From Syntrophaceae bacterium (GTDB taxonomy: Bacteria; Desulfobacterota; BSN033; UBA1163): 43,738 nt of DNA. The translations under genes and the position numbers were made by a program. The DNA lies in assembly GCA_013388645.1 (NCBI GenBank), contig JACAEV010000139.1:1-43738 (forward strand), read 5' to 3'. This document shows positions 1-43,738 of this stretch, piece after piece; positions within the stretch are counted from its first letter, which is position 1; each line of letters opens with the position of its first letter. The notes under the pieces were generated by a model. It saw only the letters and a list, made by a program, of their open reading frames with translations, ran no database searches and was not told the origin of the DNA.

Positions 1-158
1 ACAAAACACTCTCCTTGCCCTCGAAGCATAGATCCGCCAGCCTGTTCAAAAAATCTTCCCGGTCTTGACCGATGCGGAATATTTGTGTGCGTTCGATTCC
101 CCCGGCCCATGATGTGATGTAAGGCTCCAGGAGCATCGAGTCTGGGTTGTCTCGGCAT
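1..158 (-). pseudogene. REP-associated (Y1/IS200-like) transposase, N-terminal part, frameshifted and cut by window edge
   Basis: Read from an ATG at 158 on the minus strand, the sequence begins MPRQPRLDAPGALHHIMGRG, the usual N-terminus of REP-associated tyrosine transposases (a family of single-strand transposases that carry an HUH motif further in). After this the frame must shift by one base: a run of five C at 99-103 makes the next residues GIERTQIFRIGQDREDF readable only in the neighbouring frame. Either one extra base was inserted, which makes this a pseudogene, or the base is an error in the assembly. The gene runs off the window start, so the catalytic HUH and Tyr motifs cannot be checked. 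Confidence 0.75.
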
Positions 159-164
159 ACGGAA

Positions 165-193
165 ATCTTACTCTCATTTTCCCCAAACGTCAA
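165..193 (-). promoter_or_regulatory. Candidate promoter of the transposase
   Basis: On the minus strand TTGACG (188-193) is followed after 17 bases by TAAGAT (165-170), only 6 bases before the transposase ATG at 158. The -35 box overlaps the TGA that ends the tsaD fragment, so this promoter appears to come with the inserted element. Seen by motif only. Confidence 0.35.
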
Positions 194-333
194 GTTGTTT
201 TAGAACCAACGTCCCCTTTCTTCACCATTTGAGAAGAAACGACATTGGAGAGAATTTCCCTTCCATTTAAAAGGACCGCTGCTCCTGTATCATCGCAAGA
301 GGTCTCAATGGCCAATACTCGCATCATTTTCAT
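190..333 (-). pseudogene. tsaD: tsaD (gcp) N-terminal fragment, truncated at an element boundary
   Basis: From the ATG at 333 the reading frame gives [20 protein letters not shown] and then [12 protein letters not shown], which is the conserved N-terminus of TsaD, the ATP-dependent subunit that makes threonylcarbamoyl-adenosine in tRNA. Intact TsaD is about 340 residues; here the similarity stops at about residue 35 (position ~229). The next 12 residues ([12 protein letters not shown]) are unlike TsaD and end at a TGA at 190-192. The break coincides with sequence belonging to the adjoining transposase element. tsaD is normally essential, so an intact copy must exist elsewhere, or this is a duplicated or misassembled fragment. 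Confidence 0.75.
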
Positions 334-406
334 TGAGAAAAAGATACCTCAAAAAGCCGAAAAAAGAAGTGATGATTCATCGACCCCAACCCTTACTATT
401 TTTTAG

Positions 407-1054
407 TCATTCATTCTCCCAAGCATATTTCCCAATCAGTTTAACAAAACGGCACCCCCCCAAGTCCTCTTTCTTCACACCCTCTTCGGTTTTGGTCACA
501 CGAAACAAATCTTGAACCAATGCATCTCCGATAGGGATGACCAGCCTCCCCCCGATTGCCAACTGATCGATCAAGGGTTGAGGAATATTCGGAGACCCTG
601 CGGTGACGATAATCGCATCGAAAGGACTTTCCTCCATCCATCCGAAGGTCCCGTCAAAGATTTTGATTTCGACATTGAAATACCCCAGGTCGTAAAGTAA
701 TTTCCTGGCACGAATGGCCAAGGGTCGAATGCGTTCGATCGAAAAGACCTTCTCAGACAATTCCGCCAAAATGGCCGTCTGGTATCCTGAGCCCGTCCCG
801 ATCTCTAAGACCTTCTCCCTCCCCGTTAACCCTAACGCTTCGGTCATCAGTGCAACCATATACGGTTGAGAGATGGTCTGCTTCTCTCCGATGGGCAAGG
901 GGTGGTCGCTATAGGCTTGGCTTTGAAGGGCCTCTTCAACAAAGAGGTGGCGAGGAATTTTCTTCATTGCAGAAAGAAGTTTAGCATCTTTGATCCCTCG
1001 TGAAGCAATCTGCTCTTCCACCATCTTCACCCTAGCCTTTGAAAAATCAATCAT
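407..1054 (-). CDS. pcm: Protein-L-isoaspartate O-methyltransferase
   Basis: A 215-residue protein of normal length for Pcm, the SAM-dependent enzyme that methylates isoaspartyl residues in aged cytoplasmic proteins so that they can revert to aspartate. The N-terminal part carries the family pattern with [16 protein letters not shown] and [19 protein letters not shown] at residues ~35-70. The SAM-binding glycine motif [13 protein letters not shown] lies at ~84-96, and DAIIVTAG, the acidic motif of the same fold, further on. The C-terminal GGRLVIPIG is also typical. The ATG at 1054 is the only sensible start and has no strong Shine-Dalgarno sequence. It sits 95 bases downstream of mutS on the same strand. 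No terminator is seen after it. Confidence 0.93.
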
Positions 1055-1149
1055 ATGAATCGATGCCTAAAATATTTAAAGTGAGCTAAAGTGACCAAAG
1101 TTTAAAAATCTGTTTTAAGCACTTCAGGTAATTTCATCCCTTTAGTCAC

Positions 1150-3750
1150 TCAGTCCTCTTTTTCAGCCTTTTTCTTCAGTTCATCCAAAATTCTCAACGC
1201 TTCAAGAGGGGTTAATCGCTCAGGTTCAATCTTTTTCAACTCGGAACGGATGGGATCGGCCATTGAAAAGAGGGAGGGCTGGAAGGGAAGATTGGGCCTT
1301 GAGGTGGGCATTTTCGTTGTGGCTATTTTCGGCAGGCCCATGGCATCCAGCTCTCCTTTCTCCAGATTCAAAAGGATCTCTTTTGCCCGGTCAATCACCT
1401 TTTGCGGAAGACCTGCCAGCCGTGCCACTTGAATCCCGTAACTTCGATTGGTCCCTCCCTCTACAATTTTTCTGAGAAAGATGATCTCCCCGGCCCACTC
1501 TTTCACAGCGACATTGTAATTTTTCACTCTCTCTTTCGTGAGTGCCAATTCGGTTAATTCATGATAGTGCGTCGCAAAAAGGGTCTTCGGCCTGATCGAG
1601 GCGTGGTCATGAAGATATTCTGCAACAGCCCAGGCAATGCTTAACCCGTCAAAGGTGCTGGTCCCTCTTCCGATCTCATCCAAAACGACCAGACTTCTTG
1701 AAGTCGCCTGGTTTAAAATCCGTGCCGTCTCCATCATCTCCACCATGAAGGTGCTTTGCCCCCTCATGATGTTGTCGAGGGCGCCAATACGTGTGAAGAT
1801 GCGATCCACCACCCCAATCGTTGCTTCGCCGGCAGGGACAAAACTTCCCATCTGTGCCATTAAAATGATCAAGGCCACTTGCCTCAGATAGGTGGATTTG
1901 CCTGCCATATTGGGCCCAGTGATAATCAGAATCTGATGCCCTTGGAGATCCAGGTGAGTATCATTGGGGACGAATCTTTCCGAAAGGCCCATCCTCTCCA
2001 GGACAGGATGCCTTCCATCGTGAATGATGATCTCGTGCCCTTCATCTACGACAGGCCGGACGTAATGATACCGATCGGCGATCTCCGCCATCGAACTTAG
2101 AACATCGATGATGGCAATGGCAGATGCGGTTCTTTGGAGTCTTGCCGTTTCTTCTGAAACCTTTTTCCGAATATCCTCGAAGAGTCGATATTCGAGCTGA
2201 CAGATCGCCTCTTCGGCCCCTAAGACTTTAGTTTCGAATTCCTTGAGCTCTGGAGTGATAAACCGTTCTGCATGAACTAAGGTCTGCTTTCTGATATAAT
2301 GCTCTGGAACGAGGTGAAGGTTGCTCTTGGTCACCTCAATATAATATCCGAAGACTTGGTTATACCGAACTTTCAAAGAGGAAATCCCTGTTTTTTTTCT
2401 TTCCTCCGCTTCCAATTGGAGAATCCATCCCTTTCCCTCCCGACCGATCGCTCTTAATGCATCCAACTCCTTGTCATAATTCGGCTTGATGATCCCTCCC
2501 TCTTTAACCGTCAGGGGGGGATTCTCCACGATAGAGGATTCCAGCAGTTGACAAAGATCCTCAAAATCCTCCATTTCTGTTATGCATGTAGTGAGCAGGG
2601 AGGAGTGAAAGGGTTGGAGATTTTGTTTAAGAATGGGTAGATGTTGAATTGAATTTTTTAATCCGATCAGATCCCGAGCATTTGCATGTCCTAAGAAAAT
2701 CCGCGATACCAATCTTTCAATATCTTGAATTCCCTTTAAAGATTCCCTTAGTTGTTTCCTTTCAATCTTTTTTTCCTTCAGCTCGGAGACCGCCTCCAAA
2801 CGGTTTTCGATCCCCTGGATATCCAGCAGAGGATAATGGAGCCATTGTTTTAATGTACGCCCTCCCATCAGGGTGACGGTTTCATCCAACACCCAGAAGA
2901 GGGAGCCCCTCTTTCCCTGCTCAAATAGGGAGTGGGTTAATTCTAAATTTCTTTTCGTCACCTCATCGATAACCATGAAATCCTGCACACGGTAAAAAGT
3001 AAGTGGACGGATATGGGAGATGGGCTTTTTTTGATTTTCTTCTGCGTAATGGAGGACCATCGCTACGGCATGACGGGCGAGAGGGAACTTCTCCAAGATG
3101 GCATTCTTTCCCACCCCCTGGTAAGGAGGAAGGGTGTCCGAGAAGGGGTCATCTAAATAAGTCATCAAACTATTTTCAAAGTTCTTTTTAAACCCCTCAA
3201 AGCAGGGATGCCCTTGAAATCTTTTAAGGAATAAAATTTCTTTGGGCTCGTTTCGGAGGGCTTCGCTCAAAAACGGTTCAAATCCAGAGATTTGACAGGC
3301 TTTTAATTCACCCGTCGAAATATCTAAAAAGGCGATACCGAAAACCTCTCCCTCTGCATACAACCCCATCAGGTAATTATTTTCTCCAGATCCCAATTGA
3401 ATGGTATCGATCACCAACCCTGGAGTAAAAACCCTGACCACTTCTCTTTTGACGATCCCTTTTGCAAGTTTTGGATCTTCGACCTGGTCACAAAGAGCAA
3501 CCTTATAACCTTTTTGTAAAAGCTTCAAGATATAGGTTTCCGCCGCAAAATAAGGAACCCCACACAGGGGGACACTATCCTTTTGATTTTTGTCCCTCGA
3601 GGTCAATGCAATGTCCAGTTCTCGAGAACCGATTCGTGCATCTTCAAAAAACATCTCGTAGAAGTCCCCCATCCTAAAAAAAAGAAGCGCATCCGGATAT
3701 TGGCTTTTAACCTGCAGATATTGCTTGATCATGGGAGTGAGAGGTTTCAT
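1150..3750 (-). CDS. mutS: DNA mismatch repair ATPase MutS
   Basis: An 866-residue MutS1, the protein that binds mismatches and small loops in DNA and recruits MutL. The mismatch-contact motif Phe-X-Glu is present as F30-Y31-E32 within RMGDFYEMFFEDA. The Walker A loop GPNMAGKST is near residue 611, followed by the Walker B and signature region (VVLDEIGRGTSTFDGLSIAW) and THYHEL. The C-terminus ends with the usual LTPLEALRILDELKKK segment. Length and domain order are those of full MutS1, not of MutS2 (no Smr domain). The ATG at 3750 gives the standard N-terminus MKPLTPMIKQYLQVK. It may be co-transcribed with pcm. Confidence 0.97.
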   Translation of the reverse strand: MKPLTPMIKQYLQVKSQYPDALLFFRMGDFYEMFFEDARIGSRELDIALTSRDKNQKDSVPLCGVPYFAAETYILKLLQKGYKVALCDQVEDPKLAKGIVKREVVRVFTPGLVIDTIQLGSGENNYLMGLYAEGEVFGIAFLDISTGELKACQISGFEPFLSEALRNEPKEILFLKRFQGHPCFEGFKKNFENSLMTYLDDPFSDTLPPYQGVGKNAILEKFPLARHAVAMVLHYAEENQKKPISHIRPLTFYRVQDFMVIDEVTKRNLELTHSLFEQGKRGSLFWVLDETVTLMGGRTLKQWLHYPLLDIQGIENRLEAVSELKEKKIERKQLRESLKGIQDIERLVSRIFLGHANARDLIGLKNSIQHLPILKQNLQPFHSSLLTTCITEMEDFEDLCQLLESSIVENPPLTVKEGGIIKPNYDKELDALRAIGREGKGWILQLEAEERKKTGISSLKVRYNQVFGYYIEVTKSNLHLVPEHYIRKQTLVHAERFITPELKEFETKVLGAEEAICQLEYRLFEDIRKKVSEETARLQRTASAIAIIDVLSSMAEIADRYHYVRPVVDEGHEIIIHDGRHPVLERMGLSERFVPNDTHLDLQGHQILIITGPNMAGKSTYLRQVALIILMAQMGSFVPAGEATIGVVDRIFTRIGALDNIMRGQSTFMVEMMETARILNQATSRSLVVLDEIGRGTSTFDGLSIAWAVAEYLHDHASIRPKTLFATHYHELTELALTKERVKNYNVAVKEWAGEIIFLRKIVEGGTNRSYGIQVARLAGLPQKVIDRAKEILLNLEKGELDAMGLPKIATTKMPTSRPNLPFQPSLFSMADPIRSELKKIEPERLTPLEALRILDELKKKAEKED

Positions 3751-4078
3751 CTTAAAAGTTGGGGAAAAAGGGTAAGGGTTAGAGGCCGGTTTGGTTTAGA
3801 GGCTAAGAGTAAGGGGTGTAAATCTTTAGACAAAAAACCTAACCCATTGACAAAACTGACATCCTCGCCTTTACCCAAAAACTAATGAATTCTTTTTTCA
3901 AATAATCTAACAGAATCTTTTGGGGTTGTAAAATGGAAGTTCTTTGAATGAAAAAATGTTAGGCGCAAGATGTCAGGGGTAAGGGGTAAAAAGCGAAGAA
4001 TTATGAGGTTAGAGCTAAGAATGATGGAATTTGAATTTATCCCTTACTCCTTACGACTTACGATTTACGATTTGCGTT
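3751..4078. other. Intergenic region between argC and mutS with low-complexity repeats
   Basis: This 328-base gap holds no convincing gene. It contains purine-rich degenerate repeats (several copies of words such as GGTTAGAG, AAGGGGT and, near 4045-4075, TTACGACTTACGATTTACGA) of the kind scattered between genes in these genomes. A possible mutS promoter is listed separately. Confidence 0.5.
3825..3853 (-). promoter_or_regulatory. Candidate promoter for mutS
   Basis: On the minus strand TTGTCA (3848-3853) and TCTAAA (3825-3830) are separated by 17 bases, 75 bases before the mutS start. The -10 box is a weak match, so this is tentative. Confidence 0.3.
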
Positions 4079-5119
4079 TTAGGGCGAGAGCGGTAGTCCA
4101 TCAAGGCCCAGGGTTTCGGGGTACCCCAACATGATATTCATGTTCTGAACGGCCTCCCCCGAAGCCCCCTTGACCAGATTGTCAATGGCCGTAATGATCA
4201 CAGCCCGGTCATCGGGTTCACTGACCATTACGCCGATATCGCAAAAATTAGACCCCCTTACATCCTTGGTGCTCGGAAGTTTTCCTTTTGGATAAACTCG
4301 AATAAAAGGCTCCTTCTGATAAGCCTCCTTGAAAATGTGGAGCAGCTCGTCCGTCTTCATTTTTTTTAAAAGTCGAACGTAAAGGGTAGATAAGATTCCG
4401 CGATCCATCGGGATGAGATGAGGAACGAAGGTCACCCTCACCTCCCTCTGAACCATCTGGCTCAGCTCCTGATCGATCTCTGGAGTGTGTCGATGTGCAA
4501 AGATTTTATAAGCCTTCACCCCCTCATTCACCTCGCAAAAAAGAGATTCTAAAACCACATCCCGACCGGCACCGCTGACACCGGATTTGGAATCGATGAC
4601 GATATTCTCAAGGGAGATCAGCCCCTGCTTCATCAAAGGGATGAAACCGATCAAGGCCCCGGTGGGATAACAACCTGGGTTTCCAACAATCTTTGCATGG
4701 CGAATCCTCTCTCGATGGAGCTCGGGAAGACCATAAACGGATTCCGGAAGCAAATCCGCACTCGTATGTTTTTGATACCATCTTTCATAGACACCCGCAT
4801 CTTTAAATCGAAAGTCTGCGCTGAGATCGACGACTTTTTTCCCTTGCCGATAAAATGATGGGACCATTTCCATCGCCGTCTTATGGGGAACGGCCGTAAA
4901 GATAAAATCTGCTTTTTTTGAAATTGGACCGATCGCGAGCTCTTCGCACTCCAAGGGAAGATGTTTCATCAGGGATGGGAAGACTTGGTCAATGGGAAGG
5001 CCAGCATATTTTTGCGAGGTCACTGCTGTGACCTCCACCTCAGGATGATGTAAGAGTATCCGGAGAAGTTCCACCCCTGTATATCCCGTTGCTCCAATGA
5101 TTCCCACTTTCGTCTTCAT
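4079..5119 (-). CDS. argC: N-acetyl-gamma-glutamyl-phosphate reductase
   Basis: A 346-residue ArgC, the cytoplasmic NADPH enzyme that reduces N-acetylglutamyl phosphate to the semialdehyde in arginine synthesis. The N-terminal Rossmann motif GATGYTG is at residues 9-15. The catalytic cysteine is C150 in the hallmark GNPGCYPTG. A second family motif with HRHTPEIDQEL follows, and GASGEAVQNMNIMLG is near the C-terminus. Length is normal for the type 1 enzyme. The ATG start at 5119 gives MKTKVGIIGATGYTG. No other arg genes are in the window; the gene lies alone 164 bases downstream of rpsI. Confidence 0.96.
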   Translation of the reverse strand: MKTKVGIIGATGYTGVELLRILLHHPEVEVTAVTSQKYAGLPIDQVFPSLMKHLPLECEELAIGPISKKADFIFTAVPHKTAMEMVPSFYRQGKKVVDLSADFRFKDAGVYERWYQKHTSADLLPESVYGLPELHRERIRHAKIVGNPGCYPTGALIGFIPLMKQGLISLENIVIDSKSGVSGAGRDVVLESLFCEVNEGVKAYKIFAHRHTPEIDQELSQMVQREVRVTFVPHLIPMDRGILSTLYVRLLKKMKTDELLHIFKEAYQKEPFIRVYPKGKLPSTKDVRGSNFCDIGVMVSEPDDRAVIITAIDNLVKGASGEAVQNMNIMLGYPETLGLDGLPLSP

Positions 5120-5146
5120 GGGTCACCTTTGTTCTAAAAAGATACT

Positions 5147-5226
5147 TAAATCCCCCTTAATCCCCCTTTTCCAAGGGGGAAATTTTATCCCCCCCTCTTT
5201 TGTAAAGAGGGGTTAGGGGAGATTTG
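5147..5226. repeat. Interspersed C-rich/G-rich palindromic repeat
   Basis: An ~80-base element starts AAATCCCCCTTAATCCCCC and ends GGGGTTAGGGGAGATTT, so its ends are imperfect inverted repeats. It contains two inner hairpins (CCCCCTTTTCCAAGGGGG and CCCTCTTTTGTAAAGAGGG). A related copy lies at 43576-43680 near the other end of the window. Confidence 0.7.
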
Positions 5227-5237
5227 AGAAGTAACAA

Positions 5238-5269
5238 ATAAAAAAGGGGAGGCCATTTGACCTCCCCTT
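5238..5269 (-). terminator. Intrinsic terminator after rpsI
   Basis: On the minus strand AAGGGGAGG and CCTCCCCTT form a 9-base perfect stem with an 8-base loop, followed directly by a T-rich run (TTTTTTATTTG). It lies 15 bases after the rpsI stop codon, so it very likely ends the rplM-rpsI transcript. Confidence 0.88.
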
Positions 5270-5283
5270 CTATGGCCCGCAAA

Positions 5284-5673
5284 TTATCTCTTCGAGTATT
5301 GCGGTCTTCTTCGAGCTCCTCTTCTGCCGTACTTTTTCCTTTCTTTGACCCTTGAATCTCTTGTCAGAAAACCGGCCTTTTTGAGAGCCTCTTTAAAATC
5401 GGGATTGTATTGAAGAAGGGCCTTCGCAATGGCATGGCGAACCGCAATCGACTGTCCTGAGACCCCTCCACCATGAACATTGATGGCCACGTCAAATTGA
5501 TTACGAGTCCCTGTAATATCAAAGGGCTGAAGGGCGACCATTTCACAGGTCTCTCTTCCAAAATACTCTTTGAGCGCCCTCTCATTAATCAAAAACTTCC
5601 CCTCTCCTGGTTCTAGCCAAACCCTTGCGATGGAGGTTTTTCTTTTGCCAGTTGCATAAATCGGTTCTGTCAC
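5284..5673 (-). CDS. rpsI: 30S ribosomal protein S9
   Basis: A 129-residue S9, a primary component of the small ribosomal subunit whose C-terminal tail reaches the P-site tRNA. It shows YATGKRKTSIARVWLEPGEG at the N-terminus, the central HGGGVSGQSIAVRHAIAKAL, and the basic tail KERKKYGRRGARRRPQYSKR with the invariant terminal Lys-Arg. It follows rplM on the same strand, the conserved L13-S9 order, and is followed by a strong terminator. Confidence 0.97.
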   Translation of the reverse strand: MTEPIYATGKRKTSIARVWLEPGEGKFLINERALKEYFGRETCEMVALQPFDITGTRNQFDVAINVHGGGVSGQSIAVRHAIAKALLQYNPDFKEALKKAGFLTRDSRVKERKKYGRRGARRRPQYSKR

Positions 5674-5792
5674 GTTCTCTCACTCCTTTTTAGCATAATT
5701 GACTCGAATGAAAACGAATTTAACGAATCATAAAGTATAAGATCCTCCATATTCGCTTGATTCATTCCATTTTGGCCTATTCGTAAACTTCA

Positions 5793-6218
5793 TCATTCAA
5801 TGGAAATAGGTTTTTGGGCCTCATGAGGGTGATTTGGACCTGCATAGACCTTGAGCTTTCTAAGCATCTGCCGACCCAGGCTGTTCTTGGGAAGCATTCC
5901 CCTCACTGCCATCCGGATCATCTCGGTGGGCTTCTCAGCTAAAAGCTTTTCCGCACTCGTCTCTTTAATGCCACCTGGATAGCCCGTATGATGATAATAA
6001 ACCTTATCTTTCATCTTCTTGCCGGTCAAGGTCAATTTCCCGGCATTGATCACGATGACAAAATCTCCGGTATCCACGTGGGGTGTATAAAGGGGTTTGT
6101 TTTTTCCCTTTAATATCTTTGCCAATTCCGTAGCCAGTCTCCCTAACACCTTCCCCTCAGCATTGATGAGGTACCATTTGTGTTCTAACCCTTCCTTTTT
6201 GGCTTGATAGGTCTTCAT
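5793..6218 (-). CDS. rplM: 50S ribosomal protein L13
   Basis: L13, an early-assembly protein of the large ribosomal subunit. The frame is open from 6254, but the family N-terminus [10 protein letters not shown] begins at the ATG at 6218, giving 141 residues, the usual length. Family motifs include [27 protein letters not shown], and [21 protein letters not shown]. It precedes rpsI by 119 bases. A promoter-like pair just upstream (6240-6268) would start transcription between the open-frame start and 6218, which also favours the shorter protein. Confidence 0.95.
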
Positions 6219-6239
6219 CTTATTCCATCCAGGCATTAA

Positions 6240-6268
6240 ATTTAATATATTCACTTGAGCGTTGTCAA
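6240..6268 (-). promoter_or_regulatory. Candidate promoter for rplM-rpsI
   Basis: On the minus strand a perfect TTGACA (6263-6268) is followed after 17 bases by TTAAAT (6240-6245). The predicted start of RNA would be about 15 bases before the rplM ATG at 6218. Confidence 0.5.
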
Positions 6269-6284
6269 TTCACCCACCCCTCTG

Positions 6285-7196
6285 TTACTTTTTCCTTTTT
6301 AAGGTAACATGGCGATGCCATAAGAGCACAATGGGACTTGCAATATAAACAGTGGAATAGGTTCCTGAGATCAATCCCACAATCATGGCACTGGTAAAAT
6401 CGTGAATGACCGGACCTCCAAAAAAGAAAAGGATCAAGACGACCATCATGACGGTCCCTGAAGTTAAAATCGTTCTACCAAGGGTCTCATTGATACTGAC
6501 ATTAAAAATCGTCTCAAGATCCTCTTTTCTCATCTTCTTAATATTTTCTCTGACTCGATCAAAAATAACAATGGTATCATTGATTGAAAATCCGATGATC
6601 GTCAGGATGACGGCCAAGAGAGGTAATGAGAATTCCAAATCGAAGATCGATATGGCGCCAAACGTAACAATAATGTCATGAACTAATGCGACAATTCCCC
6701 CCAGTCCATAGGAGACCTGGCGAAACCGAATGGCCACATAAATCAATATGGCGATGAAGGATAGCACCGTCGCCCATATGGCTTTCCGCTTTAAATCCTT
6801 TCCTACTTTTGGGCCGACCACCTCTGCCCTCCGAACCTCCAAGGTCTGCCCCTTAAATCGATCCTGGAGAGAGGTTTGAATCGTCTTGGACATCGCCTCT
6901 AAATCTTCGGAGCTTTTTTCGATGCGGATCAAAAATTCATTTTCCCCTCCAAACTTCTGGACGACGGCATCTTTTGATCCAAGCGCCTCCATGGCATTTC
7001 TGACCTCAGAAATATCCATGGTCTTTGAAAATTTGATTTGAAGGAGTATCCCTCCGGCAAAATCCACGCCATACCTCAATCCCCCGTGGAAAATGATGGA
7101 ACCGAGACTGAGAAGGATCACGATAGCGGAAACCCAAATAGTAAATTTCTTTTTGCCAATAAAATTGAAATGGGTACCCGGACGAATCAGTTCCAT
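6285..7196 (-). CDS. secF: Protein translocase subunit SecF
   Basis: A 303-residue SecF, the inner-membrane RND-type partner of SecD that uses the proton motive force to help pull exported proteins through SecYEG. It has one N-terminal membrane helix (~18-36), a periplasmic domain with YGVDFAGGILLQIKF, and five C-terminal helices. The SecF motif VALVHDIIVTFGAISIF and the conserved ILTIIGFSINDTIVIFDRVR are present. It begins 22 bases after secD ends, so the two are one transcription unit. Confidence 0.96.
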   Translation of the reverse strand: MELIRPGTHFNFIGKKKFTIWVSAIVILLSLGSIIFHGGLRYGVDFAGGILLQIKFSKTMDISEVRNAMEALGSKDAVVQKFGGENEFLIRIEKSSEDLEAMSKTIQTSLQDRFKGQTLEVRRAEVVGPKVGKDLKRKAIWATVLSFIAILIYVAIRFRQVSYGLGGIVALVHDIIVTFGAISIFDLEFSLPLLAVILTIIGFSINDTIVIFDRVRENIKKMRKEDLETIFNVSINETLGRTILTSGTVMMVVLILFFFGGPVIHDFTSAMIVGLISGTYSTVYIASPIVLLWHRHVTLKRKK

Positions 7197-7218
7197 AAAA
7201 AGGACGCCCTCAACTGAA

Positions 7219-8817
7219 TTAAATACTTAGCTTTTTAACTTTAACTTTCAATGTGAGATAATCAAAAATCCATCTCGTCACAAAAACCGCAGTAAAAATA
7301 TTGGCTACGATCCCCCAGAACACTGTGACCGCAAAGCCCCTGACCGGGCCTGTTCCAAATTGATATAAAAAGAGTGCCGCAATGAGCGTGGTGACATTCG
7401 AATCGATGATCGTAGTGAAAGCCCGATGATACCCTTGATCAATCGCTGCTCGGGGGGTCTTCCCCCATCTCAACTCTTCTTTAATCCGTTCGTGAATCAA
7501 GATATTCGCATCGACAGCCATTCCAATCGAAAGAACCAGCCCTGCGATACCGGGTAAAGTGAGCGTGGCTCGAAGAAGTGCGAGGGCGGCAAAAACGAAA
7601 ATCGTATTTAAAATAAGAGCGACGTCGGCAATGCCCCCTGCAACACGGTAATAAAAAATCATAAATAAAACCACCAATCCTGCACTGATCAACACAGAGA
7701 TGATTCCCGTTCGAATGGAATCCTGCCCTAAAGAAGGTCCGACCGTCCTTTCCTCAATGATCTTCACGGGTGCCGGTAAGGCCCCAGCCCTCAGGACGAT
7801 CGCTAACTCATTGGCCTCATCCGTGGTGAAACGGCCGGTGATCTGTGCCCTCCCTCCGGGAATCCTCTCTTGAATGACCGGAGCGGAATAAACCGTATCG
7901 TCTAAAATGATAGCCAACCTCTTCTTCACATTGGCACCGGTGATTTGCTCAAATAACTTTGCCCCGATATCATCGAATTCCAAAGCGATATAGGGTTCAT
8001 GAAATTGGGATTCGAGTGCCACTCGGGCATCCTTTAATACCTCACCGGTCATCAAGGTCTTTTCTTTTAAAAGATAAGGAACCTTTCTGACCCCTCCCGT
8101 CTTCGGGTCCACCACCCGTTGATAAAGAATGACATCTCCTTCTGGAATATTGCCTTTTAAGGCCGTCTCCAAGTCCCCTTCTTCATCTACCAGTTTAAAT
8201 TCTAAGAGGGCGGTTCGGCCGATCAAACTTTTTGCTCTCTGTGGGTCTTTGATTCCTGGAAGTTGAATCAGGATACGATCGGTCCCCTGAAGCGTGATTT
8301 CAGGCTCAGAGACTCCAAATTGATCAATTCGATTTCGGATGGTCTCCAACGCTTGATCAATGGCACTCTTCTTAATTTGATCCGCTTGCTTGCTGTCGAG
8401 AACGAGCACCATTTTCCATATCCCTCCGCTGGACTCCGAGGAGGAGAGTTCCTGCATGATGCTGTAGCGTTCTCTTAAAAGCCTCTCCCACTTCTCTTTT
8501 TCCCCGGAGACCTCCAGTATAATCTGATCCCTCTTCTCCCGCTCGACCTTCCCGGCAGGAATGCCTCTATCTTTCAAATCATCTTTCAGATTATTTTTTA
8601 TCCTCTCTACATAGCTCTCAACAGCTTTATCCGCTTCTGCTTCAAGAACGAGATGCATTCCTCCCTGCAAATCAAGACCCAAATGGATTTTTTCCGTAGG
8701 TATAATTTTAGTATACCAAGATGGAAGCAGGGGAATCACCGTCGGGAGAATGAGGAGAATGGCAAAAAGGGTAATGGCCGCATAGAGAATCAATCTCCAC
8801 TTTAAACTTTTTAACAT
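7219..8817 (-). CDS. secD: Protein translocase subunit SecD
   Basis: A 532-residue SecD, the larger SecDF subunit. The N-terminal membrane helix (~9-30) is followed by the hallmark LGLDLQGGMHLVLE, then the large periplasmic P1 domain (IRNRIDQFGVSEPEI, RILIQLPGI) and the second domain ending GGRAQITGRFTTDEANELA. Five C-terminal helices contain GIAGLVLSIGMAVDANILIHERIKEEL and the DSNVTTLIAALFLY region. Length is normal for bacteria with separate SecD and SecF. yajC, often next upstream, is not found; a hairpin lies in the leader instead. A Shine-Dalgarno-like AGAGGG precedes the ATG. Confidence 0.97.
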   Translation of the reverse strand: MLKSLKWRLILYAAITLFAILLILPTVIPLLPSWYTKIIPTEKIHLGLDLQGGMHLVLEAEADKAVESYVERIKNNLKDDLKDRGIPAGKVEREKRDQIILEVSGEKEKWERLLRERYSIMQELSSSESSGGIWKMVLVLDSKQADQIKKSAIDQALETIRNRIDQFGVSEPEITLQGTDRILIQLPGIKDPQRAKSLIGRTALLEFKLVDEEGDLETALKGNIPEGDVILYQRVVDPKTGGVRKVPYLLKEKTLMTGEVLKDARVALESQFHEPYIALEFDDIGAKLFEQITGANVKKRLAIILDDTVYSAPVIQERIPGGRAQITGRFTTDEANELAIVLRAGALPAPVKIIEERTVGPSLGQDSIRTGIISVLISAGLVVLFMIFYYRVAGGIADVALILNTIFVFAALALLRATLTLPGIAGLVLSIGMAVDANILIHERIKEELRWGKTPRAAIDQGYHRAFTTIIDSNVTTLIAALFLYQFGTGPVRGFAVTVFWGIVANIFTAVFVTRWIFDYLTLKVKVKKLSI

Positions 8818-8839
8818 GCAAGGTCCCTCTTTGTAAGCC

Positions 8840-8876
8840 TAACAAAATGAAACCAAGGGCAGATTGAACCCTTGGT
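8840..8876 (-). terminator. Hairpin with T-rich tail in the secD leader
   Basis: On the minus strand CCAAGGG and CCCTTGG (8869-8875 and 8853-8859) form a 7-base stem with a 9-base loop, followed by TTTCATTTTG. It lies 35 bases before the secD ATG and on the same strand. It could be the terminator of a lost upstream gene or an attenuator of secDF. The T-run is interrupted, so efficiency is uncertain. Confidence 0.45.
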
Positions 8877-9162
8877 AATATGATAACATATCCTATGGGA
8901 TATCAATTTGCAAGAAAAAATTTAAGAAAAAGGTAACCCGTCAGTCTTGGTCCGATCGTACAATGATCCGACAGGGATGTCGGAAAAAATCTTATAGCGG
9001 GTACCTCAACATTTCTTCTAAACCTCAAAAATCCCTTGGAGAGAATAAAGGAATTACCGATGATAGCGATGGTGACCCTTCCCTATAAAAAAATCCGCTT
9101 GATAAGATTTTCGATGACATCCCTAACGGATCTGGACATTTCATACCTGTAACCAAGTGATG
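8877..9162. other. Gene-free intergenic stretch upstream of secD
   Basis: I see no convincing gene here. The stretch includes a perfect 7-base hairpin (TCCGACA and TGTCGGA near 8967-8984) without a T-run. Short minus-strand open frames are present but match nothing I know. Confidence 0.4.
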
Positions 9163-9199
9163 ACAGAAAAAGGCCCAAGGATCATTCACTCGGGCCTTC
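9163..9199 (-). terminator. Intrinsic terminator of the acyl-CoA ligase gene
   Basis: On the minus strand AAGGCCC and GGGCCTT form a 7-base stem with a 15-base loop, followed by TTTTTCTG. It lies 25 bases after the ligase stop codon. Confidence 0.75.
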
Positions 9200-9223
9200 C
9201 TTTATTATCCTGAGGTCATAAAG

Positions 9224-10801
9224 TTATTTTATATCACTCCATTTCCCATACTTCTCCCTTAAAATTCGGTGGAGGATTTTCCCGGTTGGAGTCATGGGCA
9301 TCTCTTCATCTTTAATGAAATCGACCGATTTGGGAATCTTATATCCAGCGATCTTTCCTCTGCAGTGGTCAATGAGTTCTTTTTCCGTCGCCGTCTTACC
9401 CTGATGGAGGGTGACGACGGCTTTCACCGATTCTCCCCATTTCTCATGAGGCACCCCAATCACCGCCACATATTTCACTGCAGGATGCGATCCTAATAAG
9501 TTCTCCACCTCTGAAGGAAAGATATTTTCGCCTCCACTGATGATCATATTGGCCTTCCTGTCTACCAGGACATAGTATCCATCCGGGTCTCGGTAAGCCA
9601 TGTCCCCTGCTGAAAACCACTCTCCTTGGAAAACCGACTTTGTTTTCTCGGGATCTTTCCAATATTCTTTGAACACATGAGGCGTCCTTGAATAAAGTTC
9701 TCCCACCTGTCCGTCCGGCACCTCTTTTCCATTTTCATCCAAAATTTTTATTCGATCCGTTCCCCAAATCTCCCTGCCAATCGAGCCTAACTTCTTAAAT
9801 TGCTCTTCTGGCCTGAGAAGGGTCACCAGCCCTGCTTCGGTTGAACCATAGGCTTCCCAGAGCTCAGCATTCTTAAAATATTCCATGATGGCCAGTTTCG
9901 TATCTTTGCGGGCAGGTGCAGAGGAAATCAAGAGTTGACGCATCGAGCTCACATCATATTTCTTTTTGATCTCATCCGGTTGTGAGAGGATCATAATGTA
10001 ATGGGTAGGAACCAGGGAGGTAAAGGTGATCTTTTCTTTCTCAATCGTTTTCAAAAGATCTTCCGGATCGAAGCTGACCATATTGTAAACGAACACTCGT
10101 GCACTACAATAAGTGTACGTAAATGAGTAATAGATAGAATTGATGTGGCACATCGGCATGACCAGCATCACGCAATCATCTGGTCGGATACCAGTATTCA
10201 TAGCATTGAGAACATATTGGGCGAGATTGTTTTCATGAGTTCGGACCACCCCCTTGGGTTTGCCAGTGGTCCCAGAAGTATACATGAGATTCCATACATC
10301 ATCTCCGTCTACCATCACATCGGGTTCATCTGGCGAAGCCTGTCTGATTAGTTTTTCATAGGATTGATAACCCTCCGGAGTCGCCTCATCTCCCCAATAA
10401 ACATAATTTTCCGGTGGGATAGAAGGAAGTTTATTTCGAAAGGAATTGACCATTGGAACAAAATCCTTTGAGACTAAAAAGGCTTTACATTCTGAATGGT
10501 TCACCACATATTCCATCTCTGGAGCCGCAAGACGAAACATGATGGGGACGGTGACAAGCCCTGCTTTTGCAGAGGCCGCATAAATCTCCATCCATTCGAC
10601 ACAGTTATACGCCAAGATAGCAAACCGATCTCCCTTTTTGAACCCCATTTTGTTTAAGGCATTTGCCAACCGACAACTTCTTTCATTCCATTCCTTGAAG
10701 GTCATCTTTCTAAATTTATCTCCCGCCCCTGGTTTATCAGGATACTGCATGGCCATCATTTTAAGAACCGTTCCGGCTGTTATCCATTTACTGGTCGTCA
10801 T
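9224..10801 (-). CDS. Class I acyl-CoA ligase (AMP-forming, ANL superfamily)
   Basis: A 525-residue AMP-forming ligase that activates a carboxylic acid with ATP and joins it to CoA. The phosphate-binding loop YTSGTTGKPKG is at residues 174-184. EAYGSTEAG and the hinge region DRKANMIISGGENIFPSEVE follow. The catalytic C-terminal lysine is K508 in PMTPTGKILHR. The substrate cannot be read from the sequence; fatty, aromatic and crotonobetaine-like acids are all possible. A strong Shine-Dalgarno AAAGGAGT precedes the ATG, and a good terminator follows. It is transcribed away from the Hdr-Flx operon from a shared 170-base promoter region, which may mean joint control in acid degradation. Confidence 0.9.
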   Translation of the reverse strand: MTTSKWITAGTVLKMMAMQYPDKPGAGDKFRKMTFKEWNERSCRLANALNKMGFKKGDRFAILAYNCVEWMEIYAASAKAGLVTVPIMFRLAAPEMEYVVNHSECKAFLVSKDFVPMVNSFRNKLPSIPPENYVYWGDEATPEGYQSYEKLIRQASPDEPDVMVDGDDVWNLMYTSGTTGKPKGVVRTHENNLAQYVLNAMNTGIRPDDCVMLVMPMCHINSIYYSFTYTYCSARVFVYNMVSFDPEDLLKTIEKEKITFTSLVPTHYIMILSQPDEIKKKYDVSSMRQLLISSAPARKDTKLAIMEYFKNAELWEAYGSTEAGLVTLLRPEEQFKKLGSIGREIWGTDRIKILDENGKEVPDGQVGELYSRTPHVFKEYWKDPEKTKSVFQGEWFSAGDMAYRDPDGYYVLVDRKANMIISGGENIFPSEVENLLGSHPAVKYVAVIGVPHEKWGESVKAVVTLHQGKTATEKELIDHCRGKIAGYKIPKSVDFIKDEEMPMTPTGKILHRILREKYGKWSDIK

Positions 10802-10856
10802 AAAATCACTCCTTTCTTATTTCCATTTGCTTTCGGTTGTGATTTTTTTAACATTC

Positions 10857-10883
10857 ATTATCATCTCGAAAAAATTTTGTCAA
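10857..10883 (-). promoter_or_regulatory. Candidate promoter of the acyl-CoA ligase
   Basis: On the minus strand a perfect TTGACA (10878-10883) is followed after 15 bases by GATAAT (10857-10862). The spacing is shorter than the usual 17. Confidence 0.4.
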
Positions 10884-10902
10884 GAAGTAGTTTAAAAAAG
10901 TC

Positions 10903-10931
10903 TTGTTATTGTAATGTATTTATTGTATATA
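10903..10931 (+). promoter_or_regulatory. Candidate promoter of the lipoyl carrier-Hdr-Flx operon
   Basis: TTGTTA (10903-10908) and TATATA (10926-10931) are separated by exactly 17 bases, 42 bases before the ATG at 10974. It is the best match upstream of the operon, and diverges from the ligase promoter. Confidence 0.5.
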
Positions 10932-10973
10932 GCCAATTAAAAACTATTAAAAAAGAAAGGAGGATTGTCGAAA

Positions 10974-11396
10974 ATGGAAATCGAAGGATATCATTTTCCA
11001 GACGATTTGTATTATCATAAAGAGCATTTTTGGGCTAAAGTTGCGAATGGTATTGTGATAATGGGCACGAGTGATTTTGCGCAAAAATTAGCAGGGCAAA
11101 TTGTCTATATCGAGTTGCCTTCGACTGGGAGAACTCTGGAACAGGGGAAACCCTGTGGGTCTTTGGAATCTGGGAAATGGGTGGGAAGGATTTATGCTCC
11201 CGTTTCTGGAAAAGTAGAATCCTCCAATCAAGAGCTTGAAGATACTCCTGAATTGATCAATGAGAGCCCTTATGAAAAGGGCTGGATATGTAAGATCAAC
11301 CCATCCAATCTTCAAGAAGAACTTAAAAATTTGATGCAGGGTGAACGCCTGATCGAATTTATCAAGTCTGAAATCATCCGAGTCAAAAAGGGATAA
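10974..11396 (+). CDS. GcvH-like lipoyl carrier protein
   Basis: A 140-residue protein of the glycine-cleavage H-protein fold, a small carrier whose lysine-bound lipoyl arm shuttles electrons or intermediates. The lipoyl lysine is most likely K68, in LESGKWVGRIYAPVSGKV, which matches the ESVK...YAPVSG pattern of GcvH. The open frame reaches a TTG at 10965, but the Shine-Dalgarno AAAGGAGG ends at 10963, one base before it. The ATG at 10974 has a 10-base spacing and is the better start. No gcvP or gcvT is nearby. Instead it opens an hdr-flx operon, so it may act like the lipoate-binding proteins linked to sulfur-oxidising Hdr systems (inference). Confidence 0.82.
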   Translation: MEIEGYHFPDDLYYHKEHFWAKVANGIVIMGTSDFAQKLAGQIVYIELPSTGRTLEQGKPCGSLESGKWVGRIYAPVSGKVESSNQELEDTPELINESPYEKGWICKINPSNLQEELKNLMQGERLIEFIKSEIIRVKKG

Positions 11397-11469
11397 AAAA
11401 TAATCCTCTTTGATTGAAAAATAAGGTGGCCTATCTTATAAATAAGTATAGCCATCCAATGGGCCGTTG

Positions 11470-11967
11470 ATGATTGATTCCAAGACATTTGATCCCAATT
11501 TTAAATTTCTCATCGCTCAAGAGCCAGGAGGTGAAAACATAAAAAGATGTTTTTCCTGTGGCACCTGCACGGCTGGATGCCCGGTGAGGGAGGTCACGAA
11601 CCGTTACAATCCGAGGCGAATTATTCGGATGGCTCTCTTGGGGATGAAGAAGGAAGTCCTCTCCAGTGATTTTATCTGGTTATGTTCCTCTTGTTATACC
11701 TGTTTTGAAAGATGCCCCCAAGATGTCAAAATCCCTGAACTGATGAATGCCATCAAAAATATTGCAGTGAGAGAGGGATACTTGCCTCCCTCCATGAGGA
11801 GTCAACTAAATCTCCTCGCCTCCTTTGGCCGTCTCTTGGAGGTCACGGACTTTGAAAATGACAAAAGGAGGGATTCAGGGCTCCCCCTGTTTCAAAGACG
11901 AACCGAAGATGTGAAAAAGATCTTGAGTCGTTTGGGTCTCCATCGTGAAGAACAGGACAGAGGATAG
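11470..11967 (+). CDS. hdrC: HdrC-like iron-sulfur subunit
   Basis: A 165-residue protein with two [4Fe-4S] ferredoxin motifs: C27, C30, C33, C37 (CFSCGTCTAGCP) and C72, C75, C78, C82 (CSSCYTCFERCP). This is the layout of HdrC, the electron-transfer subunit of heterodisulfide-reductase complexes, which wires HdrA to HdrB in the cytoplasm. The segment between the clusters (YNPRRIIRMALLG) is typical. The ATG at 11470 is chosen over a TTG one codon earlier; neither has a good Shine-Dalgarno sequence. The end overlaps hdrB by 23 bases. Confidence 0.9.
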   Translation: MIDSKTFDPNFKFLIAQEPGGENIKRCFSCGTCTAGCPVREVTNRYNPRRIIRMALLGMKKEVLSSDFIWLCSSCYTCFERCPQDVKIPELMNAIKNIAVREGYLPPSMRSQLNLLASFGRLLEVTDFENDKRRDSGLPLFQRRTEDVKKILSRLGLHREEQDRG

Positions 11968-12865
11968 TCCTCAAAACACTAAATACTCTCTTTTCCTCGG
12001 ATGTACGGTCCCTGTCAGGGCTTTGAATTATGAGATCTCGGCGAGGAAAGTCGCCGAAAAACTTGGCCTCCAGCTCTCCGATATCCCTGACTTCAGTTGC
12101 TGCGGATACCCCATCAAATCCATCCACCACTACGGTTATCTTCTGATGGCCGCTCGCAATCTGGCGCTTGCTGAAAAGAAACGTCTTCCTCTCTGTACGC
12201 TGTGCAGCGCTTGTTGTGGTTCCCTATCTGAAGCCAATCACGAGATTCAACAAGACAGCGGACTTCGACGACAGATCAACAGAGATCTTTCCGAATGTCT
12301 GGGAATGAGCTATGAAGGGGAAGTTCAGGTCATCCATTTTACTCGTATCCTTCGAGAGGAAATAGGAGAAAAAAGAATTTCACAGCAGAGACGAGCCGAT
12401 CTCTCCTCCCTTTATGTCGCTCCCCATTATGGCTGCCATTACACGAAACCCACATCGATTTATGGAAAGATGGAAGACCCTGAAAATCCAGAAAGCTTAG
12501 ATGAGCTCATTGAGGCTACGGGAGCTCATTCCATTCAATACGAAGACAAGCTCCAATGCTGTGGGGGGGGGGTGTTGGCCATTGATGAGGAGGTGGCCCT
12601 GGCCATGTCCCAGAAAAAGTTGGAACATATCCGGGCGCAAAAAGCGGATGCCATGGTGCTGATCTGCCCCTTCTGCAATGTCATGTACGAAGGGAATCAG
12701 CGAAAGATTGAGAAGGTCTTTCAAAAAGAATACAAATTGCCCATTCTCTACTATCCTCAGCTTTTGGGTTTGGCTTTGGGGATCGAACCGGATGAGTTGG
12801 GGATGAAAATGAATCGAGTCAAGACGACGGATTTATTGAAAAAGATTAACAGGAGAGTTGATTGA
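11945..12865 (+). CDS. hdrB: HdrB-like subunit with two CCG domains
   Basis: A 306-residue HdrB, the subunit that in methanogens holds two unusual [4Fe-4S] clusters and splits the CoM-S-S-CoB disulfide. Two cysteine-rich CCG domains are seen: C20, C52-C53, C84/C87/C90/C91, and C164, C205-C206, C241/C244. So both cluster sites look complete. The bacterial substrate is unknown; a thiol-disulfide such as DsrC or a lipoyl disulfide has been proposed for related systems. The start is a GTG at 11945 inside the end of hdrC, suggesting translational coupling. Confidence 0.9.
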   Translation: MKNRTEDSPQNTKYSLFLGCTVPVRALNYEISARKVAEKLGLQLSDIPDFSCCGYPIKSIHHYGYLLMAARNLALAEKKRLPLCTLCSACCGSLSEANHEIQQDSGLRRQINRDLSECLGMSYEGEVQVIHFTRILREEIGEKRISQQRRADLSSLYVAPHYGCHYTKPTSIYGKMEDPENPESLDELIEATGAHSIQYEDKLQCCGGGVLAIDEEVALAMSQKKLEHIRAQKADAMVLICPFCNVMYEGNQRKIEKVFQKEYKLPILYYPQLLGLALGIEPDELGMKMNRVKTTDLLKKINRRVD

Positions 12866-12866
12866 G

Positions 12867-15800
12867 ATGGATCAACCCCTAAAGGAACCGATCGGAGCGG
12901 TTTTGGTCGTCGGTGCAGGAATTGGAGGCATCCAAACCTCTCTGGACCTCGCTGAATCCGGCTTCAAGGTCTATCTCTTAGAAAAGAATTTGAGCATTGG
13001 CGGAACCATGGCACAGCTGGATAAGACCTTTCCGACCAACGATTGTTCGATGTGTATCATGTCTCCCAAATTGGTGGATGCAGGGAGACACCGAAATATT
13101 CAGATCCTCACCAACGCGAACGTGGAGAAAGTTGAAGGAGTCCCTGGACATTTTAAAGTCCAGATTCATAACAAGGCTCGCTATGTGACCCTGGAGGACT
13201 GTAAGGCTTGTGGAGAATGTGTCAAGGTTTGTCCTGTTAAGATTCCGAATGATTACGAACAAGGTCTTGTCACTCGGGCTGCTATCTATCAACTTTTTGC
13301 TCAGGCCATGCCGAGCGCTTATGGCATTGACAAAAGAGGAGTTCCTCCTTGTCGGGCAACCTGTCCGATTCATGTCAATGCTCAGGGATATATCGCTCTT
13401 ATTTCGGTCGGTAAGTTTGAAGAGGCATTGGCACTCATCAGACAAAAAAATCCATTCCCAGGGATTACCGGTCGTATTTGTACCCACCCCTGTGAATCCG
13501 TGTGTCGAAGAAAAGACGTCGAACGTGCGATCGCCATCGATGCGTTAAAACGATTTGTCTCAGATCATGAAAAAGAAGACAAGACCGACCTCTCTGTCCC
13601 TGAAGAAAAAGGAAGAAAAGTCGCCATCATCGGTTCAGGACCTGCAGGTTTGCTCGCTGCCTTTGACTTAAAAAAGATGGGCTATGCGGTCACTCTATTT
13701 GAGGCCCTGCCGGTGGCCGGAGGGATGCTCGCCGTCGGAATTCCTGAATATCGTCTCCCTCGAACTGTCCTGAATAAAGAGATTGGTTACCTCCTTCAAA
13801 TGGGGGTTGAAATTAAACTCAATACGCCGATCGGCCCAAATCTTTCACTTCAAGACCTCAAGGCCAAAGGTTATGAAGCGATCTTCATTGCAACCGGTGC
13901 TCATCAAAGCAGAAAGCTTGGACTCGATGGAGAAAACGCCCAGGGGGTTCTGCACGCCGTTGATTTTCTGCGGAGGGTGGCGTTAGGAGAATCGGTTCAG
14001 ATAGGGGAGAAAGTCATTGTGGTTGGAGGTGGGAATGCGGCGATTGATGCGGCGAGAACAGCCTTTCGCCTTGGAGCAAAAGAAATCACCATCGCTTATC
14101 GCCGAACCCGAGCTGAAATGCCAGCTCAGGAAGAGGAGATCGAAGAAGCAGAGCAGGAGGGAATTAAGATCGAATACCTCACTGCTCCAACTCGTTTGTT
14201 TACGGAACACGACCAGATCAAAGGGATGGAATGCATCCGGATGCAGTTGGGTGATCTCGATGAGTCGGGGAGGCCCAGACCTGTGCCGATTCCTGGATCA
14301 GAATTCAAAATTGAAGCGGATACCATTATTCCGGCAATCAGTCAAGCCTCGGATCTCTCATTCCTTAGCCAAAAAGATGGCATCAAGACGACCCGATGGG
14401 GAGGTATCGAAGTAGATCCTCTCACCCTCGAAACCAGCGTCAGAGGTATTTTTGCTGGCGGGGATGTGACGACCGGTCCTCAGACATATATCGATGCCAT
14501 GGGAGCAGGAAGAAAGGCGGCCATCTCCATTGACCGGTATCTCAAAGGAGAGGACCTAAGAATCGGTCGAGAGGAAGAAGGGCCCCAAAAAGACTATCTC
14601 AAGATTGATATCGATGGGGTGGCGTATCGAGAGAGAGCTCCGATGACCTCACTCCCCATAAAAGAAAGAAGGAATTTTAATGAAGTATATTTGGGCCTGA
14701 AGCAAGAGGATGTGATTCGGGAAGCAGAACGTTGTCTTCAATGTGGAGGCTGTTCGGAATGTTTGGAGTGCATCAAGGCCTGTGAGGCAAAGGCGATTAA
14801 TCATTGGATGAAAGACGAACAGCTCGAAATTGAGGTCGGTTCGATCATCCTCTCCCCCGGGTTTGACGAGTTCGAACCTTCTTTAAAAAGTGAATACGGA
14901 TACGGAAGATTCCCCAACGTCATTTCAAGTATTGAGTTCGAAAGGTTTTTATCAGCCTCAGGCCCCTTTAAGGGCCAAGTTCTAAGACCCTCAGACCATC
15001 AACATCCGAAGCGGGTCGCATGGATTCAATGCGTCGGCTCAAGAGACCCCCATATTGGGAAGGGCTATTGCTCTTCGGTTTGCTGCATGTACGCTACCAA
15101 AGAAGCGGTCATCGCAAAAGAGCATACTCCCGAGATGGAAGCCACCATCTTCTTCATGGACATGAGGGCTTATGGAAAAGATTTCGATAAGTATATCGAG
15201 AGAGCGAAAAACGATTACCGTGTCCGGTATGTCCGGTCCCGCGTCTCCCATCTGAAGGAAATCCCAGAGACAAAAAACCTGATCATCCACTATGAGACAG
15301 AAGAGGGTGAAATGGTTTCAGAGGAATTTGACCTCGTCGTCCTTTCCGTGGGCCTTGAACCCACTCGGAGCCACCAGGAGATATCGAACATTTTTGATAT
15401 TCATCTCAACCCCTATGGATTTGCGGAAACCTCTATCTTTTCTCCTCTTCAGACTTCAAGACCAGGTATCTTGGCCAGCGGGGTTTTCTCCGGACCCAAA
15501 GATGTTCCTGAAACCGTAGCCCAAGCGAGTGCAGCAGCTGCTGAAGCCTCTGCCCTTCTTTCTGAGGCAAGAGGGACCCTCGTTACCGAGAAGGAATTTA
15601 TTGCAGAAAAAAATGTTAATTACCAAGGACCGCGCATCGGGGCTTTCATTTGCCATTGTGGAATCAATATCGGTGGGGTGGTCAATGTACCAGCCGTGGT
15701 AGAATATGCCAAAACGCTTCCCAATGTCGTTCATGTGGAAGGAAATCTATATACCTGTTCTCAAGACACTCAAGAACAGATCAAAAAGATGATTGAGGAA

Positions 15801-17321
15801 CACCAATTAAACCGAGTGGTCGTGGCTTCATGCACCCCTCGGACACACGAACCCCTGTTCCAGGACACCATTCGTGAGGCAGGGCTTAATCGCTATCTCT
15901 TTGACATGGCCAATATTCGGGATCAATGTTCATGGGTTCACATGACTCAGCCCAAGGAGGCGACCGAAAAAGCCAAAGATCTTGTTCGAATGGCCGTCGC
16001 CAAGGCTGCTCTCCTTGACCCGCTCACTACACAAACCGTTGAAATGAATCAACAGGCATTGGTGATCGGCGGGGGGATAACGGGAATGACTGCGGCTCAG
16101 AAGATTGCCCAATCAGGTTATGAAGTCACGTTGCTTGAAAGAGATTCCGAACTCGGTGGAAAGGCAAGATCCATTTATTACACTCTTGAAGGCAAGGATG
16201 TCCAATCCCATCTGGAGCATTTGAGTGGAGAGTTAAAAAAGGATCCTCGAATTCACCTGATGACCGAAACGATCGTCGAGAAGATTGAGGGATTCGTAGG
16301 AAATTTCAAAACCAGAGTCCGAAACGGAAATGAGGTCAAAGAAATCAGCCACGGGGTCATCATTGTCGCCACCGGGGGAGAGGAATATCGTCCCAAAGAA
16401 TTCTTCTACGGTCAAGATTCCCGGGTGATCACTCAAAAAGAATTGGAGGAATGGATTATCCTCCATCCTGATAAATTAAAAAGTGTGAAAAACGTGGTCA
16501 TGATTCAATGTGTGGGTTCAAGAAATGAGAAAAGGCCTTATTGCAGTCGAATCTGTTGCTCTGAAGCGATCAAGAACGCACTAAAACTGAAGTCTCTCGA
16601 TCCTGAAACCAATATCTATATTCTCTATCGTGATATCCGAACCTATGGATTCAAAGAAGATTATTATGAGAAGGCCCGAGAGGCCGGGGTTCTCTTCATC
16701 CGCTATGATCCGGAACGGGAACCTAAGTTAGAAACAGGAGAAGATGGGTTGGGGGTCATTGTTCACGAACCGATTCTCCACGATGATTTGTTGATCCGTA
16801 CCCATCTTTTGGTGCTGAGTCCAGGAATCATTCCTCCTTCCGAAAATGAGAACCTTTCAAAGATGCTAAAAGTTCCACTCAATCAGGACGGTTTTTTCCT
16901 CGAAGCCCATATGAAACTCAGACCGGTCGATTTTGCGACAGAGGGGATCTTCTTAGCCGGACTCGCTCATAGCCCGAAGTCAATCGAAGAGAGCATTTCG
17001 CAAGCGAATGCAGCCGTCGCTCGTGCTCTCACTTATCTCTCCAAAACAGAACTCGAGACCGTTGGCATCACCTCTGAAGTAGATGAGAGAAAGTGTATCG
17101 GCTGTGGCCTCTGCGAGAGCGTCTGTCCATATAAGGCCATTGAAATCGTAACCAAGAGAACGATCGTAGGGGAAAAACAGGTGGCCCAAATCAACAAGGC
17201 CCTCTGCAAGGGATGCGGCGCTTGTACCGCCTCTTGCCGCTCTGGGTCTATCGATTTGAAAGGATTCACCAACGCTGAGGTGGTGGCACAAATAACCGAA
17301 CTGGCCACAGGACAACAATGA
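12867..17321 (+). CDS. hdrA: HdrA-type flavoprotein with inserted GltD/NfnB-like module, two HdrA units
   Basis: A 1,484-residue iron-sulfur flavoprotein, more than twice the ~650 residues of archaeal HdrA. In order: FAD motif VVGAGIGG (14-21); [4Fe-4S] C112/C115/C118/C122; a GltD/NfnB-like insert (~155-565) with N-terminal cysteines C162, C166, C205, C209, C213, FAD motif GSGPAG (256-261), pyridine-nucleotide motif GGGNAAID (387-394) and AGGD; six cysteines at 623-639; the rest of the first HdrA unit with QCVGSRD and C735/C739/C740; an HdrA N-terminal domain (C929, C931, C964, C989); a second FAD motif GGGITG (1068-1073) with QCVGSRN; and a C-terminal two-cluster ferredoxin (C1410-C1420, C1447-C1457). 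HdrA is the bifurcating flavin subunit; three flavin sites are inferred here. The Shine-Dalgarno AGGAGAG favours ATG 12867 over TTG 12858. The stop overlaps flxD (ATGA). Confidence 0.92.
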   Translation: MDQPLKEPIGAVLVVGAGIGGIQTSLDLAESGFKVYLLEKNLSIGGTMAQLDKTFPTNDCSMCIMSPKLVDAGRHRNIQILTNANVEKVEGVPGHFKVQIHNKARYVTLEDCKACGECVKVCPVKIPNDYEQGLVTRAAIYQLFAQAMPSAYGIDKRGVPPCRATCPIHVNAQGYIALISVGKFEEALALIRQKNPFPGITGRICTHPCESVCRRKDVERAIAIDALKRFVSDHEKEDKTDLSVPEEKGRKVAIIGSGPAGLLAAFDLKKMGYAVTLFEALPVAGGMLAVGIPEYRLPRTVLNKEIGYLLQMGVEIKLNTPIGPNLSLQDLKAKGYEAIFIATGAHQSRKLGLDGENAQGVLHAVDFLRRVALGESVQIGEKVIVVGGGNAAIDAARTAFRLGAKEITIAYRRTRAEMPAQEEEIEEAEQEGIKIEYLTAPTRLFTEHDQIKGMECIRMQLGDLDESGRPRPVPIPGSEFKIEADTIIPAISQASDLSFLSQKDGIKTTRWGGIEVDPLTLETSVRGIFAGGDVTTGPQTYIDAMGAGRKAAISIDRYLKGEDLRIGREEEGPQKDYLKIDIDGVAYRERAPMTSLPIKERRNFNEVYLGLKQEDVIREAERCLQCGGCSECLECIKACEAKAINHWMKDEQLEIEVGSIILSPGFDEFEPSLKSEYGYGRFPNVISSIEFERFLSASGPFKGQVLRPSDHQHPKRVAWIQCVGSRDPHIGKGYCSSVCCMYATKEAVIAKEHTPEMEATIFFMDMRAYGKDFDKYIERAKNDYRVRYVRSRVSHLKEIPETKNLIIHYETEEGEMVSEEFDLVVLSVGLEPTRSHQEISNIFDIHLNPYGFAETSIFSPLQTSRPGILASGVFSGPKDVPETVAQASAAAAEASALLSEARGTLVTEKEFIAEKNVNYQGPRIGAFICHCGINIGGVVNVPAVVEYAKTLPNVVHVEGNLYTCSQDTQEQIKKMIEEHQLNRVVVASCTPRTHEPLFQDTIREAGLNRYLFDMANIRDQCSWVHMTQPKEATEKAKDLVRMAVAKAALLDPLTTQTVEMNQQALVIGGGITGMTAAQKIAQSGYEVTLLERDSELGGKARSIYYTLEGKDVQSHLEHLSGELKKDPRIHLMTETIVEKIEGFVGNFKTRVRNGNEVKEISHGVIIVATGGEEYRPKEFFYGQDSRVITQKELEEWIILHPDKLKSVKNVVMIQCVGSRNEKRPYCSRICCSEAIKNALKLKSLDPETNIYILYRDIRTYGFKEDYYEKAREAGVLFIRYDPEREPKLETGEDGLGVIVHEPILHDDLLIRTHLLVLSPGIIPPSENENLSKMLKVPLNQDGFFLEAHMKLRPVDFATEGIFLAGLAHSPKSIEESISQANAAVARALTYLSKTELETVGITSEVDERKCIGCGLCESVCPYKAIEIVTKRTIVGEKQVAQINKALCKGCGACTASCRSGSIDLKGFTNAEVVAQITELATGQQ

Positions 17322-17791
17322 CCGATCAATGGGAACCCAAAATTTTAGCCTTTCTCTGTAACTGGTGTTCTTATGCCGGGGCGGACCTCGCGGGAACGGC
17401 CCGGATTCAGTATCCTCCAAACATACGGGTGATCCGCGTTCCCTGCTCAGGAAGGATCAATCCTCTTTTCATCCTCAAGGCCCTTCAAAACGGGATCGAT
17501 GGTGTGTTGGTTTCAGGATGTCATCCAGGGGACTGCCATTATATCAGCGGCAATTATATCGGAAGAAGAAAATCAGCCACCCTGAAGCGATTCCTCGAAT
17601 ACCTTGGAATTGAAGAAGGAAGGGTTCAGTTCTCCTGGGTCTCTGCGGCAGAAGGGGTGAAATTTTCTCAGGTGGTTCACGAGGTCGTGCAGGATATTAA
17701 AAAATTGGGTCCGGCAAAGAGATTGGTGAAGAGAAGTTTGGAGTTCGGGGTTCGGAGTTCGGAGATAAAAAATAGAGACTCCGAACTTTAG
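17318..17791 (+). CDS. flxD: MvhD/FlxD-like [2Fe-2S] subunit
   Basis: A 157-residue protein of the MvhD family, the small [2Fe-2S] adaptor that hands electrons from a hydrogenase or dehydrogenase module to HdrA. Conserved cysteines are C14, C17 (FLCNWCSYAGAD), C43 (VPCSGRINP), and C68, C73 (GCHPGDCHY). Its start overlaps the hdrA stop as ATGA, and flxC, flxB and flxA follow, the known flxABCD-hdrABC set. The last ~18 residues (from LEFGVRSSE) are coded by repeat-like DNA containing a hairpin and look like a recent C-terminal extension rather than part of the fold. Confidence 0.9.
   Translation: MTDQWEPKILAFLCNWCSYAGADLAGTARIQYPPNIRVIRVPCSGRINPLFILKALQNGIDGVLVSGCHPGDCHYISGNYIGRRKSATLKRFLEYLGIEEGRVQFSWVSAAEGVKFSQVVHEVVQDIKKLGPAKRLVKRSLEFGVRSSEIKNRDSEL
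17756..17787 (+). repeat. Inverted repeat inside the 3' end of flxD
   Basis: AGTTCGGAG (17756-17764) and CTCCGAACT (17779-17787) form a perfect 9-base stem with a 14-base A-rich loop. It ends one base before the flxD TAG stop, preceded by degenerate copies of GTTCGGAG. No T-run follows, so it is not a classical terminator. It could influence the flxD-flxC junction or be a mobile palindrome. Confidence 0.65.
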
Positions 17792-17798
17792 GTGAGTA

Positions 17799-18743
17799 AT
17801 GATTCAAGAAAAAATTCGAGAGAAAGCAAGAGAACTTCTTTCAAACAAAACGGTGGATCTCATCATCGGGTTTGGTGAAGGCTCCCTTCCGCTTCGAACC
17901 ACCCCGAGATTTATCCGAGATCCTGAAAAAGTGAACCGTTTGATTTGGAATTCTTTTTGTGAAAACAACCTGGCCACTTACCTTCACAAATTCAGCAAGT
18001 TGAAGGTCGGTATCGTGGTAAAAGGATGTGATGCCCGTTCTATCACGGCACTTTCTCTCGAAAAAAGGTTTAAACCTGACCAATTGTTTTTGATGGGCGT
18101 CCCTTGCCAGAGGATGGTGGATCGGAGAAAGGTGGGGCGAGCCGTAAAAGGAGAGATCCTTCAGGCGCGTGAAGAAAATGATCTCATTCACGTAAAAGGG
18201 GATGGATTCGAGATCGCTTTGGAGCGAGAGGATTTCCTTTATCCATCCTGCCAGGCTTGCATGCATCGAAACCCTATCCATGTCAATGTGACGCTGGGAG
18301 ATCCCGTGGAGGAATCACCTTTAATCGAATCCTACCATGAGGCGAAAAGGTTTGAACAGATGTCTCCTGAAGAGCGGTGGAACTTCTTCGAGAGGGAGAC
18401 GAGTCGATGCATCCGATGTTACGCCTGTCGGGAGGCCTGCCCCATGTGCTATTGCACGGAATGTTTTGTGGACAGTTCGAACCCAAAATGGATTGAAAAA
18501 GGGCTTTCCCCCTCAGACATTCAGTTCTATCATATCGTAAGAGCTTATCATCAGACAGGCAGGTGCTCGGGATGTGGAGCCTGTGAACGAGCCTGCCCCA
18601 TGGAGATTCGCTTGACCTATCTGACGCAGAAATTGAATAGGGACGTCAAGGAACTCTTCAACTACGAAACGGGAATAGAACCAGATATCCCCCCTCCCCT
18701 TTCGACTTATGAAATTGAGGATAAACAGGATTTCATCAAATGA
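17799..18743 (+). CDS. flxC: FlxC-like iron-sulfur protein (HdrA-NADH dehydrogenase subunit)
   Basis: A 314-residue protein with an N-terminal half resembling FrhB/coenzyme F420 hydrogenase beta-type proteins (VKGCDARSI with C77, and VPCQ with C103). The C-terminal half carries a [4Fe-4S] motif C204/C207/C210/C214, extra cysteines C217/C219/C222, and a second motif C256/C259/C262/C266. Cys-Gln-Ala-Cys at 151-154 may hold another centre. Its place between flxD and flxB suggests FlxC of the FlxABCD NADH dehydrogenase that feeds HdrABC. The exact role of FlxC is not well defined. A Shine-Dalgarno AGGTGA lies just before the ATG; 8 bases separate it from flxD. Confidence 0.78.
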   Translation: MIQEKIREKARELLSNKTVDLIIGFGEGSLPLRTTPRFIRDPEKVNRLIWNSFCENNLATYLHKFSKLKVGIVVKGCDARSITALSLEKRFKPDQLFLMGVPCQRMVDRRKVGRAVKGEILQAREENDLIHVKGDGFEIALEREDFLYPSCQACMHRNPIHVNVTLGDPVEESPLIESYHEAKRFEQMSPEERWNFFERETSRCIRCYACREACPMCYCTECFVDSSNPKWIEKGLSPSDIQFYHIVRAYHQTGRCSGCGACERACPMEIRLTYLTQKLNRDVKELFNYETGIEPDIPPPLSTYEIEDKQDFIK

Positions 18744-19801
18744 CATTGAAGCTGGATAAAAAAGATTTGAAGGCCTTCTTGGAAACCCTGATGGAGGAAT
18801 ACGATCTCTTCGCGCCCGTAAAGTTGGCCGAAGGAGTTTCCATTTATAAGAAGATTGATTCCCCCGATGAAGTTGACCTCTCGACGGAGAACCCCCAAAA
18901 ACCTGCAAAGGAAGTGTTCTTCCCCCAATCGGAAACCATGTTTCGGTATGAAAAAGCCGGAAAACGATATCAGATGACCTCCACCGAAGGGGTCGAAAGA
19001 GAGAGAGTGATCCTCGGGGCAAGACCCTGCGATATTCAGGCGTTCTCCCTGATGGATGATGTCTTTTTAGGGAAAGAATACAAAGACGTTTATTACGGAA
19101 ATAAAAGAAAGGCGACCACCATCATTGGCTTAGCCTGTCCTCACCCCCTCTCCACCTGCTTTTGCTCTTCTGCGGGGGGAGGTCCTTTTCTGCGAAAGGG
19201 TTCGGACCTGTTCCTCATCGATTTGGGCGAGATGTTTATCGTGGAGCTGCTGACTGAAAAGGGAATGGCGTTTCAAAAAAATAAATTCTTTAGAGAGGCG
19301 AATACAAAAGAGATAAGTTTGGCCAAAGGGATCGAGGAAAAAGCATCAACAAAGGCCGATGCTTCAGTTCCGATTGGAGGAATCGATAGGAGATCGGACT
19401 TGATGATGGAGAACCCCTTCTGGGACCGAATGCATGAGAAATGTATCGGCTGTGGCGTGTGCACCTTTCTTTGCCCCACCTGCCATTGTTTTGATATTGT
19501 CGATGAAGCCATAACGGACAAGGGGCAACGGGTGAGAAATTGGGATTCCTGTCTATTTCCCTTATACTCTCAGGAGACTTCTGGCCATAATCCACGACCG
19601 ACAGGTCGTGAACGAACCCGGCAAAGATTAATGCACAAGTTTAATTATTTCCCGAAGAACTTTGGCCGGGTCGCTTGTGTGGGTTGCGGTCGATGTATCC
19701 TCTATTGCCCGGTCAATTTCGATATCCGCCAGGCCATTAAATTGACCTCCCCTAAAGAAATAAAAAAGGTCAAAGATGAGGTGGACCTAACGAGGCAATG
19801 A
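18740..19801 (+). CDS. flxB: FlxB-like iron-sulfur subunit (sulfhydrogenase beta/AsrA family)
   Basis: A 353-residue iron-sulfur protein like the beta subunit of sulfhydrogenases and AsrA of anaerobic sulfite reductase. The N-terminal half has GARPCDIQAF and GLACPHPLSTCFC. The C-terminal half has C235/C238/C241/C245 with extra C248/C250 (CIGCGVCTFLCPTCHCFD), and C313/C316/C319/C323 (CVGCGRCILYCP). In the Flx complex this subunit relays electrons between the flavin subunit FlxA and FlxC/FlxD. It overlaps flxC and flxA by 4 bases each, so translation is coupled. Confidence 0.85.
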   Translation: MTLKLDKKDLKAFLETLMEEYDLFAPVKLAEGVSIYKKIDSPDEVDLSTENPQKPAKEVFFPQSETMFRYEKAGKRYQMTSTEGVERERVILGARPCDIQAFSLMDDVFLGKEYKDVYYGNKRKATTIIGLACPHPLSTCFCSSAGGGPFLRKGSDLFLIDLGEMFIVELLTEKGMAFQKNKFFREANTKEISLAKGIEEKASTKADASVPIGGIDRRSDLMMENPFWDRMHEKCIGCGVCTFLCPTCHCFDIVDEAITDKGQRVRNWDSCLFPLYSQETSGHNPRPTGRERTRQRLMHKFNYFPKNFGRVACVGCGRCILYCPVNFDIRQAIKLTSPKEIKKVKDEVDLTRQ

Positions 19802-20637
19802 AAAATCCCTATTTCCCTATTCCCATGAGGGTTAAAAGAACCTCTGTCGAAACGACCGACCAAATGCTTCGGACGATTGAGTTGAGTTTCCTGAACGAAG
19901 AGGATAAAAGAGCATTCCATTTCATTCCTGGTCAATTCTGCGAGCTGTCTGTCCTGGGTAAAGGCGAGGCGCCTTTCGGGATTGCCTCTTCTCCGACTGA
20001 AAATGGTTCTTTGAAATTTACGATCAATAAGGCAGGAGTGGTGACCACCGCCTTGCATCATATTGAAGAAGGGGCAGAGGTCGGGTTGCGAGGCCCTTTG
20101 GGAAATGGATATCCGATCACCCTCTTTGAAGGGAAAAATATTTTGGTGATTGGAGGAGGATTTGCCTTTACCACTTTGCGGTCCTTGATCGCCTTTTTTC
20201 TCCAACCTCAGAACCGGAATAAAGTAAAGGATATCACGGTGATCTATGGTGCGCGGATGCCGGGCCTGCTCCTTTACAAGGAAGAACTGAAAGAATGGGA
20301 AAAGAGAGATGATATTAAATTAGTCGTCACGGTTGATTGGGGAGATAAAGACTGGAACGGCAAGGTCGGACTTGTCCCAAATGTCTTAGAAGAGGTGGCA
20401 CCCTCTTCTGAGAATACTTATGCCGTCATCTGCGGTCCTCCGATTATGATTAAGTTCACTTTTCCGAAGTTGATGGCTCTCCAATTTCCCAACGAGCGCA
20501 TCTACACTTCTCTGGAGAAACGGATGAAATGTGGAATTGGAAAATGTGGCCGATGTAATATTGGCCATCTTTATGTCTGTAAAGATGGTCCTGTTTTTAG
20601 TTACGACCAATTAGAAAAGTTGCCAAAGGACTATTGA
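19798..20637 (+). CDS. flxA: FlxA-like FAD/NAD(P)-binding subunit
   Basis: A 279-residue protein of the ferredoxin-NADP reductase fold, close to sulfhydrogenase gamma and dihydroorotate-dehydrogenase electron-transfer subunits. The FAD-binding stretch is around GIASSP (61-66). The pyridine-nucleotide domain starts at ILVIGGGFAFTTLRS (~115) and contains ICGPPIMI (211-218). A C-terminal [2Fe-2S] site is C245, C250, C253, C261. In FlxABCD this subunit is where NAD(P)H enters or leaves. It overlaps flxB by 4 bases and ends the tightly packed part of the operon. Confidence 0.88.
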   Translation: MKNPYFPIPMRVKRTSVETTDQMLRTIELSFLNEEDKRAFHFIPGQFCELSVLGKGEAPFGIASSPTENGSLKFTINKAGVVTTALHHIEEGAEVGLRGPLGNGYPITLFEGKNILVIGGGFAFTTLRSLIAFFLQPQNRNKVKDITVIYGARMPGLLLYKEELKEWEKRDDIKLVVTVDWGDKDWNGKVGLVPNVLEEVAPSSENTYAVICGPPIMIKFTFPKLMALQFPNERIYTSLEKRMKCGIGKCGRCNIGHLYVCKDGPVFSYDQLEKLPKDY

Positions 20638-20663
20638 TCATGGGATTTTGGAATTGTCGAAAA

Positions 20664-20700
20664 ATGGAATGGCAAGTAACCCATCATTCCAGCATTCCAT
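20664..20700. repeat. Short inverted repeat between flxA and the hydroxyacid oxidase gene
   Basis: ATGGAATG (20664-20671) and CATTCCAT (20693-20700) are perfect 8-base arms in a 120-base gap. The sequence resembles the ATTCCAGCATTCC-type filler repeats of such genomes. There is no T-run, so the operon probably reads through. Confidence 0.55.
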
Positions 20701-20757
20701 CTTTTCAGAAGCGAGAAAGAAGACGGTAGATATTCTAAGACATCGAATAGGAGAGGC

Positions 20758-23337
20758 ATGATGGACTATATTAAAGATTTGATTCAAATCGTGGGTGAAA
20801 AGAATGTCAAGACCGATCGTCTCGAACGACTCTGTTATTCGCGGGACATGTCCGTCCATGAAGGCGTGGCGGATGCCATCGTATTTGCAAAGACGACGGA
20901 TGAAGTATCGAAGATTCTCAAATTGGCGAATGACCGTGAAATCAAAATCACTCCCAGGGGGTCCGGGACGAGCACCACCGGCGCCGTCCTCCCCTGTTTT
21001 GGAGGAATTATCCTGGATGTGAGTCGGATGAATAAAATTAAGGAGATCAATCTTAAAGACGGCTATGCTGTGGTCGAACCTGGGGTCATTTGTCAGCAAT
21101 TGAATAATGCTCTGGCCCCTACCCATTTCTTCCCACCTGATCCAGGAAGCGCCACCATGGCCTCCCTCGGCGGGATGGTTTCTACGAATGCCAGTGGCAA
21201 CCGAGCGATCAAATATGGGGCGACCAAAGATTACATCCTGGCCCTGGAGGTGGTCCTCGCCGATGGAAGGGTGATGAGAACAGGTTCCATCGTGCCGAAG
21301 ACTTCTTCAGGATATGATCTCACCCACCTTTTCTGCCGGGCCGAAGGAACCTTGGGAGTCATGACCGAAATTACCGTGAAAATTCTTCCCATGCCAGAAT
21401 ATATCGCTTTTGCTCAGGCTTGGTTTGCTTCGGTCGAAGATGCAGGAAAGGCAGCGGAAGAAATCATCACCTCTGGTATCCCTCTTTCTTCATGCGAAAT
21501 TCTGGATCGATTTTCGATCGATGTCGTGAATAAGGCCATGGGACTCAATATTCCAGACAATGTGGGATGCATTCTTTTTATCGAGATCGATGGAAATCGC
21601 CAAGCCGTCAAAGAAAATATCCAGAAGATCGACCAAATCTCAAAACAATGCAATGGGCTGGGTAATCAATGGGATGATGATCCTGCGAAACGCTTAAAAA
21701 TGTGGGCTGGTCGACAGGGCTTGGTTCCCTCTCTCTCTAAGATAAGAAGGGGAGCCAAATTGATTCCCCTGGTTGAGGACTTTGGGGTTCCCATGTCCAA
21801 GATTCCGGAGACCATTCGAGAGCTTCAAAAACTACGTGACAAACATAACTTCCCCATTCCCATCTTCGGTCACATTGGCGATGGGAACCTCCATGCCGTC
21901 TTGATCCTCGATGGAAGAAATAAGAAAGAATGGGAAACCGTGAGAAAAATTGCCCAGGATTTCATTGACCTCACCCTGAAATTCAAAGGAACTTTGACGG
22001 CAGAACATGGGATCGGGTTAGCCAAAGCGCCTTATATTCGACAAGAACTGGGATTAAGCCATGAAATCATGAAAACGATTAAAAAATCTTTGGATCCGAA
22101 GAATATCCTGAACCCCGGCAAATTGGGTTTTGACGATTCCGTAACGGATATCCTTGGTCACTTCACCTACAAGGAGTTTTTGGAAAACCCGGATCAGATA
22201 CAGAGTTTTGGTCAAGCGGTGGATAACGAGATTTTTGCGTGTATCAATTGTGGCTTCTGTCGTGCAGGTTGTCCCGTCTTTGCTCAAACGGAGCTGGAAT
22301 CAGAAAATGCCCGAGGTCGGGTGATCTTAGCTTATAACCTATTGAAGGGATCATTGGAACCTTCTAAAGAGGTCGCTGACAAGTTTTATCTCTGCACCAC
22401 CTGTCTTAATTGCAAAGCCACTTGCCCTGCTGGGGTGGTCGTCTCTGAGATCGTCGAAGCAGGTCGTGAGCGACTGGTGAAGGCGGGGTTCCTCCCTGAA
22501 ATTCATAAGACCCTTGTCGAGAACTTGAAAACCACTGGCAATCCCTTTGGAGAGCCAAGGGAGAAAAGGACCGATGTATTTCCTTCAACATTCAAACCCA
22601 AAAAAGGACCGGTAGATACGCTTCTCTTTCCTGGATGCGTTGCCTCTTATCAGGACGTCAACATCATCCCACAAATCATGAACATCTTAGACAAAGCGGA
22701 AGTTTCCTATACCGCCTTGGGAAAAGATGAAAATTGCTGTGGGTATATTTCCTATCTGGTGGGCACCGAAGAGTTTAAGGAGGCGGGAAAGAAGAATCTC
22801 GAAGCCTTCTCAAAAATTCAACCCAAGCAGATCGTCACCACCTGCGCGGGTTGCTATAAAACATTTAAGAACCTTTACCCTCAATACCTCTCTTTTCACA
22901 CCCCTGTCTATCATGCCATTGAATATCTGGATCAATTGATTCAGAGCGGAAAGTTAAAATTGAAAGAGGGAAGCTCGATGAAGGTAGCCTATCACGATCC
23001 CTGTGACCTGGGCCGTCATCTCAATATCTTTGAACCTCCCAGGGAACTACTCAAAAAGATCCCTGGAGTGACACTGGTGGAGTTCAAGAACAATCGGCTT
23101 TTAGCCAAATGCTGTGGGGGGGGAGGGGGACTCAAGGCATTTGACACCGCCCTTTCAGGGGAAATTGCTTACAAGCGCATGTTAGAGGCCCTCGAGGTCG
23201 GGGCAGAGGTGGTGGTTTCTGCTTGCCCCTCGTGTAAGTCCAACCTGCAGGTCGCTGCCGCCAGGCTTCGAAAAGAGAAAAAAGGTAGAATCAAGGTGAT
23301 GGATATTACCGAATTAGTGGCCGAATCCATCGCCTAA
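20758..23337 (+). CDS. FAD-linked 2-hydroxyacid (lactate/glycolate) dehydrogenase fused to GlcF/HdrD-like iron-sulfur domain
   Basis: An 859-residue fusion. The first ~460 residues are a GlcD/D-lactate-dehydrogenase type FAD oxidase: PRGSGTSTTGAVLP (66-79), PPDPGSATMASLGGMVSTNA (126-145), GHIGDGNLHAVL (371-382) and TAEHGIGLAK (414-423). Then come two [4Fe-4S] sites, C495/C498/C501/C505 and C546/C549/C552/C556, and two CCG units (C627, C660-C661, C696/C699; C749, C785-C786, C823/C826) like GlcF or HdrD. It should oxidise a 2-hydroxyacid (lactate, glycolate or 2-hydroxyglutarate; the substrate is not readable) and pass electrons on through clusters. A good Shine-Dalgarno AGGAGAGG precedes the ATG. 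It follows flxA by 120 bases, so its electrons may go to the Hdr-Flx complex (inference). Confidence 0.9.
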   Translation: MMDYIKDLIQIVGEKNVKTDRLERLCYSRDMSVHEGVADAIVFAKTTDEVSKILKLANDREIKITPRGSGTSTTGAVLPCFGGIILDVSRMNKIKEINLKDGYAVVEPGVICQQLNNALAPTHFFPPDPGSATMASLGGMVSTNASGNRAIKYGATKDYILALEVVLADGRVMRTGSIVPKTSSGYDLTHLFCRAEGTLGVMTEITVKILPMPEYIAFAQAWFASVEDAGKAAEEIITSGIPLSSCEILDRFSIDVVNKAMGLNIPDNVGCILFIEIDGNRQAVKENIQKIDQISKQCNGLGNQWDDDPAKRLKMWAGRQGLVPSLSKIRRGAKLIPLVEDFGVPMSKIPETIRELQKLRDKHNFPIPIFGHIGDGNLHAVLILDGRNKKEWETVRKIAQDFIDLTLKFKGTLTAEHGIGLAKAPYIRQELGLSHEIMKTIKKSLDPKNILNPGKLGFDDSVTDILGHFTYKEFLENPDQIQSFGQAVDNEIFACINCGFCRAGCPVFAQTELESENARGRVILAYNLLKGSLEPSKEVADKFYLCTTCLNCKATCPAGVVVSEIVEAGRERLVKAGFLPEIHKTLVENLKTTGNPFGEPREKRTDVFPSTFKPKKGPVDTLLFPGCVASYQDVNIIPQIMNILDKAEVSYTALGKDENCCGYISYLVGTEEFKEAGKKNLEAFSKIQPKQIVTTCAGCYKTFKNLYPQYLSFHTPVYHAIEYLDQLIQSGKLKLKEGSSMKVAYHDPCDLGRHLNIFEPPRELLKKIPGVTLVEFKNNRLLAKCCGGGGGLKAFDTALSGEIAYKRMLEALEVGAEVVVSACPSCKSNLQVAAARLRKEKKGRIKVMDITELVAESIA

Positions 23338-23340
23338 ACC

Positions 23341-23470
23341 ACATAGCGCATAGGGCAAAGAGCATCGGGTTTACCAATTTGAAATATATCCTTTGAGTCC
23401 TGCTGGTCAGAAATCCTCTTTGTGATTTTGGAGTTTAGCCGCTATGCGCCATGCTCTATGCGCTATGCGT
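23341..23470. repeat. Inverted GCATAGCG-type repeat between two convergent genes
   Basis: The left arm (23341-23365, ACATAGCGCATAG...AGAGCAT) is the near reverse complement of the right arm (23451-23470, ATGCTCTATGCGCTATGCGT). They enclose ~85 bases. The repeat sits between the convergent stops of the hydroxyacid oxidase (plus) and the Cys-rich gene (minus), where it could act as a two-way terminator. The minus-strand stop codon lies at its edge. Confidence 0.6.
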
Positions 23471-24174
23471 TATTTCGTCAGGTAGTCCTTCCAGATTTCA
23501 TCGATGCGGTCCATCAGCTCTCTGAATTCATAAAGGAGGGTCATCTCATTGAGGTAGTGATCCAGTGTGGAAGCGGTCTCCACCTCAATAAATCTCTTGC
23601 AACTCTTTCTGAGGTTCGGCCGAAGTTGATCACAGCCAATGATTTCTGCCCGGGTTTTGACAGGCAAGCCCATGTGTGCTTTTCCTGCCGCATCATAAAA
23701 TCTTCCATGAAGGCAGCGGACGCATTTCGTCTTTCTCAACTCAATCGCCCGGTCGATCTCTTCATTCACAGCTTGATGTATCATCCTTTTTAACAAAACA
23801 CCCCTTTCCTTCTGTGCCATCACGTTAGCCAACCTTACTATTTCTCTCTTCGTCTCTTGGATTGATTGAAGCATTTCTTCAAGAATAATATGAGGGGTAA
23901 AGGACCGTTCCAGTCTTAAAAGCCTGACTTCTTGGACAATCAAGGTCTTGAGTCCCAAACGAATGGCTTCTCTCAATTCTTTATCCTTCACTGGCATCGG
24001 AACCTTTCTATCAAAAAAAAGAATTCTTTGCAAGGGAAAGGAAATCTGATCCATTTTGAAATATTCGAGCCAATGTTGAAAATTCTTTGATTGAAGAGGA
24101 TCCTCTGTCATTCCAAAGAGGTGAGTTGGACAAGGGCAATCTGGAGCCAAATCCGGGAATCGACCATTCAGCAA
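23470..24174 (-). CDS. Unrecognised Cys-rich protein, main frame of a frameshifted gene
   Basis: I do not recognise this family. The open frame (234 residues from a TTG at 24174) contains CPCPTHLFG near its start, a charged helical middle (KRILF to KERGVLL) and a C-terminal CVRCLHGRFYDAAGKAHMGL followed by two more cysteines (IIGC, KSC). These could bind a metal, but no known motif is clear. The TTG has no Shine-Dalgarno sequence, and coding-like residues continue upstream in another frame, so the true gene probably starts near 24286 (next entry). It lies directly downstream of the GT4 gene on the same strand. No signal peptide or membrane helix is seen. Confidence 0.55.
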   Translation of the reverse strand: MLNGRFPDLAPDCPCPTHLFGMTEDPLQSKNFQHWLEYFKMDQISFPLQRILFFDRKVPMPVKDKELREAIRLGLKTLIVQEVRLLRLERSFTPHIILEEMLQSIQETKREIVRLANVMAQKERGVLLKRMIHQAVNEEIDRAIELRKTKCVRCLHGRFYDAAGKAHMGLPVKTRAEIIGCDQLRPNLRKSCKRFIEVETASTLDHYLNEMTLLYEFRELMDRIDEIWKDYLTK

Positions 24175-24286
24175 TCTGGGACATAGCTTTTGCTACTTCA
24201 CACTCGAGTCGATCTGAAGAACGAATGGTGAGGACAGATTCAGAAATCAGATCAAGAGTTCGATCTTTATTTATCCCACGGCACAT
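24175..24286 (-). pseudogene. 5' part of the Cys-rich gene in a shifted frame
   Basis: From the ATG at 24286 a frame reads MCRGINKDRTLDLISESVLT and on to DRLECEVAK. Dropping one A from the AAAA run (TTTT at 24188-24191 on the plus strand) joins it without a stop to LCPRLLNGRFPDLAPDCPCP in the downstream frame. The joined gene (24286 to 23470) would give about 271 residues and overlap the GT4 stop by 20 bases. So the gene carries a one-base insertion, or the base is a sequencing or assembly error. Confidence 0.5.
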
Positions 24287-25520
24287 AACCAAACTTTTGG
24301 GTTGCGATCTTTCGAAGAAGTTCAATGTAACGTCCTAAGTGGGCTTCGGTTGACCAGTTTTGAACAAAGGCTTGGTACCCCTTTTCTCCAAGTTCGTCAC
24401 GGAGTGTTCGAGAGGTGGCGATGCGTCGGATGGCCTCCAACAGTTCTTCTTGAGTACGGTAAACGAACCCCCCGCCACTCTCATGAATGATTTCAGGCAA
24501 CGCTCCGAGGTCGCGGACGATAGCAGGTGTTTTTCTGGCAAATGCTTCAATGACAATCATTCCGAACGTCTCGTAAGTCATCGATGGGACAATGCATGCT
24601 AAGGCATGATAATAGAAAGTTCCTAAATCTCGCTGGGGAAGTTTCCCTAAAAATTTGATGGAGGGGCTTGACCTTGCTTGGGCGCGCAGCTCCCTTTCTT
24701 GGTTGCCTGTGCCGGCGACCAGAAGATCGAAATCCGATAGGTGCTGCCAAAGATCAATCAAGGTCTGTAGACCCTTGATAGGCTCAAGTCTTCCAACAAA
24801 GAGGAAGTAAGGCTTTTCCTGAGGACGGGGACCGGGCTTTTTCCAATCCTCATCCACACGATTGGTAAAGTCTGGGAGGTGGGCCATTGGCCTTGGGAAA
24901 CCACGCTCACCATGTATGAATGCCGTAAACCGGCTGGGCGAGACAAACTGGTCAACATGGTGACTGGCACGTTTGAGGAGATGGGTATAACGCCAGAGTT
25001 GTGGGGGACGTTTGGAAAGAATCATACAGCTAAAACAATCGGGCTTATCACAAAGATGCCGGTTATATTTCCAGAGCACATGCATTGGACAGATCAACCA
25101 ATGTTCATGGGCAGTGTACATCTTCACCGCCTGGTTCTGCGAGGGGTCTAACATCAGGACCTCTGGACCGAGGAGAGAGATATTGTGGTAGTGTATCACG
25201 TCATAGGGTTTGCTGTTTAATAAGTGGAGGAGGTGTTTTTTCTTAAAACCAGAGCGTCCTGTCTGATGGGTGAAGAGAGGCGACAACCAACCATAACCGG
25301 TTTTTAAGCCATAAGGGATGACATTCGGATGACCCTCAAACTCAATTTCCGGTTCATGGGGATGTAATAATTCATAAGCATCGATACAATGGATGACATC
25401 CACATGGTGCCCTGCCTCTCCCAAAGCATGAGATAGGCGATAGAGATACATCGCATCCCCGCCAAAACTATAGGGTGGGTAAAAGGTGGTGAGATGAAGG
25501 AAATGGAGTGGCCGGCTCAC
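24267..25520 (-). CDS. GT4 family glycosyltransferase
   Basis: A 417-residue GT-B glycosyltransferase of family GT4, which retains the anomeric configuration and transfers a sugar from an NDP-sugar to an acceptor on the cytoplasmic membrane side. The N-terminal domain starts LHFLHLTTFYPPYSFGGDA. The donor site shows FVGRLEPIKG (241-250) and the E-x7-E pair E317/E325 in YETFGMIVIEAFARKTP. Cysteines at 144, 157, 162 and 165 form a cluster seen in some GT4 enzymes. The start is a GTG at 25520. A near-consensus promoter lies so close upstream that the mRNA may be leaderless. Sugar and acceptor are unknown. Confidence 0.88.
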   Translation of the reverse strand: MSRPLHFLHLTTFYPPYSFGGDAMYLYRLSHALGEAGHHVDVIHCIDAYELLHPHEPEIEFEGHPNVIPYGLKTGYGWLSPLFTHQTGRSGFKKKHLLHLLNSKPYDVIHYHNISLLGPEVLMLDPSQNQAVKMYTAHEHWLICPMHVLWKYNRHLCDKPDCFSCMILSKRPPQLWRYTHLLKRASHHVDQFVSPSRFTAFIHGERGFPRPMAHLPDFTNRVDEDWKKPGPRPQEKPYFLFVGRLEPIKGLQTLIDLWQHLSDFDLLVAGTGNQERELRAQARSSPSIKFLGKLPQRDLGTFYYHALACIVPSMTYETFGMIVIEAFARKTPAIVRDLGALPEIIHESGGGFVYRTQEELLEAIRRIATSRTLRDELGEKGYQAFVQNWSTEAHLGRYIELLRKIATQKFGYVPWDK

Positions 25521-25526
25521 AGGATC

Positions 25527-25555
25527 ATTATAATTTTCATGCCCATACTTATCAA
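25527..25555 (-). promoter_or_regulatory. Promoter for the GT4 gene
   Basis: On the minus strand TTGATA (25550-25555) and a perfect TATAAT (25527-25532) are 17 bases apart. The expected transcription start is at or near 25520, where the GTG start codon lies. Confidence 0.6.
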
Positions 25556-25585
25556 GATTTTGTCAAAACGATTAATGATTAGGTA

Positions 25586-25870
25586 ACTAAACTACCCTCG
25601 CCTTGAAGACGAGGGGTTTCTAAAACATGTCGACTTCAAGTCGACTTGGGCCCTAAGTCTCTATTCATCATTTCTGCGGAAGTAGGAATCCAGACTTGTC
25701 CCTGCGAAAGCAGGGAACCATATAAAGACCCTCCTGGATACCCGCTTTCGCGGGTATGACGGAATGGTCGGGTTCGTTCTCGTATTTGGCTCATGTTCAC
25801 TTCGTTCACATTTCGCCTATTTTCGCTTCGCCTGAAGGCGAGAGGTTTCCACCGTCCCCGAAGGGGACAC
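25586..25870. repeat. Tract of palindromic (REP-like) repeats
   Basis: A gene-free stretch made of different short palindromes in a row: CCCTCGCCTTGAAGACGAGGGG (broken here as CCCTCGCC / GACGAGGGG) near 25596, TCGACTTCAAGTCGA near 25629, TCCCTGCGAAAGCAGGGA near 25699, ATACCCGCTTTCGCGGGTAT near 25738, GTTCACTTCGTTCAC near 25795, TCGCCTGAAGGCGA near 25828 and GTCCCCGAAGGGGAC near 25855. They are not equal-length repeats with spacers. They look like several REP/BIME-type families collected between divergent glycosyltransferase genes. The remaining bases to 26000 are AT-rich with no gene. Confidence 0.7.
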
Positions 25871-26000
25871 TAAATGAACAAACGGTCTTGACTTTGAAGA
25901 TATAATTCGTTATTGAATTCTTTAATATTTCTTAAATCGCGAACGATAGAGAAATTTTAAAAAAGAGAAGTGGCCATCGATATTGAATAGCGATACTCCC

Positions 26001-27080
26001 ATGAGTTTCCAAACCATTTTCCCATCTTCCCCCCTGACCATTTCTGTCGTTGTCCCTGTAAAAAACGGAGGAGCTGGCTTTAGGAAATGCCTCTCAGCCC
26101 TCATCCAAACGATGTCTCCTTCAAATGAACTGGTAGTCGTAGCGGATGGGGATACAGACGGTTCCTGGCGCGTCGCAGAGGAATTCGGGGCGAAGGTGTT
26201 AAGAATCCCTGTCTCACAAGGGCCAGCAAAAGCTCGCAATTTGGGGGCCCAATTGGCCCAGGGAGACATCCTCTTTTTTATCGATGCCGATGTGGTTCCC
26301 CATCCAGACGCGATCGCTCAGGTCGAGGCAGCGTTTCGTCACGATCCCCAGTTAGCCGCCCTGTTTGGCTCTTACGATCAGGAACCCGCCGAGTCCAATT
26401 TTCTCTCCCAATATAAGAACCTCTCCCATCATTATGTCCACCAAATATCCAATGAAGAAGCCTCCACGTTTTGGGCTGGTTGCGGAGCGATTCGCCGCCA
26501 GATTTTTTTACAAATGGGGGGCTTCGATGAATCTTATAAAAAACCCTGTATCGAAGATATCGAACTGGGTTACCGGCTCAAACAGGCCGGTTATCGGATT
26601 CGACTTTTGAAAGATTTGCAGGTCAAACATCTGAAGCGATGGGGAATCATTTCCATGACGAAATCGGACTTCTTTGATCGTGCCCTCCCGTGGACCGAGC
26701 TGATCTTACGTGATCGCCGGTTCGTCAATGATTTGAACCTTCGACTCTCTAATCGCCTCAGTGTGATTTTCACCTATGGTCTTTTGATCACTTTGGTCGG
26801 CGGCATTGGGTGGCCTAAGCTCTTTTGGGTGGTCGGTATATTGATCCTGCTTCTCCTGATTCTCAATGCACCGATCTATCGCTTCTTCTTACAAAAACGT
26901 GGCTTATGGTTTTTGATCCGGGCCCTCCCATGGCATTGGTTTTATTATTTTTACAGCGGCTTAGCCTTTGCGATAGGGTTAGCTCGCTCTCTTTTCTATA
27001 GAGATCGATCCCAAAAACCAAAAGTCTCATCCCCCCTAAAAGGAACTCCTGACCCTTCTCACGTTTTGGAGAATCGCTGA
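26001..27080 (+). CDS. GT2 family glycosyltransferase, membrane-attached
   Basis: A 359-residue inverting GT-A glycosyltransferase. The nucleotide-sugar fold begins SPLTISVVVPVKNGG. The metal-binding DxD is D95-A96-D97 in FFIDADVVP, and the acceptor/base motif is E185-D186 in IEDIELGYRLKQAGY. The C-terminal third holds two to three membrane helices (~256-300 and near the end), so the enzyme sits on the inner membrane. The frame is open from a TTG at 25983, but the ATG at 26001 fits the family N-terminus better; neither has a clear Shine-Dalgarno sequence. It overlaps the next gene by one base and probably builds a glycan or glycolipid with it. Confidence 0.88.
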   Translation: MSFQTIFPSSPLTISVVVPVKNGGAGFRKCLSALIQTMSPSNELVVVADGDTDGSWRVAEEFGAKVLRIPVSQGPAKARNLGAQLAQGDILFFIDADVVPHPDAIAQVEAAFRHDPQLAALFGSYDQEPAESNFLSQYKNLSHHYVHQISNEEASTFWAGCGAIRRQIFLQMGGFDESYKKPCIEDIELGYRLKQAGYRIRLLKDLQVKHLKRWGIISMTKSDFFDRALPWTELILRDRRFVNDLNLRLSNRLSVIFTYGLLITLVGGIGWPKLFWVVGILILLLLILNAPIYRFFLQKRGLWFLIRALPWHWFYYFYSGLAFAIGLARSLFYRDRSQKPKVSSPLKGTPDPSHVLENR

Positions 27081-28867
27081 TGGAAAAGGGTCCCGTAGTG
27101 ATTATCGGTGCTGGCCCTGCAGGTCTCACAGCCGCTTATGTGCTTTCTAAGGCCGGGATACGGTCGGTGGTGCTCGAAAAAGATCAAACCGCCGGTGGGA
27201 TCGCCAGAACGGTGAATTATAAGGGTTATTATTTCGACATCGGTGGACATCGGTTCTTCACCAAGGTGAAGTCCGTAGAAGATATCTGGAAGGAAGTTCT
27301 TGGTGAGAACTTACTTCGACGCAACCGGCTCTCACGGATTTATTACAATAAAAAGTTTTTTTACTATCCCCTTCGTCCTTTAAACGCCCTGTTGGGGTTG
27401 GGGATATGGAACAGCATCCTCATCTTTTTCAGCTATCTGATAGCTCAGTTATTTCCATCCAAGCAGGAGGACACCTTCGAACAGTGGGTTTCAAACCGTT
27501 TCGGAAAGCGTCTATTTAAAATCTTCTTTAAAACCTATACGGAAAAGGTCTGGGGAATCTCCTGCAGCGAGATCAGCGCCGAGTGGGCCGGGCAGCGAGT
27601 AAAGGGGCTCTCCCTCATGACCGCTCTCAAAAACGCCATCCTCAAAAGCCAATCCCCTCAAAAAAACAAAAAGGACGTGATCAAAACACTCATCGATGAA
27701 TTTGATTATCCCAAATTTGGACCGGGCATGATGTGGCAGGCGATGGTGGAGAGCATTGAGAAAAAGGGTTCTCGGGTGTGTCTCGGGAAGACGGTCGAGG
27801 GAATCCGGTGGGCCGGGAATAAAGTAGAGGCTGTTGAAGTCAAACAAAATGGGCAAATCGATTTGATCCATGGGACGGATTTCATCAGCAGCATGCCCAT
27901 CCGGGAAGCCCTTCAAAAGTTCAAGCCAGGGGTGCCGAATGAAGTGCTGGAGGCGGCCAATCAACTGAAGTATAGGGATTTTCTCACCGTCGCTCTTATC
28001 ATCAATAAACCCATGTTGTTTCCGGACACCTGGGTCTATATCCACGATCCGGAAGTGAAAGTCGGTCGAATTCAGAATTTTAAAAATTGGAGTCCCTTCA
28101 TGGTGCCCGACCCCAATAAGACCTGTTTGGGATTGGAATATTTTTGCTTTGAAGGGGATGACCTCTGGAACCTACCGGATGATGAATTGATTGAACTCGG
28201 GAAAAAAGAACTGGAATCGTTGGGTCTGGTGGATCGAAAGGACGTAGAAGATGGCACGGTCGTGCGAATGCCCAAAGCTTATCCTGTTTACGACTCCACC
28301 TACCGTCAGTCTCTCGACGTGGTACGCCGGTTCCTTGGAGGAATTGACAACCTTCAGCTGGTTGGCCGAAATGGCATGCACAAATACAATAATCAGGACC
28401 ACTCCATGCTGACCGCCATGTTGTCAGCGGAAAATATTTTGGGGGCGGACCACGATCTCTGGGCGGTGAATGTAGAGCAGGAATATCATGAGGAAATGAA
28501 AATTGAGCCGAGTGAGGAAGCGGCGTTAGAAAAGATTCTCCCGGCCGTTTTTTCGCGATTGGATCCATTCGGCCTCGCCACAGCCATCGGATCGGTCCTT
28601 GGATTACTCATTTTCCTCGCAACGGCCTGGGTGGTGTTAATGGGAGGTCCTGCAAGTGCTTATTTCAAACTCCTGAACCAGTACTTTTTCGGATATACGG
28701 TCACAATGAAGGGAGCTCTGATTGGTTTGGCGTACGGGTTTTCATGGGGGTTCCTATTGGGGTGGCTCATCGCCTACCTCAGGAACTTTTTGATCGCTTA
28801 CTATATCTATCGCTTGAGAAGAAAAGTGGAGCTGTTGACATTCAGAGATTTCCTGGATCATTTCTGA
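27080..28867 (+). CDS. UDP-galactopyranose-mutase-like/protoporphyrinogen-oxidase-like flavoprotein with C-terminal membrane domain
   Basis: A 595-residue FAD protein. The dinucleotide motif IIGAGPAGLTAAYVL starts at residue 8, with the acidic end LEK (~33) and the family signature FDIGGHRFF (~52-60). This amine-oxidase/UGM-like group is common in polysaccharide loci, where it is thought to act on a nucleotide sugar or lipid-linked sugar; the reaction is not established. The C-terminal ~100 residues (from about 495) are a separate membrane domain with two hydrophobic helices around VLGLLIFLATAWVVLMGG and KGALIGLAYGFSWGFLLGWL. That domain is clearly related to the whole of the next gene product. 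It overlaps the GT2 stop by one base, so the pair is coupled. Confidence 0.82.
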   Translation: MEKGPVVIIGAGPAGLTAAYVLSKAGIRSVVLEKDQTAGGIARTVNYKGYYFDIGGHRFFTKVKSVEDIWKEVLGENLLRRNRLSRIYYNKKFFYYPLRPLNALLGLGIWNSILIFFSYLIAQLFPSKQEDTFEQWVSNRFGKRLFKIFFKTYTEKVWGISCSEISAEWAGQRVKGLSLMTALKNAILKSQSPQKNKKDVIKTLIDEFDYPKFGPGMMWQAMVESIEKKGSRVCLGKTVEGIRWAGNKVEAVEVKQNGQIDLIHGTDFISSMPIREALQKFKPGVPNEVLEAANQLKYRDFLTVALIINKPMLFPDTWVYIHDPEVKVGRIQNFKNWSPFMVPDPNKTCLGLEYFCFEGDDLWNLPDDELIELGKKELESLGLVDRKDVEDGTVVRMPKAYPVYDSTYRQSLDVVRRFLGGIDNLQLVGRNGMHKYNNQDHSMLTAMLSAENILGADHDLWAVNVEQEYHEEMKIEPSEEAALEKILPAVFSRLDPFGLATAIGSVLGLLIFLATAWVVLMGGPASAYFKLLNQYFFGYTVTMKGALIGLAYGFSWGFLLGWLIAYLRNFLIAYYIYRLRRKVELLTFRDFLDHF

Positions 28868-28871
28868 TAGA

Positions 28872-29240
28872 ATGGATCCAATGGGAATAAACCTGTGGGG
28901 TGATGAAATGGTTGCTGAAAAAATTCCAAATGAAGAAAAACTGCTAAGAGGAATGATCCGCTTAAATGCAAGGATCTTAGGATTAGTTCTCGGAATTGTA
29001 TTGGGTCTTATCATCTTTATTGGAACCAATTGGCTCTTGATCAAGGGAGGGCCCATCACCCCTGACGGACGTCACCTGGTGGGTCCCCATTTGAAACTTC
29101 TTGGCCAATTCTTCATCGGTTATCGAGTCTCCTTTTTAGGAAGTATCATTGGCTTTTTATATGGATTTGCTCTTGGAACTCTGTGCGGGACAGCCATCGG
29201 TTGGATCTACAATAAGATCGTTGACCTGAGAACAAGATAA
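28872..29240 (+). CDS. Small membrane protein, paralogue of the C-terminal domain of the preceding flavoprotein
   Basis: A 122-residue protein of unknown function. After a polar start it has two hydrophobic helices: VLGIVLGLIIFIGTNWLLI (~40-58) and FLGSIIGFLYGFALGTLCG (~87-105). The layout G-x-V-L-G-L-x-I-F, then K-G-G-P, then LLGQFFIGY, then IGFLYGFALG parallels the tail of the upstream flavoprotein (VLGLLIF, MGGP, LLNQYFFGY, IGLAYGFSWG). The ATG at 28872 lies 4 bases after the upstream stop without a good Shine-Dalgarno; an ATG at 28908 preceded by GGGGTGA is an alternative start. It may anchor a partner to the flavoprotein (inference). Confidence 0.72.
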   Translation: MDPMGINLWGDEMVAEKIPNEEKLLRGMIRLNARILGLVLGIVLGLIIFIGTNWLLIKGGPITPDGRHLVGPHLKLLGQFFIGYRVSFLGSIIGFLYGFALGTLCGTAIGWIYNKIVDLRTR

Positions 29241-29250
29241 ATTTTACCCT

Positions 29251-30912
29251 ATGTCTACACATCGTACCCTGATCATCGGCCTCGATGGGGCGACCTTTGA
29301 CTTGATTCACCCGTGGGTCCAAGCAGGACAGTTGCCTACTTTTGCGAAGCTCATGTCCCAAGGGGTCTATGCCCCTCTGAAAGCATGGCCAAACTTAAAC
29401 AGTGCGGCGGCCTGGAGTTCGATCGTCACCGGTTATAACCCCGGCCAGCATGGCATCTTCAATTTTGTTGATGCCCTTCCCCAGATTGGAACGACATGGC
29501 AACCGAGCACAGCGATGGCTCGTAAAAAAGACCCGTTCTGGCGATATTTGAGTGCGGCAGGAAAGCGGATCGGAGTCATCAATGTGCCGATCACTTATCC
29601 GGCTGACCCTATCCATGGATTTATGTTGAGCGGCATGGATACTCCGGACATCCATAGCCCGGGGTTTGCTCATCCCCCTGAGTTATGTGATGAACTTCAA
29701 CGCCAAGGCATTGATTATGTCATTGATGTCCCGAGACTCCAATTCTCAGAAGAGGGAGACCCTTATCAAGTCCCACGGGCGATTCAGAGGATGATGGACA
29801 CTCATTCACGTACCATCCTCCACCTGATGAAAAATCGGCCCTGGGATACGCTGATGGCTGTCTTGGTGGTAACGGATAGGATCCAACATTTTCGCTGGCC
29901 TGCTGAGGGCATCTCTTTTGATCAACCGGATTGGGCTCCGATCTTCAGCATTTACCAGCAGATTGATTCGTTCCTCGGCAAGGCGCTTGAACTCATTGAT
30001 GATAAGACGACGGTCCTGATTATTTCTGACCATGGGTTCGGGCCGTTACGCCTGGCCAGACGCTGCCTCAATCAACTCTTCGCCCAATTGGGGTTACTGA
30101 GTTATCGGTCAGGGGCAGACCGACTGACCAACAAGCTCCTTGAGCGTATCCTGGTCTACGGCCGAAAAACGATTCCTTTCTCATTCCAAAAGTCTCTGGC
30201 GAAGACCTTCCCAGGGCTTCACCGCCGTGCCATTCATGAGCACGAATTATCGAGTATCGATTGGTCAACCACAAAAGTCTTCTACAGTCCTCATATGGGA
30301 ACCCTCACCATCAACCTCAAGGGCAGAGAACCAGAGGGGATCGTCTCGGTCGAAGACTATAATCCATTGCGCAAGGAGATTCAGGAAATCCTTTTAAACG
30401 TCACCGACCCTGTTTCAGGACAAAAGATCATTCAGGCTGTCCATTTGCGAGAAGAGATCTTTCAGGGCCCCTATCTTGCAAAGGCCCCGGACTTGGTGAT
30501 CGAATGGAATTATGATGTAGCCCGGAGCGCCATCTGTTATCCTGCTGAAAAAGAACCCTTCATCATTCACCCCCCTAAACGCTTCGATGCCGGTGAGCGT
30601 TGGACAGGAGACCATCGCCCCTACGGAATCTTTATTGTCTGTGGTCCGGATATCAAACGGGGATCAAGGGTATCCAATGCCACCCTCTATGACATCGCCC
30701 CCACCATTCTTTATCTGCAAGATCATCCCATTCCTAATGATATGGATGGAAAAGTCCTGACCGAGATCTTCGATGAAGATTATCTCAGCCACCACCCTAT
30801 CCAGTATCGTGAAATGCCGGAGTTCCAATGGGAGGCATCTCACACGGAGCTGGGCACAGAGGAAACGCAAAAGATTGAAGAACGCCTGAGAGGCCTTGGA
30901 TATATTGAATAA
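29251..30912 (+). CDS. Alkaline-phosphatase-superfamily phosphodiesterase/pyrophosphatase, copy 1
   Basis: A 553-residue enzyme of the type I phosphodiesterase/nucleotide pyrophosphatase group. Metal ligands are visible: D12 in IIGLDGATFD, D209 and H213 in VVTDRIQHF, D260-H261 in ISDHGFG, and a late His in TGDHRPYGIF. The nucleophile is probably S51 in NLNSAAAWSSIVTG, where many relatives have Thr. It should hydrolyse a phosphodiester or phosphate on a nucleotide sugar, lipid or related molecule; the substrate is unknown. No signal peptide is seen, so it is likely cytoplasmic. It is followed after 30 bases by the adenylating enzyme, and a close paralogue lies at 41823-43481. Confidence 0.82.
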   Translation: MSTHRTLIIGLDGATFDLIHPWVQAGQLPTFAKLMSQGVYAPLKAWPNLNSAAAWSSIVTGYNPGQHGIFNFVDALPQIGTTWQPSTAMARKKDPFWRYLSAAGKRIGVINVPITYPADPIHGFMLSGMDTPDIHSPGFAHPPELCDELQRQGIDYVIDVPRLQFSEEGDPYQVPRAIQRMMDTHSRTILHLMKNRPWDTLMAVLVVTDRIQHFRWPAEGISFDQPDWAPIFSIYQQIDSFLGKALELIDDKTTVLIISDHGFGPLRLARRCLNQLFAQLGLLSYRSGADRLTNKLLERILVYGRKTIPFSFQKSLAKTFPGLHRRAIHEHELSSIDWSTTKVFYSPHMGTLTINLKGREPEGIVSVEDYNPLRKEIQEILLNVTDPVSGQKIIQAVHLREEIFQGPYLAKAPDLVIEWNYDVARSAICYPAEKEPFIIHPPKRFDAGERWTGDHRPYGIFIVCGPDIKRGSRVSNATLYDIAPTILYLQDHPIPNDMDGKVLTEIFDEDYLSHHPIQYREMPEFQWEASHTELGTEETQKIEERLRGLGYIE

Positions 30913-30942
30913 AATCCTTTTTCGAAGGGGGAGTCTTAGAGC

Positions 30943-32538
30943 TTGGCATTCTTATCCGATTTCAAAATGTATGGTCGCTTCATATGGGGTTTAAGGGGAT
31001 TCTTAAAACATACCCTGACTCTCGAAGAAGCCAAAGAGATTATTATGAAGCGGATGGAGGAGAGGGAGAGTAACTTTCTGCGGATGGTCAAAAAAGGAAT
31101 TTTCGGTTATCCCAAAAGTCCCTACCTTTTCTTAATGAAGCTCGCCCGATGTGAGATGGGTGATATTGAAAACATGGTCAAGGCGAAAGGGTTGGAAGGG
31201 ACACTTCATGCTCTGCGGGAAGCAGGCGTCTATGTCACCTTTGAAGAGTTTAAAGGTCGAGAACCCATTGTTCGAGATGGAAAGCTGTTCCCTGTGGAGG
31301 ATCACGATTTTGACAACCCTTATCTGAGTGCCTATTATTACGCAAAGACCGGCGGAACCACCGGTGCAGGAACTCGGGTGATGGTCGATTTGGAGCATAT
31401 TGCAGAAAACGCTCCTTATTTGATGGTCGCCTATGATGGTTACAAGGTTCTCGATGCTCCGATCGCACTCTGGCGGGGGATACTGCCAGATACAAGTGGC
31501 GTCTGGCACATCCTCCTGGGATGTCGGCTCGGACGGATCCCCCAAAAATGGTTCACCCCTATTACGAATCAGGATATCAAACCCGCTCTCAAGAATCGTA
31601 TTGCAACTTACTATATTATTACCTTGGGGCGATGGTTTGGCCTGCCCATCCCATCGCCTGAGCCGGTCAGTCTGGATCAAGCTGCGATCATCGCTCGATG
31701 GGCATCTGAAATGTCAAAAATTCATGGGGCTTGCCTGATCCGCGTTGGAGTGAGCACGGCCTTGAGGATTTCCATTGCTGCCCAGGAACAGGGACTGGAC
31801 CTCACCCGGGTCACCCTGATTGGTGGCGGCGAACCTCCCACGCCAGCCAAATTGAAAGGAATCGTCCGCAGCGGAGTTCGATGGATCCCCCATTACACCA
31901 TCACTGAAGCTGGCATCGTAGGTTTGGGCTGCAGCCACCCCATGGATGGAAACGACCTTCACTTTTTTAAGGATGGCCTTGCCCTCATTCAACATCCTCG
32001 TCATGTTCCCGGCACCGAAATCAAGGTAGATGCTTTCCACTACACCACTCTACTACCGACCACTCCAAAATTGTTTTTAAATGTGGAGAGTGATGATTAT
32101 GGAGTCATCGAAAACCGACAATGCGGTTGTCCGTTGGAACGCTATGGCTTCACGGAGCATTTGCGTCATGTCAGGAGTTTTCGAAAACTCACGGGTGAGG
32201 GGGTGACCCTCATCGGTAGTGAAATCATTCATATCTTGGAAGAAAAATTGCCCTCCCGTTTTGGAGGCTGTCTTCTCGATTACCAGCTTATGGAAGAAGA
32301 AGATGATCAGGGGTTTACGAAACTCAGTATCATCATCAGCCCCAAGATCAACATCAGAGACGAAAGGGAAGTGATTGAGGTTTTCTTAAATGCCTTAAAG
32401 AGGAGTAGTACCTCTGCGGATCTGGCTCGAGCTCTCTGGAACCAGGCTGAAACCTTGAGAGTAAAAAGAATGGAGCCCATCTGGACGGCTCGGGGCAAAC
32501 TCAATCCTCTCTATTTAGCGAAGCGATCTGAACACTAA
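30943..32538 (+). CDS. PaaK/LuxE-like adenylating enzyme (ANL superfamily), copy 1
   Basis: A 531-residue protein that looks like the phenylacetate-CoA ligase/acyl-protein synthetase branch of AMP-forming enzymes. The phosphate-binding loop is KTGGTTGAGTRV (residues 135-146). GGGEPPTPAKL and ITEAGIVGLGCS match the later adenylate-binding motifs, and the C-terminal domain ends near MEPIWTARGKLNPL, where a Gly-Lys could be the catalytic lysine. It probably activates a carboxylic acid as an adenylate for transfer to CoA, a carrier or an amine. The start is a TTG at 30943 with AAGGGGGAG at a good distance; the second copy uses TTG at the same place. N-terminal ~25 residues are basic and hydrophobic but not a clear signal. 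Confidence 0.75.
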   Translation: MAFLSDFKMYGRFIWGLRGFLKHTLTLEEAKEIIMKRMEERESNFLRMVKKGIFGYPKSPYLFLMKLARCEMGDIENMVKAKGLEGTLHALREAGVYVTFEEFKGREPIVRDGKLFPVEDHDFDNPYLSAYYYAKTGGTTGAGTRVMVDLEHIAENAPYLMVAYDGYKVLDAPIALWRGILPDTSGVWHILLGCRLGRIPQKWFTPITNQDIKPALKNRIATYYIITLGRWFGLPIPSPEPVSLDQAAIIARWASEMSKIHGACLIRVGVSTALRISIAAQEQGLDLTRVTLIGGGEPPTPAKLKGIVRSGVRWIPHYTITEAGIVGLGCSHPMDGNDLHFFKDGLALIQHPRHVPGTEIKVDAFHYTTLLPTTPKLFLNVESDDYGVIENRQCGCPLERYGFTEHLRHVRSFRKLTGEGVTLIGSEIIHILEEKLPSRFGGCLLDYQLMEEEDDQGFTKLSIIISPKINIRDEREVIEVFLNALKRSSTSADLARALWNQAETLRVKRMEPIWTARGKLNPLYLAKRSEH

Positions 32539-32808
32539 AACTTAAATTGAGCGATTCTCAAAATTTCTATGGAGAGCAGGGATGCTGAAAAGGCTTTTTG
32601 AGCGATCACCTTTTAATGCCGAAGCACTATTGAGAGCTGATGAACCATTCCCCGGTTTGGTGTCATGAAAGGGGATTGACCTCACTTAATAAAAATTCGC
32701 ATTCTAAAAGACTTTGAGGCATTCCTGCTCTTCATCCAGATATGCTGAATCGCTCAGATTAGGTAAAATATAACTGTTTCATCACTCTTGGCAAAGGATG
32801 GTAAATCC
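32539..32808. other. Intergenic gap with a possible 28-codon remnant
   Basis: This 270-base gap holds one short frame (32582-32668) reading MLKRLFERSPFNAEALLRAD and ending PFPGLVS. It has a coding look and an upstream GGAGAG, but I recognise no family. It may be a tiny gene or a leftover of a lost one. Nothing else convincing is seen, and no terminator. Confidence 0.3.
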
Positions 32809-33360
32809 ATGGAACTCAAGGAAGCCATTAGGGGAAGAAGATCGATTCGAAAGTATTTGAACCGTGATATACCGAACTCGGTGATTGAAGAATTACTGAT
32901 CCTGGCGATCCAGGCACCCTCTTCGATGAATGGGCAACCATGGCATTTCATTGTCATCCGGGAAGATAAAATAAAAAAGCGGTTGGTCGAGATAAAAAAC
33001 AAATATTGCCCGATTGAAAAACAGAGCTATCGAGCAGATTTCTTGAGTAAAGCCCCTGTGATCATCGTCGTTTGTGTGGATAAACAAAACTCCTACGAAC
33101 GAGAAGTTGAAAATGGAGTATTGGCTACAGCAAATCTTATGTTAGGTGCCTACAGTCGGGGGATAGGAAGTGTATACCTGTCAGCGTATCGTCATGGGGA
33201 GCCAAGAATTTCTGAAGAGATTCGAGAGGTTTTGAATATTTCTCAAGAATTGGATCCTATCACGATCGTCCCCTTGGGTTATCCGGATGAAATCCCAGAG
33301 CCCAAGAACATAAAACCTTTAAAGGAAATGATTTCATATGAAACTTACTGTAAACAATAA
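32809..33360 (+). CDS. Nitroreductase-family flavoprotein
   Basis: A 183-residue FMN protein of the nitroreductase fold. The N-terminus MELKEAIRGRRSIRKYLNRD carries the phosphate-binding RRSIRKY motif. APSSMNGQPWHFIVIRE is the typical flavin-contact segment, and VPLGYPDE lies near the C-terminus. These enzymes reduce nitro groups, quinones or enones with NAD(P)H, or dehydrogenate small molecules in biosynthetic loci. The frame is open from a TTG at 32788, but the ATG at 32809 has GGATGG at 7 bases and starts exactly at the family N-terminus. It overlaps the next gene by 23 bases. Confidence 0.88.
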   Translation: MELKEAIRGRRSIRKYLNRDIPNSVIEELLILAIQAPSSMNGQPWHFIVIREDKIKKRLVEIKNKYCPIEKQSYRADFLSKAPVIIVVCVDKQNSYEREVENGVLATANLMLGAYSRGIGSVYLSAYRHGEPRISEEIREVLNISQELDPITIVPLGYPDEIPEPKNIKPLKEMISYETYCKQ

Positions 33361-34537
33361 AATAGATTTCGATAGAGCCATCGATCCAGAATACAATGCC
33401 GAGAAGAGCATCGTCCTCCGATATCGAAATGCTGTCCAGTTCGGAGCCACCCCAGAGGAAGATTTAACATTTAAGAATTGGCTGCAAAAGATAAGCATCC
33501 AGGAAGGGGCACAGATCTTCCCTTTGCTGACCTATCGAGGAGTGGATATTTTTATCTTAGACGAAACCTCCTTGATGCATACCAGGACATTAAAGTCCAT
33601 TGACGGATGCATCACCATCGCCAAGTGTAAATTAAATGGCTATGAGAGAGTGAAATTCGAATCCGGCGGAAATACCGGAACCGCCTTGACCCAATATGGA
33701 ATCATGGCAGGATTAGAGACCTTTCTGTTTCTCCCAGAAGAAAACCTTTCTCTTCTCAACAGTAAAATATTTGAATCTAAAAAGGCCCACCTCCTCGCCG
33801 TCAAAAAACCCGGAATGGTTAAACAGGCGACTCATCTCTTTGGAAAATTGAATGGCATTCAACATATCCCGGAAACGGTCTGGCGCTATGAGGCATCCAG
33901 GTTTAGAGGCTTTTTCATTCTCGAACATATGCTTGAAAAGGGGGGATTCGATTGGATCACTCAAACGATCAGTGCCGCCTTTGGACCCATTGGGATCTAT
34001 TGGGTATTGAGAGGGTTAAAAGAAGAAATCCATCAAATCCCGCCATTTTTAGGGATTCAGCAGGAAGCCAATAGCCCCATGTATAAAGCCTGGAAAACAA
34101 ATAAAGTGCCGACCGAAATGGATCAAGTCAATTCCACAAAAGGATTGTTGACCAAAGTGATGTATGACGTCAAGCCGCAGACTTATGGAACTTATGACGG
34201 GCTGAGGGATCTTCTCGTCCGTCATGGAGGAGACCTGACCACAATCAATCATGCCGAATTTGCTGATTTCTTAGAGAAGCATTTCGATGGGAAAAATGTT
34301 CTTGAATGGTTTAGAGATCATGGGATTGAAATTTCGTTGAACAACGGAGAGGTCATTGAAAAAACAGGATTGATCGCCCTGGCAGGAACGTTAAAGGCAA
34401 TCGATCAGGGGATCATTGCAAAAGGGAGTAAGGTCCTGTGCTGTTTAACGAGCGGGATCAGTGAAGCAGACGGCAAGGCAAAGCCTGAATTGACCCTCTC
34501 CTCCTTAGAGGAATTAAATCAAATCAAGATTGAGTAA
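33338..34537 (+). CDS. PLP-dependent fold-type II enzyme, threonine/cysteate-synthase-like
   Basis: A 399-residue enzyme of the tryptophan-synthase-beta superfamily. The PLP lysine is probably K86 in HTRTLKSIDG. The substrate/cofactor loop is ESGGNTGTAL (108-117), and the phosphate-binding turn is GPIG (216-219). The family covers threonine synthase, cysteate synthase and similar beta- or gamma-replacement enzymes. The overall pattern is divergent and I cannot assign the substrate. It is not next to other threonine genes, so a role in the local pathway is likelier than threonine synthesis. Its start lies inside the nitroreductase end and it is followed 3 bases later by the DRE-TIM gene, so the three are coupled. 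Confidence 0.72.
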   Translation: MKLTVNNKIDFDRAIDPEYNAEKSIVLRYRNAVQFGATPEEDLTFKNWLQKISIQEGAQIFPLLTYRGVDIFILDETSLMHTRTLKSIDGCITIAKCKLNGYERVKFESGGNTGTALTQYGIMAGLETFLFLPEENLSLLNSKIFESKKAHLLAVKKPGMVKQATHLFGKLNGIQHIPETVWRYEASRFRGFFILEHMLEKGGFDWITQTISAAFGPIGIYWVLRGLKEEIHQIPPFLGIQQEANSPMYKAWKTNKVPTEMDQVNSTKGLLTKVMYDVKPQTYGTYDGLRDLLVRHGGDLTTINHAEFADFLEKHFDGKNVLEWFRDHGIEISLNNGEVIEKTGLIALAGTLKAIDQGIIAKGSKVLCCLTSGISEADGKAKPELTLSSLEELNQIKIE

Positions 34538-34539
34538 AA

Positions 34540-35493
34540 ATGATGCATCCTTTTTCCAAGAAAGTGGTCATTAAAGATTCTACACTGAGAGAAGGGCTTG
34601 ATGTCCCCGGAGTCAATTTTTCCCTTGAGCAAAAATTAAAGATAGGCAGATGGTTAGATCAGGCCCAGATACCTGAAATGGAAGTGGTTGCACCGGGTCA
34701 CGTCTTAAGAGACTTGGAATTTGTGAAAAGGTGGAAACAGAAAAAGGCCAAAATAAAAACATCCGGTCTGATTTATGCCTATCACCCAAAATGCCGGGAA
34801 GAGATCGAGGAGGCCAGCAGGTACCTCGATCGATTTGATCTATTGATGTCTGTTTCGACCAAGAGGAAACCTTATGAGAAAGGCATGAAGGTGAGCCATC
34901 TTTTGGAAGTCCTGAGTTTTTCTTTACACCAACTTCCGGAGACAGGGGTGGGTTTTCCGAATTCGACACAAACGGACATCGATTTTTTATTAGAGATCAG
35001 TGAGAAATCTGTGAGAGGGGGCGCCCAGCGCATTACCATTTATGACACCAACGGAAAATCAAACCCTTTTGAAATCCACCAATTAATAAAACGATTAAAA
35101 GATCATCTCAGCATTCCTCTTTTTTTTCATGGACATAATGATCTGGGAATGGCAACTGCCAATTCTTTGGCAGCGATCGATGCGGGCGCAGAGGGCCTGG
35201 ATGTGACGGTGAATGGTTTAGGAGACCGGGCGGGGAATACCTCCCTTGAACAAATTGTTTTGAATTTGTATCTGAAGGGAATGGATACGGGCATCCCATT
35301 GCAAAGCCTAAAGCCACTTTCTCAGGGGATCGAGCGAGAAAGTGGCATTCAAGTTTCGAAGCTCGCCCCAATTGTGGGGGAATATATCTTCCATCATCAA
35401 TCCGTCGGACATTTAGAATGCCCTGAACTGTTCGAAGCCTTTGATCCCAACCTCATCGACTCGTCCAGGATATTGCACAAAAAAGAAGAATAA
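34540..35493 (+). CDS. DRE-TIM metallolyase, homocitrate/isopropylmalate-synthase-like
   Basis: A 317-residue TIM-barrel enzyme of the HMGL-like family. The name-giving motif is seen as KDSTLREG (12-19), the metal-binding HGHND at 197-201, and NGLGDRAGN at 225-233 as in NifV, LeuA and homocitrate synthases. These enzymes join acetyl-CoA to a 2-oxoacid, or cleave such products. It lacks the C-terminal regulatory domain of LeuA and is shorter than NifV, so it is unlikely to be feedback-controlled in the LeuA way. No nif or leu genes are near. It likely makes or breaks a carbon-carbon bond in the local pathway together with the PLP enzyme. Confidence 0.8.
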   Translation: MMHPFSKKVVIKDSTLREGLDVPGVNFSLEQKLKIGRWLDQAQIPEMEVVAPGHVLRDLEFVKRWKQKKAKIKTSGLIYAYHPKCREEIEEASRYLDRFDLLMSVSTKRKPYEKGMKVSHLLEVLSFSLHQLPETGVGFPNSTQTDIDFLLEISEKSVRGGAQRITIYDTNGKSNPFEIHQLIKRLKDHLSIPLFFHGHNDLGMATANSLAAIDAGAEGLDVTVNGLGDRAGNTSLEQIVLNLYLKGMDTGIPLQSLKPLSQGIERESGIQVSKLAPIVGEYIFHHQSVGHLECPELFEAFDPNLIDSSRILHKKEE

Positions 35494-35534
35494 CATTATA
35501 GTCATTAATATAATCCTCATGGAGGGAAAAGGAA

Positions 35535-37154
35535 TTGGGATTTTATTCTGATCTAAAAATGTATGGTCGTTTCATGTGGGGGTTAAGAGGGTTTCTAAAA
35601 CATACTCTGACTCTCGAAGAAGCCAAAGCGATTATTATGAAGCGGATGGAAGAAAGAGAAACCAACTTCCTCCGGATGGTGAGAAAAGGTATCTTCGGAT
35701 TTCCCAAAAGTCCCTATCTTCCTCTGATGAAGTTGGCACAATGCGAGATGGGTGATATCGAAAACATGGTAAAGGCCAAAGGGTTGGAAGGGACACTTCA
35801 TGCTCTGCGGGAAGCAGGCGTCTATGTCACCTTTGAAGAGTTTAAGGGGCGAGAGCCGATCATTCGAGATGGAAAGCTGTTCCCTGTCAAAGATCACGAT
35901 TTCGATAACCCCTATCTTCATTGCTACTACTATTCTAAATCAGGTGGAACAACGGGTGCCGGGACACGGGTGGCGACAGACCTGGATCACTTAAGTGACC
36001 AAACCCCACGTATGATGATTGCTTATGATGCCCATGGGGTCTTAGACTCGCCAACCGCTTTTTGGTATGGGATCCTCCCTGACCAAACAGGTATCAACAA
36101 TAACCTTCGTCACGCCCTTTCAGGTCGGGTTGCAAAAAAATGGTTCTCCCCCATCACCAAAGAAGACTAGCGGCCATCTCTGAAGAACCGCCTTGCTACT
36201 CAGTATATTGTTAAAATTTCGAATTGGGTGGGTGTCCCCATTCCGAAGCCTGAACCGGTACCCTTGAGTCAAGCCATTAAGATTGCCCGCTGGGCAGCAA
36301 AAACCCTTGAGACTAAAAACACCTGTCTCATCCGGACCCATGTCAGTTTAGCCGTACGAATTTGTATCGCTGCGAGAGAGGAAGGATTGAAATTAACAGG
36401 AGCAACTTTTATGGGGGGAGGGGAGCCCCCAACGCCTGCAAAAATTGCTCATATTACCCACATCGGTGCACGATGGATACCCACTTATTTCTTCACAGAA
36501 GTAGGAGCTGTTGGCATCGGTTGTGCTCAGCCATTCGACGAAAACGATCTTCACTTTTTCAAGGATGCTTTTGCCTTGATTCAATTGCCTTCTCCGGTTC
36601 CAGGTTCTAATATCGTTGTAGATGCTTTTTGCTTCACCACTTTACTTCCTTCGGCACCCAAAATCATGTTGAATGTGGCAATTGATGACTATGGCATGAT
36701 TGAGAGACGGACCTGCCACTGTCCTTTGGAGGGTTATGGGTTCACGGAACACTTGTGTCATGTTCGAAGTTTTCACAAGTTAACTGGGGAGGGGGTGACT
36801 TTAGTCGGAAGCGAGATGCTTCATATTCTTGAAGAAGTCCTTCCGGCCCGATTCGGTGGAAGTCCTCTCAATTATCAACTTTTGGAAGAAGAGGATGAGC
36901 AAGGTTTTACACGGTTAAGTCTCTTAGTGAGCCCGAGCTTAGGTGCCATTGATGAGGAGGCTCTGATCAGTACAGTCATGGAAAGTCTGAAACAGAGCAG
37001 TGTCGCAGCTGACCTGGCACGGGCGATTTGGAATCAGGCCAAAATCTTAAGAGTGAAGCGAATGGAACCCCTCTGGACGCTCCGGGGCAAATTGATGCCC
37101 CTTCATTTAACAAAGGGTCAAAAACTCCCGATCGAGAAAGGAGAGAAAAAATGA
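35535..37154 (+). pseudogene. PaaK/LuxE-like adenylating enzyme, copy 2, interrupted by one in-frame TAG
   Basis: One continuous frame of 539 codons parallels copy 1 from end to end, with a single TAG at 36168-36170 (codon 212) in the middle. The part before it (35535-36170) carries KSGGTTGAGTRV, and the part after it (open from 36171; first later start at 36228) carries GGGEPPTPAKI, FFTEVGAVGIGC and the C-terminal domain. In copy 1 the same place reads D-I-K-P; here D-stop-R-P. There is no frame change and no other defect, so the mutation is recent or the stop is read through. The 5' third is nearly identical in DNA to copy 1. Start is TTG at 35535 after AAAAGGAA. The end overlaps the next gene as ATGA. 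Confidence 0.75.
36168..36170 (+). other. In-frame amber codon within copy 2 of the adenylating enzyme
   Basis: TAG at codon 212, surrounded by well-conserved coding sequence in the same frame on both sides. TAG also ends several normal genes here (hdrC, flxD, the last phosphodiesterase), so it is a standard stop in this genome. Confidence 0.8.
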
Positions 37155-38188
37155 TGTTCCATCTTCGGAAAGGTTTTTTTTGCTTTCTTTTGGTGTTGAG
37201 TTTAATTTTACCAAGCCATATCGTTTTCGCCCGTGAAAAAACCTCATCAGAACCTGTCAGGTTGAAAGTACTTCTACTACCATTTCTCTCCTATGCCCCA
37301 TTCTTTATTGCCCAGGAAGAAGGATTCTTTGCTGAGCAACAGCTTCAAATCGAATTTGTCCAGATGAGCAGTTCTGCCGCCGCTATTCCTCCCCTGGCCC
37401 AGGGAGACTTGGATATTGTTGCCGGAACCCTCCGGATCAGCACCCTCAATGCCATTATTCGTGAAGGGAAGATTAAATTTGTCTCTGATAAAGGACACAT
37501 TGGAGCAGGAGGTTGTACTTACTATGGTATTATCGCAAGACAAGCTTTGGTTGAAGCTGGGGATTTGAAAAATCCTTCTCAGCTAAAAGGGAAAAAAATT
37601 TGTCTCGCTTCAGGGTTTGCAACTTCAGAAGGTTATTTCGTAGAGAAACTGCTCAACCGGGGAGGGGTGAAACTGAATGAAGTGGAGATTCAAGAACATA
37701 TTCCTTTCACGGCCGAGCTGGAGGCTTTTAAAAAAGGGACAATCGATCTCACCGTTGGAGGGGAACCCAAGCTGACTCGAATGGTGGAGTCTAAACATGG
37801 GGTTCTCTGGATGCCCGTACAGGAAATCGTCCCGGATTTTCAATTTGATGTCATAGCCTATGGCCCTTCGATTCTTCAAAAAAATCGTGAGGCCGGGAGA
37901 CGATTCATCGTCGCTTATTTAAAGGCAGTTAGGCAATACCATCAAGGGAAGAGCGGAAGAAATTTAGGCATTCTGAGAAAGTATACAAACTTGGACACTG
38001 AATTTCTGAAGAAAATTTGCTGGCCTTCAATACGCATTGACGGTAGCATCAACGCGAAGAGCGTCCTCGATTTTCAAGATTGGTCTATCAAAAAGGGACT
38101 GCTTGACAGACCAGCAACTGAAAATCAGTTCTGGGACCCCAGTTTCATTGAAGATGCGAACAAGATACTGAGCTCCGTATCGAAATAA
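37151..38188 (+). CDS. ABC transporter substrate-binding protein, NMT1/SsuA-like
   Basis: A 345-residue exported binding protein. The N-terminus has a basic start and a hydrophobic core (FFCFLLVLSLILPSHIVFA) with likely cleavage after AFA-type residues near position 27. There is no lipobox cysteine. The mature part follows the NMT1/SsuA/TauA pattern: LLPFLSYAPFFIAQEEGFFA, then GDLDIVAG, then LKGKKICLASGFATSEGY. Such proteins capture sulfonates, nitrate, taurine, pyrimidines or aromatic acids for uptake; the ligand is not readable. The start ATG at 37151 overlaps the adenylating-enzyme stop and has AAAGGAGAG upstream. The ABC ATPase and permease follow after a methyltransferase and a remnant second binding protein. 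Confidence 0.85.
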   Translation: MMFHLRKGFFCFLLVLSLILPSHIVFAREKTSSEPVRLKVLLLPFLSYAPFFIAQEEGFFAEQQLQIEFVQMSSSAAAIPPLAQGDLDIVAGTLRISTLNAIIREGKIKFVSDKGHIGAGGCTYYGIIARQALVEAGDLKNPSQLKGKKICLASGFATSEGYFVEKLLNRGGVKLNEVEIQEHIPFTAELEAFKKGTIDLTVGGEPKLTRMVESKHGVLWMPVQEIVPDFQFDVIAYGPSILQKNREAGRRFIVAYLKAVRQYHQGKSGRNLGILRKYTNLDTEFLKKICWPSIRIDGSINAKSVLDFQDWSIKKGLLDRPATENQFWDPSFIEDANKILSSVSK

Positions 38189-38219
38189 AAAAACACCCCA
38201 TCCTTTCGGCAAGGGATGA

Positions 38220-38948
38220 TTGAAAGGGACGTATGGGAAGAAAGTGTCGGAGTATCAAACAATGTCGGACTTTGATATCTTATCGAAAGAATATAATTTT
38301 TTCACGCAGACACTCGGACAGGTGGTTTATGAAGAGACATTGAATTTTCTTCCGCACTCGACTCAGCTGGCTCTGGATGCTGGATGTGGTGGAGGACTCC
38401 TTTCCCTGAAGTTGGCGGACCATGTCGATCACGTGATCGGGTTAGATTTATCTGGATCGATGATTGCATTGGCCAAGGAGCATCAAATCCAGATGGGCAA
38501 AAAGAATATCCATTTTTTAAAAGCCGATCTTGAAAATCTTCCTTTCCTAAGGGAAACTTTCGACTTCGTAGTCAGTAAGGCGACGCTTCACCATACCCGG
38601 TTGGAGGTCACCTTGCCCGGTCTTCGACAACTGGTCAGGCCAGGAGGGAGAATGGTAGTTTTTGACCAGATCACCTCAACCCCTCACTTGGATAAATATC
38701 CAATATGGCATATGATCAGATCACTCAAAAAAGCCACCTCTATTCTTCGTTCTCATGGATTTCGCACCATGTGGCGTATTCTCTCATTTCAGCTAAGTCC
38801 TCAATGGATTCGACATGTATGTAAACATAAGCTTTTAACAGGAGACTCTTTTGAAAATATCTATTCTCGATTTCTTCCAGGGTGCAGGTTTAAAAGATAC
38901 CCCTGGAGAATGATCGCCTTTTGGGAAGCTCCGGTAATAAGCAAATAA
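38220..38948 (+). CDS. Class I SAM-dependent methyltransferase
   Basis: A protein of up to 242 residues with the SAM-binding motif LALDAGCGGGLLSLKLA (around 50-66), the acidic motif VIGLDLSGSMI, and VSKATLHHTRLE plus LVRPGGRMVVFD as in UbiE/Methyltransf_11 enzymes. It methylates a small molecule, unknown here. The frame opens with a TTG at 38220; a GTG at 38244 or the ATG at 38262 are equally possible starts, since no Shine-Dalgarno is decisive. It is inserted between the binding protein and the ABC ATPase/permease genes, which suggests that it serves the same compound, or that this locus was rearranged. Confidence 0.82.
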   Translation: MKGTYGKKVSEYQTMSDFDILSKEYNFFTQTLGQVVYEETLNFLPHSTQLALDAGCGGGLLSLKLADHVDHVIGLDLSGSMIALAKEHQIQMGKKNIHFLKADLENLPFLRETFDFVVSKATLHHTRLEVTLPGLRQLVRPGGRMVVFDQITSTPHLDKYPIWHMIRSLKKATSILRSHGFRTMWRILSFQLSPQWIRHVCKHKLLTGDSFENIYSRFLPGCRFKRYPWRMIAFWEAPVISK

Positions 38949-39340
38949 GTCGGCCTGCTTTTCATGACCATGGTCAGATGAATATTGAGAGCATCGTTGA
39001 CTATCAGTCGTGGGGCCTGCAAAAGGAGAGCTTTGAAAAAATCAAAAAGTAGAATCGAGAGACCTCATTCCAAAATTTACGAATGCGGTCATTTCATGTA
39101 TGGATGATGATCGGCGATACTGAAAATGAATGAATTTCAGGACATTGGAGAGGAGGGCCATACATTTAAAAAGATATCCGCTCGAACGTTTTTCCATCAG
39201 TCCTCTCCCTTCTCGGGAATTTAAGAACTTTTTCAGAGATCTCAAAAGGATTTCTTAATAAGGTGGTTCCCCCATGCCAGTTCTGGGAACCAGGTTTCAT
39301 CGAATATGCCAACAAGGTTTTAGGTGGATCAAAGAGATGA
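38949..39340 (+). pseudogene. Remnant of a second NMT1/SsuA-like binding protein, split by an insertion
   Basis: Two pieces match the C-terminus of the intact binding protein at 37151-38188. The first (to 39027) reads HGQMNIESIVDYQSWGLQK, parallel to DGSINAKSVLDFQDWSIKK. The second (39245-39340) reads KGFLNKVVPPCQFWEPGFIE then YANKVLGGSKR, parallel to KGLLDRPATENQFWDPSFIE then DANKILSS. The two would be adjacent in an intact gene; ~215 unrelated bases lie between. Joining them also needs one more A. The rest of the gene (N-terminal ~80%) is missing. Its TGA overlaps the ATPase start as ATGA, showing that the ABC operon once had its own binding protein here. Confidence 0.72.
39028..39242. mobile_element. 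MITE-like insertion with 8-base target duplication
   Basis: The ~215 bases that split the binding-protein remnant are flanked by the direct repeat CAAAAGGA (39020-39027 and 39243-39250). The element starts GAGCTTTGAAAAAAT, and its other end read in reverse is (A)GATCTCTGAAAAAGT, an imperfect inverted repeat matching at 12 of 15 positions. It carries no transposase; a 67-codon minus-strand frame inside (39042-39245) has no recognisable domain. This is the profile of a non-autonomous element (MITE) or a decayed IS end pair. No second copy is seen in the window. Confidence 0.6.
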
Positions 39341-40122
39341 ATTCAGTGAGTAATTTGGGACTGACGTGTCAAGGCCTCTGTAAAACTTATCAGACGAAGA
39401 ACGGCCTGATCTCCGCAATTAAGGACGTTAGCTTCTGTGTAAAAGAGCATGAATTTATCTGTATTGTTGGGCCCAGCGGGTGCGGCAAGACCACGCTCCT
39501 GAAACTCATTGCCGGACTTCTACACCCCACTTCGGGACAAATCTTTTTTAGTCAGGATCCGCAAGATGGTATTCCCAGAAGCGCTCTGGTCTTCCAGGAG
39601 CACGGCCTTTTCCCCTGGATGACCGTGCTGGATAACGTGGCTTTTGGGTTAGAGATGAGGGTGAAAGATAAAAAAGAACGGAGGGATCTTTCACGCCCCC
39701 TGATCGAAAAAATGGGTCTATTAGCATTCACCAACAATTATCCCCATGAACTCTCCATGGGAATGCGTCAACGGGTGGGAATTGCTCGTGCTTTTGTCTC
39801 CAAAGCTCAAATTCTGTTGATGGATGAACCGCTTGGCTCCCTGGATGCTCAGACCAAATTGATCCTCCAGGAGGAACTCCTAAAGATATGGAAAGAAGAC
39901 CAAAAGTGTGTCGTTTATATTACCCACGATATCGAAGAAGCCATCTTCTTAGGGGATCGCTTGCTGGTGATGACGGCCCGACCCGGACATATTCGGGAAG
40001 AAATAGTTATCCCTTTTGACCGCCCTCGTGATCTATCCATAAAAGAACTGACCGAATTTGCAAAAATGAAAGGCCATATCTGGAGGATTCTGGAGGAGGA
40101 GGTACGAAAAAGCTGTGGATGA
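39337..40122 (+). CDS. ABC transporter ATPase, nitrate/sulfonate/taurine type
   Basis: A 261-residue ATPase of the SsuB/TauB/NrtD group that powers uptake with the permease encoded next. Walker A is GPSGCGKT (45-52), the Q-loop Q87 in VFQEHGLFPW, the signature LSMGMRQRVGIARA (139-152), Walker B ILLMDEPLGSLD (D163-E164) and the switch H197 in THDIEEA. The signature has Met where Gly is usual (LSGGM), a mild change. The frame is open from 39274, but those first codons are the leftover binding-protein tail in another frame. The ATG at 39337 overlaps that gene stop and is the natural start. Confidence 0.92.
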   Translation: MNSVSNLGLTCQGLCKTYQTKNGLISAIKDVSFCVKEHEFICIVGPSGCGKTTLLKLIAGLLHPTSGQIFFSQDPQDGIPRSALVFQEHGLFPWMTVLDNVAFGLEMRVKDKKERRDLSRPLIEKMGLLAFTNNYPHELSMGMRQRVGIARAFVSKAQILLMDEPLGSLDAQTKLILQEELLKIWKEDQKCVVYITHDIEEAIFLGDRLLVMTARPGHIREEIVIPFDRPRDLSIKELTEFAKMKGHIWRILEEEVRKSCG

Positions 40123-40912
40123 CCTGACGGGAAAAAAACAACGCTTTCTTGGGTTGATGCGGGAGGGATGGTTCACGGTATTTATCATCCTTTTAATCGC
40201 CATCGCCTGGGAATGGGGAGTTTCTGTGGGCTGGGTGTCTTTCCTTTTCTTTCCGCCCCCCTCCGTTATTATTTCAACTTTTATTAAACTCATCGCCAAT
40301 CATAAACTGACGGATAATACAGGAATCACCTTGTGGCGTGTCTTTCTGGGTCTCATCTTAGGCGGAATACCTGGCCTCATCCTTGGGCTGATCTTGGGTT
40401 GGTCACATCGACTGTATCGTCTCGTCAACCCTTTGATTGCAGCCACTCATCCAATCCCTAAGATCGCTATACTTCCCTTAATTATGATCATCTTCGGAAT
40501 TGGTGAATCTTCGAAAGTGGTCGTGATTGCCTTGACAGCCTTCTTCCCTCTGCTCATCAATACGGCAGCAGGTGTTCAGCAGATCAATCCAATCCATTTT
40601 GAAGTCGCTAAAAATTATGGGGCCAACCTGACAAAAATATTTACACGTGTCATCTTTCCCGGGAGTTTACCACTGATCCTGACAGGTTTGCGTCTCTCTC
40701 TTAATCTCGCCCTTCTCGTCTCTATTGCCGTGGAGTTAGTATCAGCTCAGAAAGGTTTAGGAGCGATGATCTGGCTGGCATGGCAGACTCTCCGTACGGA
40801 GGAACTCTATGTCAGTCTGGTCATGACCGCCCTGCTGGGCGTCTTCTTCAATTTCTTTCTCCAGCGTATAGCCATCCATCTCGTCCCCTGGAAAACTGAG
40901 CAAAGAATTTAA
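40115..40912 (+). CDS. ABC transporter permease, nitrate/sulfonate/taurine type
   Basis: A 265-residue integral membrane protein of the SsuC/TauC group with about six helices (first at ~18-36). The EAA loop that docks to the ATPase is seen as VAKNYGANLTKIFTRVIFPG (~168-187), preceded by the PKIAILPLIMIIFGIG segment typical of the family. It starts with GTG at 40115, overlapping the ATPase stop by 8 bases, after a GGAGGAGGAGG stretch. It forms the importer with the ATPase and the binding protein at 37151. The transported compound is unknown. Confidence 0.92.
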   Translation: MDDLTGKKQRFLGLMREGWFTVFIILLIAIAWEWGVSVGWVSFLFFPPPSVIISTFIKLIANHKLTDNTGITLWRVFLGLILGGIPGLILGLILGWSHRLYRLVNPLIAATHPIPKIAILPLIMIIFGIGESSKVVVIALTAFFPLLINTAAGVQQINPIHFEVAKNYGANLTKIFTRVIFPGSLPLILTGLRLSLNLALLVSIAVELVSAQKGLGAMIWLAWQTLRTEELYVSLVMTALLGVFFNFFLQRIAIHLVPWKTEQRI

Positions 40913-40928
40913 TTAAGCAGTCCTTTCC

Positions 40929-40957
40929 TTGACTTGACTCCCGACCAATCTTATAAT
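40929..40957 (+). promoter_or_regulatory. Near-consensus sigma-70 promoter before the deacetylase gene
   Basis: TTGACT (40929-40934) and a perfect TATAAT (40952-40957) are separated by exactly 17 bases, 85 bases before the ATG at 41042. This suggests that the deacetylase and second phosphodiesterase form their own transcript, apart from the ABC genes. Confidence 0.65.
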
Positions 40958-41041
40958 TTCTTTCCATAAATCAACTAAATGGATGATGCGCATCAGATGT
41001 TGAAGGCATCCGACGATTAAATTGACCGGTTTTTATGAAAT

Positions 41042-41830
41042 ATGAGCATGATCTTACGCCTACCGATCTTAACCTTCCATGCTTTGGATGATCTTCCTTC
41101 TGTCACCTCATTTTCACCCGAGCTGTTTCGGTTTGGTTTATCCATGCTGCATGAGCACGGATATCGAACCATGAGCCTATTGGAAGCCGTTGAATGTTTG
41201 CGGATGAAAAAACCTTTCCCTGAAAAATCGTTTGTCATGACGTTTGATGATGGATACGAAACGGTTTACCAGGTGGCATTCCCGATATTGCAGAATTATG
41301 GTATGTGTGCGACTATTTTTCTTACGGTGGGAAAAAAGGGAAACCAGAAGATGGGAGAAAGGCTCCCCTCCCTTGAAGGCCATTCCATGCTAAACTGGCA
41401 TGAAATCCGGGAGATGAAACAGGTAGGGATGGAATTCGGTGCCCATACGCTGACCCACCCGGACCTCACTCGATTGCCCCGAGACCAAATGGAAGAGGAA
41501 GTCTCTGAATCAAAGAAAATTATTGAAAATATTTTAGGCGTTCCGGTCTTTTGCTTTGCTTATCCTTACGGCCGATATAATGAGCATGTCCGGGAATTCG
41601 TTCAACAACACTTCACCTGTGCTTCTTCGGATAGGCTGGGTTTTGTCACTCCCCACAGCACCCTTTATACCCTCGAACGGGTCGATGCTTACTATCTCCG
41701 ATCTGATCGGTTGTTTCGTTTGATGTTGACAAGATGGTTTTCCTGGTATATTTGGGCATGCAGTATTCCTCGCTGGATTCGGTGTAAGGTGAAAAACAAT
41801 TTTGAACTAAGGAGGAGTCACTTTGGATAA
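41042..41830 (+). CDS. Polysaccharide deacetylase family protein (NodB homology, CE4)
   Basis: A 262-residue protein with the NodB fold. The first motif is TFDDGYE (67-73, with the catalytic and metal Asp pair D69-D70). The second is HTLTH (H135, H139), the metal-binding histidines, followed by FAYPYGRYN (~172-180). These metal enzymes remove N-acetyl or similar groups from sugars. No signal peptide is seen, which fits a cytoplasmic sugar or small-molecule amide substrate. Active-site residues look complete. The Shine-Dalgarno sequence before the ATG is weak. Its end overlaps the start of the second phosphodiesterase by 8 bases, so the two are made together. Confidence 0.88.
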   Translation: MSMILRLPILTFHALDDLPSVTSFSPELFRFGLSMLHEHGYRTMSLLEAVECLRMKKPFPEKSFVMTFDDGYETVYQVAFPILQNYGMCATIFLTVGKKGNQKMGERLPSLEGHSMLNWHEIREMKQVGMEFGAHTLTHPDLTRLPRDQMEEEVSESKKIIENILGVPVFCFAYPYGRYNEHVREFVQQHFTCASSDRLGFVTPHSTLYTLERVDAYYLRSDRLFRLMLTRWFSWYIWACSIPRWIRCKVKNNFELRRSHFG

Positions 41831-43481
41831 ACACCGCACATTGATCATCGGCCTGGATGGGGCGACCTTCGACATTATCAAACCCATGGCTCAGGCTGGA
41901 CGATTACCCGCCTTTGCAAATTTAATTTCTCAAGGGGTTCATGGACCTCTGAAAGCATGGCCAAATTTAAATAGTGCGGCCGCATGGAGTTCAATCGTCA
42001 CAGGATATAATCCAGGGATGCACGGGGTCCACGATTTCGGAAGCGCTCCCCCCCAGCGGGGTTATACGTGGCATCCGATGACAGCGTTAGATCGAAAGAA
42101 GGATCCTTTTTGGCGCCTCCTGAGTGCGAAGGGGAAAAGAGTCACCATTATCAATGTTCCTATTAGCTATCCTGCAGATCCAATCAATGGGTTCATGCTC
42201 GCTGGAATGGATACCCCAGGACTGTCCAGTCACGGATTTGCCTATCCCCCAGAGTTGCGCGATGAACTGACTCGTCAGGGCATTGATTATATCATCGATA
42301 TCCCCAATCTTGGCGACCTCAGCCGAAAACATCCTGAAAAACTCCCGATAGAGGTAAGGAAAATGGTGGAGGCTCGGTCCCGAACGATCCTCTACCTAAT
42401 GGAAAAACCATGGGATGCCTTCATGGCCGTTTTTGTTGCAACCGATCGAGTCCAGCACTATTATTGGCCAAAAGGGGAATTCTCCCTCGAAAAGCGAGAG
42501 TGGGCCCCCATCCGTGAGACCTATCGGCTTATCGATTCATTCTTGGGAGAGGTATTGACGCGGATGGATAAAGATACCACCTTGCTCTTCGTCTCTGATC
42601 ATGGCTTTGGCTCCATGTTGGGGGCAAACCGGTTACTGAACCATCTTTTTGCAAAACTCGGCTTTCTCTATTTTCGGCAGGGCTCGAATCGCCTTCAGGG
42701 AAGATTGCTCAAGGGTCTTCTTCTTTACGGGAGGCGTTATCTCCCCTATCGTCTTCAATATCCTCTGGCGAGAACCTTTCGTAGGCTTCATATTCAGGCC
42801 GTGAGTGAGAGCATGTTCTCGGGCATTGACTGGTCTCGAACCCAAGTGTTTTCCTCTCCGCACGGAGGACAGGTATTCATCAACTTAAAGGGGCGCCAAC
42901 CGGAAGGAATCGTTTCTTCCGAAGATTATCCTTCTCTTCGAGAAAATATCCAAGGAATCCTCCAAAACTTAATCGATCCAACAACAGGTGTCCGTCTCAT
43001 CAAAAAGGCTCATCTGCGTGAGGATATATTCCATGGGCCCTACTTAGATCACACAGGAGATCTGATTATTGAATGGGAAACGGAAGCGATTGGAGATGCT
43101 TTAAGTTCTTCGACTCCGGGTTATGAGGTTTCCGTTCGTCAGTCAGAGGGTGGGAGGTTTTTCCAGGGATGGACCGGAACCCATCGACCTTATGGCATCT
43201 TCATGGCCTATGGCCCTCAAATAAAAAAGGGGGAAAGCCTCTCCATGGCCACCCATTATGATATCACCCCGACTCTTCTTTATCTCCAGGATCATCCCAT
43301 CCCAAACGATATGGACGGAAAAGTGTTGACCGATATTTTCATGGAAGATCATCTCGACCGGTACCCCATCCAATATCGTGAACCACTGGATATTCAATGG
43401 AAGACCTCTGCAGGTGAGCTGGATGCGGAGGAGAATCGTAAGATCGAAGAACGTCTGAGGGGTCTGGGATACATCGAATAG
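41823..43481 (+). CDS. Alkaline-phosphatase-superfamily phosphodiesterase/pyrophosphatase, copy 2
   Basis: A 552-residue paralogue of the enzyme at 29251-30912, similar along its whole length and ending with the same residues, RLRGLGYIE. It keeps the metal and nucleophile motifs: GLDGATFD, NLNSAAAWSSIVTG, VATDRVQHY, VSDHGFG and TGTHRPYGIF. The last has Thr-His where copy 1 has Asp-His. The start is a TTG at 41823, backed by AAGGAGG 7 bases upstream and located inside the end of the deacetylase gene. The substrate is probably a phosphodiester made or used by the surrounding pathway. A hairpin follows the TAG stop. Confidence 0.82.
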   Translation: MDKHRTLIIGLDGATFDIIKPMAQAGRLPAFANLISQGVHGPLKAWPNLNSAAAWSSIVTGYNPGMHGVHDFGSAPPQRGYTWHPMTALDRKKDPFWRLLSAKGKRVTIINVPISYPADPINGFMLAGMDTPGLSSHGFAYPPELRDELTRQGIDYIIDIPNLGDLSRKHPEKLPIEVRKMVEARSRTILYLMEKPWDAFMAVFVATDRVQHYYWPKGEFSLEKREWAPIRETYRLIDSFLGEVLTRMDKDTTLLFVSDHGFGSMLGANRLLNHLFAKLGFLYFRQGSNRLQGRLLKGLLLYGRRYLPYRLQYPLARTFRRLHIQAVSESMFSGIDWSRTQVFSSPHGGQVFINLKGRQPEGIVSSEDYPSLRENIQGILQNLIDPTTGVRLIKKAHLREDIFHGPYLDHTGDLIIEWETEAIGDALSSSTPGYEVSVRQSEGGRFFQGWTGTHRPYGIFMAYGPQIKKGESLSMATHYDITPTLLYLQDHPIPNDMDGKVLTDIFMEDHLDRYPIQYREPLDIQWKTSAGELDAEENRKIEERLRGLGYIE

Positions 43482-43504
43482 ATCTCCCTACGGAGAGTAA
43501 GTAT

Positions 43505-43527
43505 CCCCCAGCAAAGCTGGGGGCTTT
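43505..43527 (+). terminator. Possible terminator of the accessory cluster
   Basis: CCCCCAGC and GCTGGGGG (43505-43512, 43516-43523) form a perfect 8-base stem with a 3-base loop, followed by CTTTACG. The T-run is short. It lies 24 bases after the last stop codon. It resembles the cut-off palindrome at the window end, so it may be a repeat rather than a dedicated terminator. Confidence 0.5.
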
Positions 43528-43575
43528 ACGATTGCTGGCCACTCAAAGGGGCCTGACCGCAATCGGAAAAGTATC

Positions 43576-43680
43576 TAATCCCCCTTCATCCCCCTTTGTC
43601 AAAAGGGGGAAATCTTTCACCTCCCTTTGGTAATCTTTTTCCTGTCAAAGACAGGCAAAGGGAGGTTGGGAGGGATTTTC
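43576..43680. repeat. Interspersed C-rich/G-rich palindromic repeat, second copy
   Basis: Begins TAATCCCCCTTCATCCCCC and ends GGTTGGGAGGGATTTTC, like the element at 5147-5226. It contains CCCCCTTTGTCAAAAGGGGG, a 10-base perfect arm pair CCTCCCTTTG (43620-43629) with CAAAGGGAGG (43656-43665), and an inner hairpin CCTGTC-AAA-GACAGG (43641-43655). Confidence 0.7.
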
Positions 43681-43718
43681 AAAGAGAAATGCATATTCCC
43701 GAAAATGTCAAACACTGT

Positions 43719-43738
43719 GAGCCCCCCGGCAGAGCCGG
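43719..43738. repeat. Palindrome cut by the window end
   Basis: GAGCCCCCCGGC-AGA-GCCGG breaks off at the window end, with at least 5 base pairs already formed. Its lead-in (GTGAGCCCCC) resembles that of the hairpin at 43505 (GTATCCCCC). Confidence 0.45.

What the first reader, a model, noticed from the sequence alone, without database searches (positions are those of the whole stretch)
38949..39340. Binding-protein pseudogene split by a MITE-like element with an 8-base duplication
Both sides of the 215-base insert match consecutive parts of the intact binding protein at 37151. The flanking CAAAAGGA repeats and near-inverted ends are the footprints of a transposition. A previous operon order (binding protein, ATPase, permease) is still readable, and the intact binding protein upstream may have replaced the lost one.
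Basis: seen in the sequence. Interest (0 to 1): 0.65.

Follow-up and report, generated by a model that had tools for sequence, protein, structure and literature searches.

The report
Promoter-seeking mini-transposon inside a pseudogene
A 218-base piece of "jumping" DNA has landed in the leftover end of a transporter gene, and it belongs to an apparently undescribed family of tiny transposons, found in several groups of uncultured bacteria, that usually insert exactly 11 bases in front of the start signals (promoters) of genes.

Summary
A MITE-like element (39026-39243, 218 bp) splits the C-terminal remnant of a binding-protein gene. Relatives keep an uninterrupted gene there, followed directly by the same ATPase and permease. 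A second, 87%-identical copy lies elsewhere in the genome, and a homologous amplified element occurs in another genome.

The target duplication is most likely 5 bp (AAAAG), not 8 bp. Among 89 distinct elements with the same termini (GAGANNTCTGAAAAA), 40 have a perfect 5-bp duplication and only 2 a 6-bp one.

The larger result is the family. Sixty of 89 elements have a -35 box (TTGACA) 9-12 bp outside an end, mostly at 11 bp, equally often at either end, often with a -10 box 17 bp further on. Exact TTGACA at offset 11 was seen 38 times against 0.2 expected. Sister genomes keep such promoters without the element. The rule repeats in 39 further ends from other genomes, including Omnitrophota and WOR-3 MAGs.

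Promoter-targeting transposons are known (TnGBS, ISLre2, ISKra4), but with 8-9 bp duplications and 13-17 bp spacing. This looks like a new promoter-targeting variant. Its transposase was not found. The window copy itself is an off-target, intragenic insertion.

The parts
39026..39243 (.). MITE-like element, 218 bp, no coding capacity recognised
   Evidence: second copy 87% identical in own genome; homologous amplified element in G152; family termini and 5-bp duplication
39026..39040 (+). left terminal inverted repeat GAGAGCTTTGAAAAA
39229..39243 (-). right terminal inverted repeat, reads GAGATCTCTGAAAAA on the - strand
39021..39025 (.). target-site duplication AAAAG, left copy
39244..39248 (.). 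target-site duplication AAAAG, right copy
38951..39025 (+). binding-protein pseudogene, part before the insert (RPAFHDHGQMNIESIVDYQSWGLQK)
39245..39340 (+). binding-protein pseudogene, part after the insert (KGFLNKVVPPCQFWEPGFIEYANKVLGGSKR and stop), overlapping the ATPase start
37151..38188 (+). intact NMT1/THI5-like substrate-binding protein, a paralogue of the remnant
38220..38948 (+). methyltransferase gene between the intact binding protein and the remnant; absent at this place in G004 and G012
39337..40122 (+). ABC transporter ATPase
40115..40912 (+). ABC transporter permease

Best explanation
The insert is a non-autonomous transposable element (MITE), moved by a transposase encoded elsewhere that was not found. 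It belongs to a family of 57-224 bp elements defined by GAGANNTCTGAAAAA termini and a 5-bp target-site duplication. Most insertions of the family lie just upstream of sigma70-type promoters, the element end 11 bp from the -35 hexamer, with either end facing the promoter. The likely mechanism is that the transposase recognises promoter DNA or RNA polymerase bound to it. The window copy is one of the minority that did not land at a promoter: it interrupts the remaining C-terminal codons of the original binding-protein gene of a binding protein-ATPase-permease operon. Shown here: boundaries, copies, duplication length, promoter spacing, and element-free promoters in sister genomes. Inferred: movement by a transposase in trans, the targeting mechanism, and the order of events in the decay of the pseudogene.
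For: Second copy with the same boundaries in another context. 40 of 89 elements with a perfect 5-bp duplication against 0.8% in shuffled pairs. -35 box at 9-12 bp in 60 of 89 elements: 29 at end A only, 29 at end B only, 2 at both. Exact TTGACA at offset 11 in 38 of 178 ends, 0.22 expected. -10 box at the 17-bp spacing in 31 of 61. Same rule in 39 independent ends from other genomes. Promoters without the element in sister genomes, some with the duplicated 5 bp in single copy. Perfect-duplication copies are more often at promoters (34/40) than the rest (26/49). Uninterrupted operon in relatives.
Against: No transposase with these ends was found. A third of the elements, the window copy included, are not at a recognisable promoter. 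The 218-bp type is tied to the short types by termini, duplication length and insertion rule, not by interior sequence.
Confidence: 0.83

Rival explanations
1. Insertion is not targeted. Elements land in many places, and those that happen to sit at about -46 are kept because their ends act as an upstream activating element, for example by binding the RNA polymerase alpha subunit or a nucleoid protein.
For: The position corresponds to the upstream (UP) region of promoters, and some insertions are old: the L155 promoter carries the element in both G009 and G010.
Against: Copies with intact duplications, presumably the youngest, are more often at promoters (34/40 against 26/49). There is a single peak at 11 bp with no further peaks one helical turn away. 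Either end can face the promoter. Related promoters do without the element.
Confidence: 0.12
2. The element is a derivative of a Mutator-superfamily element (ISKra4 or ISLre2 type) with an 8-bp duplication CAAAAGGA, as the 8-base repeat suggests.
For: The 8-bp repeat is exact. ISKra4-type elements target promoters in both orientations and make 8-9 bp duplications (PMC3942029). G010 and G012 encode an ISKra4 transposase.
Against: Over 89 elements the perfect duplication is 5 bp in 40 and 6 bp in 2. Spacing is 11 bp rather than 13-17 bp. No ISKra4 transposase in the own genome or in G009, which has many copies. ISLre2 and IS256 models were not searched.
Confidence: 0.08
3. The insert is not mobile DNA but a chance or recombination product, and the repeats are coincidence.
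For: The whole element folds no better than shuffles as a single strand (z=0.14).
Against: Discrete second copy, duplications, termini shared with dozens of elements, and a homologous amplified element in another genome.
Confidence: 0.02

Closest known systems
ISKra4 group of prokaryotic Mutator-like elements (p-MULT 4)
   Same: Inserted upstream of sigmaA promoters, with promoters found at either end, in members with nearly complementary inverted repeats (PMC3942029)
   Different: Those have 8-9 bp duplications and junctions 13-17 bp from the promoter; here 5 bp and 11 bp. The ISKra4 model matched only 2 of 17 genomes of the family
TnGBS / ISLre2 (p-MULT 3)
   Same: Fixed distance upstream of the -35 box
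   Different: Those insert in one orientation at 15-17 bp, with 8-9 bp duplications, and encode their transposase; here both orientations, 5 bp, no gene
Promoter-carrying prokaryotic MITEs such as Correia elements
   Same: Short, non-coding, terminal inverted repeats, many copies, near gene starts
   Different: Those are described as carrying promoters inside the element (review PMC10969869); this family stands beside host promoters that sister genomes have without it

Membership tests
MITE (non-autonomous DNA transposon) | terminal inverted repeats | tested here: met
   13 of 15 terminal positions identical
MITE (non-autonomous DNA transposon) | target-site duplication | tested here: met
   AAAAG here, AATTT in the second copy; 40 of 89 perfect in the family
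MITE (non-autonomous DNA transposon) | multiple dispersed copies, under about 600 bp, no transposase gene | tested here: met
MITE (non-autonomous DNA transposon) | cognate autonomous element with the same ends | tested here: inconclusive
   none found among fetched loci or listed ends; genomes are drafts
ISKra4 / p-MULT derivative | 8-9 bp target duplication | tested here: not met
   5 bp
ISKra4 / p-MULT derivative | promoter 13-17 bp from the element end | tested here: not met
   11 bp, range 9-12; the targeting itself is alike
ISKra4 / p-MULT derivative | cognate transposase present in element-bearing genomes | tested here: not met
   NF033572 found in 2 of 17 family genomes, not in G000 or G009; ISLre2 and IS256 models not tested

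The most novel reading that the evidence does not exclude
A transposase lineage outside the Mutator superfamily, making 5-bp duplications, independently evolved targeting of bacterial promoters. Through very small elements spread across several phyla it has repeatedly placed the same inverted repeats at about -46 of host promoters, possibly changing their strength.
Probability: 0.4. Interest if true: 0.8.

Novelty: new variant of a known kind. Interest (0 to 1): 0.6.

Why it matters
In the literature found here, promoter-targeted transposition in bacteria is documented only for two branches of one transposase superfamily. A family of tiny elements with a different duplication length and spacing, in both orientations, in lineages known mostly from metagenomes, would be a further case. 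It is also a natural insertion library for asking what is recognised, promoter DNA or RNA polymerase, and it gives a simple signature (TTGACA 11 bp outside GAGANNTCTGAAAAA) for marking real promoters in uncultured genomes.

Tried and rejected
Single-strand fold of the insert: no better than shuffles. Copies of the 215-bp insert in 148 relatives: none beyond one 31-base match, so the family became visible only through its ends. Paired ends at IS-like distances (0.8-3.5 kb): all looked like two separate short elements or chance pairs; the 848-bp pair in an Omnitrophota contig encloses an ordinary ORF. ISKra4 transposase search: two genomes only. Viral contigs: no match to three end patterns. Plasmids: no match. 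Literature search for the end sequences and inner repeats: nothing relevant. Contig-edge hits in G152 first looked like a full IS but are consistent with about 224-bp elements. A weak -35-like hexamer (TTAATA) 11 bp from the window copy is not meaningful: elements without a promoter show no excess at that offset.

Full report
What is in the window. The insert at 39028-39242 lies between two halves of a binding-protein C-terminus, with exact CAAAAGGA repeats and near-inverted ends. Downstream are an ABC ATPase (39337-40122) and permease (40115-40912); upstream are an intact NMT1/THI5-like binding protein (37151-38188) and a methyltransferase (38220-38948).

The pseudogene. In two relatives (G004 contig C45, same genus; G012 contig C87, same family) the order is ligase-like gene, one uninterrupted binding protein, ATPase, permease, and the binding-protein stop overlaps the ATPase start. 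The window remnant (about 55 codons) is 65-70% identical to the two binding proteins of G004 but 42% to the intact window protein, which is 46% identical to the G004 gene in the same position. So the remnant looks like the tail of the original gene and the intact protein like a paralogue. The two flanks of the element are in different reading frames once joined, so a small frame change also exists near the junction. Whether the element or another lesion came first cannot be told. Most of the gene (about 290 codons) is gone, and the methyltransferase gene ends directly before the remnant.

The element. A second copy, 87% identical without gaps over 215 bp, lies on contig C149 between two unrelated ORFs. 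No copy of the whole insert was found in 148 relatives, in 72,556 plasmid records or, by end patterns, in viral contigs. The ends led further. Patterns built from them hit many places in the same genus and family, up to 39 in G009, with none for the reversed control of the longer pattern. These are short elements whose two ends differ slightly (GAGATTTCTGAAAAAGTCC and GAGAGCTCTGAAAAAC); the window element has the same pair of end types.

Boundaries and duplication. With termini GAGA...TCTC, 89 distinct paired elements of 57-218 bp were collected. Forty have a perfect 5-bp direct repeat immediately outside, against 0.8% in shuffled pairs; perfect 6-bp repeats occur in two. The window copy has AAAAG and the C149 copy AATTT, both perfect. 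The apparent 8-bp repeat therefore contains three bases that match the element's own ends by coincidence.

Promoter spacing. In the outward flanks, TTGACA with at most one mismatch occurs 9-12 bp from end A only in 29 elements, from end B only in 29, from both in 2 and from neither in 29. Offset 11 alone holds 50 of these ends, against a background of about 0.007 per position and end. Exact TTGACA at offset 11 is seen 38 times in 178 ends, with 0.22 expected from the other offsets. The second promoter box is there too: TATAAT with at most two mismatches occurs in 31 of 61 at the 17-bp spacing, against 3-12 at other spacings. Elements were chosen by their ends, not by their flanks. A second set of 39 ends, from genomes reached through (MAGs titled Omnitrophota, WOR-3, Stahlbacteria, Deltaproteobacteria/Syntrophaceae and an uncultured proteobacterium), shows the same rule: 22 exact TTGACA at 9-12 bp, 17 of them at 11.

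Insertion at promoters that sister genomes have without the element. For six element-bearing promoters, homologous promoters without the element were found. G009 has element|TAATA AAAGTC TTGACA where G011 and G014 have TAATA AAAACC TTGACA after unrelated sequence. G002 has element|AAGAA TTTATC TTGACA where G001 and G004 have AAGAA TTTAAC TTGACA. At others the -35 box and spacer align but the 5 bp have diverged. The L155 promoter carries the element in both G009 and G010, so some insertions are old. Apparently shared insertions can differ in length (L087 153 bp, L202 89 bp), so the interior seems to change in place. Copies with a perfect duplication are more often at promoters (34/40) than the rest (26/49). 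This favours targeted insertion over later selection, with the caveat that -35 boxes also decay with time.

Relation of the 218-bp type. Genome G152 holds an amplified element of about 224 bp. Of it, 200 bp are seen in one piece up to a contig end, and the last bases are known from other copies. It aligns with the window copy (z=14) and the C149 copy (z=18), with shared inner motifs such as ATCCGCTCGAA. Six of its contig-edge copies have TTGACA 11-12 bp outside, and the C149 copy has it at 11. So the 218-bp type follows the family rule. The window copy does not: neither flank has a promoter at the expected place, and it is an intragenic insertion.

Comparison with known systems. Promoter-targeted insertion is documented for TnGBS/ISLre2 and for the ISKra4 group, 13-17 bp from the junction, with 8-9 bp duplications (PMC3942029). 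The behaviour here is the same in kind, with 5 bp and 11 bp. The ISKra4 model matched only two of 17 family genomes; ISLre2 and IS256 models were not searched. No autonomous element was found, so the family cannot be assigned to a transposase. The review of prokaryotic MITEs (PMC10969869; keyword passages only) describes MITEs that carry promoters, not this arrangement.

Limits. The genomes are drafts. The 89 elements include a few orthologous pairs counted separately. Taxon names come from record titles.

Noticed in passing
window 35535-37154: A gene that is one ORF of about 500-590 aa in G004 and G012 (called ligase-like here; no Pfam match) is cut by a single in-frame TAG at 36168-36170, where G004 has phenylalanine; the frame continues after it.
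   Followed up: partly
window 38220-38948: A methyltransferase gene stands between the intact binding protein and the remnant; it is absent at this place in G004 and G012, so it may have come with or after the rearrangement.
   Followed up: no
elements in G000, G002, G004, G009, G010 (L055-L216): Element lengths cluster near 65, 90-100, 130 and 153 bp, and interiors carry GATTACACAGATT / AATCTGTGTAATC repeats in varying number; apparently orthologous insertions can differ in length (L087 153 bp, L202 89 bp), as if modules are gained or lost in place.
   Followed up: partly
end A of the short elements, e.g. L095:1500-1527: GAGATTTCTGAAAAAGTCCAGAAATCTC is a 10-bp perfect hairpin with an 8-base loop, and the 28 bases are exactly conserved in MAGs labelled Thermodesulfobacteriota, Omnitrophota, WOR-3 and Stahlbacteria, which suggests horizontal spread or MAG contamination.
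   Followed up: partly
L348:20-103, L349:15-60 and L339:209-395 (genome G152): Ends of the 224-bp type lie directly beside short-type elements, giving nested or tandem arrangements.
   Followed up: no
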